A stretch of DNA of 64,000 nucleotides from Parafrankia elaeagni (GTDB lineage Bacteria > Actinomycetota > Actinomycetes > Frankiales > Frankiaceae), in assembly GCF_000374165.1 (NCBI RefSeq), contig NZ_KB893727.1, positions 1-64,000 on the forward strand, read 5' to 3'. Both the position numbers and the translations under genes were made by a program. Every line of letters begins with the position of its first letter. Position 1 is the stretch's first letter. Below are positions 1-64,000 of the stretch, piece after piece. Under the pieces are notes generated by a model. The model searched no databases and was not told the origin of the DNA. It was given only the letters and a program-made list of their open reading frames with translations.

Positions 1-2
1 CC

Positions 3-365
3 GCCAGTCTGTCGGACAACGCCCTGGGTATACGGCTACTCGACCAGGTCACAGACACCTACCGGGCGATCTCCAAGACCTGGGTCGACAAAGGCTTCAA
101 GAACACCGTGGTCGAGCACGGGGCCACCCTCGGTGTCGACGTCGAGGTCGTCTCCAGAAACACCGGGGCCCGCGGTTTCCACGTCGTGAAACGGCGTTGG
201 GTCGTCGAGCGGACTCTGGGCTGGCTGATGTTCCACCGCCGTCTGGCCCGTGACTACGAGACCCTGCCCGCCAGCTCCGAAGCAATGATCCACATCGCCA
301 TGATCGACAACACGGCCAGGCGCGTAACGGGCGAATCGACACCAACCTGGCGAGATTCTCAATAG
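3..365 (+). CDS. IS5-family transposase, C-terminal fragment
   Basis: The reading frame is open from the window edge to a TAG at 363-365, giving 120 residues of a transposase whose N-terminus lies outside the window. The C-terminal signature RWVVERTLGWL followed by HRRLARDYE is the conserved end of the DDE domain in IS5-group transposases; the Glu in VERT is the last catalytic acidic residue. It acts as a cut-and-paste DNA transposase. The next gene begins without a start codon directly downstream, so this insertion sequence probably truncated it. The inverted repeat of the element was not identified with certainty. Confidence 0.85.
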   Translation, partial: ASLSDNALGIRLLDQVTDTYRAISKTWVDKGFKNTVVEHGATLGVDVEVVSRNTGARGFHVVKRRWVVERTLGWLMFHRRLARDYETLPASSEAMIHIAMIDNTARRVTGESTPTWRDSQ

Positions 366-387
366 AAGAGAAGCCGCAATCAAGTCA

Positions 388-753
388 AATCAAACATCCA
401 GTCAGTTCCCGACCCGACGCTCGTTATGGCGCACTGTCAACGCCGCGATCACCGCCGCCGGACACCCTGGCACTCTCGACCTACACGGCCCGGACGCGCG
501 GCCGGCCGCGACGACGCTCGCTGCCCTGTGCTGTCTCCAGATGCACCGGCCGGACGATGCCCGCGAGTTCGTCGAACGCCTGCCTGAGCCGCTCGTCGCC
601 GGTGCCTTGCAGCTTGCCCGCTTCTCACTGGCCACCGACGGACCTGCGGAGCCGGTCATGCTCACGTGGTCACCCCGCATCGCCGGTCGCCTCGGCGATC
701 GCCCGGCACAGCAGCGGGAACTGCTGAGCATCGTCGAAGCGGTACTCCGGTGA
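388..753 (+). pseudogene. 5'-truncated hypothetical gene next to the IS
   Basis: A frame with coding-like composition runs from just past the transposase to the TGA at 751-753. It encodes LWRTVNAAITAAGHPGTLDL and so on, but no ATG, GTG or TTG start occurs in frame before the ATG at 541. The simplest reading is that insertion of the IS removed its 5' end. The stop codon overlaps the GTG start of the next gene, so it was probably the first gene of an operon with the unknown protein at 750 and the glycosyltransferase at 1309. No family recognised. A short 70-residue protein from 541 is the alternative. Confidence 0.5.
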
Positions 754-1316
754 GCACCAGTCCTACTCCCGCCCCGGACTTGTGGCGCCGGAGCCTGCCC
801 GCGATCGAGAGTGCCGCGACCGTGTGGACGGTGCAGGTCGCGACGCCGTGGCTCACCGATCCGGACCACCAACGGGTCCGGGACGACCTCGACCTCATCC
901 TGTTCCGCCGAGCGCTCAAGGAGCAGACCGGCTTCTGCTTCCGGCGCGTCCTGCTCTACGACCCGCCGAGCGACCTCGGCGGCGCGCCGGACAGGTACGC
1001 CACCGCCCAAGCCGACCACACGGCCTGGATCGGACGGGTCCGCCGGCACCTTGCCGCCATCGGCGCCGAGGGGAGCGCCGGTGGGTCACTTCCCGACAGT
1101 TGCGAGTACACGGTCCGGCTGCTCATCCTCGGCCGGGCGGGCACACGCACCGCCCCGACGGTCGAAGATGGACTCTGGACCGAACCGACGCCACCGGCTG
1201 ATGTCCAGGCCGCGTGGTCCGACCCGCGGTTGATCCCGCTCGACCCACACGAGGAACTCATCATCGGACCGCATCGGGACCGCAACCCACTGTGGCAGGG
1301 GGCGTTCCTTGACTGA
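750..1316 (+). CDS. hypothetical protein coupled to glycosyltransferase
   Basis: A 188-residue soluble protein with no signal peptide or membrane segment. The GTG at 750 is chosen because it overlaps the TGA of the preceding frame (GTGA), the usual sign of translational coupling; a GTG at 666 would add an arginine-rich, non-coding-looking leader. The protein is rich in Asp, Arg and Trp and has a Trp-containing DLW start and an EELIIGPH segment near the C-terminus. Its own stop overlaps the TTG start of the glycosyltransferase gene by 8 bases, so the two are almost surely co-translated and may act together. I do not recognise the family. Confidence 0.7.
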   Translation: MSTSPTPAPDLWRRSLPAIESAATVWTVQVATPWLTDPDHQRVRDDLDLILFRRALKEQTGFCFRRVLLYDPPSDLGGAPDRYATAQADHTAWIGRVRRHLAAIGAEGSAGGSLPDSCEYTVRLLILGRAGTRTAPTVEDGLWTEPTPPADVQAAWSDPRLIPLDPHEELIIGPHRDRNPLWQGAFLD

Positions 1317-2202
1317 CGAGCCCTTCATCGACCCTGCCCTCGGCCTGCCGCTCGTCGGGCACCGTTCCCTGGCTGACCGGGGCGGGCCGGTCAGCATCTG
1401 CATTCCCGCCCACAACGAAGCCGAGACCATCACCGAGGTCGTCAGCGAGGCTCGACGAGCGATCGAGATACTCGGCACAGATGGTGAAGTCATCGTCGCG
1501 GCAAGCGCCTGCACCGACGAGACTGCGACGCTCGCCCGTGCGGCTGGCGCACGCGTGGTCGAAGCCGAGAAAGGCAAGGGCAACGCGGTCAAAGCCGCAC
1601 TCTCGGAAGCTACCGGCACAGTCGTGGCGACTGTGGATGGCGACTTTCGATACTTTGGCTCCGAGCCGATCGCCGCGACGCTTCTTCGGCCGATCATGAC
1701 GGGAATCGTCGACGCGACGATAGCCGACCTCTACTGGCGTCCGCTCTATCCGCAGATGTGGCTGTATGGATTCCTGGCTCCGCTAGCGGGCCGCATCTTC
1801 CCCGAGATGCTGCCCAAGGTCGGCGCGACCCCCTGGTCAGGGCAACGAGCCGCAGTCCGGTCCCTATGGCCTGCTGACCTGCCCGACGGCTTCACGGTCG
1901 ACCTCACGCTGAACCTGGCATGGAACGACGCACCGGCGCGCGTCCGCCCGGTGCCTGTCGATGACTGGGTAAACCCACAACGCCCCAAACCTGAGTTGCT
2001 CCGGCAGGAGTTCGACGTCATCGCTGCACACGGGGTGGCTAAGGGCCGAATTAACCCCGGAGACGTTGATTTCCTGACCTCTTGGTTCACTCAGGCTCAG
2101 CATCGCATGGCCACCTACCGGCCCGACGTTGACGACGTCGATGAGTTTGAACAAATGCTACTTCGAGAAGGCGTTAGAACGATGCCACACCTTCTTGGGT
2201 AA
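1309..2202 (+). CDS. GpgS-like family 2/81 glycosyltransferase
   Basis: A 297-residue GT-A fold glycosyltransferase. The N-terminal nucleotide-sugar half has VSICIPAHNEAETI (residues about 24-37), a GKGNAVKAAL segment and the acidic VDGDF motif that would hold the metal and UDP-sugar. The layout resembles glucosyl-3-phosphoglycerate synthases, including PYSGQR-like WSGQRAAVR. It is cytosolic with no membrane segment. The TTG start overlaps the upstream stop, giving an operon with the unknown protein at 750. The acceptor cannot be deduced. Location between an IS and a TIR gene suggests cargo of a mobile region, not core metabolism. Confidence 0.75.
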   Translation: MTDEPFIDPALGLPLVGHRSLADRGGPVSICIPAHNEAETITEVVSEARRAIEILGTDGEVIVAASACTDETATLARAAGARVVEAEKGKGNAVKAALSEATGTVVATVDGDFRYFGSEPIAATLLRPIMTGIVDATIADLYWRPLYPQMWLYGFLAPLAGRIFPEMLPKVGATPWSGQRAAVRSLWPADLPDGFTVDLTLNLAWNDAPARVRPVPVDDWVNPQRPKPELLRQEFDVIAAHGVAKGRINPGDVDFLTSWFTQAQHRMATYRPDVDDVDEFEQMLLREGVRTMPHLLG

Positions 2203-2454
2203 GTATAACCGCAGCTCTCGGTTCAGTGCGGTACACGACGGCTGCCATGCACACCAGCTGACGCGCAGACCTCCCGTTTCGATCGACACCTACCGCCCTG
2301 CCTCCCAGTGGGAGGTCATGTCTAGATCTAGGGTGCTTACTCCACGGTGGATCAGCAGTAGTACGCTTCTGAAGACAGGTCATCAGCGCTGGCTGTAGGG
2401 GCATCCCGGCCGCATCGCCAGCACTCGATGTCACGGACTCTGTAGGAAGTGGCG

Positions 2455-4233
2455 ATGCTGGATCGGGCTATGTCTCCCGAGAGCAAGATCTCGTCTACGC
2501 AAAATGAACAAGTGGACGCGTGGAACTTCTTTGTTTCGTACACGAGCGCCGATCGGTCCTGGGCCGAATGGATTGCTTGGGAGCTAGAGGGTAAAGGGTA
2601 TAGGGTTCTTCTTCAGGCGTGGGATTTTGTTCCTGGCTCCCACTGGATGACTCGCATGGCGCAAGGTGTCGAGCAAGCGGAGCATACCTTGGCGATCATT
2701 TCGAGGGCCTACCTAGAATCCGTCTACGGAAGGGAGGAATGGCAGGCAGCACACAGGGCCGACCCGGGGGGCTTGAAGCGGAAATTGATTCCAATTCGCG
2801 TCGAAAATTGCCAGCGTCCCGACCTCCTAGGCGGAATTGTTTCCTTCGATCTGTTCGGGTACACCGAGGAAAGGGCCCGATATCATCTCCACTCGCAGAT
2901 CCAGGATTCAATTCGCGGGCGCGCAAAACCCGCTGGATCGCCCCCATTCCCCAGCATCCCCACTGGGAATTCTGGCGGAAATGAAGTTGGACTCATAGCG
3001 CCCAATGAGCCTAGATCGGAGACTTCTCCAGAGTTTCCTGAGAGCGGTGCACCCAATTGGGCGCGGCCCACCCAAAAGCATCCTCGTAAAAGTTGGGGCC
3101 CCCGAAGAAGTATCCTAGCGGCCAGCTCTCTCCTTGCGATGATTGCGCTCGCTATCACAATTTACAGCACCGTAGATGGAGATGATAAGCCCACTATATC
3201 TGGCACACCAACGAGCACTAGCGCGCCTTCATCGCCGACTGGATCCGAGTCCATACGCCCGCTGGAACTCCATGCGCTCGGGAATGAGATGATCTCTGCC
3301 GGGCAGAACGTGAACTCTGTAGAGTACTCACCAGATGGTCGTGTGATCGCGAGCGGCAATGATTCAGGCCTCATAGAGCTTAGGTCTACATCCGACGTTC
3401 TCGATGCTAACGAGGTACGTAGCCTCAAATGCGGCAGCGAGGAAATCGGGCACGTGACCTTCTCCCCTGTGGGGGATCTCCTTGCCGCTGGAGCCCACGA
3501 CGGACTCGTCTGTACCTGGGATATTTCAGACCCGCAGCAGCCCCGTCCACGCCACCAGTTCAAGGGGAGTGGGCCAGCCGGAGTGTCGTCGCTAGATTTC
3601 GATCGCATTGGTCGAAGCCTTGCCATTGGCAGCTACGATGGTAGCTCCTGGCTTTGGGATGTGTCGGGTTTGGATGCTCGAAAATCCAATGTACTACCGT
3701 TGACGCCTCGTACCGATAAAGGTTACGGGCCGGTTGTAGAGTTCGCACCGAACAGCGATACCCTCGCAGTAGCGAGCAACGCGGACAATAATACGATCAA
3801 GCAATGGGATATTTCTGACCCCGCCAACCCGATCCCACTCGGCGTGCCGCTGGAGGAGCTTACCGACTCCGTCATATTTTTGTCTTACTCTTCAGATGGC
3901 AAAACCCTCGCCAGCACCTACGGTGGTGGAGACGGAAGAGCGTGGCTATGGGATATCTCCGATCCCGACAGTCCGCATAGGTTGAAGAACCCAGTCAAGG
4001 TTGACACTCCAATCATTGTGGCCACTTTCGGCCCCAAGGAGAATCTGTTCGCGACCGGAAGCAGCGATGGCACGATACAACTTTGGGATGTAGCTAACCT
4101 GGAAGATCCTCGAAAACTGGGATCTCAGATGCCTGGGCACAGCGATTTTGTCGCCGCAGTTGATTTCGCCCCCGAAGGAGACACTGTAGTCTCTGGAGGG
4201 GGTCGTTCTATTCGATTCTGGTCCATAAGTTAA
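2455..4233 (+). CDS. TIR domain - transmembrane - WD40 seven-blade protein
   Basis: A 592-residue protein. The ATG at 2455 is preferred over the GTG at 2449 because AGGAA ends at 2448, giving a proper 6-base spacing. Residues about 24-140 form a TIR domain: NFFVSYTSADRSWAEWIA, then AIISRAYLESVYGREEW, where the Glu pair sits at the position of the NADase Glu. A Pro/Ser linker leads to one membrane helix near residues 217-242 (SILAASSLLAMIALAITIY). The rest carries seven WD repeats ending in LWDIS or similar, enough for a closed propeller. Base composition is less GC-rich than the surroundings, suggesting transfer. Likely an anti-phage or stress sensor in which the propeller senses and TIR degrades NAD; the function is inferred. 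Confidence 0.85.
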   Translation: MLDRAMSPESKISSTQNEQVDAWNFFVSYTSADRSWAEWIAWELEGKGYRVLLQAWDFVPGSHWMTRMAQGVEQAEHTLAIISRAYLESVYGREEWQAAHRADPGGLKRKLIPIRVENCQRPDLLGGIVSFDLFGYTEERARYHLHSQIQDSIRGRAKPAGSPPFPSIPTGNSGGNEVGLIAPNEPRSETSPEFPESGAPNWARPTQKHPRKSWGPRRSILAASSLLAMIALAITIYSTVDGDDKPTISGTPTSTSAPSSPTGSESIRPLELHALGNEMISAGQNVNSVEYSPDGRVIASGNDSGLIELRSTSDVLDANEVRSLKCGSEEIGHVTFSPVGDLLAAGAHDGLVCTWDISDPQQPRPRHQFKGSGPAGVSSLDFDRIGRSLAIGSYDGSSWLWDVSGLDARKSNVLPLTPRTDKGYGPVVEFAPNSDTLAVASNADNNTIKQWDISDPANPIPLGVPLEELTDSVIFLSYSSDGKTLASTYGGGDGRAWLWDISDPDSPHRLKNPVKVDTPIIVATFGPKENLFATGSSDGTIQLWDVANLEDPRKLGSQMPGHSDFVAAVDFAPEGDTVVSGGGRSIRFWSIS

Positions 4234-4251
4234 TCACTCTTAGTGCGCGAA

Positions 4252-4283
4252 GGCCGCTTCCTTGATCGATCGGGGAAGCGGCC
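4252..4283. terminator. bidirectional hairpin between convergent genes
   Basis: A perfect 10-bp stem, GGCCGCTTCC paired with GGAAGCGGCC, with a 12-base loop. It lies between the TIR-WD40 stop (4233) and the stop of the minus-strand gene ending at 4295, so it can end both transcripts. Confidence 0.8.
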
Positions 4284-4294
4284 CTCGTCGTGTG

Positions 4295-4702
4295 TCAGGT
4301 GCAGCCGGTCAGTCGGCCGTAGAGCGCCAGTGCGAGTTCGGTGACGAACGCCTGTTCGTAGCGTTCCTCGGTCCGGAACGTGACCGGCTGGATGTCGACC
4401 AGATCGGCCGCGCGCCTACGACGCGCCGAGAGGGTCATGCCTGCAGTGCCCGGTGCCAGGCACAGCATGATCGACATGATCCGGTCTATCGGCGGGTCGA
4501 GCGCGTCGACGGTGTCAGCCACCAACCGCGCGGCTTCGAGTGCCCGTTGGGCGTCGGGCGGTGCCTCCTCACTCGGCTTTGCTGGGTTGAGCAGGTCGAC
4601 GAGCGCCATACGGTCAAGCAGCGACCGGGCCCGTGCGCCGTGGCGCAGGGTTGCGCGCAGCTCGGAGCGGAGAGCCTCGAAGTCAACGGTCGGTGTGATC
4701 AT
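4295..4702 (-). CDS. hypothetical helical protein
   Basis: A 135-residue soluble protein, mostly predicted helix (long Leu/Ala/Arg stretches such as LDRMALVDLLNP). The ATG at 4702 (MITPTVDFEALRSEL) is chosen because the frame upstream is arginine- and proline-rich and unlike coding sequence; no strong ribosome site is visible. No signal peptide, membrane segment or recognised domain. It is transcribed away from the transfer block and towards the TIR gene, so it may be a regulator or accessory protein of the element. I do not recognise the family. Confidence 0.6.
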   Translation of the reverse strand: MITPTVDFEALRSELRATLRHGARARSLLDRMALVDLLNPAKPSEEAPPDAQRALEAARLVADTVDALDPPIDRIMSIMLCLAPGTAGMTLSARRRRAADLVDIQPVTFRTEERYEQAFVTELALALYGRLTGCT

Positions 4703-5197
4703 CGCGGTTCGACAGGGGCCAGTGTGACCCCACGGCGTCCCCCGTCGGTTCGCCTCCTCTCTGTGGCGGGTGTCCCGGACCTTGCCGGGGGACGTGTTCC
4801 GTCCGGGACGACCCAAGAGCATGCCAGGTTTGCAGCTTGATCGCCATGTTTGCCTGCGTTTGCGTCCTACAACCGACGCTTGAGGCTCCCAGGGACGTTC
4901 CAAGGCCGTCCGATCACTACGGGCTGCACCTGCGCTGAGCTGCACGGATAGCAGTCAGCCAGCACTTTCCCAGCAGTCCTCCCACACTTTCACCGCGCAT
5001 TGCCGACGTTCCGTACGCAGTTTTTCGCTCTCTCTCAACCGATACCCATCCGGAACTCGGCGTTCTGGCCTGCGAATGCCAACAGTCGACTGCCCCATGA
5101 TGGGAAATGTCGAACGGCAGCCACCGGAAAGCGGGTCTGATAGGCGAACCCGCCGAGCGATGACTCCCAACAGAACACCCATCTACTGGAGGCAATA
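4703..5197. other. intergenic region with a hairpin
   Basis: No supportable gene in these 495 bases. It contains the divergent promoters of the minus-strand gene at 4702 and the transfer block at 5198, and a perfect 9-bp hairpin (GTCCCGGAC at 4772-4780 with GTCCGGGAC at 4801-4809) that would lie in the 5' leader of the minus-strand gene. Confidence 0.5.
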
Positions 5198-5389
5198 ATG
5201 CGTCGCTACTACTATCGATCACCCTTCGGGACCATCCTCCGCTGGACGCTGGGGACCGGGGCCCTGTTCCTCTTCCTGGCCGGCCTTCAATGGCTCTTCA
5301 TCAAGGTCATTCCCGCCATTCTTCCGTTCATGGTCGTCGGAACTCTTGTCGTCGCGGTCGCGTGGAGCGTCCACCGGCTACGGGAGTAG
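5198..5389 (+). CDS. small membrane protein of the transfer block
   Basis: A 63-residue protein with two close hydrophobic stretches (WTLGTGALFLFLAGLQWLF and IPAILPFMVVGTLVVAVAW) and a basic MRRYYYR N-terminus. TGGAGGCAATA precedes the ATG, a strong ribosome site. It opens a run of small genes that ends in the FtsK-type translocase. In AICEs such short membrane proteins (Spd-like) help plasmid spread along the mycelium. The assignment to that role rests on position and size only. Confidence 0.75.
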   Translation: MRRYYYRSPFGTILRWTLGTGALFLFLAGLQWLFIKVIPAILPFMVVGTLVVAVAWSVHRLRE

Positions 5390-5555
5390 CGAGAAAACCT
5401 GATTCTCTGCGGCAGGAGCGAACCCCTTTGGAGGACCTGGCCGAGAACGCCAGTCAAACCGAGAGGATCACCCGCCATTTCATGTTGACTACCGCCGATC
5501 CGGCACCGAGTTCCAGAATTCCGTTTCTTTACCCACGACAGAAGGAGCTATAGAG

Positions 5556-5918
5556 ATGTCCAACTCACGTAACGCGGGCACCACCGGGAGCGGCGACGCC
5601 ACGGTTTTCGGGAGCCTGGTGTTGGCCGATCTGGAGAACCGCGCCACCCGAGCGTACGCCGATCACGGGGACGGCTACACCGCGTCATCTGTCCTGCATG
5701 TGCTGTGGATGGACCACGCCGACGAGTCCCTTCGGGAGGCGTTGAACCTCGTCTTCGCCGAGCTGGAGAGGCACCACACGAGGACGCGAAAGGCGTGGCA
5801 CGACCTGTACAACGCGTGGGCGGTGGCCGCGGGGATCGAGCCCATTCCCGACGAGCCCGACGAGGGTCTCGGCGGTGACATCAGCGACGGCTGCGACTTC
5901 GGCTCCGACAGCGTGTGA
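5556..5918 (+). CDS. hypothetical acidic protein of the transfer block
   Basis: A 120-residue acidic soluble protein preceded by GAAGGAGCTATAGAG, a good ribosome site. The middle (ADESLREALNLVFAELERHH) looks like an amphipathic helix pair, and the C-terminus is a disordered acidic tail (DEPDEGLGGDISDG). No known domain. It sits between two small membrane protein genes and upstream of the translocase gene, the usual place for AICE accessory genes, and is likely in the same transcript. Confidence 0.7.
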   Translation: MSNSRNAGTTGSGDATVFGSLVLADLENRATRAYADHGDGYTASSVLHVLWMDHADESLREALNLVFAELERHHTRTRKAWHDLYNAWAVAAGIEPIPDEPDEGLGGDISDGCDFGSDSV

Positions 5919-5967
5919 CGCCTCAAAATCCCGTTCGATTCTTCAAGGAAAGGATTCGACGTTCACC

Positions 5968-6159
5968 ATGGTGAGCATCTCCATCGTCGTTCTTCTGCTC
6001 TTCGCGGTCGTGGTTCTCGTCCGCTCCTACCGACTCTCCATTTCGTCTGCGCTGCTGTGCATCGTTCTCGGCTTCTACCTGGCCTCGTCCAGACTCGCCC
6101 CGACGATCGGCGACATCATCGGCGAGGTTGTCGGGATCGTCTCGACCATCGGGGTTTAG
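5968..6159 (+). CDS. small two-helix membrane protein
   Basis: A 63-residue protein starting at the ATG in ACCATGGTG. Two hydrophobic helices are visible: VSISIVVLLLFAVVVLV and ISSALLCIVLGFYLA. The C-terminus (IGDIIGEVVGIVSTIGV) is also apolar. AAGGAAAGG lies 14 bases upstream, a rather long spacing. Its position and size match small Spd-like or pore-like proteins encoded next to TraSA in actinomycete elements; no direct evidence for function. Confidence 0.65.
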   Translation: MVSISIVVLLLFAVVVLVRSYRLSISSALLCIVLGFYLASSRLAPTIGDIIGEVVGIVSTIGV

Positions 6160-6168
6160 GGGAACCGC

Positions 6169-6324
6169 ATGCCGTCTTTCGTTCTCGCGGCGCTCGTCCT
6201 CTCGAATGCAAGCCTGTTCGTGATCCTGCTTATTCGACTCGCGGAGGAAAACCGCGAGGCCGCCGACCGGCGCCGCCTGGAGGAAATGTGGCGGCGTAAG
6301 GAAAACGCCACACCTACTCGCTGA
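6169..6324 (+). CDS. 51-residue single-pass membrane protein
   Basis: ATG at 6169 preceded by TAGGGGAA; stop TGA at 6322-6324. The product starts with a single helix (PSFVLAALVLSNASLFVILL) and continues with a charged amphipathic helix rich in Glu and Arg (ENREAADRRRLEEMWRR). It starts 9 bases after the previous stop, so the two small genes are co-transcribed. A likely accessory protein of the transfer block; very short, so called on ribosome site, topology and spacing. Confidence 0.55.
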   Translation: MPSFVLAALVLSNASLFVILLIRLAEENREAADRRRLEEMWRRKENATPTR

Positions 6325-6330
6325 ATTCGC

Positions 6331-6375
6331 CCCGGGGCGCGGTCCTGACCGCCAAGACAGACGCCGCGCCCCGGG
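6331..6375 (+). terminator. 12-bp hairpin ahead of the translocase gene
   Basis: CCCGGGGCGCGG (6331-6342) pairs perfectly with CCGCGCCCCGGG (6364-6375) around a 21-base loop. It lies 30 bases ahead of the translocase ATG, downstream of the small genes. It may be a terminator or attenuator that lowers expression of the translocase; no U-run follows. Confidence 0.55.
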
Positions 6376-6404
6376 CTCCCCGCTCTCACGGAGGAACCAC
6401 AAGT

Positions 6405-8630
6405 ATGTCCGAGAATCCGTCCCCGGCACCGTCCGATCCGGCCGGTGCGCCGCCCCGCACCGGCGGGTGGGTGCCCGACGTCAGCCCCGAGGCGGTCAGC
6501 CTCGTCCCGTACGGGTCCGGCGACCGGCTACCCGCCACACCGGCGCAGATCGTGTACGACCTCGTGAAACCCGCACCGCGGGACGGCCGGTCCGACAGCG
6601 AGGACGTGGTCGTGACCGGTGTGCCGGTCAACCCGCCCGAACCGCCGCCGAGTCCATGGGCGCTTGCCCGGTCGGGCGCACGGCGGCCGGTCCTGCCGAC
6701 CTGGTTGCGATCGTGGGCGGCACTGCGATCGGCGGCCCGGTGGTTCGCTGGCTACTGCTTCCACACGGCCCTGTTCCATGCCATCCGGCTACCCTTCTAC
6801 GCCGCGGTGCTGGTCTGGCGTGCTCCCCGTGGCCTCGGGCGCGTGACGACCGGTACCGCCGGATGGCTGACCGATGCCGAGACTCGACCGGCCCGCGCGA
6901 CGGCGATCCGTCGGGAGGAGACGAGCGAGTACCTCAGGTTGGCGAAGCTGCGGGACGCGCGCGTCCGCGTCCGCACCATCACGGCCTTCGCCGCGGGACT
7001 GCCGTCCATCGCGGCGTTCACGATCGCGTGGACGGCGACTCCCCCGGTCGTCCATCTGGCCATCCTCGCGGTTCTGGTCGGCATCCTCGGGATGCTCGGC
7101 GCGCCGGCGGACCGGCCACTCGTCGGCCCGGCCGTCACTCCGACGAAGGTCGGTCGGCTGACCGCTGACATCGTCGTCCGCGCGCTGGAGTCCCTCGGGA
7201 TCGCTGAGATCAACAAGGCACGACGGGAAGGCGGCGGGATCACCTTCCCGGCACCCATCACCCGCGATGGGCCCGGATGGCGCGCGGACGTCGATCTCCC
7301 CTACGGGGTGACCGTGTCCGACATTCTCGACCGCCGGGAACGTCTCGCGTCCGGCCTGCGGCGTCCGATCGGGTGCGTGTGGCCCGAAGCCGTCCATGAC
7401 ACCCATGCCGGACGGCTCGTCCTGTGGGTGGGCGACGAGGACATGTCCAAGGCCAACGCCGCCGAATGGCCGTTGGCGCGGCGCGGCACCGCGGACGTGT
7501 TCGCGCCCCTGCCGTTCGGGTCCGATGCTCGCGGCCGGCCGGTCACGGTGCTCCTGCCGGAGAACAACGTCCTCGTCGGGTCGCTACCGGGCGCAGGCAA
7601 GACCTCGGCGGTGCGGGTGCTGTTGCTCGCCTGCGGGTTGGACCCGACGTCCGAAGTGTGGGTGTACAACCTCAAGGGCACCGGCGACCTGGACGCCGCC
7701 GAGAAGTTCGCCCACCGGTACGTCAGCGGCATCGACGATCCCAGCATCGAAGCCGCCCTCGTCGCGCTGCGGGACCTGCGCGCCGAGGTCGTCCGCCGGG
7801 CGGCGGCGATGAAGAACCTCCCGAAGGACCTGTGTCCGGACGGCAAGGTCACCCGCGCACTGGCCAACCGCCGCTCTCTCGGGCTGCACCTGCTCGTCGC
7901 GTTCTTCGACGAGTGCCAGAACCTGTTCACCCACCCCGTCTACGGGGAGGAAGCCGGCACCCTGGCCACCGACGTCATCAAGCTCGGACGGGCCCTCGGC
8001 GTCGTCCTCGTCCTGGCCACCCAGCGCCCGGACGCCAACAGCCTCCCGACCGGAGTGTCGTCCAGCGTCTCGGTACGGTTCTGCCTGCGGGTCATGGGCC
8101 AGGTCGAAAACGACATGATCCTCGGAACATCGATGTACAAGAACGGTGTCCGGGCCACCACGCTCCGGCCGACCGACAAGGGAATCGGCTACCTCGTCGG
8201 CGCGACGGACGACCCGCTCATCGTCCGCGCCGCTTACATTGACACGCCAACAGCAGAAAAGATAGCCGACCGGGCACGCGCCGCGCGTATCCAGGCCGGC
8301 ACGCTCGCCGGAAACGCGGCAGGGGAAGCAGCGCCGACACCGACCGACAGGACATCGACCATTCTGGACGACGTGTTGGCCGTAATTCCAGCCAGCGAAA
8401 CCAAGGTGTGGTCGGAAACGATCGTCGCCCGACTCGCCGAGCTACGCCCCGACGCATACACCGGGTGGGGCGCCGAGCAACTTACCGTCGCACTCAAGCC
8501 CTACGGGATTTCCCCCGGGCAGGTCTGGGGCACGACCACCGGCGGGAAAGGCGCCAACCGGCGCGGGATCGAGCGGCAGCAGATCGTCTCGGCGATCACG
8601 GATCGTAGCAGAATCGGGGGCGGTGGCTGA
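6405..8630 (+). CDS. FtsK/SpoIIIE-type DNA translocase (TraSA-like)
   Basis: A 741-residue ATPase. The N-terminal 190 residues are Pro-rich and partly hydrophobic; two membrane helices near residues 200-240 (FAAGLPSIAAFTIAW, VHLAILAVLVGILGML) anchor it. The motor has Walker A GSLPGAGKT at 392-400 and Walker B LLVAFFDE with the Asp-Glu at 502-503, followed by a LATQRPDANSLP motif typical of FtsK/TraB family. A winged-helix-like C-terminus follows. CGGAGG lies 10 bases before the ATG. Such proteins pump double-stranded DNA between mycelial cells and are the only transfer protein needed by AICEs such as pSAM2. It makes the block a conjugative element relic or a mobilisable one. Confidence 0.9.
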   Translation: MSENPSPAPSDPAGAPPRTGGWVPDVSPEAVSLVPYGSGDRLPATPAQIVYDLVKPAPRDGRSDSEDVVVTGVPVNPPEPPPSPWALARSGARRPVLPTWLRSWAALRSAARWFAGYCFHTALFHAIRLPFYAAVLVWRAPRGLGRVTTGTAGWLTDAETRPARATAIRREETSEYLRLAKLRDARVRVRTITAFAAGLPSIAAFTIAWTATPPVVHLAILAVLVGILGMLGAPADRPLVGPAVTPTKVGRLTADIVVRALESLGIAEINKARREGGGITFPAPITRDGPGWRADVDLPYGVTVSDILDRRERLASGLRRPIGCVWPEAVHDTHAGRLVLWVGDEDMSKANAAEWPLARRGTADVFAPLPFGSDARGRPVTVLLPENNVLVGSLPGAGKTSAVRVLLLACGLDPTSEVWVYNLKGTGDLDAAEKFAHRYVSGIDDPSIEAALVALRDLRAEVVRRAAAMKNLPKDLCPDGKVTRALANRRSLGLHLLVAFFDECQNLFTHPVYGEEAGTLATDVIKLGRALGVVLVLATQRPDANSLPTGVSSSVSVRFCLRVMGQVENDMILGTSMYKNGVRATTLRPTDKGIGYLVGATDDPLIVRAAYIDTPTAEKIADRARAARIQAGTLAGNAAGEAAPTPTDRTSTILDDVLAVIPASETKVWSETIVARLAELRPDAYTGWGAEQLTVALKPYGISPGQVWGTTTGGKGANRRGIERQQIVSAITDRSRIGGGG

Positions 8631-8640
8631 CCGCTTGCGC

Positions 8641-8727
8641 TGCTAGGTCTAGCACCCCCACCTGCTAGGTCTAGCAGCACCTCTAGCAGCCTAAAGTGCC
8701 TCCGAGCTGGGCTCTAGTGACCTAGCA
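8641..8727. repeat. TGCTAG-GT-CTAGCA palindromic repeats
   Basis: Two exact copies of TGCTAGGTCTAGCA at 8641-8654 and 8663-8676, each a palindrome (TGCTAG/CTAGCA) and spaced 22 bases apart, about two helical turns. Partial copies follow: CTAGCAG at 8683-8689 and CTAGTGACCTAGCA within 8712-8727. The cluster lies directly after the translocase gene and before the excisionase-like gene. It is probably a protein-binding array: an operator, a replication iteron set, or a translocase recognition locus. Confidence 0.75.
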
Positions 8728-8883
8728 GGGCTCCGGCGGAGAGCTGCGAAACGGGCCAGATAGGCACTCTCGCCCCCTTCCCACCGCTACTAGACCGCGA
8801 GAGCTGGAGGTCACTCAACGTAGCAGCAGACGACGGGGTCGCATGGGACCAACCGGAACATCACACTCGCCAAAAGGAGCGAA

Positions 8884-9108
8884 ATGCCTACGAAAATTTC
8901 CGGATCGGCGTCGACTACCGGAAACCCCGAAGAACGCGGTACGCGACTTTGGACAGCTAACGATCTGGCCCGCTACCTCGGCGTACCCGTCAACACCATC
9001 TACAAATGGCGAAGTACCGGGGAGGGCCCTCCGGCGTATCGAGTCGGGCGGTATCTCCGCTTCGATGCGGCGCAAGTGGCCGACTGGCTCGAGAAGCAGC
9101 GGAGATAA
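8884..9108 (+). CDS. xis: excisionase-like MerR/HTH_17 DNA-binding protein
   Basis: A 74-residue protein with AAAGGAGCG four bases before the ATG. Residues about 22-70 are a classic excisionase helix-turn-helix: LWTANDLARYLGVPVNTIYK, then a wing and YRVGRYLRFDAAQVADWL. This family directs excision of integrated elements together with a tyrosine recombinase. In pSAM2-like elements xis is directly followed by int; here only 120 bases without a gene and a strong terminator follow, so the integrase is missing. It could instead act as a transcription regulator on the nearby TGCTAG repeats. Confidence 0.8.
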   Translation: MPTKISGSASTTGNPEERGTRLWTANDLARYLGVPVNTIYKWRSTGEGPPAYRVGRYLRFDAAQVADWLEKQRR

Positions 9109-9232
9109 TAGCACCGGAATCCTTTGGCCGCCAGGAGTTTCCAGCCCACGAATCGACGATAGCCAGTTGCGGCGAGTGGACCGCTCGACCCACAACCCGA
9201 AGACCGGCCGGCAGAGATCCATAGAGTAGAAA

Positions 9233-9266
9233 CGGCCCCCGACACCTGGTCAGGTGTCGGGGGCCG
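9233..9266 (+). terminator. strong 16-bp hairpin terminator
   Basis: CGGCCCCCGACACCTG (9233-9248) pairs perfectly with CAGGTGTCGGGGGCCG (9251-9266); GGTTTT follows closely. It ends the transfer/excisionase transcript from the left and can also stop the minus-strand pair ending at 9356. Confidence 0.85.
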
Positions 9267-9355
9267 CTCTGGTTTTCGGTGATGGAGTTCGGATTCTCCT
9301 TGTGGCGGAGCTGACCGGCGGCTCCGTCAGGCGACCGACGGCCGACCCGACATGG

Positions 9356-9604
9356 TCAGGAGCTTCTCCGTGTCGATCCGCAGTCACACGGGCTGACGAG
9401 CCACGTCCGCCGTGCGGCAACGCTCGGGTCGAGAATCCCGGTCATCGCCTCTACGTACCGGACGGCGAGCATGGCCGACGGCCGGTGGCGTAGCGGTGAC
9501 GGCTGGCCGTCGGACTCGACGAACATCAGGTGTACCGGCCCCGGATCGTCGCTCGCGAGGATGACGACACGGGCGCCCGTCGTCGCGCCCATGGCCCTAC
9601 TCAC
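9356..9604 (-). CDS. hypothetical protein, coupled pair member
   Basis: An 82-residue (GTG at 9604) or 78-residue (ATG at 9592) soluble protein. The upstream gene's TAG lies inside the overlap, so translation is coupled. Sequence such as RVVILASDDPGPVHLMFVES suggests a small alpha/beta domain, and a C-terminal CDCG may bind metal or be redox active. No family recognised. The pair at 9356-9887 is transcribed against the excisionase gene and probably belongs to the element's accessory or regulatory genes. Confidence 0.55.
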   Translation of the reverse strand: MSRAMGATTGARVVILASDDPGPVHLMFVESDGQPSPLRHRPSAMLAVRYVEAMTGILDPSVAARRTWLVSPCDCGSTRRSS

Positions 9605-9887
9605 CGGTGAAGGCGCCGAGGGCCACTCCGACGGCGCTCAAGTCGGCGTCCTCGTCATCGTGGCCGATGACCTTGAACGACAGCTTGCCGTCCATCATCG
9701 ACGCCAGGACGCACGCGATGGGCAGTGTGCGCAGTGCAGCCGCGAGCGTCGCAGGGTGGATGCCGTCCGGGACGGTCACCGTGACGTAGTGGTATGGGCC
9801 TGTTCCCTCCTCGTTGATCGTGAGCGTGGTGTCGGGGGCGCTCCCAGCGCTGGCGGTGCGCGCGGGAGCTGACAACATGTCGGACAC
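9597..9887 (-). CDS. hypothetical protein, first gene of a coupled pair
   Basis: A 96-residue soluble protein. The GTG at 9887 is preferred since CAGGAGGT lies 8 bases before it, while the longer frame up to 9941 has no ribosome site. The core has beta-rich segments (DTTLTINEEGTGPYHYVTVT and KLSFKVIGHDDEDADL). The acidic C-terminal segment precedes LSAVGVALGAFTGE. No domain recognised. It lies divergent from the HTH gene at 10038, with the 9991-10020 inverted repeat in between, so this regulator may control it. Confidence 0.6.
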   Translation of the reverse strand: MSDMLSAPARTASAGSAPDTTLTINEEGTGPYHYVTVTVPDGIHPATLAAALRTLPIACVLASMMDGKLSFKVIGHDDEDADLSAVGVALGAFTGE

Positions 9888-9990
9888 GGTGTCGACCTCC
9901 TGAAGGGTCGGTGCCGAGGGCCGCCCCTGGTGCTGACTCACCGGGGGCGGCCCGCCCTCTTTTCGGGCTACTGGGCACGCTACACGCGCT

Positions 9991-10020
9991 CTTCCACCCT
10001 CGGTAGTCCTAGGGTGGAAG
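9991..10020. promoter_or_regulatory. 10-bp inverted repeat, probable operator
   Basis: CTTCCACCCT (9991-10000) and AGGGTGGAAG (10011-10020) are perfect inverted repeats with a 10-base spacer. They lie 17 bases before the start of the HTH gene at 10038 and about 100 bases before the divergent gene at 9887. Position and symmetry fit an autoregulatory operator; a hairpin in the leader is the alternative. Confidence 0.6.
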
Positions 10021-10037
10021 TCCCTAGGTTCGTAGTG

Positions 10038-10265
10038 GTGGGCCGGCTGATCACGATCTCCGAGGTGCAGGAGCTACTGCGCCCGTCGTCGCCGGACGGG
10101 CACCTCTCACGCCGTCGCGCGGACCAGATCACGCGGAAGGCCGGCTTCCCGGAGCCTGCACAGCGGACCCCGGCCGGCCGCTTCTGGGACGAGGACGACG
10201 TCCGCGCCTGGATCGCGGCGAACCGCTCGTCGGACGGCCCCGGCCCCGGCCCCGGCGATGGATGA
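10038..10265 (+). CDS. AlpA/excisionase-like HTH protein
   Basis: About 75 residues with a helix-turn-helix: LITISEVQELLRPSSPDGHLSR starts the domain, then RRADQITRKAGFPEPAQRTP, and a wing of the form GRFWDEDDVRAWIA. Tandem GTG codons at 10035 and 10038 are the likeliest starts; a longer form from 10014 cannot be excluded. The C-terminus ends in a Gly-Pro-Gly repeat. This is a second small DNA-binding protein in the element beside the one at 8884. Likely a regulator, possibly binding the inverted repeat just upstream. Confidence 0.65.
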   Translation: MGRLITISEVQELLRPSSPDGHLSRRRADQITRKAGFPEPAQRTPAGRFWDEDDVRAWIAANRSSDGPGPGPGDG

Positions 10266-10461
10266 TCCAGGGTCACCACCGCGGCGCCTCAAGCAGCCCT
10301 CAGATAGACGACCGTCCGCCGATCGCCCCACGGTGATCGATGGACGCTTCGGCGGCCTCGGTCGCGGCGGTTGAGTCGCGGTAACCGGCTGTCGATACCC
10401 GCATCGGCGAAATGCACCGGCCGAACTGCCCTGCAAGCGGACTTCCAGCCCAGCACGCCAG

Positions 10462-12735
10462 ATGGCCTTCCACCCAGAGGATAAACTGATCTACATGCAG
10501 GAATCCGTCCCACAATTCGAAACCGATGACCATTGGAGACTTCTAGCAAAACTAATCGATCTTTTTTTTAAGCGCATCACAAAAGATGTTCCAACAGTTT
10601 GGATACCAAACACTGAACATTCAGACCCGGCGAAGCTAGCGTCTAGCTTACTGCACGGACTTCAGTCGTCTCACATCTTCAACAGGCCGACCAACCTCTT
10701 CCTCGGTTCAGATCTGCAGGATATTCCAATTGATGGGGCCACCTTTTTTGTCCCCTCGTGGAAGATGCGCCGAGACATGAGACCGGAACCATACGAACTT
10801 GAAATAATGAGGTGTCGCCCGACCGGGCAGGACTCACTGCTCGGCACGATAATACCCTCAACCACCCTGACCTCCCGCTCCGCGCTGAAAGTGCGAGAGA
10901 CTCTGGCGGCATCGTGGAAACCAGTCCTGGTAATTCACTCGACAGTCACCCTACCCGGATTGGGCTTAGTTTTTCATGTCACCATTCCATTTTTCGCCGA
11001 TCGAAACACGAGCATTGATCAACTTTACATGTTCAGAGTTCCTCCAGAAGCAGAGAGCGCTGCCGTCCTCCGAGAGTTCAACAGAATAATTGAGGGCAAG
11101 TCACAGAGTTCCAGGTACGGCTACACCTCAATCCTGAAGACTTACGATGGAGAGGCCTTGACGTTTGGCCGACACGATCCTGAGGTATTAAATCTCAAAC
11201 GAGAGGTCGCGAATCTCGGACCTAACATCGATATTGGAGAGATGTTCAGTCGGGGACCGAATCTGGTACGTTCGAAAGACGCGACGTGGCGCGAAGAGGA
11301 AATATACTCGGAGGGCCCAAGGATAATTACCGGACACGATATCGCTCGATATGGAGCGATCGGCCTTCCTGAGACTCAGAGGAAATCCTCAGAGGTAGCG
11401 TCCGAGCACCAACTTAAAGTTGGAGATCTACTTCTTCCCAGAATTTTTTCCTCCCGCAGGAAGAGTCTTGCAGTCGTTGAAGTAACGGAAGACCTTCTGC
11501 CTGCAGTGGCCCTTCAGTCAGTGCTGGTTCTGCGACCGAACCCGGAGTTCGATGAGCGGGATCACATATTTGTGAAGTACTACCTTCGATCGTCGATTGC
11601 CTATGAGATCATAAAATCGACCGCGAATGTATCACCAACGGGATCCGATGTTCGCCTGGATTGGAGTGAACTCCGGAAAGTTCTCTTGCCTCGCCCTGAC
11701 GAGGCTTTGAAAGCCGCGCTCATGGAGCTCGATGACGCCGCTCGGCAGTTCGACGAGTGGAGGTCGCAGGCAGAGACAGTTCTTCAATCTTCATTTTCCG
11801 AGACTAGCAGTAAGGATATTAGACGACTGATAGTGGGTCAGGGACGTGAACTCCGACTTAGAAGCCAGGCGGCATCTCTCATCGGAGACTCGGCGTATAC
11901 GATCCGGACGAGATATCCTTATCCAATTGCATACCGTTGGCGGCGAGTCGAGGCAGCCACAAGCGCTGGCGACTACCGCGGCGCCTACGAAGAGATCCTC
12001 GATAGCGCCGAGATTTTGCTTTGCTACCTAGCGCAAAGCGTGCTGGCGCTGGCGCAGAATAGCCAACTTGAGTTGGGTTTCAAGCAAAATCTGCGAAATC
12101 GACTGGCGAATGGCCGGGGTGGTCTAACTCTTGGCGACTGGATCGCGATTCTGGCAGAGGTCCGTGACGGAAAAATATTTCGGAGGCTGCCCGACGAGCA
12201 TCCTTTGAGCGATTTTCGCGCCACATTGACTGACGCCGCTTTTGAGAGGGCTAGAGACCGCCTCTACAAACGAAGAAATGATCGCGCTCACTTGCGCGGC
12301 GTTGACGGGCCAGAGCTTCCCGATGCAGTCACAGAAATACTTGACGACCTCACGCAACTAATGACAGGTGCGAAATTTCTGACAGACCTGAAGCTTGTGC
12401 ATGTGACCGGTGTCCACTGGGACAGCATGCGAAGCCAAGGAAGCATAACTCATCGCGAACTAATGGGAGATCATCCCGTTGTTCCGACGAAGATTTTGCA
12501 ACACGATAAATCCGATATTGAGGTGGGCAGTCTATACCTGCAAGACAGGCAGGGTGGATTCTATCTACTGAGGCCATATCTGACCGGACGCCATTGCCCC
12601 AAGTGCCACCTATGGTCCACTTTTCATATTGATAGCGCAACATCTAAAATCATCACACTGAAGAGCCTTGAACATAGCCACACCCTAGTTGACCCATCAA
12701 TTAATGCCGCACTCGAATATGTTGGAATCTTGTAG
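10462..12735 (+). CDS. orphan TRD-HEPN-zinc protein, probable defence nuclease
   Basis: A 757-residue protein of distinctly lower GC than its neighbours, suggesting recent transfer. Residues about 1-270 form an alpha/beta region of unknown type. Residues about 280-455 resemble a target-recognition half of a type I restriction S subunit: IITGHDIARYG, LKVGDLLLPRI, VALQSVLVLRPN, then KVLLPRP and a long helix. Residues about 480-640 are helical and hold RNDRAH at 605-610, matching the HEPN RNase R-x4-H motif. The C-terminus has HCPKCH at 711-716, a likely zinc site. No methylase or helicase partner is adjacent. Function as an antiviral nuclease is inferred. No clear ribosome site precedes the ATG. 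Confidence 0.7.
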   Translation: MAFHPEDKLIYMQESVPQFETDDHWRLLAKLIDLFFKRITKDVPTVWIPNTEHSDPAKLASSLLHGLQSSHIFNRPTNLFLGSDLQDIPIDGATFFVPSWKMRRDMRPEPYELEIMRCRPTGQDSLLGTIIPSTTLTSRSALKVRETLAASWKPVLVIHSTVTLPGLGLVFHVTIPFFADRNTSIDQLYMFRVPPEAESAAVLREFNRIIEGKSQSSRYGYTSILKTYDGEALTFGRHDPEVLNLKREVANLGPNIDIGEMFSRGPNLVRSKDATWREEEIYSEGPRIITGHDIARYGAIGLPETQRKSSEVASEHQLKVGDLLLPRIFSSRRKSLAVVEVTEDLLPAVALQSVLVLRPNPEFDERDHIFVKYYLRSSIAYEIIKSTANVSPTGSDVRLDWSELRKVLLPRPDEALKAALMELDDAARQFDEWRSQAETVLQSSFSETSSKDIRRLIVGQGRELRLRSQAASLIGDSAYTIRTRYPYPIAYRWRRVEAATSAGDYRGAYEEILDSAEILLCYLAQSVLALAQNSQLELGFKQNLRNRLANGRGGLTLGDWIAILAEVRDGKIFRRLPDEHPLSDFRATLTDAAFERARDRLYKRRNDRAHLRGVDGPELPDAVTEILDDLTQLMTGAKFLTDLKLVHVTGVHWDSMRSQGSITHRELMGDHPVVPTKILQHDKSDIEVGSLYLQDRQGGFYLLRPYLTGRHCPKCHLWSTFHIDSATSKIITLKSLEHSHTLVDPSINAALEYVGIL

Positions 12736-13174
12736 CTCTCTACCGTGCCAGTGATAGCAATTTTGGCAACAATGTCGACGAAATGCCAGGCTCGCACTGG
12801 TGGACGTCGTGTCCAGCGAGGACGGTGCCAGGCTGGCTACATTCGGCCGCCAGACTGGTCGCCCGTGGTTGTCTGGGGTGCGGCTGGTGACCTCAGATCG
12901 GTAGCGTCAGACTCGTCGATCACGCATGGCAGCCGGTGGGGTTGCCATGGCAACCTCGGCCATGTGGCAGTGCACCGCCCGTCAGGCCAGGGGCCAAGGC
13001 AGGTAGTCGGCGACTCTGCGATCCGGCCAGGACGGCCCACCGACAGCGAAGGACGAGCTACGTCGAAGATCAACGATGGCTGTCGACAGCTTCGCAAAGC
13101 GTGGGGTTACCGTGGGGTTTGCGATCTTCAAGATCTGCCTGGCAGACTCGAAAGTGGCTGCCTACCTGCGGGTT
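12736..13174. other. gene-free junction next to the tRNA
   Basis: No convincing gene in 439 bases. GC returns to about 65 percent. The plus-strand frame that crosses into the tRNA gene is not real. GTGGGGTTACCGTGGGGTTT at 13101-13120 is a short direct repeat close to the tRNA, in the place where AICE integrases normally end. The region probably marks the element end after integrase loss. Confidence 0.45.
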
Positions 13175-13251
13175 TGGTGGGGCGGGTGGGGCTCGAACCC
13201 ACGACCGACGGATTATGAGTCCGCTGCTCTGACCGGCTGAGCTACCGCCCC
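13175..13251 (-). tRNA. tRNA with CAT anticodon (probably elongator Met)
   Basis: A 77-base cloverleaf on the minus strand. The acceptor stem GGGGCGG pairs with CCGCCCC, followed by A73 and an encoded CCA. The D arm is GCTCAGCCGGTCAGAGC, the anticodon loop is CTCATAA in a GGA/TCC-type stem, and the T arm is GTGGG-TTCGAGC-CCCAC. CAT can read as elongator Met or, if lysidinylated, Ile2. Its 3' end faces the accessory region, as expected for an integration site. Confidence 0.92.
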
Positions 13252-13577
13252 GGCGGGCCACCGTGAGTGCGGCGACCGCCCCCCAAGAGTAGCGGTCCGG
13301 GTGATGTGCGGTCCGAAACGGTGGGCGGACCGGCTGGGGCGTCCGCAGGGCGGAGGGGGCAGCAGCCGCGACCGGCCGGGAGCACCCTTGCCGGTGCCGC
13401 CTGCCTCGGCACGGGTACGGGGTTCCGCGGGCCTGGTCGGGACGTGCCCCCCGGGTGCTCCCCCACCCTGGTCGGCGGGTGAGTGAGCATGATCGGGAGA
13501 CACGTCCGCGTCCTGGCCCGGCCGGGCCTGCGTCGCACGGCGGAGCACGTCGACGGTGAGTGGGTGAAGAGCGGCTG
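13252..13577. other. intergenic region upstream of the tRNA
   Basis: No gene seen in 326 bases. It must contain the tRNA promoter (reading leftwards) and the 3' end of the minus-strand gene at 13578. Frames on both strands are proline/arginine-rich and not coding-like. Confidence 0.5.
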
Positions 13578-14117
13578 CTACGACAGCGATCGCAGGGCGC
13601 GGGTCTTCGCCAGCATCTCCTCACGCCGACGCTGGCGCTCCTCGTCCGTCGAAGGCGGGCTCACCCAGAAGGAGAAGCACCAGTCCTGGATGGTGCCCAT
13701 CGAGTCCCAGACGTACTGGATCTCGTAGCTCTGGCCGTCGACGGAGACGATGTGGTTCGGCCCCCAGTTTTCCTCGGTGGTGATCCACGGGTCGTTCCAC
13801 TCGTCGGGCTGGGTCCGCTTGGTGCTGATGCTCTTGTCCGAGCCGACCGCGTCTCCGATCTCGCGGGGCTGCGCGGTGAAGAGGTAGGTACCGTCGGGGA
13901 GGCTGACGTCGATGTCCCACCAGTATTCGAGGTTGTCCTTGATTCCCTCGCTGTTGTCGACCCACATCACGTCCGTGGGGTTTCCCGAGTCCTCGTAAGG
14001 GGCGGATTCCGACAGGACGTCCCAGTACTTTCCCTGTTCCAGGGGGGCACCTAGCTGGCTGAACTGCAGCGACAGCGTCGGAGGCATCTGGTTCCAGACA
14101 TACATCTGGTTCGTCAT
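13578..14117 (-). CDS. hypothetical acidic protein, lectin/inclusion-like
   Basis: A 179-residue acidic protein rich in Trp, Tyr and Asp, with GAAGGGTGG before the ATG. Beta-rich segments such as EYWWDIDVSLPDGTYLFTA and the late HIVSVDGQSYEIQYVWDS suggest a single beta-sandwich. No signal peptide. The C-terminus (STDEERQRRREEMLAK) is a charged helix. Its coding style is less GC-biased than neighbours. I do not recognise the family. It stands alone between the tRNA and a 670-base gap, so the flank of the integration site may be a second insertion. Confidence 0.75.
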   Translation of the reverse strand: MTNQMYVWNQMPPTLSLQFSQLGAPLEQGKYWDVLSESAPYEDSGNPTDVMWVDNSEGIKDNLEYWWDIDVSLPDGTYLFTAQPREIGDAVGSDKSISTKRTQPDEWNDPWITTEENWGPNHIVSVDGQSYEIQYVWDSMGTIQDWCFSFWVSPPSTDEERQRRREEMLAKTRALRSLS

Positions 14118-14790
14118 ATGGCCACCCTTCGGTCGACGACGGACACAGTGTCTCCTACCCGTGACCAGGGCCTTTCATGGCAGGGTCTCCCCTTGACGGG
14201 CCATGATGGGGGTCCGCGTTCCTCTGAAACTCGCAGAAACGCACGAAAACTCACAGGAAGGCAGAACCTGCGCCCGCCTTTTGCTCGGGTACGGGTGACA
14301 TGGCCGGATTCTGCTTATCGGTCATGCCACATGCCGTCGAGATACATGCCCCTCGAGAATCGCGGCGGTTTTCGCGGTGTCCGAATGATACGCCCGCGTG
14401 GCAGGAACGATACGCCCGCGTGGCAGGTCGGTGGTTCACGGGCTGGATTACGGACTGGGCCCCGGACCGGGCCACGAACTGGGTTCACAGCCGACGAAGG
14501 CGGCCGGGGGTGGCGGCTGTCGAGTTCGACGATCATGCGGTGCTGGTGTCCGGGGTGACTGGCGAGCGTCCACGACCGCCACCACGTCAGGGCGGGCAGT
14601 CGTCGCCCCGTCTCGCCCTCGCGCTACGCCGGGGTCCGGACGCCGCGCGACGGGCACCGCGGGCTCGTCCACGCCCGCCGGAGAGATCACCGAAAAAAGT
14701 TCGGGCGGGGATGTCGAGATGCCGTGGCTGGTTCCGTCCCCGGGGTGGACGCGGCCACAATGGGCCGCACCAGCACCGAGGAGAACCGTC
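14118..14790. other. gene-free stretch with short repeats
   Basis: No supportable gene in 673 bases. It holds a 19-bp direct repeat (separate entry), GC-rich near-repeats of GGACTGGGCC around 14450-14480, and the promoter of the YCII gene at 14791. Confidence 0.5.
14387..14427. repeat. 19-bp direct repeat, two copies
   Basis: GATACGCCCGCGTGGCAGG occurs at 14387-14405 and 14409-14427, with a 22-base period. Two helical turns apart, these could be tandem protein-binding sites upstream of the YCII/sigma pair. Confidence 0.6.
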
Positions 14791-15204
14791 ATGGCCAAGT
14801 ACCTGCTGCTCAAGCACTACCGTGGCGCGCCGGCTGCGGTGAACGACGTGCCGATGGACAGGTGGACGCCCCAGGAGATCTCGGCCCACATCCAGTACAT
14901 GAACGACTTCGCGGCCCGGCTCGAGGGGACCGGCGAGTTCGTCGACGGCCAGGCGCTCGCGCCGGAGGGCACCTTCGTCCGGTACGACGGCGAGGGACGC
15001 CCGCCGGTCACCGACGGCCCGTTCGCGGAGACGAAGGATCTCATCGCCGGCTGGATGGTGATCGACGTCGACAGCTACGAGCGTGCCGTCGAGCTGGCCG
15101 GGGAGCTGTCGGCCGCCCCCGGGGCGGGTGGGAAGCCGATCCACGAGTGGCTTGAGCTGCGCCCGTTCCTGACCGCGGCGCCCAACATCTCCGAGTGCCA
15201 CTGA
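14791..15204 (+). CDS. YCII-related (DGPF) domain protein
   Basis: A 137-residue cytosolic protein preceded by GAGGAGAACCGTC. It begins MAKYLLLKHYRG and has the DGPFAETKDLIAGW signature that names the DGPF/YCII family, with an HEWLELRPF end. These ferredoxin-like domain proteins are nearly always paired with ECF42-type sigma factors, as here: the next gene starts within or just past its stop codon. The biochemical role of YCII proteins is unknown; they may sense a small molecule for the sigma factor. Confidence 0.9.
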   Translation: MAKYLLLKHYRGAPAAVNDVPMDRWTPQEISAHIQYMNDFAARLEGTGEFVDGQALAPEGTFVRYDGEGRPPVTDGPFAETKDLIAGWMVIDVDSYERAVELAGELSAAPGAGGKPIHEWLELRPFLTAAPNISECH

Positions 15205-15239
15205 CCTCCGAGAGTGACCGCCGAGATCGGCCTCCGAGA

Positions 15240-16391
15240 GTGACCACCGAGGTGGACGAGGTTCTGCTGCGCGGCCTCAGCCCCCAGGTGCTCGGGATCC
15301 TCGTCCGCCGCGGGGCTGACTTCGCGGCGGCCGAGGACGCCGTGCAGGACGCGCTGGTCGAGGCGGTCCGCGTCTGGCCGGCCGATCCGCCGCGGGATCC
15401 GTTGGGCTGGCTGGTCACCGTGGCGTGGCGCCGGTTCCTCGACGGGGCCAGGGCGGAGGCGGCCCGCCGCCGCCGTGAGGGTCTCGTCGAGGAGGAGCCG
15501 GCGCCCGGGCCCGCGTCCGCGGTGGACGACACACTGGCGCTGTACTTCCTGTGCGCGCACCCGTCGCTGACGCCGGCGTCCGCGGTCGCGCTGACGCTGC
15601 GCGCCGTGGGCGGGCTGACCACCCGCCAGATCGCGCAGGCGTACCTGGTGCCCGAGGCGACCATGGCGCAGCGCATCAGCCGGGCGAAGCGGACCGTCTC
15701 CGGCGTGCGGTTCGACCAGCCCGGGGACGTCGCCACCGTGCTGCGTGTCCTCTACCTGGTGTTCAACGAGGGCTACGCCGGCGACGTCGACCTCGCCGCC
15801 GAGGCCATCCGGCTCACCCGGCAGCTCGCGGCGGCGATCGACCACCCGGAGGTCGCGGGGCTGCTCGCCCTGATGCTGCTCCACCACGCCCGGCGCGCGG
15901 CCCGGACCGCGCCCGACGGGAGCCTGGTGCCGCTCGCCGAGCAGGACCGCGGCCGGTGGGACACCTCGGCGATCGCCGAGGGTGTGGACGTCCTGCAGGC
16001 GGCCCTCGCCCGCGACCGGCTCGGCGAGTTCCAGGCCCAGGCGGCCATCGCGGCGCTGCACGCCGACGCGCCCACGGTCGAGGAGACGGACTGGGTGCAG
16101 ATCGTCGAGTGGTACGACGAGCTCGCCCTCCTGACCGACAGCCCGGTCGTCCGGCTCAACCGCGCGGTGGCGATCGGCGAGGCCGACGGTCCGCGCGCGG
16201 GCCTGGCGGCGCTCGCGGGTCTGGACACCGCCCTGCCCCGCCACACCGCGGTGGCGGCGTACCTGCACGAGCGCGACGGCGACCTGGCGACGGCGGCCCG
16301 GCTGTACGCCGAGGCGGCCCGGAAGGCACCCAACCTCGCCGAGCGTGACCACCTGACCCGCCAGGCCGCCCGTCTCAACACCCGCCGGTGA
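15240..16391 (+). CDS. ECF42-type RNA polymerase sigma factor with C-terminal extension
   Basis: A 383-residue sigma factor. Region sigma2 lies in the first 70 residues (GADFAAAEDAVQDALVEAV, then LGWLVTVAWRRFLD) and sigma4 near 110-160 (GLTTRQIAQAYLVPEATMAQ then RISRAKRT). A 200-residue helical TPR-like extension follows (LYLVFNEGYAGDVDL and repeats), which marks group ECF42. The GTG at 15240 (VTTEVDEVLLRGLSPQ) is preferred, as a frame from 15195 overlapping the YCII stop adds an atypical leader. No anti-sigma gene is present; the C-terminal extension and YCII partner are thought to regulate this group. Confidence 0.88.
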   Translation: MTTEVDEVLLRGLSPQVLGILVRRGADFAAAEDAVQDALVEAVRVWPADPPRDPLGWLVTVAWRRFLDGARAEAARRRREGLVEEEPAPGPASAVDDTLALYFLCAHPSLTPASAVALTLRAVGGLTTRQIAQAYLVPEATMAQRISRAKRTVSGVRFDQPGDVATVLRVLYLVFNEGYAGDVDLAAEAIRLTRQLAAAIDHPEVAGLLALMLLHHARRAARTAPDGSLVPLAEQDRGRWDTSAIAEGVDVLQAALARDRLGEFQAQAAIAALHADAPTVEETDWVQIVEWYDELALLTDSPVVRLNRAVAIGEADGPRAGLAALAGLDTALPRHTAVAAYLHERDGDLATAARLYAEAARKAPNLAERDHLTRQAARLNTRR

Positions 16392-16470
16392 CACTGCCAT
16401 CCGCCGGTGACGCTGACACCCGCTGGTTCCCACGCGGCGTTGCTATAGCTGGCCCTACCGGATAGTTTTA

Positions 16471-16485
16471 GGGAAAGCGCTTCCC
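16471..16485. promoter_or_regulatory. LacI-type operator before glycerate kinase
   Basis: GGGAAAGCGCTTCCC, a near-perfect palindrome with a central CG, 15 bases before the ATG at 16501. It matches the motif shared by eight other sites in the locus. Confidence 0.8.
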
Positions 16486-16500
16486 AAGCGAGGTGACCGG

Positions 16501-17787
16501 ATGCCTGGCAACCCCCCGCAACCGAGCGGGCCCGCGGCGGCGGGACGGACCCGGGTGCTGGTGGCGCCGGACTCGTTCAAGGGATCGCTCCCCGCGGCCG
16601 AGGCGGCGGCCGCGATCGCGGCCGGCTGGTCGTCGGCGAGGCCCGCGGACATGGTCGTCGCCCTTCCCGTCGCCGACGGCGGCGAGGGCACTCTGGACGC
16701 CTTCGCCGCCGCCGTCCCGGCTGCCCGCCGCCACACCCGGGCGGTGACCGGGCCGGACGGGCGCCGCGTCGCGGCCGCGGCCTGGCTCGCCCTGCCTGAC
16801 GGCGTGGCGCTGGTCGAACTGGCACAGTCCAGTGGCCTGCCGCTGATGGCGGGTCCGGATCCGCTGCGCGCCCAGTGCACCGGGCTGGGTGAGATGATCG
16901 CCGACGCCGCGGACGCGGGGTCCCGCCAGATCCTGGTGGCGCTGGGCGGGTCGGCGTCCACCGACGGCGGGACGGGTCTGCTGACAGCGCTGGGTGCCCG
17001 TTTCCTCGACGCGGCGGGCCGGCCGATCGCCCCCGGTGGGGGTTCGCTCGTCGAGCTGGCCGAGGTCGACCTGACCGGGCTGCGCCGGCCTCCCCCGGGG
17101 GGCGTGCGCTGCCTGGTGGACGTCGACGCGCCGCTGCTGGGGCCCACCGGCGCCGCGGCGGTCTTCGGCCCGCAGAAGGGCGCCGGAGCGGCTGAGATCG
17201 CGCGCCTCGAGGCGGGTCTGGCCCGGCTCGCCGAGCTGCTCGGACGGGCCGGTGGGCGGGCGGGCGCGGCCGTACTGCCGGGGGCGGGGGCGGCGGGAGG
17301 CTGTGCCTTCGGGCTGGCCGCCGCCTTCGGGGCGGAGCTGGTGCCGGGGGCGGCCACGGTCGCGGCGCACGCCGGGCTGCCGGCCGCCCTCGCGCGGGCC
17401 GATCTGGTGGTCACCGGCGAGGGCCGGTTCGACCGGACGTCCCTGTCGGGGAAGGTGGTGGGCGAGGTGCTGGCGCTCGCCGCGCGGGCAGGGGTTCCCG
17501 TCCTGCTGGTCGCGGGCCGGTTCGGCGCGCCTGCGCCGGCCGGGGTGGCTGGCGCGGTGGCGCTGGCCGACCTGGCCGGCGGTGCGGCGGAGGCGATGGC
17601 CCGCCCGGCGCACTGGCTTCGACAGGCCGGTGCCAGCCTGGGTCAGGCGTCGGCCACGTCGGCCACGTCGGCCACGTCGGCGACGGCGGCCGCGGTGTCG
17701 CCGGCGGCCGCGGTGTCGCCGGCTCGTCCGACCAGCCGCTCGCAGCCCGCGACACCGCGGGGGCCATCCGCGACGATCACGTCGTAG
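16501..17787 (+). CDS. glycerate 2-kinase, type 1 (GlxK/GckA-like)
   Basis: A 428-residue cytosolic kinase that phosphorylates D-glycerate to enter glycolysis. Motifs of the family are present: VLVAPDSFKGSLPA at the start, PVADGGEGTLDAF, the glycine-rich ALGGSASTDGGTGLL, and VVTGEGRFDRTSLSGK. The first 380 residues match the usual length. The C-terminal 45 residues are a low-complexity Ser/Ala/Thr tail made of 9- and 18-bp DNA repeats, and this tail overlaps the 3' end of the convergent gene by 145 bp. An operator sits directly upstream. Glycerate arises in sugar-acid breakdown, which fits the pectin locus. Confidence 0.88.
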   Translation: MPGNPPQPSGPAAAGRTRVLVAPDSFKGSLPAAEAAAAIAAGWSSARPADMVVALPVADGGEGTLDAFAAAVPAARRHTRAVTGPDGRRVAAAAWLALPDGVALVELAQSSGLPLMAGPDPLRAQCTGLGEMIADAADAGSRQILVALGGSASTDGGTGLLTALGARFLDAAGRPIAPGGGSLVELAEVDLTGLRRPPPGGVRCLVDVDAPLLGPTGAAAVFGPQKGAGAAEIARLEAGLARLAELLGRAGGRAGAAVLPGAGAAGGCAFGLAAAFGAELVPGAATVAAHAGLPAALARADLVVTGEGRFDRTSLSGKVVGEVLALAARAGVPVLLVAGRFGAPAPAGVAGAVALADLAGGAAEAMARPAHWLRQAGASLGQASATSATSATSATAAAVSPAAAVSPARPTSRSQPATPRGPSATITS

Positions 17788-18758
17788 CTCAGGGTGAGAG
17801 TCCCGCCGGGGGCCAGCTCGTGTTCGACGTCGTAGAACGGCGCCGGGCACACGGCGGCGAACACACCCGTGCGCACGAACCACTTCGTCGGATGGCAGTG
17901 GTTCGACGTGTGGTCGACGAACACCACGGTGGACGCCGTCCCCGCGCCGTCGTGCCGGCCGACGTAGCCGAGCCAGGGCCCCTGCCAGCCCATTCTCTCG
18001 TCGCCGCCGGTCCCGTCCGGAGTGACGACGACGCCGTCGGAGAAGGAGCGCGGTCCACGCCAGAACAGGCCGCTGTAGCCGGCCGCCTCGCGCCCTTTGG
18101 TCGTCGGGCTGCCGAAGGCCAGCGGTGTCGCACTGGTGCTGCGCATCGCGGTGGAGTACGTCAGCTGCCAGGCCCCCAGGTCGGGATGTGCCCGCACCGT
18201 GAACGCACGCCGCTCGGCAATGATCACGTCGCCGCCCTGTGTGATCCACTCCAGGTCCTCGACGACGTCCACGACGTCGACCTGCCCGGTGACGGCCGGC
18301 TCGGTGGTGACGGCCAGCCGGCCGAATCGGACGTGGTTCTGCGTGCCGTTGTTGTCGAGCTGGCGGTAGCCCTCGCCGCGCAGGTAGGTGCGGCCGCCCC
18401 AGAAGTTCTCCGTGCCCACGTGGGACAGTGCCCACGAGATCCCCTTGTGCCAGGTGTGGTCATGCGGCCGGTAGAGGCTGACCAGGGCACCGTCCAGGGT
18501 GCGTAACGGGTGGAAGTAGGGCCGCGGGGACTCCAGCCGCGGCTCCCAGGGCCGGTACACGTACCGGAGGATCTCGGTGCCGCGCCACCGCACCGTCACC
18601 GCCCGGTCCAGATCGTGGTGCAGGCTCAGTCCGGGGGCCGCGGGTTCGACGCCGCCGGGCCCGGCGACCTTGCCCAGCTCCAGCTCGCCCGCCGGCTCCA
18701 GCTCGCTTTCCGGCTCCAGCCCACCCGCCGGCTCTCTCGGTGTTTCTGTCTCTCGCAC
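17643..18758 (-). CDS. DUF6807 (PmoA-like) sugar-locus protein
   Basis: About 371 residues. The core (LSLHHDLDRAVTVRWRGTEI, then LYRPHDHTWHKGISWALSHV, and GFWGGRTYLRGEGY-like text) is typical of PmoA/DUF6807 proteins common in polysaccharide loci. The GTG at 18758 follows AAAGGAACG; a GTG at 18797 lacks a ribosome site. The N-terminus is a Glu/Pro-rich linker and the C-terminus a VADVADVADVADA repeat that lies antisense to the glycerate kinase tail. It is the last gene of the minus-strand run from the LacI gene at 22290. The enzyme role is unknown; a beta-sandwich lyase or epimerase-like sugar protein is plausible. Confidence 0.75.
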   Translation of the reverse strand: MRETETPREPAGGLEPESELEPAGELELGKVAGPGGVEPAAPGLSLHHDLDRAVTVRWRGTEILRYVYRPWEPRLESPRPYFHPLRTLDGALVSLYRPHDHTWHKGISWALSHVGTENFWGGRTYLRGEGYRQLDNNGTQNHVRFGRLAVTTEPAVTGQVDVVDVVEDLEWITQGGDVIIAERRAFTVRAHPDLGAWQLTYSTAMRSTSATPLAFGSPTTKGREAAGYSGLFWRGPRSFSDGVVVTPDGTGGDERMGWQGPWLGYVGRHDGAGTASTVVFVDHTSNHCHPTKWFVRTGVFAAVCPAPFYDVEHELAPGGTLTLSYDVIVADGPRGVAGCERLVGRAGDTAAAGDTAAAVADVADVADVADA

Positions 18759-18815
18759 GGCTTCGCGTTCCTTTCGCTGCGGGTGGACGTCCGCCACCGC
18801 TGACGGCTCTGCCGC

Positions 18816-19988
18816 TCAGGGCCGGACGAGCTCGTCGGGGCGGGGGAAACGCGGGCCGTCCGTGACGGGCCAGCGCGGGTCGACGGTGAGGACGGCGGGC
18901 TGCTCGGCGGTGAGCAGCACCGTGTCCTCGATCTTGTTCCCGGGGGCGGTCGGATTCCAGGCGAACGCCTGGTCGACGGCGACGACGTCGGTGCCGCCGG
19001 GGGCCGCGCGGGGGTCGCGGCCGTGGTAGCCGGCGGCACCGCCCTGATGGTGGCGCCTCCACTCGTCCGGCTCGAACCCGGCCGCGCCGTAGGCGGCGGA
19101 GGCCTCTGTGAGGACGTCCGCCAGGGTCCGTCCGGGCGTGGTCGCCTGGAAGAACGCCTCCTCGACGGCCCGGATGCGGGCCGCGGTGGCGCGTTCGGCC
19201 GCCGTGGGCGGGGTGAAACGCACCCAGCGGGTGAGGTTCGCGATCAGACCCGCCCGCCGGCCGCAGACGACGACCATCGCCCGGCCGCCGAGAGGCGCGT
19301 CGGTGGGGAGCGGGTGGCGGTGGGCCGCGCGGGAGGCACCGCCGACGAGCACGGTGAGCGGGTCGGTTCCGCGTGCCGCGAGGGCTGCCGCGACCCGCGC
19401 CGCGAGCGCGCGTTCGGTCTCGTCGGGCCGGGTGGTGGTCAGGGTGTCGGTGAGCACCTCGGCGCAGTCCCGGCCGAGACCGGCGAAGCGCGCGGCTTCG
19501 GCCGGGAGCAGGCTCGCGCGGGCCTGGCGCAGTGGGCCGGCGAGCATCGACTCGTCGACGGCGCCGGGTGGGACGGCGGTGGCGAGTGGCTCGTGCCAGG
19601 GCAGCGCGGCCACGGGCAGCTCCGGGGGCAGCTCCTCCGCCGCGAGCCGGTCGCGCTCGTTGGCCGTGGTCACGACCAGGTCGCCGGTGCGGTCCACGAC
19701 GACCCACACGACCGGGTCGCCGGCGAGGCCGACGTGGGTGCGGGCGCCGTCGAGGTACCACGAGACGGCGGTGTGCGAGCGCAGGACGACCGCCTCCGCC
19801 TGCGCGGCGTCCAGCACCGCCAGCACCCGCGTGCGCTTGGTGGCGCGGTCGACCGCGGACGGCCCGCTCCCGGCGGCCCTCGCCGGACCCGCGGCCCTCG
19901 CAGCACCCACGACTCTCACCGGACCCGCGGCCCTTGCGGCGTCGGCGGCCCTTGCGGCGTCGGCGGCCGTCGCGGCGTCGGCGCTCAT
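18816..19988 (-). CDS. degenerate M24-family (aminopeptidase P-fold) protein
   Basis: A 390-residue protein with a creatinase/Xaa-Pro N-domain and a pita-bread C-domain. The ATG at 19988 overlaps the previous stop (ATGA). Metal-binding motifs look eroded: the region normally reading DlG has VVVCGRRAG, the SDxTR Asp is Asn (IANLTR), while the late Glu in KIEDTVLL remains. So ordinary dinuclear peptidase chemistry is unlikely. The N-terminus has Ala/Asp repeats (ADAARAADAARAAG) from 18-bp DNA repeats. Such M24 homologues occur beside DUF6807 and Gfo/Idh genes in carbohydrate loci; their substrate is unknown. Confidence 0.75.
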   Translation of the reverse strand: MSADAATAADAARAADAARAAGPVRVVGAARAAGPARAAGSGPSAVDRATKRTRVLAVLDAAQAEAVVLRSHTAVSWYLDGARTHVGLAGDPVVWVVVDRTGDLVVTTANERDRLAAEELPPELPVAALPWHEPLATAVPPGAVDESMLAGPLRQARASLLPAEAARFAGLGRDCAEVLTDTLTTTRPDETERALAARVAAALAARGTDPLTVLVGGASRAAHRHPLPTDAPLGGRAMVVVCGRRAGLIANLTRWVRFTPPTAAERATAARIRAVEEAFFQATTPGRTLADVLTEASAAYGAAGFEPDEWRRHHQGGAAGYHGRDPRAAPGGTDVVAVDQAFAWNPTAPGNKIEDTVLLTAEQPAVLTVDPRWPVTDGPRFPRPDELVRP

Positions 19989-21112
19989 CGCGCCGGCTCC
20001 CGGGCCCACGGCGCCCCGACCGCCGCGAAGCCGTGCCCCCGCACGGCGACCTGGTCGATCCAGCGGTCGACACCGTCGACGACGGGATGGCGTCCGGACT
20101 CGTCGTCCACCCAGCGCACATACCGGTCCGGGATGGGCGCCGGGTCGGGCGCCGTCCGGACGGCTTCGAGCACCGCGGTGAACGCGCCGGTGTCGACCAG
20201 CGGGCTGCGCAACGGGCCCGAGTGCGCCCGCGCGTCGAGAAGATCGAGGAGCAGGTCGGTGCGGCCGTGCTTCTCGGTGACCGGCGGACGTCCGTCGATC
20301 TCGATACGGACCGTGTCCAGCGTGTAGTGGAAGTCGATGCGGCCCCGTTCACCGAACACGGACACCACCGGCTGGCCCGGCCATTCGGCGCACAGGGTGA
20401 GGCCGAGGGCGATGCGCGGCCCGGTGGTGGTCGTGACGACGACGCTGGAGGTGTCGTCGGCTTCGATCGCGTTCGCGCGGTGCAGCTCGACCCGCACCGC
20501 GCGGACGTCCTCGGCGCGGCAGGCGCCGGCGAGACGCAGCGCGGTCGCGGTGGCGTGCGCGAGCGGGTTCGTGACGACACCGTCGACGACGGGGACTCCG
20601 TCCAGGACCCGCCGCCCCGCCCAGGGCGAACGCTGCCAGTACCGGGTGTCACGCAGCCAGGTGCCTGCCCCGCCGAGGTGCGTGACGGCTCCGACGGCGC
20701 CGTCCGCGACGAGGTCGCGGACGCGCTCGATCGCGTGCGAGCCGAGGCTCTGGAAGGCGACCTGGCAGCGGCGGCCGGTCGCGCGCTCCGTGTCGAGGAG
20801 GGCACGGAAACCGGCCGCGGTCGCGGTGGGCGGCTTCTCCAGAAGCACGTCGACGCCGGCTGTCATGAGCGCGGTCGCGAGCGGGGCGTGGGTGTGGATG
20901 GGGGTGCACAGGATCGCGACGTCGGGTGCCGCCCCGGCGGCGAGGAGGTCGTCGACGCCGGCGAACCACGGCCGTTCCGTCCGGGGGCGGTTCGGGTCGA
21001 CGACGGCGGCGAAGGTCAGGACGCCCTGCGCCTCGAACTGTTCGAGGCGGGCGGTGTGACTGCGCCCGTGTCCGTGGGCGCCGACGAGAGCGACGGTCGG
21101 TCGGTGGCTCAC
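19985..21112 (-). CDS. Gfo/Idh/MocA-family oxidoreductase
   Basis: A 375-residue NAD(P)-dependent sugar dehydrogenase. The Rossmann start is VALVGAHGHGRSHTARL, and LLEKPPTATAAGF holds the catalytic-lysine EKP motif. The GTG at 21112 overlaps the TGA of the LacI gene (GTGA). It lies in a run LacI - Gfo/Idh - M24 - DUF6807, each overlapping the next or separated by few bases, so it is one transcript. It probably oxidises or reduces a sugar or uronic acid derivative from pectin; the substrate cannot be named. Confidence 0.85.
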   Translation of the reverse strand: MSHRPTVALVGAHGHGRSHTARLEQFEAQGVLTFAAVVDPNRPRTERPWFAGVDDLLAAGAAPDVAILCTPIHTHAPLATALMTAGVDVLLEKPPTATAAGFRALLDTERATGRRCQVAFQSLGSHAIERVRDLVADGAVGAVTHLGGAGTWLRDTRYWQRSPWAGRRVLDGVPVVDGVVTNPLAHATATALRLAGACRAEDVRAVRVELHRANAIEADDTSSVVVTTTTGPRIALGLTLCAEWPGQPVVSVFGERGRIDFHYTLDTVRIEIDGRPPVTEKHGRTDLLLDLLDARAHSGPLRSPLVDTGAFTAVLEAVRTAPDPAPIPDRYVRWVDDESGRHPVVDGVDRWIDQVAVRGHGFAAVGAPWAREPAR

Positions 21113-22290
21113 GCCCGCACCCCCGCGGTGCTCGCCCGGACGACGATCTCGGGCCGGTGCAGGAACGGTGCCGTCGGGACGGTTCCGTGGATCGCCTCGT
21201 GCAGCAGGTTCCAGGCCTGCGCGCCCAGTTCCAGCTGCGCGACCGCGACGGTTGTCAGCGGCGGCGTCGCATAGGCGGCGAAGGGGATGTCGTCGAAACC
21301 GGCCACGGAGACCTCGCCCGGCACGTCGACGCCGCTCTCCCGCAGCCCGGTCAGGAGGCCGAACGCGACCAGGTCGTTGAAGGCCAGCGCGGCGGTGCAC
21401 CGGGAGGCGAGGAAGTCGGGGGCGACGCGGTGCCCGTCCTCGATCCGCGCGCCCGTCGGCAGGATCGTGAACTCGACGTCGGCGGAGGCTGCGAGCACCG
21501 GGCCGAACCCTTCGCGGCGCAGCGCGTCGGAGGTCGATCCCGCGGGCCCGGCGAGGTAGGCGATCCGCCGATGTCCGAGGGAGACGAGATGCTCGGCGAG
21601 CGCCTGGGAGCCCGCGGCGTAGTCGACGACGACGGTGGGGACGCCCGGGTCCGAGGCGCGGCGGTTGACGAGGACGACGGGTTCGAGCCGGGGCAGCAGG
21701 GTCCGTAACACGTCGTCGGGCATGCGGGGGGCGCAGAACACGAGCGCGTCGCAGCGGCGGCGGGCCTCGGCCGCCACGTCGCTCTCGACCTCGGCGTGTT
21801 CCTCGGTGTCCGCGACCAGCACCCGGTAGCCGCTCGTCGCGGCCGCCCGGGTGACGCCGCGCAGCACGGACTGGAACATGGGGTTCTCCAGATCGGGGAC
21901 GACGACGGCGACCGTCTGGGTGCTGCCCAGCGAGAGGCTGCGGGCGAGGGTGCTCGGGTGGTACTCAAGCAGGGCGATCGCGGCGGAGACCCGTTCGGCG
22001 ATCTCCGGCGCGACCGTCGACAGCCCGTTGACCACCCGCGAGACCGTGGCCCGGGAGACCCCGGCCAGCTCGGCGACATCGGAGATCGTCGCCGGTCTGC
22101 GTGCCGGCCGTGGCGACGAGTCCTCCGGTCTCGCCACGGACGCGTCGCCGCCGGGTGGCTCCACGCCGGACTCCACGCCGGGCGGCGCGTTTCCGGGCGG
22201 CTCGTTCTTCAGGGGCCCGGATGCCTCGTCCGCGGCCGGCGGGACTCCGACCGGGGTCTTCGAAAGTGGCCGGACGACAGTCAACCTCAC
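21109..22290 (-). CDS. LacI-family transcription regulator 1
   Basis: About 393 residues. After a 60-residue Pro/Gly-rich leader comes the LacI headpiece (ATISDVAELAGVSRATVSRV) with the hinge PSTLARSLSLGSTQTVAVVV, then a periplasmic-binding-like sugar domain with VAGFDDIPFAAYATPPLTTV near the end. The start is uncertain: GTG at 22290 or 22326; the long leader is unusual for the family, which starts a few residues before the headpiece. It is the first gene of its operon and lies 98 bases from a matching operator (22388-22401), so autoregulation is likely. Ligand probably a pectin-derived uronate. Confidence 0.9.
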   Translation of the reverse strand: MRLTVVRPLSKTPVGVPPAADEASGPLKNEPPGNAPPGVESGVEPPGGDASVARPEDSSPRPARRPATISDVAELAGVSRATVSRVVNGLSTVAPEIAERVSAAIALLEYHPSTLARSLSLGSTQTVAVVVPDLENPMFQSVLRGVTRAAATSGYRVLVADTEEHAEVESDVAAEARRRCDALVFCAPRMPDDVLRTLLPRLEPVVLVNRRASDPGVPTVVVDYAAGSQALAEHLVSLGHRRIAYLAGPAGSTSDALRREGFGPVLAASADVEFTILPTGARIEDGHRVAPDFLASRCTAALAFNDLVAFGLLTGLRESGVDVPGEVSVAGFDDIPFAAYATPPLTTVAVAQLELGAQAWNLLHEAIHGTVPTAPFLHRPEIVVRASTAGVRA

Positions 22291-22387
22291 TCCGTTCCGT
22301 CGAGGGGGACGCGAGCTCGCGCACACCCACGCCCGCCACCGGGCCTCGCGGCTCTCCGGGTGCGGGCAACCTGCACCCTCTCAGTAC

Positions 22388-22401
22388 GGTAACCGCTTAC
22401 C
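22388..22401. promoter_or_regulatory. LacI-type operator before regulator 1
   Basis: GGTAACCGCTTACC, an inverted repeat with central CG, in the 300-bp divergent region between the LacI gene (minus) and the uronate dehydrogenase gene (plus). Confidence 0.75.
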
Positions 22402-22453
22402 CGATTGCTATCGAGCACTTTGACAGTTCGAGGCAACGCAGTAGAGTCCAGTT

Positions 22454-22469
22454 CGGAAACCGGTTTCCG
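22454..22469. promoter_or_regulatory. LacI-type operator before the dehydrogenase operon
   Basis: CGGAAACCGGTTTCCG is a perfect 16-bp palindrome, 122 bases before the ATG at 22591 and 53 bases from the site at 22388. Two sites in one divergent region permit looping or joint control. Confidence 0.85.
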
Positions 22470-22590
22470 AGCGTACTCCCCCGATGGAACCGACGCCATG
22501 GAACCGACGCCGGCCGCAGGCCACAACCGACACCCGACGGGCCGGCCCCGGACAGGCCGCACACCTGGCGGCGTGGGCAGGGAGGACGGA

Positions 22591-23610
22591 ATGCGCATCA
22601 TCGTCACAGGCGGCTCGGGCCGCCTCGGCCGCAGCGTCGTCGCGGGGCTCGCCGCTGCCGGTCACACGGTGACGAGCATCGACCGGGCCCGCGCCCCTGT
22701 TCCGCCCGACGTCGACCAGATCGAGCGGGCCGAGCAGGCCGAGCAGGCCGAGCGGGCCGAGCGGGCCGAGCACGTCGAGCACGTCGAGGCCGATCTCCTC
22801 GACGCCGACGCCACGGCGGCGCTGTTCAGCCGGACCGGGCCCGACGCGGTCATCCACCTGGCCGGGATCGCCGTTCCCTTCAGCCGGCCGGAACGCGAGA
22901 TCCTGCTGACGAACACGGCCCTCGCCTGGACCGTCCTGGAGGCGGCGGTGGCCGCCGGCGCCGGGCGCGTGCTCGTCGCGAGCAGCCCGACCCCGGTCGG
23001 CTACGGCGCGCCGGCGGGCTGGCAGCCCGACTACCTGCCGATCGACGAACGGCACGCACTCGCCCCGTGGCACGCCTACGCGCTGTCGAAGGTCGTCGTG
23101 GAGGAGACCGTGCGGACGTTCGTGCGCACGCGGGGAGCGACGACCAGGTTCGGCGTCTTCCGCCCGTGTTTCGTGATCTCGCCCGAGGAGTGGGAGGGAG
23201 CACCGACCCAGCAGGGCCACACCCTGGTCGACCGGCTCGCCGACCCCGGCCTGGCGGCGGTGAGCCTGTTCAACTACGTCGACGCCCGCGACGTCGCCGC
23301 CTTCGTCGTCGCCTGGCTGGAACGCGCGGAGGACGTCCCGAACGGCACCTGCTTCTTCATCGGGGCGGACGACGCCCTCGCGACCGAACCGCTGGCATCG
23401 CTCATTCCCCGCCACCTGCCCGGCTCGGAGCCGATCGCCGGCCGGCTCACCGGTCGGCAGCCGGCGTTCAGCAACCGGCTCGCCCGCGACCTGCTCGGCT
23501 GGCACCCGGCCTGGTCGTGGCGCACGGCGCTGGCAGACCCGCTCCGCGACGAGCTCGCGGCGCGTATCGGCGGCCACCCCCGGCCCCCCGCGAAGGAGAG
23601 TGTCCGTTGA
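22591..23610 (+). CDS. NAD-dependent epimerase/dehydratase, uronate dehydrogenase candidate
   Basis: A 339-residue short-chain dehydrogenase of the extended type. It starts MRIIVTGGSGRLGRSVVAGL with the NAD-binding glycine motif; Ser/Tyr/Lys catalysis is carried by VASSPT and WHAYALSKVV (YxxxK). GGGAGGACGGA precedes the ATG. Residues 45-65 hold a Glu/Ala repeat (EQAEQAERAERAEHVEHV) from 9-bp DNA repeats, an insertion loop. The gene is first in an operon with KdgD- and enolase-superfamily dehydratases, which fits uronate dehydrogenase (D-galacturonate to galactaro-lactone, first step of the oxidative route). A simple sugar epimerase is the alternative. Confidence 0.75.
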   Translation: MRIIVTGGSGRLGRSVVAGLAAAGHTVTSIDRARAPVPPDVDQIERAEQAEQAERAERAEHVEHVEADLLDADATAALFSRTGPDAVIHLAGIAVPFSRPEREILLTNTALAWTVLEAAVAAGAGRVLVASSPTPVGYGAPAGWQPDYLPIDERHALAPWHAYALSKVVVEETVRTFVRTRGATTRFGVFRPCFVISPEEWEGAPTQQGHTLVDRLADPGLAAVSLFNYVDARDVAAFVVAWLERAEDVPNGTCFFIGADDALATEPLASLIPRHLPGSEPIAGRLTGRQPAFSNRLARDLLGWHPAWSWRTALADPLRDELAARIGGHPRPPAKESVR

Positions 23611-24638
23611 CCAACCCTGTCGCCTTCGACGGCATCCTGTTCTTCCCCGTCACCCCGTTCGACGCCGCCGGCGCCGTCGCTCTCGACGTCTTCGAGTCGC
23701 ACCTGGCGGCCCGGCTGCCCTTCGGCCCGGGCGCGGTGTTCCCCGCCTGCGGCACCGGGGAGCTGCACGCCCTGTCGGCCGCCGAGGCGGGCGCCGTCGT
23801 GCGGCGGGCTGTCGACGTCGTCGCGGGCAGCATCCCCGTGGTGGCGGGCACCGGCGGCCCGCTCGGCCTGGCGATCGAGCTGGCCGGCACCGCGGAGCGG
23901 GCCGGCGCCGACGCCCTCCTCGTCCTGCCGCCGTACCTGGTGCAGGGCCCGCAGGCGGGGCTCGTCGCCTACGTGGAGGCCGTGCTCGCGGCGAGCTCCC
24001 TGCCGGTGATCCTCTACCACCGCGGCACGGCCCAGTACTCCCCCGAGACGGTGCGGCGCCTCGCCGCCAACCCGCGGGTCATCGGCTTCAAGGACGGCGT
24101 CGGTGACCTCGCCCGCGCGCAGGAGACCGTGCTCGCGGTCGCCGAGGAGCGCGCCGACGGGTTCGCGTTCTTCAACGGCCTGCTCACCGCCGAGCTCTCG
24201 CAGGCCGCCTACCGCGGCATCGGGATGCCGTTGTACTCCTCGGCGGCGTTCGCGATGGCACCCGAGGTCGCGCTGGCGCACTACGCCGCCTACCGCGCGG
24301 GAGACGAAGGGGCACGCCAGCGCATCCTCACCGTGTTCTACCGGCCGCTGGTCGCGCTGCGCGACGAGGTTCCGGGGTTCGCCGTCTCGCTGATCAAGGC
24401 AGGCCTGCGGCTGCGCGGGCTGGACGTCGGATCCGTCCGCCCGCCGTTCGTGGACCCCACGCCGGAGCAGCTTGACCGACTCGCCCGCATTCTGGACGCC
24501 GGTCTCACCGTCGCGGCCGCGGCCGACACCTCCCACGCCGACACCTCCCACGCCGACAGTGCCCACGCCGGCAGTGCCGCGGCAGCCGGCGGGGACGCTG
24601 CCGAAGCCGGCGGGCTTCGCCCCGAGCTGGTGCCGTGA
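23607..24638 (+). CDS. kdgD: 5-dehydro-4-deoxyglucarate dehydratase (KdgD-like)
   Basis: A 343-residue class I aldolase-fold enzyme of the DapA superfamily. It converts 5-keto-4-deoxyglucarate to 2,5-dioxopentanoate with loss of water and CO2. Visible motifs: GILFFPVTPFDAAGAV, VFPACGTGELHALS, the tyrosine in VILYHRGTAQYSP, the Schiff-base lysine in VIGFKDGVGDL, and FFNGLLTAELSQAAYRGIGM. The TTG start overlaps the previous stop (TTGA) with GAAGGAGAG upstream. The C-terminal 40 residues are a Ser/His/Ala repeat tail (TSHADTSHADSAHAGS). With the dehydrogenase before it and dehydratase after it, it forms the core of galacturonate catabolism. Confidence 0.88.
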   Translation: MTNPVAFDGILFFPVTPFDAAGAVALDVFESHLAARLPFGPGAVFPACGTGELHALSAAEAGAVVRRAVDVVAGSIPVVAGTGGPLGLAIELAGTAERAGADALLVLPPYLVQGPQAGLVAYVEAVLAASSLPVILYHRGTAQYSPETVRRLAANPRVIGFKDGVGDLARAQETVLAVAEERADGFAFFNGLLTAELSQAAYRGIGMPLYSSAAFAMAPEVALAHYAAYRAGDEGARQRILTVFYRPLVALRDEVPGFAVSLIKAGLRLRGLDVGSVRPPFVDPTPEQLDRLARILDAGLTVAAAADTSHADTSHADSAHAGSAAAAGGDAAEAGGLRPELVP

Positions 24639-25864
24639 CGGCAGCGATCGCCTCACTGTCGACCCGGCTCGTCCGGATACCGCTGCGCCGTCCCTGGGCC
24701 GAGGACGTGCGGGACGTGTCCGTGGTGGTCGTCGAGGTCGTCGACACGGACGGAGCGACCGGGCACGGCTTCTCCTGGACGCCCGCCATCGGGGCCCGGG
24801 CCGTGCAGGCGTTGCTCGACCACGACATCCGGGCCTGGGCCGTGGGCCGGCCGGCCGCCCTCGCGGACTGGCAGGGCGCCGGGCCGGCGGACGACCTCGA
24901 CACCCCGGCACCGACGGGGGCCCCGGGCCCGCCGCCGTCCCCGCCCCCGCCCCGGCAGCCGCGGCCGCGGCCGGACGACGACGTCGGCGGGGGCTGGGAT
25001 GCGCTGTGGCGGCACCTTCACGAGGCCGGCGGCGGCGGGGTGACGACGATCGCCATGGCCGGTCTGGACCTGGCCCTGTGGGACCTCCACGGGCAGCGCA
25101 CCGGTCGCTCCATCGTCGACGTCATCGGTACCCGGCGCCCGGACGCCGCCGTGTACGGCAGCGGGGTCAACCTGCACTACCCGCTCGCCGAGCTTGTCGC
25201 GCAGGCCGAGCGCTGGGTCGCCGCCGGCTTCGACACCGTCAAGATGAAGGTCGGCCGGCCGGACCTGCGCGACGATCTGGCGCGGGTGCGCGCCGTGCGG
25301 GAGGTCATCGGCCCGGAGCGCACCCTGCTGGTCGACGCCAACCAGCGCTGGAGCCTGTACCAGGCGGAACGCGCCGTGGAGACGCTCGCCGAGGCGGGCC
25401 TCGGCTGGGTGGAGGAGCCTCTGCGGGCCGACGACCTGACCGGGTACGTCGGCCTGCGCCGCATACTCGCCGGCGGCTGTGCCGTCCCGGTCGCGTGTGG
25501 GGAGAACCTGCACACGCGCTACCGGTTCCGCGAGTTCGCCCGGCTGGGGGCCGCCGACGTCCTCCAGCCCAACGTGGTGCGGGTGGGTGGCATCACGCCG
25601 TTCCTGCGGATCGCGCGGGACGTCGAGGCCGCCGGGCTGCGGCTGGCCCCGCACCTGCTGCTCGAGGTGTCCGGCCAGCTCGCGCTCGCCCTGCGGCAGG
25701 AGACCGCCGTCGAGGACGTCGAGGACGCCGGATTCGGTCAGCTCGGTGCCCTGATGTCCGACTCCCCCGTCTCGGTCGGTGCGGCCAGGGTGCGTTTCAT
25801 CCCGGCGCCCGGCCTCGGCATCGCCTTCCGCCCGGCCGCCGAGCCGGCCGGGCCGCCCGGCTGA
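24635..25864 (+). CDS. enolase-superfamily sugar-acid dehydratase
   Basis: A 409-residue mandelate-racemase-like enzyme whose GTG overlaps the previous stop (GTGA). The C-terminal barrel has the KxK base (DTVKMKVGRPD), metal ligands in LLVDANQRW, WVEEPLRADD and ACGENLHTR, and a His in LAPHLLLEVSG. The N-terminal capping domain is interrupted by a Pro-rich insert near residues 90-115 (PGPPPSPPPPRQPRPRP). It most likely dehydrates galactarate or glucarate to the KdgD substrate, by operon logic. The exact sugar acid cannot be told from sequence. Confidence 0.82.
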   Translation: MTAAIASLSTRLVRIPLRRPWAEDVRDVSVVVVEVVDTDGATGHGFSWTPAIGARAVQALLDHDIRAWAVGRPAALADWQGAGPADDLDTPAPTGAPGPPPSPPPPRQPRPRPDDDVGGGWDALWRHLHEAGGGGVTTIAMAGLDLALWDLHGQRTGRSIVDVIGTRRPDAAVYGSGVNLHYPLAELVAQAERWVAAGFDTVKMKVGRPDLRDDLARVRAVREVIGPERTLLVDANQRWSLYQAERAVETLAEAGLGWVEEPLRADDLTGYVGLRRILAGGCAVPVACGENLHTRYRFREFARLGAADVLQPNVVRVGGITPFLRIARDVEAAGLRLAPHLLLEVSGQLALALRQETAVEDVEDAGFGQLGALMSDSPVSVGAARVRFIPAPGLGIAFRPAAEPAGPPG

Positions 25865-25914
25865 GAGCTGCGGCCCGACTGAGAGCCGCGGTCGGGCCGG
25901 GCACCGCGGTCGAC

Positions 25915-25956
25915 CCGCCTGACCGGGCGGGGCACGGCGGGAGCCCGGTCAGGCGG
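25915..25956. terminator. 14-bp hairpin between convergent genes
   Basis: CCGCCTGACCGGGC (25915-25928) pairs perfectly with GCCCGGTCAGGCGG (25943-25956), 14-base loop. It serves the dehydratase operon (plus) and the oxidoreductase (minus) at 25979. Confidence 0.8.
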
Positions 25957-25992
25957 TGATCTGTCAGGCGGTGATCTGTCAGGCGGTGGTCT
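25948..25992. repeat. 15-bp tandem repeat over a stop codon
   Basis: Three units of GTCAGGCGGTGATCT (the last with one change) at 25948-25962, 25963-25977 and 25978-25992. The third contains the stop codon of the minus-strand oxidoreductase, and the first overlaps the terminator arm. Confidence 0.8.
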
Positions 25993-27382
25993 GTCCGTCG
26001 ACGACAGCCGCCGCCTCGTCGATGTCCACGGCCTCGTCGATGTCCACGGCCTGCCCCGTCGCCAGCGAGTGGTTGGCCGCGATTCCGACGGAGATCGCGC
26101 GGATCCCGTCCGTGAACGCGGCGGGCCGGCGCAGGGCGTCGCGCTCGGCGGTGACCCGGTGGAACAGATGCTCGAGCAGGTAGGCGTCTCCCCCGCCGTG
26201 ACCGCCGACACCCGCGGGGATCGGTTCCTCCCGCGCCTTCTCCCAGTGTTGTTGCACGACGAGGCGGCATCCGGCGGGCCGCACCGCATTGCCGGTGTCG
26301 GCATTGCCGGTGTCGACGTCGACGGCGCTCGGGTCGAGTACGGCGTTCCCGTCCGCGTCGAGGACGACGGCGCCCCGCTCGACGACCTCCAGCTCGGCCC
26401 GGCCCAGGGTGCCGTTGACGGCGACCCGGTAGCCCTCCCAGGGGCTGTGGGCGTTGAGCGAGTAGCTCAGGCTCGCACCGGAGTCGTAGTCGACGACGAG
26501 CGCGAGATTGTCCTCGATGGTGATCCCCTCGTCGAAGACGTCGCGGTCCCGCAGGTAGCCGTCCGCCCGCTCGGTGTCGAGGTAGAGCGCCCGCAGCCGG
26601 TCGTCGCGGGTCAGATCGAGGGCGAACGGGTCCCCCGCCGCGCCGGTGCCGCGTGCCGGCCGTGGCCCGAGGCCGCGCTCGCGGGCGTTGCGCGCCCCGT
26701 AGAAGCGCAGGCCACCGGTGGCGTACACCCGTGTCGGCGCGGCGTCGATCCACCAGTTGACGAGGTCGAAGTGATGGGACGACTTGTGCACCAGCAGGCC
26801 GCCGGAGCTCTCCTTGTAGCGGTGCCAGCGGCGAAAGTAGTCGGCGCCGTGCACCGTGTCGAGAAGCCATTCGAACTGCACGCTCGTCACCCGCCCGATA
26901 CGGCCGGAGGCGATGACCGAACGCAGCGTGCTGTTGCGAGGACTGTAGCGGTAGTTGAAGGTCGTCACGACGTCACGGCCCGAACGCCCGATCGCGGCGG
27001 CGATGCGCTCGACACCGGCCCGGTCGATGGTGAGGGGCTTCTCGACGACGACGTCCGCGCCGCCGAGGAGCGCGCGCGCCACCACCTCGGCGTGAGTGTG
27101 GTCGGGGGTCGTCACGATGACGCGGTCCACCCGCTGTTCGGTGATCATCCGCTCCAGGCCGCCGGGGTCGGCGGCGAGGTCGTAGCGGGCCGGCTCCGGC
27201 CCGCCCCGGGCGACGAGCCGGGCCTGGTAGTAGTCGATGCGCCCGGGGTTGGTGTCGGCCAGCGCGACGAGTTCGGCGACGTCGGAGTGCGCGCCGACGA
27301 TCGCGTCGATGTACATCTGCGCGCGGTGCCCGGTACCGACAACGGCATACCGCTCACGGGTCTCCTCCGCTGACGGGCTCAT
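25979..27382 (-). CDS. Gfo/Idh/MocA-family oxidoreductase
   Basis: A 467-residue sugar oxidoreductase. The ATG at 27382 follows CAGGAGGAGTTTCGG. The Rossmann motif is YAVVGTGHRAQMYIDAI, then VVVEKPLTIDRAGVERIAAA (EKP) and NYRYSPRNSTLR. The length, a KSSHHFDLVNWWIDA motif, and SSGGLLVHKSSHH fit the longer glycoside/uronate branch of the family. The last 20 residues are DEAVDIDEAAAV repeats. It is downstream of the ABC transporter operon (27516-30779) on the same strand with 133 bases between, so possibly co-transcribed with it. Substrate unknown, likely an imported pectin fragment. Confidence 0.85.
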   Translation of the reverse strand: MSPSAEETRERYAVVGTGHRAQMYIDAIVGAHSDVAELVALADTNPGRIDYYQARLVARGGPEPARYDLAADPGGLERMITEQRVDRVIVTTPDHTHAEVVARALLGGADVVVEKPLTIDRAGVERIAAAIGRSGRDVVTTFNYRYSPRNSTLRSVIASGRIGRVTSVQFEWLLDTVHGADYFRRWHRYKESSGGLLVHKSSHHFDLVNWWIDAAPTRVYATGGLRFYGARNARERGLGPRPARGTGAAGDPFALDLTRDDRLRALYLDTERADGYLRDRDVFDEGITIEDNLALVVDYDSGASLSYSLNAHSPWEGYRVAVNGTLGRAELEVVERGAVVLDADGNAVLDPSAVDVDTGNADTGNAVRPAGCRLVVQQHWEKAREEPIPAGVGGHGGGDAYLLEHLFHRVTAERDALRRPAAFTDGIRAISVGIAANHSLATGQAVDIDEAVDIDEAAAVVDGQTTA

Positions 27383-27515
27383 CCGAAACTCCTCCTGTGT
27401 GGTCACGCGGGTGGACACGGCGGTCCCGCTGCCCGGGCAGCGGGCAGCGGGCAGCGGGAGTCTCCGGCGCGCGGCCGGCCGGGGCCGCGCGTCGGAGGGC
27501 TGTGCTGCCCGGCGG

Positions 27516-28832
27516 CTACCTGGCGTTCTCGACCTCGGTGGTGAGCTCCTTCAGGAAGCCGTTCGCGGCGTCCGCCGGCGTCGTCCTCTTGAAGAGCACC
27601 TCCTCGGTGTAGCGGGACACCAGGCTTTCGATGGCGCTGCCGCCGGGAGGAGTCACCGGCTCCGCGTCGCCCGGCTCGATGCGGTCGAGGTACTCGACAA
27701 CCGCCTGGTCGGTCTCACCGAGCTTCGGAGTGATGTAGGCGCGGATCCGCTCGTTCGCCGGCACCCCGCGCTCGGTCTGCTGGATGTCGGCCGCCTCCTC
27801 GCTGTTGAGGAGGAAGTCGAGGAAGAGGGCGACCTCGGCGCGGTGCTCCGTGGTGGACGAGGCGGACCAGTACATCGACGGCTTGAAGTAGTAGGTGCCG
27901 CTGGTGGCGGCCTCCGGGTACTGCAGGAGCTTCATCTCCTTCCCCGTTGCCTTCGACAGCGCGGTGAGCTGGTTGTTCCACCAGACGCCCATGGCCGAAC
28001 CGTTCGTGGCGGTGAACGAGGCGGACAGCCCGCCCTTCTGCTTCTCGATCGTCTCGGGCGGAGGAGGCGCCGCTCCGCTCTCGGTGAGGTCGAGGATCTG
28101 CTGCCAGAAGCTCGTCAGCGTCTCGGGCCTGATGACGACGTTGCCCGCGTCGTCATAGAGCTGGTCGCCGTGCGAACGCGCCCAGAGCCGGATGCCGCCG
28201 TCCTCGAAGCCCCAGGCCTGGGTCCCGTAGAAGTTCCCGCCACCGGCTGCGGAGATCTGCCTGGCGGTCTCGTTGAAGTCGGCCCACGTCCAGGTGGTGT
28301 CGTCCGGGATCTCCACTCCCGCCTGCTGGAAAAGGTCCGTGTTGGCGACCACCGCGTAGGCGTTGAGGCCGATGGGGACGCCGTACAGGCCGTCCTTGAC
28401 CCGGCCGACGTCCAGAACCGTCGGATCGTAGTCGTCCGTGTTGAGCGTGCTACCGAGCTCGGAAAGGTCGAGCAGGGCGCCGCGGCTGGCGTAGGTGGAG
28501 ATGTACTTCTCGTCCATCTGGACGATGTCCGGGGTGTTTCTCGCCGCGGTCTCGGTGGCGAGCTTGTCCCAGTACTCACTGAAGGCGGTGAAGGATGCCT
28601 CGATGGTGATGTTCGGGTGCTTCACCTCGAACGCGTCGATGATCTCCTGCGTGTTCGTGGTACGGGTGTCGTTGCCCCACCAGGTCATCGAGAGCGTGAC
28701 GGGGCCGTCGGAGAGCTCTCCGGCGCCTTCCTCGGTCGAGTCCGCGGTGCCGCAGGCGGACACCAGCACGGCGGAAACCGAGGCGATGGATAAGGCGACG
28801 GCGGTTCTGCGAGTGACCTTTAAGTTCCTCAT
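27516..28832 (-). CDS. ABC sugar transporter, substrate-binding lipoprotein
   Basis: A 438-residue CUT1-type solute-binding protein. A signal peptide with lipobox is plain (TAVALSIASVSAVLVSACG), so Cys about 27 is lipidated and the protein sits outside the membrane. Domains then follow family order (TLSMTWWGNDTRTTNTQEII, IVQMDEKYISTYASRGALLD). GACGAAAGGTACGAAG precedes the ATG. Third gene of the order permease - permease - binding protein, all minus strand. Neighbours point to oligogalacturonide or rhamnogalacturonan fragments as ligand. Confidence 0.9.
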   Translation of the reverse strand: MRNLKVTRRTAVALSIASVSAVLVSACGTADSTEEGAGELSDGPVTLSMTWWGNDTRTTNTQEIIDAFEVKHPNITIEASFTAFSEYWDKLATETAARNTPDIVQMDEKYISTYASRGALLDLSELGSTLNTDDYDPTVLDVGRVKDGLYGVPIGLNAYAVVANTDLFQQAGVEIPDDTTWTWADFNETARQISAAGGGNFYGTQAWGFEDGGIRLWARSHGDQLYDDAGNVVIRPETLTSFWQQILDLTESGAAPPPPETIEKQKGGLSASFTATNGSAMGVWWNNQLTALSKATGKEMKLLQYPEAATSGTYYFKPSMYWSASSTTEHRAEVALFLDFLLNSEEAADIQQTERGVPANERIRAYITPKLGETDQAVVEYLDRIEPGDAEPVTPPGGSAIESLVSRYTEEVLFKRTTPADAANGFLKELTTEVENAR

Positions 28833-28867
28833 CTTCGTACCTTTCGTCAGGGCAGTGGTGGGGTCGG

Positions 28868-29833
28868 CTATTTCCCGCCGGTCGTGGCGATGCCCTTGAT
28901 GAGGAACCGCTGGCCGAGGAGGAAGACGACGAAGACCGGGACGAGCGACAGCACGGACATCGCGAACATGGGGCCCCACGAGGTCGTCGAGGTCGCGTCC
29001 ATGAAGGCCCGGAGCCCGAGCGGGACGGTGTACATCTCGGGCTTCGTGAGGTAGATGAGCTGGCTGAAGAAGTCGTTCCAGGTCCAGATGAAGGTGAAGA
29101 CCGCGGTCGTGGCGAGCGCCGGGACCATCAGCGGGAGGATGACCCGCAGGAAGATCCGCACATGCCCGCAGCCGTCGATGCGGGCCGCCTCGTCGAGCTC
29201 CCGCGGAATACCCCGGATGAACTGGACCATGAGGAAGACGAAGAAGGCGTCGGTCGCGAGCACCTTGGGCAGGATGAGCGGGATGAACGTGTTCACCCAG
29301 CCAAGCTGCGAGAAAAGGATGTACTGCGGAACGATCACCACGTGAATCGGCAGCATGATCGAGACGAGCATGATCGAGAACCACAGGCGCCGGCCCCTGA
29401 AGTCGAGGCGGGCGAACGCGTACGCCGCCATCGAGCAGGCCACGAGGTTCCCGACGATGCAGCCCATGACAACGATCACAGAGTTGATCATGTAGGTGCC
29501 GAACGGGTTCGCCAGCGCCGACCAGCCGTCCGTGTAGTTCGAGGTCTCGAGGTGGTCGAGGACGATCCCCGGCTCGCGGAAGATCAGCTCCGTGGGCCGC
29601 AGTGAGGACACGACGAGCCACAGCACGGGATAGAGCATCACCAGCCCGGCGGTGATGAGACCCGCGTGCCGGAGCGCGCTGCGGACCAGGCTGCGGGCGG
29701 ACCGGTTCCCGCGGGTACCGAAGGCCCCTCGCGGCGCGGCATCGTCGTCGTGGGGGTGGCGGGAGTTCGGCGACGTGCCCGCCGGCTCCGGGCCGGCGGC
29801 GTCGCGCACGGCGAGTGCCTGATTCTCAGTCAT
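28868..29833 (-). CDS. ABC sugar transporter permease (MalG type)
   Basis: A 321-residue inner-membrane protein with six helices after a 50-residue charged N-terminus. The ATPase-contact EAA loop reads ELDEAARIDGCGHVRIFLRV, with the usual position between helices 4 and 5. The ATG at 29833 overlaps the end of the upstream permease gene (stop at 29826), showing coupled translation. Pairs with the permease at 29826-30779 to form the channel for the binding protein at 27516. Confidence 0.92.
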   Translation of the reverse strand: MTENQALAVRDAAGPEPAGTSPNSRHPHDDDAAPRGAFGTRGNRSARSLVRSALRHAGLITAGLVMLYPVLWLVVSSLRPTELIFREPGIVLDHLETSNYTDGWSALANPFGTYMINSVIVVMGCIVGNLVACSMAAYAFARLDFRGRRLWFSIMLVSIMLPIHVVIVPQYILFSQLGWVNTFIPLILPKVLATDAFFVFLMVQFIRGIPRELDEAARIDGCGHVRIFLRVILPLMVPALATTAVFTFIWTWNDFFSQLIYLTKPEMYTVPLGLRAFMDATSTTSWGPMFAMSVLSLVPVFVVFLLGQRFLIKGIATTGGK

Positions 29834-30779
29834 CGTAGAAGACCCAGTACTTGGAGGCCCAGAAGTTGACCGCGGTGAAGATCCCGACGATGACGAGGAG
29901 TACCCAGGCCATCGCGGAGGCGTAACCCATGTCGAAGTTCGCGAATCCGCGGTCGTAGAGGTACAGCGTGTAGAACAGCGTCGAGTCCGCGGGGCCGCCC
30001 GTGCCGCCCGAGACGATGAACGCCTGGGTGAACGACTGGAAGGCGTGGATGATCTGCAGCACCAGGTTGAAGAAGATGATCGGGGTGAGCAGGGGAATCG
30101 TGATGCTGCGGAACTTGCGCCAGCGGGACGCCCCGTCCACCTCGGCCGCCTCGTAGTACATGGTCGGTATCTGCCGCAGTCCGGCCAGGAAGATGACCAT
30201 GGGAGCACCGAACGTCCAGACGTTCAGGATGATGAGGGTTCCCAGGGCGGTGTCAGGGCTGGAGATCCACCCCTTTCCCTCGATCCCGAAGACGTTGAGG
30301 AACTGGTTGAAAATGCCGTCCGCGCCGAACACCCGGGCCCACAGCACCGCGATCGCGACGCTCGTTCCGAGCAGCGACGGCAGGTAGAAGACCGACCGGT
30401 AGAAGGCGAGGCCGCGCACCCCGCGGTCGAGCACGAGCGCCAGCGCCAGCGCCAGCGCCAGCTGCAGCGGTACCGAGACGAAGACGTAGACGAACGTGAC
30501 CGTGAGCGCCTGGTGCAGCCGGTCATCGGAGAGCATTCGCGTGAAGTTGTCGAGCCCCGTGAAGGTCGCCGGCTGAAGCAGGTTGTACTTCGTGAAGGAC
30601 AGGACCAACGAGGCGATCATCGGCCCGATCGTGATCGCCAGGAGGCCGAGGAACCACGGCGACAGAAAGAGATAGCCGGCCCCGTTGTCCCGGTGTCTGA
30701 TCCGACCCTTCCGCCCTCCCTTCCCCTTGGAGTTCCCCTTGGAGTCACCTAAGGAGCGGAGTTCGGTGAGTGCGCTCAT
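29826..30779 (-). CDS. ABC sugar transporter permease (MalF type)
   Basis: A 317-residue inner-membrane permease. The ATG at 30779 starts MSALTELRSLGDS; a GTGGGGACGC precedes it. After a basic Lys/Gly stretch there are six helices, and the EAA loop is TMYYEAAEVDGASRWRKFR. It is the promoter-proximal gene of the transporter operon; a LacI-type operator identical to that of the rhamnogalacturonan lyase lies 157 bases upstream. No ATPase is in the operon; the MsmK-like gene at 38617 probably energises it. Confidence 0.92.
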   Translation of the reverse strand: MSALTELRSLGDSKGNSKGKGGRKGRIRHRDNGAGYLFLSPWFLGLLAITIGPMIASLVLSFTKYNLLQPATFTGLDNFTRMLSDDRLHQALTVTFVYVFVSVPLQLALALALALVLDRGVRGLAFYRSVFYLPSLLGTSVAIAVLWARVFGADGIFNQFLNVFGIEGKGWISSPDTALGTLIILNVWTFGAPMVIFLAGLRQIPTMYYEAAEVDGASRWRKFRSITIPLLTPIIFFNLVLQIIHAFQSFTQAFIVSGGTGGPADSTLFYTLYLYDRGFANFDMGYASAMAWVLLVIVGIFTAVNFWASKYWVFYDD

Positions 30780-31199
30780 GCGTCCCCACCGGTAGACGGG
30801 CGCGGACGCGCCGCCAGCCACGCCACTGCTGTCACAGCGAACACCTCCTGGCTCTTCGATAGCCCTTGACATTGGTCGACCGGACGTTTGCGGGCCACGC
30901 ATCCACGCCCCGACGCCAGGTCGACATCTCATCAAGGAAAGCGCATTCCGCGAGTCCGTAATGTGTAGCATCAATCGTCGGCTATGGTCAAGAGACCGGT
31001 TTCTCGCGGTCCGGCGGGAGCGGGCCCCGCTCCCGGATCGAACGCGGATCGAACGCGGGCCCGGCGGTGCCCGCCGGAAAACCTCCACGAAGGGCACCGC
31101 GGTACGCCGCCGAACGGCTCGAGTCACCTACGCCCGACCACACGACGCCCCCACCGCACGGTGCCGTTACAGGGCGGTGCCGTTTACAGAGCGGTGCCG
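30780..31199. other. transporter promoter region
   Basis: No gene in 420 bases. It contains the transporter operator (30936-30949), a weaker related palindrome (GAGACCGGTTTCTC at 30992-31005) and the start of a repeat (31160). Confidence 0.55.
30936..30949. promoter_or_regulatory. LacI-type operator before the sugar ABC operon
   Basis: GGAAAGCGCATTCC, identical over all 14 bases to the site at 44759-44772 before the rhamnogalacturonan lyase gene, with AA before and GCG after shared as well. Confidence 0.88.
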
Positions 31200-31208
31200 C
31201 TACAGGGC
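31160..31208. repeat. 16-17 bp tandem repeat, three copies
   Basis: GGTGCCGTTACAGGGC at 31160-31175, GGTGCCGTTTACAGAGC at 31176-31192 and GGTGCCGCTACAGGGC at 31193-31208. The last covers the stop codon of the minus-strand TSUP gene. Confidence 0.75.
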
Positions 31209-31991
31209 GACGGCCAGGCCCAGGCCGGCGCACGCGATGGCGACGCGCAGCGGAGTCTCCGGGAGTCGTCGCAGCAGTGCCGGCCCCACCCAGCCCCCTA
31301 TCAGGCACCCCAGACCGAGCTGCCCGGCCGCCATCCAGTCGACCGGCGCGGCCAGCGCGTAGGCGACCGCGGCCGTCATGCTGGCCGTTCCGGTCACGAT
31401 GTTCTTGACCGCGCTGGTCACCGGCAGCGGCTCACGGGTCGACAGCGACAGCACCGCGAGCATCAGAATCCCCGCCCCCGCGGCGAAGTATCCCGCGTAC
31501 AGGCCCACCAGCCCGACGGCGAGGGCGAGCGGGACCGGCAGCCGGCCCTCGCCGCCCGCCGCACCCAGGCGCGCCACCGCCAGCCGACGCAGCGGGTCGC
31601 GCGCGAGGATCAGCAGGGAGCCCAGCCCGACGCACCACGGCACGACCGCCTCGAAGGCGGAGCGCGGAGTGCGGAGCAGCAGCGCCGCGCCGAGCGCACC
31701 GCCCACACCCGCGATGGCCATCAGGGGCAGCAGCCGGTCGCGCTGTCCCCGCAGCTCCGGCCGTGATCCGGCCGCGATGCCGATGGTGTTGGAGAACAGC
31801 GCCACCGTGTTGGTGACGTTCGCGGCCACCGGCGGCAGACCGACGGCGAGCAGCGCCGGATAGCTGACCAGCGAGGCGATGCCGGCGACCGAGCCGGTGA
31901 GACCGGCCCCCACACCGGCGGTCAGCAGCAGAAGGGCGGAGTCGACTCCCAAGCTTTTCGCCACCTGTCCTGGGCGCGCGAGGGCCCGCAC
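31200..31991 (-). CDS. TSUP-family (TauE/SafE) membrane transporter
   Basis: A 263-residue membrane protein of about eight helices with the family's opening GVGAGLTGSVAGIASLVSYPALLA and internal NVTNTVALFSNTIG. A second half repeat holds SAVKNIVTGTASMTAAV. The GTG at 31991 is the only reasonable start. TSUP proteins export sulfite, sulfoacetate or small organic anions. Its place downstream of the aldehyde dehydrogenase gene (63 bases) on the same strand suggests export or import of a small acid linked to the pathway, but this is inference. Confidence 0.85.
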   Translation of the reverse strand: MRALARPGQVAKSLGVDSALLLLTAGVGAGLTGSVAGIASLVSYPALLAVGLPPVAANVTNTVALFSNTIGIAAGSRPELRGQRDRLLPLMAIAGVGGALGAALLLRTPRSAFEAVVPWCVGLGSLLILARDPLRRLAVARLGAAGGEGRLPVPLALAVGLVGLYAGYFAAGAGILMLAVLSLSTREPLPVTSAVKNIVTGTASMTAAVAYALAAPVDWMAAGQLGLGCLIGGWVGPALLRRLPETPLRVAIACAGLGLAVAL

Positions 31992-32054
31992 GGCCCGGTT
32001 CGGTCTGCCGGGCGAACCGGTCGGCCGAGCGGTGCGGGCGGGCGGGCGGTTCGT

Positions 32055-33701
32055 TCAGCCGGGAAGGAGCTTGCCGCCGATCCGGCGCGGGATGCGGTAG
32101 GGGTTGTCGTCACGCAGCGCTCCGGGCAGCAGCGCACCCGGCGCGTTCTGGTAGGCCACCGGGCGCAGGAAGCGCTCGATCGCCGACGAACCGACCGAGG
32201 TGGTGCGGGAATCCGAGGTCGCCGGGAACGGCCCGCCGTGGACGACCGCGTGACCGACGTCCACACCGGTGGGCCAGCCGTCGAAGATGATCCGCCCGGC
32301 GCGGAGTTCGAGGGCGGGCAGCAGGCGGCGGACGTCGTCGAGGTCGGCGCCGACGGCATGCACACTGGCGGTGAGCTGCCCTTCCAGGGACCGCACGACC
32401 GTACCGAGGTGGGCCAGGTCGCGGCAGCGGACGACCAGGGCGGCGGGCCCGAACATCTCGTCCTGCAGGGCCGGGTCGGCCAGGAAGTCGTCACCGCCGA
32501 CGGCCATCAGGACAGCCTGCCCCCCCGCCGCGCCGGCCGCGGCCCCGCCGCGCGCGACGATCGTGACGCCGCGGCGCGCGGCGGTGGCTGCCACCGCCGC
32601 CTGGTAGGAGCGGGCGATGCCCGCGGTCAGCATGACCGCCCCCGTGGTGCTGGTGACCGCCCGCGCGGCGGTGGTCACGAAGACGTCCAGACCGAGGCCG
32701 TCGACTCCGAGGATCAGACCCGGACTGGTGCAGAACTGCCCGGCGCCGAGGGTGAGGGAGGCGACGAAGTCCCGGCCGAGGCTCTCTCCACCGGCTGCCA
32801 GCGCGCCGGGCATCAGAACAACCGGGTTGACGCTGCTCATCTCGGCGTAGACGGGGATGGGGCGGGGCCGCGCGGCCGCCGCCCGGACCAGGGCCAGCCC
32901 GGCGGCGCGCGAGCCGGTGAAGCCGACGGCCTGGATCCGCGGGTCGACGACCAGCTCGGTCCCCAGCGTCGGGCCGTCGCCGATCAGCAGGGAGAACACG
33001 CCGTCGGGCAGCGCGTGCTCCGCCACAGCGGCCCGGATGGCACCGGCCGCCAGCTCGGAGGTTCCGAGGTGGGCGTCGTGTGCCTTGACCACGACCGGGC
33101 AGCCCGCGGCCAGGGCCGACGCGGTGTCGCCGCCGGCCACCGAGAACGCCAGCGGGAAGTTGCTCGCGCCGAACACCGCCACCGGCCCGAGCGGAATCCG
33201 CCGCTGGCGCAGATCCGGGCGCGCGGGCGGGGTCCGGCCGGGCGGTGCCTGGCCGGGCGGTGCCTGGCCGGGTTCCGCCGGGTCGATGCGGGCGCCGTGC
33301 CAGCTTCCCTCGCGCAGCACGTCCGCGAACAGCCGGAACTGGTTCGTGGTGCGGACGACCTCACCCGCGAGGCGCACGGGCGGCAGCCCGGTCTCCTTGC
33401 CGGCCCGGTCGACCAGCGCGTCGGTCAGGGCCGTGAGGTTGTCCGCGACACGTTCGAGGAAGCCGGCCCGCCGCTGCGGATCCGCGTTCCGGTAGGCGTC
33501 GAACGCCTCCTCCGCGAGCGCACACGCGCGGCGTACCTCGGTGGTCGTCCCGTGATGGCTGGGCGGGGCGAGCGGCCGGCCGGTCCGTGGGTCCACCGAG
33601 TGGACCTCGGTGCCGGTGCCGTCGACCCGCTCGGCGCCGATGAACATGCGGCCCGTCAGGCCGGCCGCGACGGAGCCGGCGGCACCCGCGGTGGTCGTCA
33701 T
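32055..33701 (-). CDS. 2,5-dioxovalerate (ketoglutarate semialdehyde) dehydrogenase
   Basis: A 548-residue aldehyde dehydrogenase of the KGSADH branch. It would oxidise 2,5-dioxopentanoate, the product of KdgD, to 2-oxoglutarate with NAD(P). Motifs: GPVAVFGASNFPLAFSVAGG, the general-base Glu in IPVYAEMSSVNPVVL, and the nucleophile Cys in LGAGQFCTSPGL. AGAAGGGAGATCC precedes the ATG. A PGQAPPGQAPPGRTPP insert (about residues 140-155) is a repeat expansion. It completes the oxidative galacturonate route in this window. Confidence 0.88.
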   Translation of the reverse strand: MTTTAGAAGSVAAGLTGRMFIGAERVDGTGTEVHSVDPRTGRPLAPPSHHGTTTEVRRACALAEEAFDAYRNADPQRRAGFLERVADNLTALTDALVDRAGKETGLPPVRLAGEVVRTTNQFRLFADVLREGSWHGARIDPAEPGQAPPGQAPPGRTPPARPDLRQRRIPLGPVAVFGASNFPLAFSVAGGDTASALAAGCPVVVKAHDAHLGTSELAAGAIRAAVAEHALPDGVFSLLIGDGPTLGTELVVDPRIQAVGFTGSRAAGLALVRAAAARPRPIPVYAEMSSVNPVVLMPGALAAGGESLGRDFVASLTLGAGQFCTSPGLILGVDGLGLDVFVTTAARAVTSTTGAVMLTAGIARSYQAAVAATAARRGVTIVARGGAAAGAAGGQAVLMAVGGDDFLADPALQDEMFGPAALVVRCRDLAHLGTVVRSLEGQLTASVHAVGADLDDVRRLLPALELRAGRIIFDGWPTGVDVGHAVVHGGPFPATSDSRTTSVGSSAIERFLRPVAYQNAPGALLPGALRDDNPYRIPRRIGGKLLPG

Positions 33702-33807
33702 GGATCTCCCTTCTGGAGACCTCCGGTGTCGGCGGGTCGCCGCCGCCGGAGGTTCGTGACCGCCGAGGGCTGGTGGCCGCCGGCGCTTCGTCATCGCCCC
33801 GAAGCCG

Positions 33808-34722
33808 TCAGGGTGAGGGGACGCGGTCCGGGGCGACGTGCTCGGCGAAACGCCGGATCGTCAGGTCCACCACCTCGGCGCCCGGCCGGGACCACAGCTC
33901 GGCGTTGAAGATCTCCACCTCGATGTCGCCGCTGTACCCGGCGCCGTCGACGAGGGCCCGGATTCGGCGGAAGTCGACATGGCCGTCCCCCACCATGCCT
34001 CGGGCCAGCAGGGTGTCCGCCGGCAGCGGAGTGATCCAGTCAGCCACCTGGAAGCTGGCGATCCGCCCCGCCGCCCGGCTGACCGCGGCGTCGAGATCCG
34101 GATCCCACCACACGTGGAAGGTGTCGATGACGACACCGACCGCGGCCGGGTCGAACTGTTCGGCCAGGTCGAGCGCCTGGGCCAGCGTCGACAGCACACC
34201 GCGGTCGGCGCAGTAGACGGGATTCATCGGCTCGAGGGCGAGGCGGACCTGACGCTCGCAGGCATAGGGCACCAGTTCGCGCAGGGCATCCGTGATCCGC
34301 CGACGGGCGGCCGGCAGATCCCGTGACCCGCCGGTCAGACCACCGACCACGAGCACCAGGCACGCCGCGCCCAGCGCGGCGGCCTCGTCGATGGCCCGGC
34401 GGTTGTCGTCCAGGGCGGCGCGGCGGGCCGAGCCGGACGGCATGGTGAAGAACCCGCCGCGGCACAGCGACGAGACTCGCAGCCCCGCGTCGCGGACGAG
34501 CTTCGCGCCACGGGTGACACCGAACTCCCGCAGCGGCTCGCGCCAGACCCCGATCGACTCGATGCCGGTCCGCAGGCATTCGTCGACCACCGCGGAGAGC
34601 GGGAGCCGGTCGACCGTCTTCTGGTTGAGGGAGAGCCGGCTGACCGGCCCGGCCACCCGGGTGGCCGGGAGCCGGCCACCGATCCCGATCGTCCTGGCCT
34701 CCGTGGCTGACAGCGCGATCAC
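33808..34722 (-). CDS. AP2Ec/TIM-barrel sugar isomerase-epimerase
   Basis: A 304-residue xylose-isomerase-like TIM barrel. The GTG at 34722 has AAGGAGC before it, and the operator at 34730-34743 lies just beyond. Metal ligands fit the family: Glu in LALEPMNPVY, Asp-His in VVIDTFHVWW, His in GDGHVDFRR and Glu in DIEVEIFNAELW. It is divergent from LacI regulator 2 (34999), and the ALDH gene follows on the same strand. Family members isomerise keto sugars or split 3-keto-glycosides; the adjacent Gfo/Idh enzymes make the latter worth considering. Confidence 0.82.
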   Translation of the reverse strand: MIALSATEARTIGIGGRLPATRVAGPVSRLSLNQKTVDRLPLSAVVDECLRTGIESIGVWREPLREFGVTRGAKLVRDAGLRVSSLCRGGFFTMPSGSARRAALDDNRRAIDEAAALGAACLVLVVGGLTGGSRDLPAARRRITDALRELVPYACERQVRLALEPMNPVYCADRGVLSTLAQALDLAEQFDPAAVGVVIDTFHVWWDPDLDAAVSRAAGRIASFQVADWITPLPADTLLARGMVGDGHVDFRRIRALVDGAGYSGDIEVEIFNAELWSRPGAEVVDLTIRRFAEHVAPDRVPSP

Positions 34723-34729
34723 GCTCCTT

Positions 34730-34743
34730 GGTAAACGCTTTCC
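34730..34743. promoter_or_regulatory. LacI-type operator before the isomerase
   Basis: GGTAAACGCTTTCC lies 8 bases before the GTG start of the isomerase gene (minus strand), adjoining its ribosome site; bound repressor would block transcription start or early elongation. Confidence 0.85.
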
Positions 34744-34998
34744 GTTCACCGTAGAGCCCAGCGGGCCGGCTGACAACACCCGTCCGCCACCCGTCGCCCC
34801 GGCAGCCGGGCGCCCCGTGCTAGAAAAAGGGCCGGCCTGCCGGCCTGTCGGCCGTAACCTGGGCTGGAGCAGCCGGCCGGGGAATCGCTGCCGCCAGAGG
34901 CCGACCCCTGCGTCTGGAGGCCGGCTGCGGGCGGCAGGCTCCTCCCAGGAGTGGGCCCGGCGCGGGTTTCGGACCGGTGCCGGGGGACGGATGGACGT

Positions 34999-36054
34999 GT
35001 GAGAGGGCAAGGACAGAGCCACCGGCAGTCCGCCTCGGCGACCCTGCAGGAGGTCGCACGGGCAGCCGGAGTGTCACTGGCGACGGCGTCGAGGGCGTTC
35101 AACGGCAGCGCCACCCGCACCGTGCGTCCGGACCTGCGCGAGCGGGTCCTCGCCGCGGCCGCGGAACTGAACTACACCCCCAACGCGAACGCCCAGGCCA
35201 TGGCGCGGGGCACCACCAACCTCGTGGGGCTGGTCGTCCACGACATCGCCGACCCCTTCTTCGCCGCCATCGCCGCCGGCGTCATGCGCGCGGCCGACGA
35301 GCACGGCCTGATCGTGACGATGGGCAGCACGCAGCGCGAGCCGCTCCGGGAGGTCGAGTACGTCGCGGCACTGCGCCAGCAACGCGCCCGGGTCCTCATC
35401 CTCGCCGGCAGCCGCCTGGTGGACAGCGAGATCTTCGAACGGCTCGGCGCCGAGGTAAGCGCGTTCCAGGCGATCGGCGGTCAGGTCGCCGCGATCAGCC
35501 AGCCGAAGCTGCCGGTCAACACCGTGGTGGTCGGCAACCGTGCCGGCGCGGCGAAGCTCGCCGAGACGCTCCACGGTCTCGGCTACCGCAGGTTCGCGGT
35601 GCTCGCCGGCCCGAGCACCCTGCTGACGGCCCGGGACAGACTCGCCGGGTTCCGCGCCGGTCTGGCCAAGCACGGCTGTGTGGTGCCCGGCGACCGGGTG
35701 GTGCCCGGCGAGTTCACCCGCGACGGCGGCTATGCGGCCATGTCCGAACTGCTGCACCGCGGCACCGACGTGACCTGCGTCTTCGCGGTCAACGACGTGA
35801 TGGCGGTCGGCGCGATGGCGGCCCTGCGTGACCACGGCCTCCGCCTGCCCGACGAGATGGCCGTCGCCGGCTTCGACGACATCGTCACGTTGCGCGATGT
35901 CACCCCGGGGCTGACCACTGTCCGGGTCCCGCTCGAGGACCTGGGCGCCTCCGCCCTGCGGCTGGCCCTCGAACCGCCCGCCGAGAAGCCCCGCCTCCAG
36001 CGCGTCCGCGGCGTGGTCGTCGTCCGCGAGAGCACCCCCGACCGCACCCGCTGA
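34999..36054 (+). CDS. LacI-family transcription regulator 2
   Basis: A 351-residue regulator. After a short basic leader the headpiece reads ATLQEVARAAGVSLATASRA, with hinge NANAQAMARGTTNLVGLVV, then the sugar-binding core with VFAVNDVMAVGAMAALRDHG and VAGFDDIVTLRDVTPGLTTV. The GTG at 34999 follows GGGGGACGG. Divergent from the isomerase gene (34722), upstream of the Gfo/Idh-DUF993 pair. It is the natural candidate to bind the 34730 and 36153 sites, and perhaps all nine sites with regulator 1. Confidence 0.92.
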   Translation: MRGQGQSHRQSASATLQEVARAAGVSLATASRAFNGSATRTVRPDLRERVLAAAAELNYTPNANAQAMARGTTNLVGLVVHDIADPFFAAIAAGVMRAADEHGLIVTMGSTQREPLREVEYVAALRQQRARVLILAGSRLVDSEIFERLGAEVSAFQAIGGQVAAISQPKLPVNTVVVGNRAGAAKLAETLHGLGYRRFAVLAGPSTLLTARDRLAGFRAGLAKHGCVVPGDRVVPGEFTRDGGYAAMSELLHRGTDVTCVFAVNDVMAVGAMAALRDHGLRLPDEMAVAGFDDIVTLRDVTPGLTTVRVPLEDLGASALRLALEPPAEKPRLQRVRGVVVVRESTPDRTR

Positions 36055-36152
36055 CGCCTCCGCCCGCCCTCCGCCGAGAGCGAGGGCGGAGGGCGGGCGG
36101 TGGCGTGCGACCCGGACCGAACCTTGCGTGCCCTCCGGCTCCATCGTACAGT

Positions 36153-36172
36153 TTTGGAAAACGCTTTCCAAA
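36153..36172. promoter_or_regulatory. LacI-type operator before the Gfo/Idh-DUF993 operon
   Basis: TTTGGAAAACGCTTTCCAAA, the longest palindrome of the set (20 bases, one central mismatch pair), 9 bases before the ATG at 36182 and overlapping its ribosome site. Confidence 0.9.
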
Positions 36173-36181
36173 GGGGGCAGG

Positions 36182-37333
36182 ATGAGTGCTCGCTCGCTCG
36201 GTGTGGTGATGAACGGCGTCACGGGCCGGATGGGGTACCGCCAGCATCTCGTTCGCTCGATACTGGCCATCCGTGATCAGGGCGGCGTCGAGCTCGCCGA
36301 CGGCAGCCGGGTCCTGCTGGAACCGACGCTGGTCGGGCGGGACGACGCGAAGCTGCGGCGCATCGCCGCCCGGCACGGCCTGGACCGGTGGACGACCAGC
36401 CTCGACGAGGCGCTGGAGGATCCCACGGCGGTCATCTACTTCGACGCGCAGGTGACAAGTGCCCGCGAGTCCGCCATCAAGGCGGCGATCGCGGCCGGTA
36501 AACACATCTACACGGAGAAGCCGGTCGCCGAGTCCGTCGCGGGCGCTCTCGACCTGGCCCGCGCCGCGCGGGACGCGGGTGTGCGCAACGGTGTCGTCCA
36601 CGACAAGCTCTACCTGCCCGGCCTGCGCAAACTACGGCGCCTGGTCGACAGCGGCTTCTTCGGCCGGATCCTGTCGGTGCGCGGTGAGTTCGGCTACTGG
36701 GTCTTCGAGGGTGACTGGCAGTCCACGCAGCGCCCGAGCTGGAACTACCGGGCCGAGGACGGCGGCGGCCTGGTGATCGACATGTTCTGCCACTGGCACT
36801 ACGTCCTGGAGAACCTCTTCGGCCGGGTCGAGGCGGTCACGGCACGCACCGCCACCCACATCCCGCAGCGATGGGGGGAGGACGGCAGCGCGTACACCGC
36901 GACCGCCGACGACGCCGCCTACGGGATCTTCGAGCTCGCCGGCGGGGTGATCGCCCAGATCAACTCCTCGTGGTGCGTGCGCGTCAACCGGGACGAGCTG
37001 GTCGAGTTCCAGGTGGACGGCACCGAGGGCAGCGCGGTGGCCGGGCTGTTCGGATGCCGCGCACAGCACCGCGCGAACACCCCGCGCGCGGTGTGGGACC
37101 CCGACCGGCCGGTGGCCCACCGGTTCCGCGACCAGTGGCTCGAGGTACCCGACAACCAGGAGGTCGACAACGGTTTCAAGGTCCAGTGGGAGGAGTTCGT
37201 CCGGCACGTCCTCGACGGCGCGCCGCACCCCTACGACTTCCTCTCCGGCGCCCGCGGGATCATGCTCGCCACGGCGGCGCTGGAGTCCTCGGACCTGGGC
37301 CGGCGCGTCCCGCTGCCGGAACTCGTGCCGTGA
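36182..37333 (+). CDS. Gfo/Idh/MocA-family oxidoreductase
   Basis: A 383-residue dehydrogenase with GGGGGCAGG before the ATG. The start LGVVMNGVTGRMGYRQHLVR is the NAD(P)-binding fold, and IYTEKPVAESVAGALDL holds the EKP catalytic lysine. VIDMFCHWHYVLENLFG is the substrate-side helix with a His pair. The gene is followed with a 4-base GTGA overlap by the DUF993 gene, so they form a two-step unit. Known pairs of this kind oxidise a sugar then cleave it. Substrate not determinable. Confidence 0.88.
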   Translation: MSARSLGVVMNGVTGRMGYRQHLVRSILAIRDQGGVELADGSRVLLEPTLVGRDDAKLRRIAARHGLDRWTTSLDEALEDPTAVIYFDAQVTSARESAIKAAIAAGKHIYTEKPVAESVAGALDLARAARDAGVRNGVVHDKLYLPGLRKLRRLVDSGFFGRILSVRGEFGYWVFEGDWQSTQRPSWNYRAEDGGGLVIDMFCHWHYVLENLFGRVEAVTARTATHIPQRWGEDGSAYTATADDAAYGIFELAGGVIAQINSSWCVRVNRDELVEFQVDGTEGSAVAGLFGCRAQHRANTPRAVWDPDRPVAHRFRDQWLEVPDNQEVDNGFKVQWEEFVRHVLDGAPHPYDFLSGARGIMLATAALESSDLGRRVPLPELVP

Positions 37334-38496
37334 GCACCGTGATCCACCTGCCCGGGCCGGACGGGACGACGCAGCGACGCGTCCTGCGTGCGCCGACGGC
37401 CTGGCCACGCCCGGCCACGCCGCCGACCAGCCGGATCGCCTACGCCGCCGCGCATGTGGTCGCCGATCCGCTGGGGGGCAACGCCCCTGGGGCTCCCGCG
37501 GCGGTGGACTGGGACGCCACGCTGGCGTTCCGTCGGCACCTGTGGTCCTACGGGCTCGGGGTGGCCGAGGCCATGGACACCGCCCAGCGCGGGATGGGGC
37601 TCGACTGGCCGGCGACGGCCGAGCTCATCCGCCGCGGCGCCGCCGAGGCGAAGGCCTGCGGGGGCCGGATCGCCGCCGGCGCGGGCACCGATCACGCCGA
37701 GGTCGACCTCGCCGGGCTGGACGACGTGGTCAGGGCCTACGAGCAGCAGCTGGCCGTGGTGGAGGAGGCCGGCGCCACGGTCATTCTGATGGCCAGCCGC
37801 CAGCTGGCCCGGCTGGCCCGCGGGCCCGAGGACTACCACAAGGTCTACGGGCGGCTGCTGGAGCAGACCGGCGCCCCGGTGATCCTGCACTGGCTCGGTC
37901 CGATGTTCGACCCGACACTGGAGGGGTACTGGGGATCAGCCGACCTGGCGACGGCCACCTCGTCGTTCGTCGGCCTGGTGCACGACCACGCCGCCTCCGT
38001 CGACGGGGTCAAGGTCTCCCTGCTCGACGCGGATCACGAGGTGGCGCTGCGCCGGGCGCTGCCGCCCGGCGTGAAGCTCTACACCGGCGACGACTTCAAC
38101 TATCCGGAGCTGATCCTCGGCGACGACGTGTCGGCGAGCCATGCGCTGCTCGGCATCTTCGCCGCGATCGCCCCCGCCGCCTCCGCGGCGCTGCAGGCGC
38201 TCGACCGCGGCGACCGTGCGGCCTACCAGGCGGCGTTCGCGCCGACTGTTCCACTGGCGCGGCAGGTGTTCGGCCCGCCGACCTACTACTACAAGACCGG
38301 CATCGCCTTCCTGGCCTGGCTGTGCGGGCACCAGCGGGGGTTCTGCATGGTCGGCGGCCTGCAGAGCGGGCGCAGCCTGCCTCATCTGGTCGAGACGTTC
38401 CGCCTGGCCGACGACGCCGGGCTGCTGCCCGACCCGGAGCTGGCCGCCGCGCGGATGCGCCGCTTCCTCACCGTCATGGGCGTGGAGGCACGGTAG
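37330..38496 (+). CDS. DUF993 dihydrodipicolinate-synthase-like protein
   Basis: A 388-residue TIM-barrel protein. The GTG overlaps the TGA of the preceding oxidoreductase gene. Distinctive segments are SRIAYAAAHVVADPL, AEAMDTAQRGMGLDWP, APVILHWLGPMFDPTLEGYW and VDGVKVSLLDADHE, where the lysine could form the Schiff base. DUF993 is a branch of the DapA/aldolase superfamily, so an aldolase-type cleavage of the oxidised sugar is likely. Members sit next to Gfo/Idh and isomerase genes in actinobacterial sugar clusters; no reaction is established as far as I know. Confidence 0.85.
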   Translation: MSTVIHLPGPDGTTQRRVLRAPTAWPRPATPPTSRIAYAAAHVVADPLGGNAPGAPAAVDWDATLAFRRHLWSYGLGVAEAMDTAQRGMGLDWPATAELIRRGAAEAKACGGRIAAGAGTDHAEVDLAGLDDVVRAYEQQLAVVEEAGATVILMASRQLARLARGPEDYHKVYGRLLEQTGAPVILHWLGPMFDPTLEGYWGSADLATATSSFVGLVHDHAASVDGVKVSLLDADHEVALRRALPPGVKLYTGDDFNYPELILGDDVSASHALLGIFAAIAPAASAALQALDRGDRAAYQAAFAPTVPLARQVFGPPTYYYKTGIAFLAWLCGHQRGFCMVGGLQSGRSLPHLVETFRLADDAGLLPDPELAAARMRRFLTVMGVEAR

Positions 38497-38562
38497 GGCG
38501 GCACGGTGGGGAGACGCGGTGGGGAGACGCGGTAACTCGCGGACTCCCACCGCGGCGGAGTT

Positions 38563-38610
38563 CTCCCGGTGTGCCCTCCCGCGGTTTCCCGCCGGCGGAC
38601 ACACCGGGAG
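38563..38610. terminator. 11-bp hairpin between convergent genes
   Basis: CTCCCGGTGTG (38563-38573) and CACACCGGGAG (38600-38610) pair perfectly. It lies between the DUF993 stop and the stop of the minus-strand ATPase gene at 38617. Confidence 0.7.
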
Positions 38611-38616
38611 GACCAG

Positions 38617-39732
38617 TCAGCGGGGAAGCCGCTGCCCGGTCTGCGCCGAGAAGACGTGGAACTCCCCCTCGCGAATGCGCAGCCGGACCTTCTCACCACG
38701 GCGCGGCACACCTCTCGGAGGTATCCGTGCCACGATTCGCGTGTTCCGCTGCGCCTGCTCCAGCTCACCCGCCTCGGTGGCGGTGAGCGTGCCGTAGAGA
38801 TAGGCGTCGGAGCCGAGCTCCTCGACGATGTCGACCAGCACGGCGAAGCCCTCGCCGTCACCGCACACCTCCAGCGCCTCGGGCCGGAAGCCGATGGTGA
38901 TCGCGGTGGAGCCTTCGGTCGCCGCCGCCTGCACCGTCGCCCGGGCGAGCGTCACCACCGCACCGCCGACCCGCAGGCCGTCACCCTGCAGTGGCGCCTC
39001 GACGATGTTCATCGCGGGCGAGCCGATGAAGCTGGCGACGAAGACGTTGTCGGGCCGCTCGTACAGCGCGAGCGGGGTGTCGACCTGACACAGGCGGCCG
39101 TCCTTCAGAACGGCCACCCGGTCGCCCATGGTCATGGCCTCCACCTGGTCGTGGGTGACGTAGACCGTGGTAATGCCGAGCCGGCGCTGCAGGGACGCGA
39201 TCTGGGTGCGGGTGGACACCCGCAGCTTCGCGTCGAGGTTGGACAGCGGCTCGTCCATGAGGAACACCTGCGGCTCCCGGACGATCGCCCGCCCCATGGC
39301 GACCCGCTGGCGCTGACCGCCCGAGAGCGCCTTGGGCTTCCGGTCGAGGTAGGGCTCGAGATCCAGGAGCTTCGCGGCCTCCCGGATACGCCGCCAGCGC
39401 TCCTCCTTCGCCACGCCGGCGATCTTCAGCCCGAAGCCCATGTTCTCGGCGACATCCATGTGCGGGTACAGCGCGTAGTTCTGGAACACCATGGCGATGT
39501 CACGGCTCTTCGGCGGGAGATCGGTGACGTCGCGCTCCCCGATACGGATCCTTCCGGAGTCCACGGGCTCCAGCCCCGCGAGCATTCTCAGTGACGTGGA
39601 CTTGCCGCACCCGGACGGGCCGACGAAGACGAGGAACTCGCCGTCGGCGATCTGGAGGTCAAGCGTGTCCACCGCGGGTAACTCCCCGCCGGAGTAGTTC
39701 CGGGTTGCTTCGATAAACTCGACGGTCGGCAC
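38617..39732 (-). CDS. ABC sugar importer ATPase (MsmK/UgpC type)
   Basis: A 371-residue ATPase. Walker A is VGPSGCGKSTSLRMLAGL, Q-loop VFQNYALYPHM, signature LSGGQRQRVAMGRA, Walker B VFLMDEPLSNLD, and the H-loop VYVTHDQVEAM. The C-terminal 130 residues are the regulatory TOBE domain used by CUT1 importers. Start is GTG (VPTVEFIEATRNYSGGELPA). It stands alone, convergent with the DUF993 operon and 434 bases from the pectate lyase. It is the best partner for the permeases at 28868 and 29826, which lack an ATPase; such shared ATPases are common in actinobacteria. Confidence 0.93.
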   Translation of the reverse strand: MPTVEFIEATRNYSGGELPAVDTLDLQIADGEFLVFVGPSGCGKSTSLRMLAGLEPVDSGRIRIGERDVTDLPPKSRDIAMVFQNYALYPHMDVAENMGFGLKIAGVAKEERWRRIREAAKLLDLEPYLDRKPKALSGGQRQRVAMGRAIVREPQVFLMDEPLSNLDAKLRVSTRTQIASLQRRLGITTVYVTHDQVEAMTMGDRVAVLKDGRLCQVDTPLALYERPDNVFVASFIGSPAMNIVEAPLQGDGLRVGGAVVTLARATVQAAATEGSTAITIGFRPEALEVCGDGEGFAVLVDIVEELGSDAYLYGTLTATEAGELEQAQRNTRIVARIPPRGVPRRGEKVRLRIREGEFHVFSAQTGQRLPR

Positions 39733-40166
39733 AGCGGCGCACCTTTCACCGGCAGGAACGTGCCGGACGATCCGAATGATGTGGCGCGGCCGGGGCCAGG
39801 ATGAGCGCCCGGCATTTCGGCAAATATAGTTCGACCATATTCATCGGTCAACAGCCGTGCGGCGGCCTCCGCCGGCCCGTGGGTCAGATCCGCGCGGCTG
39901 CGGAAGAGCCGATCCAGAAAAGACGTGGCGGCCCGGCGAACCGGGCCGCCACAATTGCGACATCACTTCTCGGCGGGTGACGACCTACGAGTAGGTGATG
40001 AGGTGGCCGCGGACGCCACCTGGGTGAACGCCGGTGTCGAGGCCGTTGTCGTCACGGCCGCGCCGGCGGCAATGAGCCACCTTCCCCGCCGGCAGCGGGA
40101 GGTGCGGAGAGATAACATCCGATCTCCGTTCAGGAGGTTCGTTTCTTTCCGGGTGACGGAGTCGCG
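39733..40166. other. intergenic region between ATPase and pectate lyase
   Basis: No gene is supported. It holds a strong terminator (39925-39952). An A/T-richer imperfect palindrome, ATATAGTTCGACCATAT at 39825-39841, lies in the ATPase promoter region and may be a regulator site distinct from the LacI type. Confidence 0.5.
39925..39952 (-). terminator. intrinsic terminator of the pectate lyase gene
   Basis: GTGGCGGCCCGG and CCGGGCCGCCAC form a perfect 12-bp stem with a four-base CGAA loop. Read on the minus strand it is followed by GTCTTTTCTGG, a U-rich tail. Confidence 0.85.
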
Positions 40167-41747
40167 TCAGGCGTAGGTCTCGAACTCGGCGACCGTCGGC
40201 GTTCCGGTCGAGCCGGTGATCCTGAAGGTGATCTTCTTGAGGGAGGTGGCGGGCACGGAGATGACTCCGGCACCGTTTCCGGAGCGCAGAACGGCGCCGG
40301 TGTCGTGGTTGACGACCTGCCAGGATCCGATCGCGCCGACGGCCCCGGCCGCCTCACGAATATTGATCGTCGACACGGTCCTGGCGGAGCTCCACTTGAT
40401 CGAGATCTCGCCGGTCGAGCCGCTCGGCGACCAGTGGGTGCTCAGGTCACCGTCCCGGACGTCACCGTAGCTCGTCCCGCTGGCCTTGCTGGACCCGTCG
40501 GAGCCGGCCCCGATGCTGAGGTTGGTCCCGCTCGGCGTGGTCGGCTGCGGGTTCGGGGTCGTGGGCTGCGGGGTCGTGGGCTGCGGGTTCGGGGTCGTGG
40601 GCTGCGGGTTCGGCGTGGTCGGCTGCGGGTCCGGGGTCACCGAGCAGTTGCCGTCCGACACCTGCAGGCCCGTACCGGCGCCCGCCGTCTGGCTCACGAT
40701 GGCCGGCACGCAGCTGGCGGAGTCGAGGCTGTAGGAGTACGGAATGCTGACGGAGGTGTTGGAGACCGGGTTCGGGCCCGCGGGGTTGGTGTCACCGCCG
40801 GGGCTGCTCCACGTCACGTTGTCGAAGGTGTTGCCCGCGACCTGCCAGTAGCCGGCCTCATCGGTGTAGAAGGTACCCAGAACGTCCTTCGAGTCCTCGA
40901 AGTAGTTGTTCTCCACCTTGGCCCTGGCACCGGCCCGGGAGTTGATTCCCGACTCATGGAGATCCACGTAGTGGTTGTTGTAGATGTGCGCGATTCCGCC
41001 GCGCAGCAGCGGAGTACGGGAATCGATGTTCTCGTAGAGGTTGTGGTGGAACGTGATGTTCCCGTTCGTCAGGTCGCTCTCACTCGATCCGATGAGGCCA
41101 CCCCGGCCCGAGTTGCGCAGGATGCTGTAGGACAGGGTCACGTACTGGGTGTTGTCCTTCATGTCGAAGAGGCCGTCGAACCCCTCCGACTCACCACCCG
41201 AGGCCTCGAGGGTGACATGGTCCACCCAGACACGGCGGACATCCGTCTCCATGCCGATGGCGTCCCCCCCGTTCGAGAGGGGCGAGCCGGACTTCTTGAC
41301 GTTTCGGACAGTGACGTTCTGGATGATGATGTTGCTGGCTTCCCTGATATGGATGCCTAACTGGTCGAAGACGGCGCCGCTGCCGACTCCCACGATGGTG
41401 ACGTTGCTGATCTGCTTGAGCTCGATCTTGTCCGCTGCCGTGCTGCAGCTGGAGCCCGAAACCGCGGAGGTGTTGCCGTGGTTGATGGTCCCCTGGACCT
41501 GGATGATGATCGGGGTGCTGCTGCTGGCCCGGCCGCACAGAGCCTGGTGGATGGCGGTACCTGTGGTGGCCAGCACCGTCTGCCCGCCCGCGCCGCCGGT
41601 GGTTCCACCGTTCTGGGTCGCATAGCCGGTGACGCCGCCGGTCGCCGCCGAGGCCGCCCCGGACAGCGACAGGACAGCGCCGGTCGCCGCCGCGACAGCC
41701 GTCGTGGTCAGCGCGGCACCGAGCCGCACTGCAGCTGATCGTTTCAT
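40167..41747 (-). CDS. secreted pectate lyase, PL1, with C-terminal carbohydrate-binding domain
   Basis: A 526-residue exported enzyme that cleaves polygalacturonate by beta-elimination. Signal peptide to about residue 35 (TGAVLSLSGAASA then ATGGV). The right-handed beta-helix domain (residues about 40-370) has RRVWVDHVTLEASGGESEGF with the calcium-binding acids, VTLSYSILRNSGRGGLIGSS, and a RTPLLRGG motif bearing the catalytic Arg. A linker of PQPTTPN repeats (about 375-400) leads to a 120-residue F5/8-type or similar binding domain. An operator lies 187 bases upstream and a terminator downstream, so the gene is monocistronic. Confidence 0.93.
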   Translation of the reverse strand: MKRSAAVRLGAALTTTAVAAATGAVLSLSGAASAATGGVTGYATQNGGTTGGAGGQTVLATTGTAIHQALCGRASSSTPIIIQVQGTINHGNTSAVSGSSCSTAADKIELKQISNVTIVGVGSGAVFDQLGIHIREASNIIIQNVTVRNVKKSGSPLSNGGDAIGMETDVRRVWVDHVTLEASGGESEGFDGLFDMKDNTQYVTLSYSILRNSGRGGLIGSSESDLTNGNITFHHNLYENIDSRTPLLRGGIAHIYNNHYVDLHESGINSRAGARAKVENNYFEDSKDVLGTFYTDEAGYWQVAGNTFDNVTWSSPGGDTNPAGPNPVSNTSVSIPYSYSLDSASCVPAIVSQTAGAGTGLQVSDGNCSVTPDPQPTTPNPQPTTPNPQPTTPQPTTPNPQPTTPSGTNLSIGAGSDGSSKASGTSYGDVRDGDLSTHWSPSGSTGEISIKWSSARTVSTINIREAAGAVGAIGSWQVVNHDTGAVLRSGNGAGVISVPATSLKKITFRITGSTGTPTVAEFETYA

Positions 41748-41933
41748 TGTCGTCAGACCTTTCGTGGTAGGAATTGTTCGGATCCTGAAAGAACCATCTC
41801 AGGCCAGGCAGTCTCGGCAGGTCGTCAGGGAATCACCCCCCTACCGCCGTCGGGATCGCCGACCGGAGCCGGCTGGGGGCGCCGAAATTCAATGCGCCTG
41901 GCCGCGCCTCAACCGCCTGTCAAAGGTAGTCGG

Positions 41934-41947
41934 GAAACCGCTTTCCG
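41934..41947. promoter_or_regulatory. LacI-type operator before pectate lyase
   Basis: GGAAACCGCTTTCC, palindromic about a central CG, upstream of the pectate lyase start codon at 41747 on the minus strand. Confidence 0.85.
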
Positions 41948-42108
41948 ACTGTGAGGATAGAGCGGGCGTCTCCGGTATGGCAAGATCCCGGAACCGCCTG
42001 CTTTGGATGTTTCTTCTGGGCTGCCACAGCCGAGAGCACGCGATGCGCGGCGCGATCGGACCCGGACCCGGTCCGCGTTGGATGCCCGACCAGGGCCCGT
42101 TTTCCGAG

Positions 42109-42142
42109 GGTCCGGCCCGGGGCCACCGCCCCGGGCCGGACC
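42109..42142. terminator. 15-bp hairpin after the RG lyase gene
   Basis: GGTCCGGCCCGGGGC and GCCCCGGGCCGGACC pair perfectly around a CACC loop, 22 bases past the RG lyase stop (minus strand). No U-run, but the stem is very stable. Confidence 0.75.
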
Positions 42143-42164
42143 AACCGGTACGCGCCCGGTCAGT

Positions 42165-44717
42165 TCAGGGCGTGTAAAGGTTCGGCGTGGGCGGTGAACC
42201 CATCCCGTTGCCGATGAAGAAGCTCGGGTGCGGTGGCTGGTTGTAGGCGGTGTTCTGCCAGGCCAGCGCCACCCGGTACTGCGGGTCGTGCACGAGCGTG
42301 TGGATCCGCGTCGAGGTGGGAGCGGTGGCGCTGTGAATACGCAGCGCCGAACTGTCCGACGTCCGCCAGACGACCTCCTCGCGCCAGTCCCCGAGAATGT
42401 CGCCGGACAGCGCGGGAGTGGCCTTGGTGCCGTTGTTGGAGGCGACCCCCGACCCGCTCAGCAGCGTGGTGTCCCCACTGGTGCCGTACCTGGCCACCGT
42501 GGTGCCGTCGAGCAGCTCCCGCACCGGGTCGCCGTCCCACCAGAGCAGGAAGTTCGTCGAGCCGGGCCTGCGCCCCAGCGCCCCGCCGGTGGACGACAGC
42601 AGGGTGGAGTCCGCCGAGGACCAGGCCTCCGCACCGGGGCTGCCGGCGTACACGTCGCCCGCCACGCCCCGGCCGTTGTCGCAGGCGCAGCCGGACTTCG
42701 ACCACAGGATCTGGCCGGTGCGGGCGTCGGCCATCCAGGAGTCCGGGCCGGAGGTGTTCTCCGAGGGCATGTACACCTCCAGCCCCGCACGGCCGGTGTC
42801 GAAGTCGCCCACGTGCAGGGCGTCGCCGTGGCCGAGGCCGGTCGTCCACAGCGGCGATCCGTTGTCGTCGATCGCCATGGCGCCGTAGATGATCTCCTGC
42901 CGGCCGTCGGAGTCCACGTCGGCCACGGACAGGCTGTGCGCGCCCTGGCCGGTGTACTGCGAGCCGGACACGTTCGAGTCGAACACCCATCGCCGGGTCA
43001 GGCTGCCGTTGCGGAAGTCCCACGCGGCGACGACACTGCGGGTGTAGTAGCCCCGCGCCATGATCAGGGACGGGCGGGTTCCGTCCAGGTACGCGGTACC
43101 GGCCAGGAAACGGTCCACCCGGTTGCCGTACGAGTCGCCCCACGACGACACCGTCCCGCGCGCCGGGGCGTAGTCCACCGTGGACAGCGCCGCCCCGGTC
43201 AGCCCGTCGAACATCGTCAGGTACTCCGGGCCCGACAGGACGTAGCCCGACGAGTTGCGGTGGTCGGCGGACGCGGAGCCGATGACCTGGCCGGTGCCGG
43301 AGACCGTCCCGTCGGCCGTCTTCATCGCCACCTCGGCCCGGCCGTCGCCGGAGTAGTCGTAGACCTGGAACTGGGTGTAGTGCGCTCCCGCCCGGATGTT
43401 GCGCCCGAGGTCGACGCGCCACAGCCGGGTCCCGTCGAGCCGGTAGGCGTCGAGGTGGACGTTCCCGGTGTACCCGGACTGCGAGTTGTCCCTGGCGTTG
43501 GACGGGTCCCACTTCACGAAGATCTCGTACTGCCCGTCACCGTCGGCGTCCCCCACCGAGGCGTCGTTCGCGGAGTAGCTGTAGGCGACCCCGTCGGGAG
43601 TGGTCCCACCGGACGGGACCTGCAGCGGCACGTTCAGCGACCCGCCGGGCAGCGACAGGGAGTTTTCGGTCGACGCGTACTCGACACCGTCGAGCACCGG
43701 CCGCACCGTGTAGGTGGACCCGGCGGCGGCACCCGTGTCGAGATGGTTCGTACCCCCGGTGATGACCGAGGAGTTGACCTTCGTGCCGTTCCGGTACAGG
43801 TTGAACCCGACACCGGCCGGGTCGGTGCCCAGCAGCCGCCACGACACGAGGTTGTCCGAGCCCGTTCGGACGGAGACCAGGCCCCGGTTGAGCTTCTCCA
43901 CCTGCCTGGCGCCCGCGCCCGGCGTCACCGGCGGGAGCGTTCCGCCGCCCCCCGGCGGTGTCGTCGTGGGCGGTGTCGTCGTGGGGGGTGCCGTCGTGGG
44001 GGGTGCCGTCGTGGGGGGTGCCGTCGTGGGGGGCGTGGTGACGGAGTCGCTGACCAGCACGTCGTCGAAGGAGGCGGTGGCGTGGAAGGTCTGCAGCGAG
44101 ATCCGGCCAGCCGTGATCGAGCTGTCCGTCCCCGACCCGATCAGGGTGCCGTCCACGTAGCCGCTGATCGTGGTGCCGGAGACGTCGACGCGCAGGGTGT
44201 ACCAGCTGCCGGTGCTCACCGTGCGGGACACGCCGCCGAGCACGGTGACGGAGCTGCCGCTGACCGCCTGCAGCTCGGCCCGGTTGCTGTTGAGCAGGAC
44301 CAGCCGGTAGAACTTCGTGTTGCTGGCGGTGCGGGCGCCGATGCCGACGTACCGCTGCGCGCCGTCGAAGGCCAGCGGTCTGACCCTGGCCTGCAGGCTG
44401 TAGTCGGTCCAGCTGGTGGAGCCGGCGAAGGCGCGGGCGAGCTCGCTGCCGAGGTTGGTCTGCCGGTAGGCCGGTGTGCCGTCGGTGACCACCGACCAGC
44501 TGCCGCCGGACTTCGACCAGCCGTCGGCGTTCCCGTCGGCGAAGTCGTCCGAGAACAGAGCGGCCGCGGACGCGGACGGCGCGATGACCAGGAGCAGGGC
44601 CGCCAGCGACGCGGCCAGGGATAAGGCCGTGGTCACGATCAGTGCCGGTCGCCGTCGCCCCGGCTGGTTGCCGGCGGCAGAGCTGTCAGGTGACCGGCGG
44701 GACCTGATGCGATGCAT
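42165..44717 (-). CDS. rhamnogalacturonan lyase PL11 with N-terminal LamG-like domain
   Basis: An 850-residue secreted enzyme; the ATG at 44717 follows GAAGGGAAA. A long signal sequence ends near AAALFSDDF. Residues about 60-225 are a concanavalin-like (LamG/DUF1080) domain (GNADGWSKSGGSWSVVTDG). A PTTAPPTTAPPTT linker follows (about 235-265). The PL11 catalytic domain starts at RQVEKLNRGLVSVRTGSDNL and forms the eight-bladed propeller, with calcium-binding DxD-type blades such as DVDSDGRQEI and GDFDTGRAGLEVYM. It cleaves the rhamnose-galacturonate backbone of RG-I outside the cell. An operator 42 bases upstream is identical to that of the sugar ABC operon. Confidence 0.92.
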   Translation of the reverse strand: MHRIRSRRSPDSSAAGNQPGRRRPALIVTTALSLAASLAALLLVIAPSASAAALFSDDFADGNADGWSKSGGSWSVVTDGTPAYRQTNLGSELARAFAGSTSWTDYSLQARVRPLAFDGAQRYVGIGARTASNTKFYRLVLLNSNRAELQAVSGSSVTVLGGVSRTVSTGSWYTLRVDVSGTTISGYVDGTLIGSGTDSSITAGRISLQTFHATASFDDVLVSDSVTTPPTTAPPTTAPPTTAPPTTTPPTTTPPGGGGTLPPVTPGAGARQVEKLNRGLVSVRTGSDNLVSWRLLGTDPAGVGFNLYRNGTKVNSSVITGGTNHLDTGAAAGSTYTVRPVLDGVEYASTENSLSLPGGSLNVPLQVPSGGTTPDGVAYSYSANDASVGDADGDGQYEIFVKWDPSNARDNSQSGYTGNVHLDAYRLDGTRLWRVDLGRNIRAGAHYTQFQVYDYSGDGRAEVAMKTADGTVSGTGQVIGSASADHRNSSGYVLSGPEYLTMFDGLTGAALSTVDYAPARGTVSSWGDSYGNRVDRFLAGTAYLDGTRPSLIMARGYYTRSVVAAWDFRNGSLTRRWVFDSNVSGSQYTGQGAHSLSVADVDSDGRQEIIYGAMAIDDNGSPLWTTGLGHGDALHVGDFDTGRAGLEVYMPSENTSGPDSWMADARTGQILWSKSGCACDNGRGVAGDVYAGSPGAEAWSSADSTLLSSTGGALGRRPGSTNFLLWWDGDPVRELLDGTTVARYGTSGDTTLLSGSGVASNNGTKATPALSGDILGDWREEVVWRTSDSSALRIHSATAPTSTRIHTLVHDPQYRVALAWQNTAYNQPPHPSFFIGNGMGSPPTPNLYTP

Positions 44718-44758
44718 ACAGTTTCCCTTCGGGAGCGCGGGCAGTCGGCCCACTCAAA

Positions 44759-44772
44759 GGAAAGCGCATTCC
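44759..44772. promoter_or_regulatory. LacI-type operator before RG lyase
   Basis: GGAAAGCGCATTCC, the same 14 bases as at 30936-30949. It lies in the divergent region shared with the PL1-CE8 gene. A weaker half-related site, GTAACATCGCTTTCC, follows at 44782-44796. Confidence 0.88.
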
Positions 44773-44862
44773 GCGCTCACCGTAACATCGCTTTCCGGCT
44801 TGTCAAGGTCACGAGATTGCCCACTTGCACCGCCTCGCAAAGTGTGCTGTGCTGCAGCTCAG

Positions 44863-44876
44863 GGAAAGCGTTTTCC
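44863..44876. promoter_or_regulatory. LacI-type operator before the PL1-CE8 gene
   Basis: GGAAAGCGTTTTCC, 17 bases before the ATG at 44894 and directly before its GGAGG ribosome site. Confidence 0.88.
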
Positions 44877-44893
44877 GATACGGAGGTCCCTGG

Positions 44894-47215
44894 ATGCAGC
44901 GGCTGACGGCGACGAGACGACCGCGGAGAAGAAGAGCGCCCCTGGCCGTCCTGGCGGCCCTGAGCGTGGCCGTGACCGGGGCGCTCACCCTCCCGGCACA
45001 CGCCGACAGCGGCCGCCGGGGCCCCGGCGGCCAGGCCGAGGCGGCGGCCCTGCAGCTGGCCGGGGAGCCTCTCGCGGCCGGCGACGGCTGGGGCTCGGCC
45101 GGCGCCGGCACCACCGGTGGTTCGGCCGCCGGGGCCGACCGTGTCTTCGTGGTGAAGACGCGCGCGGAGCTGGCCGCCGCGGTCTCCGGCGACGAGCCGA
45201 AGATCGTCGTCGTCTCCGGGAAGATCGATGCCAACACGGACGACGCCGGAAAGAAGATCGAGTGTTCCGGGTACAACCGCGACGGGTACTCGCTCGAAGG
45301 CTACCTACAGGCCTACGACCCGGCTGTCTGGGGACGGGCGAACAGTCCCAGCGGGCCGATGGAGGACGCACGGAAGGTCTCCCAGCAGGCGCAGAGCGCA
45401 CAGATCACCGTCACCGTCGGTTCCAACACGACACTGGTCGGGGCGCGGGGAGCGGAGATCTCGGGCGCGTTACTGCGCCTGCAGGGCGTGTCCAACGTGA
45501 TCATCCGTGGTCTGGTGCTGAGTGACGCCTACGACTGCTTCCCGGCCTGGGATCCGGCGGACGGCTCGTCGGGTGCCTGGAACTCGGAATACGACCTGAT
45601 CTCGCTCCGCGAGAGCACCAACGTGTGGATCGACCACAACGACTTCAGCGACGGTGACAACCAGGACTCGCGGCAGCCGCTCCACTTCGGGCAGCCCTAC
45701 CAGGCACATGACGGACTGCTGGACATCACCAACGCGTCGGACCTGGTCACGGTCTCGTACAACCGTATTCACGACCATGACAAGACGATGCTCATCGGCT
45801 CCAGTGACTCGCGGGTGACGGACGCCGGCAAACTGCGGGTGACCGTTCACCACAACGAGTTCCGCAACATCGGCCAGCGTGCGCCGCGGGTCCGGTACGG
45901 CCAGGTGGACGTCTACAACAACCACTACGTCCAGGACGGCGGAACCTCCGCGGACTACATCTACTCCTGGGGGGTCGGCAGGGAATCGCACATTGTCGCC
46001 GAGCGCAACGCGGTGACCCTGCCCGCCGACATCAGCCCGGGGCGGGTCATCGGTCACTGGGGCGGGACGCGGATCACCGAGAACGACAACCGGGTCAACG
46101 GGGCACCGGCGGATCTGCTGGCGGCGTACAACGCGGAGAACGACCCGGACCTCCCCGAGGTGCCCGCCTTCGCCGGGTCCCGGCGCACGGTGCACCCCGC
46201 GCAGGCGGTTCCCCGCGTCGTCGCGCGCCAGGCCGGTCCGGAGAACACCGGCGTGCGCGACCGTGTCGTCGTCGCCGCCGACGGATCCGGCGATGCCACC
46301 ACCGTCCAGGACGCCGTGGACCTCGCGGCGACCGACGCGGTGGCGCGGACGGACATCGTCATCCGGCGTGGCACCTACCGCGGGCCGGTCACCGTCGACG
46401 CGGCGCACAGCAGGCTGTCGTTCATCGGCGGCACCGGCAACCCCAGGGACGTGGTGATCAGCCACGACAACGCCGCGGGCACCCCGAAGCCGGGCGGCGG
46501 CACGTGGGGGACCAGCGGCAGCGCGAGCGTCACCGTCGCCGGCGCGGAGTTCGAGGCGCGGGCGGTGACGTTCGAGAACGCCTTCGACGAGGCGGCGCAC
46601 CCGGAGATCACCGCCCGTCAGGCGGTCGCCGTGAAGACGCTCGCGGACCGGATCGTGTTCGACAAGGTGCGTTTCCTGGGAAACCAGGACACCCTGTATC
46701 TGGACTCGCCGTCGGTCGACGTCCGCTCCCGGGTCTACGTCAACGACAGCTGGATCCAGGGCGATGTCGACTTCATCTTCGGCCGGGCGACCGCGGTGGT
46801 CTCCCGGTCGGTGATCAACGCCGTGCGCCGCGACGACGGCCAGCCCGGCTACGTGACAGCTCCCAGCACCTATCCGTCCAACCCGTACGGCTTCCTTATC
46901 ACGGGCTCACGCCTGGTCTCCGACGCGGGCCGGGGCACCTACTTCCTCGGACGTCCCTGGCACCCCAGCAGCGCGCCGGACAACAACCCGCGCGTGGTGA
47001 TCCGTGACTCCTGGCTCGACCGGCATGTCAGGGACGACCCCTGGGCCACCATGTCCGGCTACGACTGGACGGCGGGGAGTAACGCGGAGTTCCGGAACTC
47101 CGGGCCGGGGGCGAAGGCCAACGACGACCGGCCGCAGCTGACCCGGGAGCAGGCCGCCCAGCACGAGATCGCGACGTACCTCGCCGGCGAGGACCACTGG
47201 GCACCGCAGTCCTGA
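44894..47215 (+). CDS. pectate lyase (PL1) - pectin methylesterase (CE8) fusion
   Basis: A 773-residue exported two-enzyme protein; GGAGG lies 7 bases before the ATG. A signal peptide (LAVLAALSVAVTGALTLPAHA) is followed by a PL1 beta-helix at about 85-405 (ALLRLQGVSNVIIRGLVLSD, NVWIDHNDFSDGDNQDS, and RAPRVRYGQVDVYNNHYV). The second domain at about 430-760 is CE8: VAADGSGDATTVQDAV, ARQAVAVKT, GNQDTLYLDS, GDVDFIFGRAT and YFLGRPWHP carry the Gln, Asp-Asp and Arg of the active site. The esterase removes methyl groups, making pectate for the lyase. Tandem fusion of the two is uncommon and efficient. It converges with and overlaps the truncated gene ending at 47059. Confidence 0.93.
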   Translation: MQRLTATRRPRRRRAPLAVLAALSVAVTGALTLPAHADSGRRGPGGQAEAAALQLAGEPLAAGDGWGSAGAGTTGGSAAGADRVFVVKTRAELAAAVSGDEPKIVVVSGKIDANTDDAGKKIECSGYNRDGYSLEGYLQAYDPAVWGRANSPSGPMEDARKVSQQAQSAQITVTVGSNTTLVGARGAEISGALLRLQGVSNVIIRGLVLSDAYDCFPAWDPADGSSGAWNSEYDLISLRESTNVWIDHNDFSDGDNQDSRQPLHFGQPYQAHDGLLDITNASDLVTVSYNRIHDHDKTMLIGSSDSRVTDAGKLRVTVHHNEFRNIGQRAPRVRYGQVDVYNNHYVQDGGTSADYIYSWGVGRESHIVAERNAVTLPADISPGRVIGHWGGTRITENDNRVNGAPADLLAAYNAENDPDLPEVPAFAGSRRTVHPAQAVPRVVARQAGPENTGVRDRVVVAADGSGDATTVQDAVDLAATDAVARTDIVIRRGTYRGPVTVDAAHSRLSFIGGTGNPRDVVISHDNAAGTPKPGGGTWGTSGSASVTVAGAEFEARAVTFENAFDEAAHPEITARQAVAVKTLADRIVFDKVRFLGNQDTLYLDSPSVDVRSRVYVNDSWIQGDVDFIFGRATAVVSRSVINAVRRDDGQPGYVTAPSTYPSNPYGFLITGSRLVSDAGRGTYFLGRPWHPSSAPDNNPRVVIRDSWLDRHVRDDPWATMSGYDWTAGSNAEFRNSGPGAKANDDRPQLTREQAAQHEIATYLAGEDHWAPQS

Positions 47216-47469
47216 GAGTGGAAGTGCCAGGAGCCGAAGTCGACGGTGACGTAGCCGTCGTACATGGCGATCTTCCGGGGGGCGTTGGGGGCCGCGACCT
47301 CCCAGGCGGCTCCCTGGACCAGGACACCGAAGCCGATCTGGCGCCAGTGCTCGGTGAAGACGTCCGTGATGATGCCGAGCAGGGTGTCGGTGTCGATCGG
47401 CAGGTCCCAGATCTGCAGGGTGCCGTTGCCGAGCTCGTCGACGGTGCGGAAGCTGGTGTCGGTGGTCAT
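47059..47469 (-). pseudogene. DUF7676-like protein truncated at the pectin-locus junction
   Basis: Residues 1-84 (MTTDTSFRTVDELGNGTLQI ... YVTVDFGSWHFH) look like a family found next to FhuF-like reductases, and the WHFH region is an expected metal-binding motif inside the full-length protein. After that the frame runs antisense through the pectin esterase gene (SQDCGAQWSSPARY), with no resemblance to a real protein. The homologous part ends at about 47216, at the esterase stop codon. So the gene has lost its 3' half at this junction. The ATG at 47469 overlaps the end of the FhuF-like gene upstream. The family assignment is from memory and is moderate. Confidence 0.6.
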
Positions 47470-48359
47470 CGCGGTGTCCTCTCCTGTGGTCCGTGCAGGG
47501 GGCAGTCGCCGCAGGTGCCGCCGCCGGGCACCCGGTAGAAGAGGCAGCAGCTGCGCCGCACCACGGTGGATGGCACGACCTGCCCGTCCGCGGTGAGCGC
47601 GTGGACGGTCGTGTGCGCCAGCGGCGGTGTGGCGAGCAGGAGCGCCGTGACCCGTCCGACCGCCGCGCCCGCCGGCACAGCCTCCGAGGTGGTCTCCTGG
47701 GCGGGGCTGCCGACCGGGTCCGTGGAGGCGAGGTGCGCGATGAGCACCCGTGTGGCGCCGACCAGCGCGGAGGCGGCGTTGCCCCAGAGGAGCCCGGCGG
47801 GCAGCCGGGTCTGCCGCTGGACCGCGGCGAAGTAGGGCCGCAGGTTCCGTTCCACGACGACCTCCCGGAGCAGGTCCGCGGCGCTGTCGACGGCAGTGGT
47901 GGTGGTGGCGGGGTTGGTGCCGGCGACAGGCGGGGCGGGGCGCCGTCCGGTGGGCCTGTCGACGATGAGGCGGAGTGGGGCGGTCAGCCGCGGCTGGACG
48001 CGCAGAACGGACGGATCGAGGTCGGGGACGATCCCCGTGGTCGCCCAGCAGCCGAGCGCGACCGACCACAGCCGGGCGGCATGGCCGAGCGCGAGGGTGG
48101 ACGCCGCCACCCGCCGTTCGACGCCGCCGAGCCGCGCGTTCACGCCGTCGATCGCAGCGGCGAGAGCCGCCCCGCCCCGGTACAGCTCCTCGACCGGGAC
48201 GGGGACGCCCCCACCATCACCACCATCACCGCCAGCACCGGCGTCAGCCGGCGAACCGGGCGGCGGGATGTCCGCTTCGAAGTAGGGGCTGATGGCGGTG
48301 AGGGCGAGCAGCGCGGAGCGGACCCGCGTGCCGTCGACCGGTTCCGCGGAACCGCTCAT
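47466..48359 (-). CDS. FhuF-like (2Fe-2S) ferric-siderophore reductase
   Basis: A 297-residue protein; the ATG at 48359 follows GGGAGGTACCG. The C-terminal RRSCCLFYRVPGGGTCGDCP has the Cys-Cys-x10-Cys-x2-Cys arrangement of FhuF-type iron reductases, which release iron from imported ferric siderophores in the cytosol. An insert of GDGGDGGGVP near residue 50 is low complexity. Upstream are the ABC ATPase and permease, downstream the truncated gene, all on the minus strand and close together, so one iron-uptake operon. Confidence 0.85.
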   Translation of the reverse strand: MSGSAEPVDGTRVRSALLALTAISPYFEADIPPPGSPADAGAGGDGGDGGGVPVPVEELYRGGAALAAAIDGVNARLGGVERRVAASTLALGHAARLWSVALGCWATTGIVPDLDPSVLRVQPRLTAPLRLIVDRPTGRRPAPPVAGTNPATTTTAVDSAADLLREVVVERNLRPYFAAVQRQTRLPAGLLWGNAASALVGATRVLIAHLASTDPVGSPAQETTSEAVPAGAAVGRVTALLLATPPLAHTTVHALTADGQVVPSTVVRRSCCLFYRVPGGGTCGDCPLHGPQERTPR

Positions 48360-48412
48360 CGGTACCTCCCGGTGGGTGGGGCCGCCCGCGGCGGGTGGGC
48401 CCGGGCAGGGCG

Positions 48413-49243
48413 TCACAGTGGGCCGCGCAGCTCGAAGGTTCTGGTCGTCGGGTCGAAGTGCAGATCGTCGCCGTCGAAGGAGGTGTTCACCGCGCCGGAG
48501 CCGACCACCTCGTCAGGGTGCCCGGTGTGGAGGGTCCCCGTCCGGTCGACGAGCCAGACCTGGTCTGCGACACGCAGGGAGAGTTCGAGGTCGTGGGTGG
48601 AGACGACGACGGTCAGGTCGCGTTCGCGGGCGAGCCGGCGCAGCAGCGCGGTGATGGTGACGCGGGACGGGGCGTCCAGGAAGGCGGTCGGCTCGTCCAG
48701 CAGGATGATGGACGGTTCCTGGGCGAGGGCGCGGGCCATCATGACCCGCTGTCGTTCGCCGTCGGAGAGCTCGTCGGCGGCGCGGGTGGCGAGATGGTCG
48801 GCGCCGACCGCGGCCAGCGCCCAGTGCACGACTGCCCGGTCGGCGGCGGTGAGGCGGCCGGTGGGGCCGGTGTGCGGGTGGCGGCCGAGGCCGACGAGGT
48901 CGGCGGCGGTGAGCAGGCCGGCCTGCACGCGGTCGGTGAGCACGACGCCGACGAGCCGGGCCCGGGCGGCGCCGGTGAGCCGGTTCAGGTCCGCCCCGTC
49001 GAGACGCATGCTGCCGGCGAGCGGCGGCTGGAGTCCGGCGAGGGTGCGCAACAGCGTTGACTTGCCGATTCCGTTCGGCCCGAGCAGGACGGTGAGCTGC
49101 CCGCGGGGCGCGGCGGCGGACAGGCCGGCCAGCACCGCCCGGCCCGAGCGTCCGACCTGCCCGGTGCGGCTGGACGGACGCAGTGCCCGGCGGCGGCGCC
49201 GGTAGCCGACGGCGAGGTCCGCCAGGACGAGTCCGGGTGCCAT
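48413..49243 (-). CDS. iron-siderophore ABC transporter ATPase (FecE type)
   Basis: A 276-residue ATPase. Walker A is LLGPNGIGKSTLLRTLAGLQ, signature ELSDGERQRVMMARALAQE, Walker B IILLDEPTAFLDAP, and VVSTHDLELSL. An extra segment of about 15 residues (RRRRRALRPSSRTGQVGR) lies before Walker A. The ATG at 49243 overlaps the permease stop by four bases. It energises the permease at 49243-50415 in taking up ferric siderophores. Confidence 0.9.
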   Translation of the reverse strand: MAPGLVLADLAVGYRRRRRALRPSSRTGQVGRSGRAVLAGLSAAAPRGQLTVLLGPNGIGKSTLLRTLAGLQPPLAGSMRLDGADLNRLTGAARARLVGVVLTDRVQAGLLTAADLVGLGRHPHTGPTGRLTAADRAVVHWALAAVGADHLATRAADELSDGERQRVMMARALAQEPSIILLDEPTAFLDAPSRVTITALLRRLARERDLTVVVSTHDLELSLRVADQVWLVDRTGTLHTGHPDEVVGSGAVNTSFDGDDLHFDPTTRTFELRGPL

Positions 49244-50415
49244 CAGGCGGCTCCGGCGACGTCGGGGCGGGCGCGCAGCAGCACGGCGATCACGATCGGT
49301 GCTCCGACCAGCGCGGTGATGACGTTGATCGGCAGGACGAGGCCGGTGCCGGGCAGCTGGGCGGCGATCGAGCAGGCCAGCGCGAGCAGCGCGCCGGTGA
49401 GCAGCGTGCCGGGGACGAGCACTCGGTGATCGGCGGTGTCGAGCAGGCGGCGGGCCACGTGCGGGACCGCGATGCCGAGGAACGCCACCGGCCCGCAGAA
49501 CGCGGTGACCGCCCCGGCGAGCAGGGACGCGCCGAGCAGGGTGACGGCACGGACCCGGCACAGCCGCAGCCCCAGTGTCCGGGCGTAGTTCTCGCCGAGC
49601 AGCAGGGCGTTGAGCGGTTTCACCGTGGCGAGCGCGACGAGCAGGCCGAGGCCGACGGCGGGCGCGAAGACCGTCAGGTCGCCGGTGGACGTCCCGGCGA
49701 AGCTGCCGAGGGACCACGTCCAGTACTGGAGGGCGCGTTCCGGGGCCGTCCAGGTGAGCAGCAGGCTGACGACGGAGCTGACGGCACTGCCGAGGATGAC
49801 GCCGATGACGAGCAGCGTGACGACGGAACGGACCCAGTTCGCCAGCAGGAGCACGGCCGCCAGGACGACCGCCGCACCGGCCGCACCGGCGATGACGACG
49901 CCGAACCGGCCGCTGCCGGCGACCTGGGCGGTGAACGTCCCGCCGGAGCCGCCGATGCCGGCGACGACGAGCGCGACGCCGAGGCTCGCGCCGGAGCTGA
50001 CGCCGAGTGAGTAGGGGTCGGCGAGCGGATTGCGGAACAGGGTCTGCATCTGGAGTCCGGCGACGCCGAGGGCCGCGCCGGCGAGGGCGGCGGTGAGCGC
50101 GCGGGGCAGCCGGATCTGGCCGACGACGACCGTCCACCGCGGGTCGCGCGGCGCCCGCCCGGCGAGGACCCGCAGGGTCTCGTCGAGCGGGACGGCGACC
50201 GAGCCGACGGCGAGGGCGAGCAGGAACACCGCCGCCACCGCGGCCACGAGACCGCCGAGCACCACCGGCCCGCGCCTCGCCCGGCGGCGGCGTCCACCCC
50301 CCTCCCCCGCGGCGGACGTCCCCCCGACCAGGCCGGACGCGGCGGCGGCCGGAGCAGACGTGGCGGCGACCGGGCCGGACGTCCGCGCGGCCGGGCCGGA
50401 CGTCGTCTGGGTCAC
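49243..50415 (-). CDS. FecCD-type iron-siderophore permease
   Basis: A 390-residue integral membrane protein with about ten helices after a Gly/Ala-rich N-terminal tail. Family hallmarks are QIRLPRALTAALAGAALGVA, GLQMQTLFRNPLADPYSLGV, SSGASLGVALVV, and GPVAFLGIAVPHVARRLL. The GTG at 50415 overlaps the binding protein's stop (GTGA). It forms a homodimeric channel; a single permease gene suggests both halves are identical or that a partner lies elsewhere. Confidence 0.9.
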   Translation of the reverse strand: MTQTTSGPAARTSGPVAATSAPAAAASGLVGGTSAAGEGGGRRRRARRGPVVLGGLVAAVAAVFLLALAVGSVAVPLDETLRVLAGRAPRDPRWTVVVGQIRLPRALTAALAGAALGVAGLQMQTLFRNPLADPYSLGVSSGASLGVALVVAGIGGSGGTFTAQVAGSGRFGVVIAGAAGAAVVLAAVLLLANWVRSVVTLLVIGVILGSAVSSVVSLLLTWTAPERALQYWTWSLGSFAGTSTGDLTVFAPAVGLGLLVALATVKPLNALLLGENYARTLGLRLCRVRAVTLLGASLLAGAVTAFCGPVAFLGIAVPHVARRLLDTADHRVLVPGTLLTGALLALACSIAAQLPGTGLVLPINVITALVGAPIVIAVLLRARPDVAGAA

Positions 50416-51360
50416 TGGAGGTGGCGGTAGAAGGCGAAGGTGTGGCCGGGGAAGGCGTCGGGGTGCAGGATCGCGGCCAGGTCGCCGAGCACCAGGTCGG
50501 GCCGGGTGACGCCGCGCTCCCAGTAGTCGTTGCCGCCGCCCGGGCCGATGACCAGCGTGTTGCTCCACACCTGGCCGCCGCGGACGGCCGCGAGCTGGCC
50601 GTGGCGCTCGTCCTCGGTGGTGACGTCGGCGAGGTTCTCCCATTCGCCGTCGGCGAGCCAGATCGGGGCGCCGCCGGATTCGGTGAAGACGGTCTCGAAG
50701 TCGAGCTCGAGGCTGCCGGTGTCGGTCTCGTCGGCCCACGGGTAGGTGGCGCCGGCGTCGGCGAGGAGCTTGCCGACGTAGCTGCCGCCGGACGGCATGT
50801 ACCAGGTGCCCTGGTACATGGTGCCGATCAGCGCGGGCACCCGGTCACCGTCGCCGTCGGGGACCCGGTCGGCGATGGCGGTGTAGTCGGCCTCGATCCG
50901 GTCGAAGACCTTCGCCGCCTCGGTTTCCTCGCCGGTGAGGGCCGCCATGAACTTCACCCATTCCGCGCGGCCGAGCGGGTCGGCTTCCAGCCATTCGGCG
51001 TTGGCGACGACGGGAATGCCCGCGTCCCGCAGCGTTCCGTACTCGGCGGATTCGGTGCCGCCGGTCATCAGGACGTCCGGCGCCTCGGTGACGACCCGCT
51101 CGGTGTCGATCTGCCCGCCGGGGGCGTACTCGACGATCTCGCCCGCGTCGAGACGGGCCCGGATGTCGGGGTTGACGACGGTGGCGGCGCTCGCCACCCC
51201 GGCGAGAACATCTTCGCGCCCCAGGTCGACGAGCAGCGGCAGATGCGTGGTCGAGCCGGAGTACAGGCTGCGGACCGGGACCTCGATCCGGGCCGCGCCG
51301 GCGAGTTCACCGGTCAGTTCGGGCTCGGGTGGCGCTCAGGGCCACCAGACGTGCGCGCAT
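50412..51360 (-). pseudogene. FecB-type siderophore-binding lipoprotein, frameshifted at the signal peptide
   Basis: The mature protein frame reads PEPELTGELAGAARIEVPVR, SLYSGSTTHLPLLVDLGRED, then on through the long frame from a GTG at 51197 to the stop at 50412. But a TGA stands just before APPEPEL with no start codon. In another frame an ATG at 51360 gives MRARLVALSA, which looks like the start of a signal peptide that breaks off. The hydrophobic core and lipobox are missing, so a small deletion with frameshift destroyed export. Translation from 51197 would give a cytosolic 261-residue fragment. The binding lobe motifs (LMTGGTESAEYGTLRDAG) are intact. Confidence 0.75.
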
Positions 51361-51765
51361 GCCGGAATCGGCCGCCTTCCAACACCTCGTGGACGGATCG
51401 CGGGTGCCGTGGCCGGTCTCCTGGCTGACGGGTGGTGCGCCGGCGGCCGCCTTCCCGGGCGTTGCGGTCCGTGTGGCCCGCTGCCCAGTGGCTTCCCCGG
51501 CTGGCGGGGAGTGGCTGTCGACATCCCGATCACAGTGGCGAGGGCCGCTCCGGCATCACACCGGTCTTCCCGAACACCACGGCGACGAGAAAGGTACTGG
51601 CAGCCCGCCATTAGCTGCAAGGCTATGCAGATGTTCTCTCGTTCTGTTCCCGACCTCCGGCCCGACGCCCTACCCTGGTCGGTTCGGCTCGGGAATCTGA
51701 CGTGGTGCGCCTGGCCTGGGCCGCGCCATAGGGTCGAAAGACACCGGGCTGACGAAGGGACAACG
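51361..51765. other. intergenic region between iron operon and F420 oxidoreductase
   Basis: No gene in 405 bases. TTAGCTGCAAGGCTAT at 51611-51626 shares AGGCTA and TTAG with actinobacterial iron boxes but is a weak match. Divergent promoters must lie here. Confidence 0.45.
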
Positions 51766-52218
51766 ATGAGAGAGCAGCGTCGGGGCCGCAAGATCGCCAT
51801 GACCCAGGAGGAGGTGGACGCCTTCCTCGCCGAGGAGCGCACCTGCCGGGTGGCGACGACGAGCCCGAGCGGTCCTCATCTGACACCGCTGTGGTTCGTG
51901 TGGGACGGGCAGGCACTGTGGCTCAACTCGGTCGTGAGAAGCCAGCGCTGGACGGACCTCGAGCGTGATCCGCGGGTCGCCGTGGTCATCGACACCGGGC
52001 ACGGCTTCGGGGAGCTGCGCGGGGTGGAGATCCGCGGCCGGGCGGAGAGTGTGGGAGAGGCCCCGCGCACCAGCACTCCCGACCCCGGCCTCGCCAACAC
52101 CGAGCTGCTCTACGCCCGGAAGTACACCGGCCGCGACGAGATGCACTACGACGGCCGGCACGCCTGGCTGCGGGTGGTCCCCGAGAAGATCAGCAGCTGG
52201 GACTTCCGCAAGATGTAG
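51766..52218 (+). CDS. PPOX-class F420-dependent oxidoreductase
   Basis: A 150-residue split-barrel flavin-like enzyme; GAAGGGA precedes the ATG. MTQEEVDAFLAEERTCRVAT, LTPLWFVWDGQALWLNS and the VVIDTGHGFGELRGVEI strand are typical of the FDOR-B branch that binds coenzyme F420. It is cytosolic and short, as usual for the family. F420 enzymes support the actinobacterial origin. The substrate is unknown. It stands alone, divergent from the iron operon. Confidence 0.85.
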   Translation: MREQRRGRKIAMTQEEVDAFLAEERTCRVATTSPSGPHLTPLWFVWDGQALWLNSVVRSQRWTDLERDPRVAVVIDTGHGFGELRGVEIRGRAESVGEAPRTSTPDPGLANTELLYARKYTGRDEMHYDGRHAWLRVVPEKISSWDFRKM

Positions 52219-52249
52219 AGCGGCCCGCACCGGCCGCGGGCTGCCGACC

Positions 52250-52313
52250 GCCGGCGGCCAGCGGCCGGCGGCGGCCGGCGGCCGGCGGCGGCCGGCGGCC
52301 GGCGGCGGCCGGG
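52250..52313. repeat. GC-only tandem repeat of CGGCGGC units
   Basis: About 64 bases made only of G and C in near-regular blocks of GGCGGCCGGC. It separates the F420 oxidoreductase stop from the convergent Mop gene stop and would fold into several hairpins. Confidence 0.75.
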
Positions 52314-52315
52314 CG

Positions 52316-52738
52316 TCACAGGGCGGAGAAGGCGATCTCCGTCGACTTGATCAGCGCCGTGACCGATGTTCCCGGCGCGAGGCCGAGGTCGTCGGCGGCG
52401 GCGCGGGTGATCGCGGCGGTCAGCTCGGTGCCGGGCCCGAGGGCGACCCGGGCCAGTGCCATCGCGCCGCCGGTATCGAGGGCGACCACGGTGCCGCCGA
52501 GCCGGTTGCGGATCGTCAGCCCGGACGTCTCGCCGATGGCGAGGGAGACGTCCGTCGCCTTGATCAGCACCTCGACCTCGCTGCCGATCGCGACGCCGAC
52601 ATCCTTGATCGCATCCATGGTGACGGCGGAGGTGAGTGTCTCGCCGTTCGGCAGATCAATGCGAACGGTGCCCATCACAGCGCCGCCGGTGATCTCGGCG
52701 ACGGTACCGATGAGCCGATTGCGGATGCTCAGAGTCAT
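52316..52738 (-). CDS. double Mop-domain molybdate-binding protein
   Basis: A 140-residue cytosolic protein of two tandem Mop/TOBE domains (residues 1-68 and 72-140): SIRNRLIGTVAEITGGAVMG with a TSAVT segment, then TIRNRLGGTVVALDTGGAMA with ITRAAADDLGL. Each has the IKATDVSLA / IKSTEIAFS end. Such di-Mop (ModG-like) proteins store or buffer molybdate. No modABC transporter genes are next to it, so it is an orphan. ATG at 52738 has no clear ribosome site. Confidence 0.9.
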   Translation of the reverse strand: MTLSIRNRLIGTVAEITGGAVMGTVRIDLPNGETLTSAVTMDAIKDVGVAIGSEVEVLIKATDVSLAIGETSGLTIRNRLGGTVVALDTGGAMALARVALGPGTELTAAITRAAADDLGLAPGTSVTALIKSTEIAFSAL

Positions 52739-53123
52739 GGCCTGACGGTAGCCAGATCCTGTTGCGGGCGGATTGCGCCCGAGCCGGCATCCGCCCGCCG
52801 GGCGCCCGATCGGGCCGGTGCCGGCGGGCCGGTGCCGGCGGGCCGGCGGGCCGCCCAGCAGACGACCCCGGCCGGGGATGGCCCACCCACGATCAGCGGC
52901 TACCGCCAGCGGAGAGGTCGTCCGCGGCGGACTCCCGATTCCCTTCTTCCAAAGCCGCCGGTTTCCCCGGCACGACCGGAAACATTCACCGAGAGCCACC
53001 GGCGATGGTGACCACCATGGTGGTCGTAGTAACGCCGCCGTTCCGGGTAGACTCGCCCCACCGCTTCGCCTGGGAGATCGGCCCTGCGGTGAAAACAACC
53101 CTCGACCCGCTCCCGGAAACGAT
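52739..53123. other. intergenic region with a 16-bp palindrome
   Basis: No gene is supported in these 385 bases. They carry repeats of GCCGGTGCCGGCGGGCCGG near 52813 and the palindrome at 53010. Confidence 0.45.
53010..53025. promoter_or_regulatory. perfect 16-bp palindrome GACCACCATGGTGGTC
   Basis: A perfect inverted repeat 99 bases before the likely start of the gene at 53124; probably a dimeric regulator site or a promoter-proximal structure. Confidence 0.5.
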
Positions 53124-54425
53124 GTGCTTCCCGGAAACCACGCCAGGAACGGGGTGTTCGGTACGGCGCCCGACTGCCTGTACCAGGGAACCGGGCTGAC
53201 CACGTTCACCCGGTACCACCTCGGCATCATCGCACCTGACACCGTCGTCACCGACGGCGGTGTCGACGTCCTGCGGAAAACACCGCACCGCACCGTCGAC
53301 GCAGCACCGAGCGTTCTCACATGTTTCTCCGGCGCGGCCGCGCCGGAATTCCCGATCCGGGGTGACTCCGTGCCACATTTCGTCGTCCATCCCGACCGTC
53401 ATCACCAGTTCGGGAAACCCGGCGAGACGTTCCTCCTCATCACCCAGGCCGACCGCGCGGAGGAGTTCACCCTCGCCCCCGGCAGCAGGTACCGGCACAC
53501 CGCCGTGGCGACGATCGAGGCCGGCGAGCCGCTCGACGCCGTCCTGGGCTCGGCCCGCTGCCCGGACAGCGCGGACGTCTTCGTCGTCTGCCCGGACCGT
53601 TTCGTCCTCTCCCCCGAGCCGGCGGTGCTCGGGCCCGGCCGGCGGCTGGTCGTCATGCCCTGCGGGTCGACGCCGGTCACCGACGCCCAGATGGGCTACT
53701 TCCTCACCGCCGTCGAGAACACCGACCCGGTCGCCCTGCAGATCCGGGCGGACCGCCTGTTCGGCGCGCTCGGCGCGACGCCATACGTGTGGCTCACCGC
53801 CGCGCGGGAGGGGACGTCCGCCACGTTCGGGATCTCGGCCGACTACGAGTGGAACCAGCAGGCCGGCCCCCTGGCGCCCGGCGAGCAGCAGATCGCGCCG
53901 TCCGGCGGGGCCAGTGCCATGCCCGCCGGCCTGTACCGCTCCGGTGCGTCCCGGCGGCTCGACCTGCACGGATCAATCACCCTGCTCGGCGCCCCAATCG
54001 TGCACCGCGGTGACGATCCGGCCTGCGTCGACGAGCAGGCGGCCCTCCACAAGGACCTCGACGCACTGCGCGAAAGCCCGGTGATCCTGACTTTGGCCGA
54101 CGGCCTGGTGACCGACGTCCGGGCGACCGCGCCGGCGGGCAAGGGCGCGGTCGCCGCCCTGCACGATCTCTACGAGGCGGACGAATCGTACCGGGTGCTG
54201 CGGGAGTTCGGCGTCGGGCTCAACCCGGTGCTGCGCCAGCAGCCCGGCAACTGCGGCCTGAACGAGATGTTCGGTGCGACCAACGGGGTTGTCCACCTGG
54301 GCTTCGGCCTGACTCCCAGAACGCGCTACGCCCTCACGTTCACCTGCGTCGACACCGTCATGACCGACGCGGAGGGCAACACTCTGGCCGGCCCCGTCCC
54401 TCGCCGCCGGGGCCGACCGGCGTAG
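53124..54425 (+). CDS. M29-like aminopeptidase homologue, metal ligands unclear
   Basis: About 433 residues. The GTG at 53124 (VLPGNHARNGVFGTAPDCLY) is six bases after GGAAA; an alternative frame with the ATG at 53123 reads MCFPETTPGTG and runs out, so a frameshift near the start is possible. The late region VLREFGVGLNPVLRQQPGNC then GATNGVVHLGFGL resembles the C-terminal core of M29 leucyl aminopeptidases, but conserved metal-binding Glu and His residues are not obvious. No signal peptide. Followed by the DDAH-like gene after 97 bases. Role unknown. Confidence 0.55.
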   Translation: MLPGNHARNGVFGTAPDCLYQGTGLTTFTRYHLGIIAPDTVVTDGGVDVLRKTPHRTVDAAPSVLTCFSGAAAPEFPIRGDSVPHFVVHPDRHHQFGKPGETFLLITQADRAEEFTLAPGSRYRHTAVATIEAGEPLDAVLGSARCPDSADVFVVCPDRFVLSPEPAVLGPGRRLVVMPCGSTPVTDAQMGYFLTAVENTDPVALQIRADRLFGALGATPYVWLTAAREGTSATFGISADYEWNQQAGPLAPGEQQIAPSGGASAMPAGLYRSGASRRLDLHGSITLLGAPIVHRGDDPACVDEQAALHKDLDALRESPVILTLADGLVTDVRATAPAGKGAVAALHDLYEADESYRVLREFGVGLNPVLRQQPGNCGLNEMFGATNGVVHLGFGLTPRTRYALTFTCVDTVMTDAEGNTLAGPVPRRRGRPA

Positions 54426-54522
54426 TCCGGCTCACAGCCCTCCGGGCCGGCGGGGCACTTCGCACGGCCGGGCGGCCGGTAAGAATGGGGCCAGCGCACC
54501 CGAGGCAAGCCAGGAGGAAACC

Positions 54523-55347
54523 GTGCAGCGGACCGCCACCCGGCGTCACTACCTCATGGTCGAACCGAAGTATTTCGACGTCGAATACTCGATCAATCCC
54601 TGGATGCATCCCGAAGTGCCGACCTACGCCAAGATCGCACTCGAGCAGTGGGGGCGCCTGCGCGATCTCTACCTCGAACTCGGGCACCGGGTGGAGGTCC
54701 TGGAAGCGCGCCCCGGGCTGCCGGACATGGTCTTCTCCGCCAATGGCGCGACCGTCGTGGACGGGCGGGTGCTGGTCGCGCGTTTCCGGCACCCGCAACG
54801 ACGCCCCGAATCCGCGGCGTTCCTCGAATGGTTCGAGAAGCGGGGCGGGGAATTCGGCGAGGTCCGGCAGGCGCAGTGGACGAACGAGGGCGAGGGTGAC
54901 TGCCTGACCGTCGGGGAACGCATCCTGGCCGGTTCCGGCTTCCGGACCGCCACCGAGGCGCACACGGAGCTCCGTGAGTTCTTCGGGCGCCCGGTCGTCA
55001 CCCTGACACTCACCGACCCGCGTTACTACCACCTCGACACGGCTCTCGCCGTTCTCGACGAGCAGACCATCATGTACAACCCGAAGGCCTTCACCGACGA
55101 GAGCCGGCAGCTGCTGGCGGAGCTCTACCCGGACGCCGTCACCGCGTCGGACGCCGACGCCGTGGCGTTCGGCCTGAACGCCGTCTCGGACGGGCGTCAC
55201 GTCGTCCTGCCGCGGGCCGCCGTCGGGGTGATCGCCGAGCTGCGCGAGCGTGGTTTCGAGCCGATCGGCCTCGACCTGTCCGAGCTGCAGAAGGCCGGCG
55301 GCGGGCCGAAATGCGCCACCCTGGAGCTGCGCGGCGGGCCAGAATAG
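54523..55347 (+). CDS. dimethylargininase-like amidinohydrolase
   Basis: A 274-residue arginine-modifying (GME superfamily) enzyme; CAGGAGGAAA precedes the GTG. Catalytic residues are in place: Asp in PDMVFSAN (67-74), Glu in NEGEGDC (121-127), His170 in RYYHLDTA, and Cys264 in GPKCATLEL. Family members hydrolyse guanidino compounds such as dimethylarginine to citrulline, or use ornithine/arginine. It is close to an unknown aminopeptidase-like gene and a PNPOx-like gene, so possibly part of amino-acid scavenging. Substrate not fixed by sequence. Confidence 0.88.
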   Translation: MQRTATRRHYLMVEPKYFDVEYSINPWMHPEVPTYAKIALEQWGRLRDLYLELGHRVEVLEARPGLPDMVFSANGATVVDGRVLVARFRHPQRRPESAAFLEWFEKRGGEFGEVRQAQWTNEGEGDCLTVGERILAGSGFRTATEAHTELREFFGRPVVTLTLTDPRYYHLDTALAVLDEQTIMYNPKAFTDESRQLLAELYPDAVTASDADAVAFGLNAVSDGRHVVLPRAAVGVIAELRERGFEPIGLDLSELQKAGGGPKCATLELRGGPE

Positions 55348-55352
55348 GCGTC

Positions 55353-55991
55353 GTGCTGCACCCCTCACGCGCCGTCGCGCGCGTCACCTACGACCGCGAC
55401 GCCGTCGATGCCGTCCTTGACGAGGCGCTGACCTGCCACGTGGGTTTCGTGGTCGACGGCCGGCCGCATGTGATTCCCACGCTGCACGTCCGGGTCGGGG
55501 AAACGCTGTATGTGCACGGATCGACCGGGGCGCGGCTCCTCGCGGCGGGGCGGTCCGTGGCCCTTCCGGTGTGCGTGACGGTCTCCCTGCTCGACGGTCT
55601 CGTCCTCGCCCGGTCGGCTTTTCACCATTCGCTGAACTACCGCTCCGTCATCGTCCACGGTGACGCGCGGGCCGTCGTGGACACGGACGAGAAGAACCGT
55701 GTTCTCGCCGCCCTCGTGGACCGGGTCGGGGTCGGGCGGTCGGAACAGTGCCGCCCCCCGACACCGAAGGAGCTGGCGGCGACAGCCGTCCTGGCGCTGG
55801 GCCTGGGCGACCCGTCCACGGATGTCGCGCTGAAGTCCCGCACCGGCCCGCCGAACGACGACCCGCCCGACCTGGACTCGGGCTACTGGGCCGGTGTCGT
55901 CCCCGTCCGGCTCACCGCCGGTGCCGCGGAGCCGGACTGCGACCTGCCCGTCCCCGCCGGTCTCGCGCCGACGCTGGAAGCCCGCCGGTGA
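55353..55991 (+). CDS. pyridoxamine 5'-phosphate oxidase-like flavin protein
   Basis: A 212-residue split-barrel protein starting at the GTG at 55353, five bases after the preceding stop. Segments typical of the family are CHVGFVVDGRPHVIPTLHVR, VGETLYVHGSTGARLL and LARSAFHHSLNYRSVIVHGD. It probably binds FMN, though some relatives bind heme or F420. A long C-terminal region (NDDPPDLDSGYWAGVVPVRL) belongs to the nitroreductase-like PNPOx_2 branch. It overlaps the NUDIX gene by four bases, forming a small operon. Confidence 0.85.
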   Translation: MLHPSRAVARVTYDRDAVDAVLDEALTCHVGFVVDGRPHVIPTLHVRVGETLYVHGSTGARLLAAGRSVALPVCVTVSLLDGLVLARSAFHHSLNYRSVIVHGDARAVVDTDEKNRVLAALVDRVGVGRSEQCRPPTPKELAATAVLALGLGDPSTDVALKSRTGPPNDDPPDLDSGYWAGVVPVRLTAGAAEPDCDLPVPAGLAPTLEARR

Positions 55992-56437
55992 CGCGGCAGC
56001 CGGTGACGCCGCAGCCGACCGGCGACGCGGAGGATCCGCCCGTGTCTCAGCGGCAGGCGGTCGTCGCGGTGCTGCTCCGCGCCGGGCGGGTGCTCGTCAT
56101 CGAACGCGGCCCGCTGGCCGCCCGGTCCGGGTTCTGGGCACCGCCCAGCGGGCGGATCGAGCCCGGCGAGACACAGGCCGAGGCCCTCGTCCGCGAGGTG
56201 TGGGAGGAGGTCGGGCTGACCGTCGTCGCCGGTGCCAGGGTCTGGGAGTGCGACACCGACGACGGCAGCTTCCGCCTGCACTGGTGGACGGCCCCGGCCG
56301 AGACCGGCGACCTCCGCCTCGACCCCGGCGAGGCCAGCGACGCCCGCTGGGTGACAGCGGCGGAGTTCCGCACGCTGACACCCACCTTCGACGGCGACCT
56401 CCCCTTCTTCGAGGAAGTACTGCCGACCCTGCTCTGA
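55988..56437 (+). CDS. NUDIX hydrolase
   Basis: A 149-residue enzyme. The complete Nudix box is GRIEPGETQAEALVREVWEE followed by VGL, which binds magnesium and splits a nucleoside diphosphate-linked moiety. The GTG overlaps the previous stop (GTGA); a second GTG at 56041 (VSQRQAVVAVLLRAGRVLVI) is the start if the Pro-rich leader is not translated. A general housecleaning role is likely; the substrate is unknown. Confidence 0.9.
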   Translation: MTRQPVTPQPTGDAEDPPVSQRQAVVAVLLRAGRVLVIERGPLAARSGFWAPPSGRIEPGETQAEALVREVWEEVGLTVVAGARVWECDTDDGSFRLHWWTAPAETGDLRLDPGEASDARWVTAAEFRTLTPTFDGDLPFFEEVLPTLL

Positions 56438-56499
56438 CATCCCCGCGCCCCGGAGGATGCCGCGGCGGGAAAGGCCGCCGACATCAAAGGCCGCCGATC

Positions 56500-57534
56500 T
56501 CAGTGGAAGAGGCCGCGCGGCTTTCCCGGGGGGAGGTCGAGGTGTGTCCGGATGCCCGGCGGGGCGGCGACGACGTCGTGGATCATGTTGACGACGGCCA
56601 TGGTCGTCCAGGTCCGCCCGGCATCGACCCGGCCGTTGGACGGATGCTCCTCGAGCGTGAACGTGGTGGCCGGCTCGCCGAGGAACTCGACGATGTACCG
56701 GCTCGCGCCGTCGACGATCTCCGGGGTGAGGTCGTCCGCCATCTTCCACTTCGACTGGAAGACGATGGCGGGGCGCCCGTCGACGATCGCCTCCCAGCGG
56801 CGGCACATGCCCGCCACCTTGCCGGCCGGGATCAGTCCGGAGGCAACGGTGAGGTCCCTGTCGCTGACGGCGACCGTGAGGCCGCACTCGTACCGGTCGA
56901 CCGTGAGCCCGAGACCCGTTGCCAGCAGGCCGATGGACTGGCTGTAGACGTCGAGGGCGAGCCGGTGCGTCCGGTGGGCCTCCTCCGGGTCGCGGCCGAA
57001 CCCGAAGGCGGTGAGCATGTCGCTCGCCGGCGCGGCGCTGAAGTCGACCACCTCGGTCACGACCACCTGGTCGAGGCGGCTGTGCAGCCGGGAGCCGACG
57101 AGCGCGAGGATGTCACCGGCGAATCCCGGGTGGATGCCGCCGGCGTGAAAGCTGGTCCCGCCCGCCTGGCAGGCCGCCTGAAGGCGGATCGTCTGCTCGT
57201 CGTCCGGCCGCGGGAACGTGAAGCCGAGCGGCGTGACGACGTTCTTCCCGGAACGCAGGAGCGCCTCGAGGTCGTCGAGATCCGGCTGTAACGGCGCGTA
57301 GTGGACGCAGTCGGCGTCGAGGGTGAGGAGCTTCTCCTTGTCCGTCGTGGCCGTGACGCCGACCGGGTCCATCCCGGCGAGCACGCCCGCGTCCACGCCG
57401 TCCTTGGCCGCGGAGGTGGTGTAGACACCGGCCAACTCGAAGGTGGGATTAGCTGCGAAATGGCGGATGGCGATCTGGCCGATATGGCCGGTACACCACT
57501 GAACGACACGTACGGGACCCGACGAGGTGATCAC
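56500..57534 (-). CDS. dihydrodipicolinate reductase-like NAD(P) oxidoreductase
   Basis: A 344-residue protein; GAGAAGGAGGCGATCCCA precedes the GTG at 57534. The N-terminal Rossmann fold begins VRVVQWCTGHIGQIAIRHFA, and an AGGIHPGFAGDILAL segment is where the DapB-like branch binds substrate. These DapB-like proteins (about 340-360 residues) are numerous in actinobacteria and are not true DapB, which is about 250 residues. They may act on diverse keto or amino acids. It is alone on the minus strand, convergent with the NUDIX gene. Confidence 0.85.
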   Translation of the reverse strand: MITSSGPVRVVQWCTGHIGQIAIRHFAANPTFELAGVYTTSAAKDGVDAGVLAGMDPVGVTATTDKEKLLTLDADCVHYAPLQPDLDDLEALLRSGKNVVTPLGFTFPRPDDEQTIRLQAACQAGGTSFHAGGIHPGFAGDILALVGSRLHSRLDQVVVTEVVDFSAAPASDMLTAFGFGRDPEEAHRTHRLALDVYSQSIGLLATGLGLTVDRYECGLTVAVSDRDLTVASGLIPAGKVAGMCRRWEAIVDGRPAIVFQSKWKMADDLTPEIVDGASRYIVEFLGEPATTFTLEEHPSNGRVDAGRTWTTMAVVNMIHDVVAAPPGIRTHLDLPPGKPRGLFH

Positions 57535-57703
57535 TGGGATCGCCTCCTTCTCGAAAGGCTGGATCCGGAACGCGGGGCCCCGCGAACACGGCCATACCCT
57601 CGCCAACTTACCGAGGCGACGCCGCGCCCGCTACCAGCCGCCGGGCGGACGGATACGAGCCCGCCGGCACGGATCCATTCATCTTCCGGACATGACCGAC
57701 GAA

Positions 57704-57751
57704 ATGCCCGGAGCCCCGCGGGGGCCGCGGGGGCCGCGGGGTTCCGGGCAT
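57704..57751 (-). terminator. long GC hairpin after the HNH nuclease gene
   Basis: ATGCCCGGAGCCCCGCGG pairs with CCGCGGGGTTCCGGGCAT (one G-U pair) around a GC loop. It lies between the stop of the minus-strand nuclease gene (57828) and the next gene. Confidence 0.7.
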
Positions 57752-57827
57752 CTCAGGGCCGTGCCGCCTCAGCCGGAGCCCGCCACGGCGGGACCCACCG
57801 CGACAGGGCCGGTCAGCGTGAAACCGG

Positions 57828-58463
57828 TCAGCAGGTGCCGAGCATGCTGGTGAGGGCGGACTTCTCGGCGCTGTCCACGGTCAGGGCGTAGTAGTACTTC
57901 ACCTGGACCCAGGCGCGGGCGTAGGTGCAGCGGAACGAGGAGAGCGGCGGCTGCCACTCGGCCGGGTCCTTGTCGCTCTTGGACTGGTTGACGTTGTCGG
58001 TGACCGCCCACAGCTCGGGGCCGCCGAGGTCGTTGGCGTAGGTCTGGCGCTTCGAGGTGGTCCACGCCCAGGCACCGGAGGCCCACGCCTCCGCGAGCGG
58101 CACCATGTGGTCGATGTCGACGTCCGACGCCGCCGTCCAGGTGGCGCCGTCGTACGGGCTGTACCAGGAGCCGGACGTCGCCGCGCAGCTGCTGTTCACG
58201 ACGACACCGGAGCCGTCGCGCTTCAGCACCTGCTCCCGGGTGTTGCACGCCCCGGAGACCGTGATCCAGTGCGGGAAGAGGTCCCGGTCATAGGTGGACG
58301 CGTGCGACTCGGCCGCGACGGTCAGCGAGTTGAGCCGGCTCAGCGCGGTGCTCGCCGACGGGATGTTCGGGGGCGTCGCGCTCGCCGGGGCCACGGTGAA
58401 CAGGACACCGACGAGTACGGCAACCACGGCGACCGCGGCCGCCCTGACGGTGCGAGGGGTCAC
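57828..58463 (-). CDS. secreted HNH (DUF1524-like) nuclease
   Basis: A 211-residue exported nuclease. The GTG at 58463 follows CAGGAGCGT and begins VTPRTVRAAAVAVVAVLVGV with a signal peptide cut near PASATPP. The catalytic HNH part is DVDIDHMVPLAEAWASG, DLGGPELWAVTDNVNQSKSD and KDPAEW, the usual His, Asn and second His-side geometry of this family. Two Cys pairs could form disulfides (GACNTRE, FRCTYAR, SMLGTC). It probably degrades extracellular DNA for nutrients or competes with other bacteria. Stands alone. Confidence 0.9.
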   Translation of the reverse strand: MTPRTVRAAAVAVVAVLVGVLFTVAPASATPPNIPSASTALSRLNSLTVAAESHASTYDRDLFPHWITVSGACNTREQVLKRDGSGVVVNSSCAATSGSWYSPYDGATWTAASDVDIDHMVPLAEAWASGAWAWTTSKRQTYANDLGGPELWAVTDNVNQSKSDKDPAEWQPPLSSFRCTYARAWVQVKYYYALTVDSAEKSALTSMLGTC

Positions 58464-58755
58464 GACACGCTCCTGACCGGTTCCACCGTGGCCGGACGGA
58501 GTTTCGGCACAAGGTCCGGAGAAACCTTCAGGAGAATCCCAGAGCAAAGCTTTCAGGAGGCAGACTAAAAGCAAATGAAAAGGAAATCATCAACACCGGA
58601 GAATAATTCCCGGGGAACGCGTTCCGCTGGAACGCAAAACCCTGGTGAACCCTCGGTACAACGCCGGACAACCAGCCGCGCCACGCCGCGCCGGTGCCGG
58701 CCGGCCGCCCGGGGCCGGGCGGAGATCCCGGCCGGGCTCAGGGGCCGGGATCAGG

Positions 58756-58791
58756 GCCGATCAGCGGTCAGCAGCCGATCAGCGGTCAGCG
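58756..58791. repeat. 18-bp tandem repeat, two copies
   Basis: GCCGATCAGCGGTCAGCA at 58756-58773 and the same with a final G at 58774-58791, reaching the stop codon of the ABC ATPase gene (58786). Followed by GGCCGG repeats encoding its Pro-Gly tail. Confidence 0.75.
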
Positions 58792-60138
58792 GCCGGGGCC
58801 GGGGCCGGGGCCGTCAGGCGGCGGGGTGGGGAGGCGCCGGCCGGTGTCCACGTCGAACAGGTGCAGGTCGGCGAGCGGGACGTGGGCGCGCGCCCGGTCA
58901 CCGACGGCCGGCTGCCGGTCTCCCGCGCGCACCGTCACCGCCCACCGGCCGAAATCTCCGGTGCAGTGCACGACGGCGGAGTCGCCGGTGAACTCCACGA
59001 CGTCCACCGTCCCGGTCACGACCAGTCCCGGACCGCTTGCCGCTCCCCCGGACACCGACGCTCCCCCGGACCCCGGTGTTCCTGGGGAGGCCGGCTCACC
59101 GGTGGGCGACGGTTCACCGGGCGCGGGTACCTCGAGGACGGCGTCGCCCGGCCGCCAGCCCAGGCGGACACGGTCCGGCGCCCCGCCGCCGGCGAGCGCC
59201 CCGCCGCCGGCGAGCAACCCGCGGAGGCGGCCGTCGGGCGACGTCCCGGCTGTCAGTTCGAGGCCGGCGGGATGGGACGCCACCGCCACCTCGTGCAGGT
59301 TCATCGACGGGCTGCCGACGAAACCGGCGACGAAGACGTCCGCCGGGCGGCGGTAGACCTCGCCGGGTGTGCCGGACTGGACGACCTTCCCCCCGTTCAT
59401 CACCACGAGGTTCGTGCCCATCGACAGCGCCTCGAGCTGGTCGTGCGTCACCAGGACGACGGTGTTGCCCAGCTCCCGGTGCAGCCGGATCAGTTCCGCG
59501 CGGGCGTGCTGGCGCAGCTGGGCGTCCAGGGCGGAGAGCGGCTCGTCCAGCAGCAGCACCTGCGGCCGGCGGACGATCGCGCGAGCCAGGCCGACCCGCT
59601 GGCGCTCGCCGCCGGAGAGCTGCCCGGGGCGACGGCCACGCAGCTTCTCCAGGCCGAGCATGGCGCAGGCCTCGGTGACCCGGCGGCCGATCTCCGCCCG
59701 GCTCGGCCCCGTGCGCCGGTTGTGTTTGGCCTCCAGCCGCAGGCTGAACGAGATGTTCTGCTCGACGGTGAGATGCGGGTAGAGCGCGAAGTCCTGGAAG
59801 ACCATCGAGACGCCGCGCTGTCCGGGCGGGGTGTGGGTGGCGTCGTCGGCACCGATGATCACCCGGCCGGTGTCCGGCGTCTCCAGGCCGGCGATCACCC
59901 GCAGGCCGGTCGACTTCCCGCAGCCCGACGGGCCGACGAGGACGGTGAAGGATCCGCGCGGCACCTCCAGCCGCGGGACGTCCAGCACGGTCTGCCTGCC
60001 GTACTTCTTCGTGATCCCTTCGAGCAGGACGCCGGGCACGGCGTCACCCCGGGCCGCGGGGCCGCCACCAGAGCCCTCACCGGAGCCGACGGCGGGGACG
60101 TCGACGGGAACGTCTGTGGTCACGGTGGAGGTCACCAT
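58786..60138 (-). CDS. ABC sugar importer ATPase of the second transporter
   Basis: A 450-residue MalK/UgpC-type ATPase, longer than the usual 370 because of repeat-rich Gly/Pro inserts near the start and in the TOBE part. Walker A is VGPSGCGKSTGLRVIAGL, Q-loop VFQDFALYPHL, signature LSGGERQRVGLARAIVRR, Walker B VLLLDEPLSALD, and VVLVTHDQLEALSM. It starts one base after the permease stop. It belongs to the dedicated four-gene operon 58786-63343, unlike the orphan ATPase at 38617. Confidence 0.92.
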   Translation of the reverse strand: MVTSTVTTDVPVDVPAVGSGEGSGGGPAARGDAVPGVLLEGITKKYGRQTVLDVPRLEVPRGSFTVLVGPSGCGKSTGLRVIAGLETPDTGRVIIGADDATHTPPGQRGVSMVFQDFALYPHLTVEQNISFSLRLEAKHNRRTGPSRAEIGRRVTEACAMLGLEKLRGRRPGQLSGGERQRVGLARAIVRRPQVLLLDEPLSALDAQLRQHARAELIRLHRELGNTVVLVTHDQLEALSMGTNLVVMNGGKVVQSGTPGEVYRRPADVFVAGFVGSPSMNLHEVAVASHPAGLELTAGTSPDGRLRGLLAGGGALAGGGAPDRVRLGWRPGDAVLEVPAPGEPSPTGEPASPGTPGSGGASVSGGAASGPGLVVTGTVDVVEFTGDSAVVHCTGDFGRWAVTVRAGDRQPAVGDRARAHVPLADLHLFDVDTGRRLPTPPPDGPGPGPGR

Positions 60139-60139
60139 G

Positions 60140-61048
60140 TCACCGCAGCCCGGCCTGGAGGAAGGCGTCGGCGATGCGCCGGGACGCCAGCAGGTACGCC
60201 ACGATGACGGGCACCGTGGCCAGCATCGCCGCGGCGAGCATGGGGCCGTGCTCCGGGCCCTCCGAGGTCTCGAACAACTGAAGTCCCATCTGGATGGTGG
60301 TGTGCTCCGGGCTCGGCGCGGCCAGCGACGGCCACAGGTACTCGTTCCAGGTCGTGATGAACACGACGATCCCGACTGCTCCGAGGGCCGGGCGCAGCAG
60401 CGGCAGGACGATGTGGCGGAGCGTCTCGAACGGGCTGGCGCCGTCGAGCGACGCGGCCGCGATCAGCGTCGGCGGGATCGATCGGGTGTGTTCGCGCAGC
60501 AGCAGGACCGCCAGCGCGCAGTGGGCGAGCTGCGGAACGATCAGGCCGAGGAAGGTGTCCCGCAGCCCGACCTCGGTGATCATCAGGAAGTGCGGGATGA
60601 TCAGGGTCTGCGGCGGGACGACGAGGGCGACGGTGACCGCGGCGAGCAGCACCCCCTGGCCGCGGTGCGCGAAGCGGACGAACGACCAGGCCGCGAGCAC
60701 ACCGGCCACGAGGTGGAGCGCCGTCACCCCGATCGCGGTGACGAAGGTGTTGAGCAGCAGACGTCCGATGGGGAACTCGCGCAGGGCGTACCGGTAGTTC
60801 TCCAACGTCCCGGGAAGCGGGAAGGGGCTGGAGCTGTAGACGTCGGTGCCGGGCTTGAACGAGCCGGACAGCGCCCACAACAGCGGGAACAGCATGGCGA
60901 ACGCGGCCAGAGCCAGCACGGTGTGCCGGGTCACCGCCGCGGCGCCGCCACCGCCGCCTGGACCACGGCCATCCGGGACACTGCTGCCCGATCCGCTGCT
61001 GCCCGATCCGCTGCTGCCCGATCCGCTGCTGCCGTCACGACGTGACAC
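60140..61048 (-). CDS. ABC sugar permease (MalG type) with Gly/Ser repeat N-terminus
   Basis: A 302-residue membrane protein. The first 24 residues are GSSGSGSSGSGSSGSGSS, encoded by 15-bp DNA repeats (60981-61025), then six helices. The EAA loop is TLIAAASLDGASPFETLRHI. It overlaps the preceding permease gene (stop 61035) by 14 bases. The repeat leader has no known function and may be a slippage product. Confidence 0.9.
   Translation of the reverse strand: MSRRDGSSGSGSSGSGSSGSGSSVPDGRGPGGGGGAAAVTRHTVLALAAFAMLFPLLWALSGSFKPGTDVYSSSPFPLPGTLENYRYALREFPIGRLLLNTFVTAIGVTALHLVAGVLAAWSFVRFAHRGQGVLLAAVTVALVVPPQTLIIPHFLMITEVGLRDTFLGLIVPQLAHCALAVLLLREHTRSIPPTLIAAASLDGASPFETLRHIVLPLLRPALGAVGIVVFITTWNEYLWPSLAAPSPEHTTIQMGLQLFETSEGPEHGPMLAAAMLATVPVIVAYLLASRRIADAFLQAGLR
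60981..61025. repeat. 15-bp tandem repeat in the permease N-terminus
   Basis: Three exact copies of CTGCTGCCCGATCCG (60981-60995, 60996-61010, 61011-61025) plus a fourth partial copy. Confidence 0.9.
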
Positions 61049-61979
61049 GGCGCCTCCTCACCAGGGTCGACAGTCCGAACAACGCGGTGAGGACCACCAC
61101 GATCAGCACCGCGGCCGCCGCGCCCGTCCCGGCGTCGAAGAACGTGAAGGCGTAGGCGTAGAGGCGGTAGTAGACGTTGTCGGTACTGTTCTCCGGGCCG
61201 CCCTGGGTGAGCACCGCGATGTTCGTGAAGGTCCACTGCCCGGCGAAGACGGCGCAGAGGAACGCGAGCAGGGCGGTGGTGCCGACGAGCTGCGGGACCA
61301 CCAGGTGACGGGTGATCTCCCATTCGGTGGCGCCGTCGATGCGGGCGGCGTCGAACGCGCGGCGGTCGAGCGCCACGAGCGCCGCCCCGTACAGCAGGAT
61401 GTTCAGCGCGACGAACCGGCTCGCGGTGATCAGCGAGATCGCCCAGATCGCGGTGTCGGGGTCGCCGAGCCAGTCCTGTTCGGGCAGGCCGACGGCACCG
61501 AAGGTGCTGTTCACGACCCCACCGAGGGGGTCGAGGATGAACCGCCAGGTCACCGCCGTCGCCACCGGCGCGAGGACGACGGGCATGAACAGCAGCGAGC
61601 GGTACCGGTCGCTGGCCCTCCCGGGGCGTTTCCACAGCATGATCGCCAGCGCCATCGGGATGACGGTGGCGAAGGGCAGCAGGGCGAGCACATACAGGCC
61701 CGTCTTGGCCAGGGCGCGCGGGAACTCGGGTTCCTCGACCAGCTGGCGGTAGTTGTCCACGCCGACGAACGTCTTGTCCGGGGACGTCAGGTCCCAGTCC
61801 AGGACGCTGAGGACGGCGGTGAACACCAGCGGCCCGTACACCCAGACGACCAGCGCGATCAGGAGCGGGGCCTGGTAGGCCCAGGGCGTCAGTCGGGCGC
61901 GGACGACGGCGGCGGGGGCACGCTTCGTCGCGTGCCCCCGCGCTTCGAGCGTCGAGGCGCCGGCCTCGAGGGTGATCAT
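61035..61979 (-). CDS. ABC sugar permease (MalF type)
   Basis: A 314-residue membrane protein with six helices and the EAA loop ALDRRAFDAARIDGATEWEI. The ATG at 61979 is two bases before the binding protein's stop at 61982. It is the promoter-distal partner of the permease at 60140, forming one channel. No pectin-type operator lies ahead of this operon, so it is probably controlled separately. Confidence 0.92.
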   Translation of the reverse strand: MITLEAGASTLEARGHATKRAPAAVVRARLTPWAYQAPLLIALVVWVYGPLVFTAVLSVLDWDLTSPDKTFVGVDNYRQLVEEPEFPRALAKTGLYVLALLPFATVIPMALAIMLWKRPGRASDRYRSLLFMPVVLAPVATAVTWRFILDPLGGVVNSTFGAVGLPEQDWLGDPDTAIWAISLITASRFVALNILLYGAALVALDRRAFDAARIDGATEWEITRHLVVPQLVGTTALLAFLCAVFAGQWTFTNIAVLTQGGPENSTDNVYYRLYAYAFTFFDAGTGAAAAVLIVVVLTALFGLSTLVRRRRVTS

Positions 61980-61981
61980 GC

Positions 61982-63343
61982 TCAGGCGCCGAGCTTCCTG
62001 ATCTTGTCCGCGACCGAGGAGAGGGTGGACGCCGGGTCCGCGTCACGCAGCACGATCGGCTCCACCGCCTCGTCCTGCAGGACCACCACCGCCTGGTTCG
62101 CCTTCGAGCCGGGGAACGCGGTGTAGGGCGTCACCGTGTCGAGCTGCTCGAGCGACGGCTGGAGAAGCTCGACGATGGGCTCGCTCGCCAGCCTGGTCGC
62201 GACGGACTCCCGCAGCGGCAGGTAGCCGATGCCCTTCGTGATGATCTCGAAGCCGGCCTCGCTGGTGGCGAACTTGACGAACTCCCAGGCGGCGCGCTTG
62301 TGCTCGTCGTCCTTGGCCAGCACCGCCAGACCCGCACCCGAGTAGGTGGGCCTGGCCGGCTTCGAGCCGAAGGTCGGGAACGCGGCCGTGCCCAGCTCGA
62401 ACTTGCCCTGCGCGGCCTTCATCGCGGCGGCGAGTACCGAGGTGCTCGTGACGAGCATGCCGAGTTTGCCGGTGGTGAACGCCGTCAGCGCGGTCTCGGT
62501 GTTGACCGACGGCATCGCGCCGGACTCCGTGAGGTCCTGCATCGTCGCGAGCGCGTCGACCGCCGGCTTGGCGTCGAGGGTGATCTCGCCCTGCGCGTCG
62601 ACGAGGCTCCCGCCGTTGCTGTTGATGACCGACTGGGTCAGGAAGTCGGACTTGCTCGCGTCGGCGATGCCGTAGTAAACGCCCTCGTTACCGCCGGCCT
62701 TGATCTTGAGCGCGGCGTCCTTGACCGCTTCGATCGTGGCCGGCGGGTTGTTCGGGTCCAGGCCCGCGGCGCGGAACAGGTCAGCGTTGTAGTACAGGAC
62801 CGGGATCGACATGGTGTACGGCATCGCCTCGACGGCACCGTTGAACTCGACCGCCGTCAGGATCTGCTTCGAGATGCCCGCGACGTGCTCGTCCCACTCC
62901 GCCACCGGCGGGATCTGCTCGACCGGCACGATCGGCAGCACCTGCACCGCCTCGGCCATCTTGCTCCAGCCGATCTGCGCGACGTCCGGCGGGCTGCCGG
63001 CCGCGGTGTCGGTGCGCAGCCGGGTGAGCACGTCCTTCGTGGCCACGCCCTGCGGCTCGACGGTGATGTTCGGGTGCGCCTTCTCGAAGGCGTCGATGAG
63101 GGCCTGGGTGCCGGTGCCGCCCAGGCCGGGCGTCCCGAAGTTGTAGGAGAGGAACTTGATGGTGACCTCGGCGTCGGGGCCCAGGGGCGCCAGGCCGGCC
63201 GTGGTGGCCTCCCCGTCGGGAGCTGCGCCCGCGGAGCTGGTGGTGTCGTCGCCGCAGGCCGCGGCGGCGAACATTGAAAGGGCGGCGACCAGGGCGGGCA
63301 GCAGAAGCCGCCGCCCGCGTACGCGTCCTGTCCGGCCTGTCAT
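61982..63343 (-). CDS. ABC sugar-binding lipoprotein of the second transporter
   Basis: A 453-residue CUT1-type solute-binding protein. GGGAGAGGTCACAGA precedes the ATG. The signal peptide ends at lipobox MFAAAACG. Then VTIKFLSYNFGTPGLGGTGT, a QALIDAFEKAHPNITVEP segment, and YLPLRESVATRLASEPIVEL near the end are as expected. First gene of the transporter operon (order binding protein, MalF, MalG, ATPase). The ligand is unknown. Confidence 0.92.
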   Translation of the reverse strand: MTGRTGRVRGRRLLLPALVAALSMFAAAACGDDTTSSAGAAPDGEATTAGLAPLGPDAEVTIKFLSYNFGTPGLGGTGTQALIDAFEKAHPNITVEPQGVATKDVLTRLRTDTAAGSPPDVAQIGWSKMAEAVQVLPIVPVEQIPPVAEWDEHVAGISKQILTAVEFNGAVEAMPYTMSIPVLYYNADLFRAAGLDPNNPPATIEAVKDAALKIKAGGNEGVYYGIADASKSDFLTQSVINSNGGSLVDAQGEITLDAKPAVDALATMQDLTESGAMPSVNTETALTAFTTGKLGMLVTSTSVLAAAMKAAQGKFELGTAAFPTFGSKPARPTYSGAGLAVLAKDDEHKRAAWEFVKFATSEAGFEIITKGIGYLPLRESVATRLASEPIVELLQPSLEQLDTVTPYTAFPGSKANQAVVVLQDEAVEPIVLRDADPASTLSSVADKIRKLGA

Positions 63344-63706
63344 TCTGTGACCTCTCCCACGTTCGAGCACGTTGACGTCTTCAGTCGGCCGGACACTGCC
63401 CACCGACCCCCCACATCCGTCCGGTGTCTCACCGGACGGATTTTCGTACCCCGCGTGACCGCGGCGGAAAATGCCAGGGAAACGCAGGGGGTGCAGCACC
63501 GGAACGTGCTGTTCAGGCCGCCGGCCAGGCCGGTCAGGCCGCCGCGAGCAATGGTGCCGCCAGAGATTCACGGACGCAAACGTAGTTTTCGATCCGCCAA
63601 TTGGTAATTCGAATCGGCGTCGGACCGGCCGTCCGTCGCGCCGTCGCCCGCCCCATCGCCGGCCGCCCCATCGCCGGCCGCCCCATCGCCGGCCGCCCGC
63701 CCACGT
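63344..63706. other. promoter region with a 15-bp repeat
   Basis: No gene in 363 bases. It holds the second transporter's promoter and a tandem repeat of CCCCATCGCCGGCCG (63651-63665, 63666-63680, 63681-63695) just past the stop codon of the flanking minus-strand gene. No LacI-type site of the pectin set is seen. Confidence 0.5.
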
Positions 63707-64000
63707 TCAGACGCCGCCGACCGGCACCCGGGCGGTCTCACCGGCGGGGCGGGGGCGCGGTACCGGTGCGCTGGTCGCGAAGCCGTGGCGCAGGACGCGC
63801 GCCATCATCGCCGGGCGGAGAATGCTGGCCGGCGGTTCGACCAGGTTCGCGAGCCGCATGAATGTCCGCGCCACCACCGGATCGACATGCGCGGCGATAT
63901 GAGCACGCCGCAGGTAGGCGTTCGTCAGCCTGACCCGCGCGGTGCGGTGGCCCTCCACACCCGGATAGTTCAGGTCCGCGTTGGTCGACATCTGCCAGGC
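63707..64000 (-). CDS. FAD-dependent monooxygenase, C-terminal part (cut by window edge)
   Basis: About 97 residues of a protein that continues beyond the right edge (the frame stays open through 64000). NYPGVEGHRTARVRLTNAYL, HVDPVVARTFMRLANLVEPP and SILRPAMMARVLRHG are characteristic of the C-terminal helix domain of FAD-dependent monooxygenases of the geranylgeranyl-reductase/PHBH-like group. The proline/arginine-rich end (PVPRPRPAGETARVP) is disordered. The substrate cannot be deduced from this fragment. Confidence 0.7.
   Translation of the reverse strand, partial: AWQMSTNADLNYPGVEGHRTARVRLTNAYLRRAHIAAHVDPVVARTFMRLANLVEPPASILRPAMMARVLRHGFATSAPVPRPRPAGETARVPVGGV

What the first reader, a model, noticed from the sequence alone, without database searches (positions are those of the whole stretch)
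10462..12735. Orphan TRD-HEPN-zinc protein: candidate new defence effector
One 757-residue protein seems to join a type I restriction S-subunit-like DNA-recognition half (about 280-455), a helical domain with RNDRAH (R605-H610) matching the HEPN R-x4-H RNase motif, and a C-terminal HCPKCH zinc cluster. No methylase, helicase or nuclease partner is nearby. GC is visibly lower than the 70 percent neighbours. A single-gene system that recognises DNA sequence and then cuts RNA would be new. The fold assignments are from motif reading only.
Basis: partly seen in the sequence, partly recalled or inferred. Interest (0 to 1): 0.85.

Follow-up and report, generated by a model that had tools for sequence, protein, structure and literature searches.

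The report
Dead methylase fused to RNase-like domain
One bacterial gene appears to join a worn-out DNA-methylating enzyme, its DNA-reading arm and a toxin-like domain that probably cuts RNA; relatives sit among antivirus genes, so it may be a one-protein alarm that reads DNA and shuts down an infected cell, but no activity has been tested.

The parts
10462..12735 (+). whole gene, 757 aa: pseudo-methyltransferase + TRD + helical spacer + HEPN-like + beta/zinc domain
   Evidence: GC 0.516 against 0.706
10522..11211 (+). residues 21-250, predicted N6-adenine methyltransferase (Rossmann) fold without recognisable SAM and catalytic motifs
10750..10761 (+). V97-P98-S99-W100, proposed remnant of motif IV ([NDS]PP[YFW]); the first residue is hydrophobic or Cys in the 23 aligned N-halves
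   Evidence: its equivalence to motif IV is inferred
11212..11697 (+). residues 251-412, type I S-subunit/M.TaqI-like target recognition domain
11698..11901 (+). residues 413-480, two long helices (spacer)
   Evidence: AF2 helices 414-443 and 450-474
11902..12387 (+). residues 481-642, HEPN-like helical domain
12274..12291 (+). R605-N606-D-R-A-H610, predicted HEPN R-N-x3-H RNase motif at the end of helix 592-609
   Evidence: R605, N606, H610 invariant in 30 of 30; N and H in 15 of 15 rows of a wider set, R in 11 and K in 4
12388..12732 (+). residues 643-757, beta-rich domain with GDH (669-671), C712, C715, H738, H740: probable zinc site
   Evidence: Pfam only weakly, Zn_ribbon_LapB in 11 of 30 members, best E 0.051
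13175..13251 (-). tRNA-Met gene; its 3' part (13176-13224) is the probable attachment site of the mobile element that carries the gene
   Evidence: ARAGORN; 96% matches at two places on another contig, one next to a tyrosine integrase
6405..8630 (+). FtsK/TraB-like transfer ATPase: sign of an actinomycete integrative conjugative element
   Evidence: TIGR03924 E 2.6e-10, NF041214 plasmid_TraB E 4.3e-9, both below curated cut-off; Pfam FtsK_SpoIIIE E 1.1e-4, also below cut-off

Best explanation
An orphan, mobile-element-borne defence effector derived from a restriction-modification enzyme. A methyltransferase fold that has lost its recognisable SAM and catalytic motifs, together with a type I S-like TRD, acts as a DNA-reading module that no longer methylates. 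The C-terminal HEPN domain with its zinc/beta partner is the effector, most likely a metal-independent RNase held inactive until the reading module binds its ligand. The ligand could be a foreign or modified DNA site, or possibly an anti-restriction DNA mimic. RNA cleavage would then stop the infected cell. Supported here by calculation: domain order and folds (predicted), invariance of the HEPN motif, absence of the methylase motifs, sporadic distribution and defence-rich neighbourhoods. Inferred: DNA binding, RNase activity, coupling, trigger and defence role.
Confidence: 0.5

Rival explanations
1. Guard or decoy: the dead methylase plus TRD is bait for phage or plasmid anti-restriction DNA mimics (Ocr, ArdA type), and binding of the inhibitor, not of DNA, releases the HEPN toxin, as PrrC is released when its restriction partner is hit.
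For: The fold is that of enzymes such inhibitors bind (one search lists chains from Ocr and ArdA complexes among the matches). PrrC precedent in PMC3710099 section 10 (read whole). No cognate modification gene found beside it.
Against: No direct evidence; one clade keeps TRD-HEPN-Zn without the pseudo-methylase, so that domain is dispensable.
Confidence: 0.18
2. A regulator or specificity factor: the HEPN domain is non-catalytic (binding or dimerisation only), and the S-like half borrows methylase or nuclease subunits encoded elsewhere.
For: Half-S-subunit anatomy; the genome has six N6_Mtase matches and three Methylase_S matches on other contigs; K replaces R in 4 of 15 rows of the wider set.
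Against: The family already carries its own methylase-like domain; R605, N606 and H610 are invariant in 30 of 30.
Confidence: 0.15
3. A DNA-cutting, type IV-like restriction protein in which the HEPN-zinc part supports DNA cleavage or modified-base recognition and no RNA is cut.
For: Type I/IIG-like fold of the reading module; six of the eight plasmid homologues are annotated 'restriction endonuclease'.
Against: Pfam at E up to 1 shows no nuclease domain in the protein or its 29 aligned relatives.
Confidence: 0.1
4. A gene serving the conjugative element itself (entry exclusion, maintenance or toxin) rather than phage defence.
For: It lies between an FtsK/TraB-like gene and the tRNA attachment site.
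Against: Neighbours of homologues include matches to Jet, Cas1, type I RM, DruE and SspD models, so the context is not fixed to this element.
Confidence: 0.07

Closest known systems
DndH (DndFGH restriction), PMC10853773 (passages seen)
   Same: An inactive adenine methyltransferase (SAM loop and [SDN]PP[FYW] motif eroded) with TRDs is fused to a nuclease domain.
   Different: [quoted passage not shown] here the effector is a HEPN-like domain plus zinc domain in an orphan gene.
PrrC/RloC and HEPN domains tied to restriction-modification, PMC3710099 (section 10 whole, other passages)
   Same: HEPN RNase linked to restriction machinery as a second line that acts on self RNA.
   Different: PrrC and RloC use ABC ATPases. 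Section 10 states that restriction-linked HEPN domains fuse to restriction nucleases, helicases and other ATPases 'but not to the methylases'; its Table 1, however, lists the HEPN-M (DUF86) family as occasionally fused to nucleic acid methylase domains. Here a different HEPN-like module is fused to live and dead methylase-TRD units.
Type I HsdM/HsdS, and M.TaqI/CamA-type methylases
   Same: Fold of residues 24-450.
   Different: Motif IV absent and motif I not recognisable; one TRD; no HsdR found beside it; extra HEPN-zinc C-terminus.
CoCoNuTs, PMC11090510 (search listing and start of abstract only)
   Same: Restriction-type systems predicted to target RNA.
   Different: A branch of McrBC (type IV) systems; whether methylase or TRD parts occur there was not checked in the text.

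Membership tests
HEPN superfamily | Rx4-6H motif with a polar residue (N, D, H) after R | tested here: met
   R605-N606-x3-H610, 30 of 30; definition from PMC3710099 passages
[quoted passage not shown]
   predicted model: helix 592-609, loop, helix 616-636; invariant E517 in helix 505-533; the typical 'Ex3[KR]' form of the acidic motif is not present (C at 521)
HEPN superfamily | similarity to solved HEPN structures | tested here: inconclusive
   [not shown]
HEPN superfamily | profile-level sequence similarity | tested here: inconclusive
   none found by hmmscan, hmmsearch or hhalign with small home-made sets, some with faulty members; HHpred not available
HEPN superfamily | metal-independent RNase activity | not testable with these tools
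   bench assay needed
Type I S-subunit-like TRD | TRD fold and profile similarity | tested here: met
   [not shown]
Active N6-adenine methyltransferase | motif IV [NDS]PP[YFW] and SAM motif I | tested here: not met
   motif IV 0 of 23, motif I pattern 1 of 23 (judged a chance match), against 5 of 5 real methylases (there the last letter could also be L)
N6-adenine methyltransferase fold | Rossmann methylase fold plus TRD arrangement | tested here: met
   [not shown]
Type I restriction-modification system | HsdM, HsdS and HsdR encoded together | tested here: not met
   no N6_Mtase or Methylase_S match on the window's contig; no such gene among 8 neighbouring ORFs scanned; HsdR not searched genome-wide
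Known defence system in PADLOC v2.0.0 | full match to a catalogued system protein | tested here: not met
   only partial Specificity_I matches and a few weak others (MTase_II, Cas6d) among members

The most novel reading that the evidence does not exclude
A one-gene immune sensor: a retired DNA methyltransferase and its TRD, no longer able to methylate, read a specific or modified foreign DNA site and switch on a fused HEPN RNase, turning DNA recognition into RNA destruction without a separate partner. It belongs to a wider family in which one HEPN-zinc module has been attached to live methylases, dead methylases, bare TRDs and type III-like Res helicases.
Probability: 0.33. Interest if true: 0.85.

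Novelty: new variant of a known kind. Interest (0 to 1): 0.6.

Why it matters
If right, it links sequence-specific DNA recognition directly to RNA cleavage in one polypeptide, runs against the published view that restriction-linked HEPN domains avoid methylases (PMC3710099 section 10, although its Table 1 notes occasional methylase fusions of another HEPN family), and gives a small, orphan, testable system for asking what an enzymatically dead methylase is good for in immunity.

Tried and rejected
Pseudogene or decayed remnant: rejected; the ORF is open and key residues are invariant across actinobacterial families and in a Hydrogenedentota MAG. Bare TRD with an unknown N-half: rejected after the fold search. 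A conserved partner gene: clustering of 957 candidate ORFs from 48 sources found no neighbour family in most of them; the largest apart from the family itself and its antisense frames were an IS5-type transposase (9 sources; one member annotated so), then a protein of about 1050 aa (5), a VWA-type protein (5) and a second transposase frame (5). Phage-borne origin: no tblastn match in 50,697 phage records at E 0.01, none in IMG/VR by two pattern scans, no BFVD fold match below E 0.001 for the C-terminal model. Sequence-level proof of HEPN by hhalign failed. In the first try several DUF4145 members were on the wrong strand, two were empty, and the PF05168 set may hold wrong-strand members too (L120 looks so); the corrected DUF4145 set of 8 was still negative, and the PF05168 set was not redone. 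Sequence-level proof of the methylase fold also failed. The first genome-contig scan with the single protein found nothing. phmmer of the single protein against PDB gave only two matches at E about 0.9.

Rows left out. From the 30-row alignment: 4 of 33 loci (L063 masked, L064 interrupted, L065 and L066 fragments). From the N-half count: L049 (N-terminus incomplete) and six short forms. Neighbour test: 29 loci, of which L039 and L053 gave no neighbours; of the 100 chosen proteins 98, from 26 loci, were given (two small ORFs of L059 left out); proteins over 1000 aa were cut to 1000. Control: 96 of 111 genes from 20 arbitrary regions of 11 genomes. Genes were called by a home-made codon score that favours high GC: in the window it missed this very gene and the TIR-WD40 gene, so low-GC neighbours are undercounted. 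The output counts families (the first 25 of 96 are shown), not proteins; one protein can match many related models, so 96 against 8 is not a count of genes.

Papers: PMC12839542 (passages), PMC10853773 (passages), PMC3710099 (section 10 whole; passages); others as search listings only. The claim that no HEPN-methylase-TRD fusion of this kind is in print rests in an open-licence library and can miss subscription papers; figures and supplements of PMC3710099 were not seen.

Full report
What was checked. The gene at 10462-12735 (+) is an intact 757-codon ORF of 51.6% GC in a window of 70.6%. Single-sequence Pfam, NCBIfam and PADLOC scans give almost nothing: a weak Zn_ribbon_LapB match and weak Specificity_I matches within residues 277-444.

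Relatives. Protein searches found matches in 8 of 396 genomes of the phylum sample, 7 of 394 of the class sample and 3 of 36 genomes of the family, each count including the window's own genome; none of the 6 other same-genus genomes has one. A profile of the C-terminal module raised the phylum count to 13 of 396. Plasmid records gave 8, all Streptomyces or [Kitasatospora] papulosa; phage records gave none. A conserved-motif scan of genome contigs gave 33 loci, all actinobacterial by title except one Hydrogenedentota and one Bacillota-labelled MAG. The host lies in the same family as G600, whose contig length (31564) equals that of L034, which the tree listing names Frankiaceae. This is inference, as the genome itself is unnamed.

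Zinc and beta domain.

Family architectures. The same C-terminal module occurs on proteins with an intact HsdM_N plus N6_Mtase (L012 E 1.3e-41, L032 E 2.4e-49; L090 has DPACGTG and NPPY), on a protein without recognisable methylase motifs (L033), on a type III-like Res helicase (L015 ResIII E 3.6e-10) next to ORFs that read like a split type III Mod methylase (by eye), and on proteins whose N-termini look membrane-bound by eye (L016, L017). A tree of 45 modules puts the ten TRD-only forms in one clade (100/100), inside a larger supported group with two full-length forms; this fits one loss of the pseudo-methylase, though the root is not fixed and the tool warned of long branches. TRD and pseudo-methylase are less conserved (mean pairwise identity 0.36 over 30 rows and 0.33 over 23) than HEPN and zinc (0.52 and 0.55, 30 rows), a pattern that would fit a changing reader and a constant effector.

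Context. In the window the gene lies between an FtsK/TraB-like gene (6405-8630) and a tRNA-Met gene (13175-13251). The 3' part of that tRNA is repeated at two places on another contig (96% identity; a third, weaker match of 78% lies elsewhere), one about 190 bases from a tyrosine integrase (L070 11935-13077; Phage_integrase E 2.6e-14). The likely reading is an actinomycete integrative element with the gene as edge cargo; the contigs were not joined. At 26 homologous loci, 98 neighbour proteins matched 96 PADLOC families at E 1e-10 or better (among the 25 shown: JetA and JetC, type I RM, type IIG, Cas1, SspD, DruE, LmuB, PprPIWI), against 8 families for 96 control proteins; these are counts of families, not of genes. 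No partner gene recurs in most loci; a transposase recurs in 9 of 48 sources. The gene is lower in GC than its flanks in 27 of 29 loci, mostly by little (means 0.641 and 0.668). The window's own genome has six N6_Mtase and three Methylase_S matches, none on the window's contig.

Mechanism and standing. The best-supported reading is a retired methylase plus TRD that reads DNA (or an anti-restriction mimic) and controls a fused HEPN effector. DndH is a precedent for a dead methylase with TRDs joined to a nuclease (PMC10853773 passages). PrrC is a precedent for HEPN toxins tied to restriction. The combination runs against the 2013 statement that restriction-linked HEPN domains do not fuse to methylases, although Table 1 of the same paper notes occasional methylase fusions of the DUF86 HEPN family. 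My searches found no description of this architecture. I file it as a new variant of a known kind, pending proof of RNase activity.

Noticed in passing
window 2449-4233 (+): TIR domain (TIR_2 E 7.2e-37) fused to WD40 repeats, a second possible immune effector about 6 kb upstream.
   Followed up: partly
L070 (G000:C75:36000-50152), about 6063 and 11703, and 11935-13077: Two copies of the tRNA 3' part on another contig, the second next to a tyrosine integrase: probable attachment sites of the same or a related element.
   Followed up: partly
L015 4935-8904; L018, L019, L020, L091: Type III-like Res helicase proteins (about 1300 aa in L015, L018, L019) ending in the same HEPN-zinc module, with K in place of the HEPN arginine in these five; in L015 preceded by ORFs that read like a split Mod methylase.
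   Followed up: partly
L012 8303-11191, L032 9493-12735, L090 5134-8511: Intact N6-methylase-TRD-HEPN-zinc fusions, i.e. HEPN-like domains joined to apparently live methylases.
   Followed up: partly
L037 10299-13457, L046 10186-13458, L009 15847-18939, L043, L063: A recurring neighbour gene of about 1050 aa, without Pfam match in L037, just downstream in L037 and L046.
   Followed up: no
L037 2464-7896, L043 11936-17230, L047 2263-7554: Giant protein (about 1800 aa) recurring near the gene; the L037 copy has an AAA/NACHT-type ATPase domain.
   Followed up: no
L031/L064 (G682:C62): A homologous gene split into pieces, the last two about 2.7 kb apart, with an ORF related to one annotated IstB in L013 between them on the opposite strand: probably interrupted by an insertion sequence.
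   Followed up: no
window 14383-14426: Two head-to-tail copies of a 22-base unit, 95% alike.
   Followed up: no
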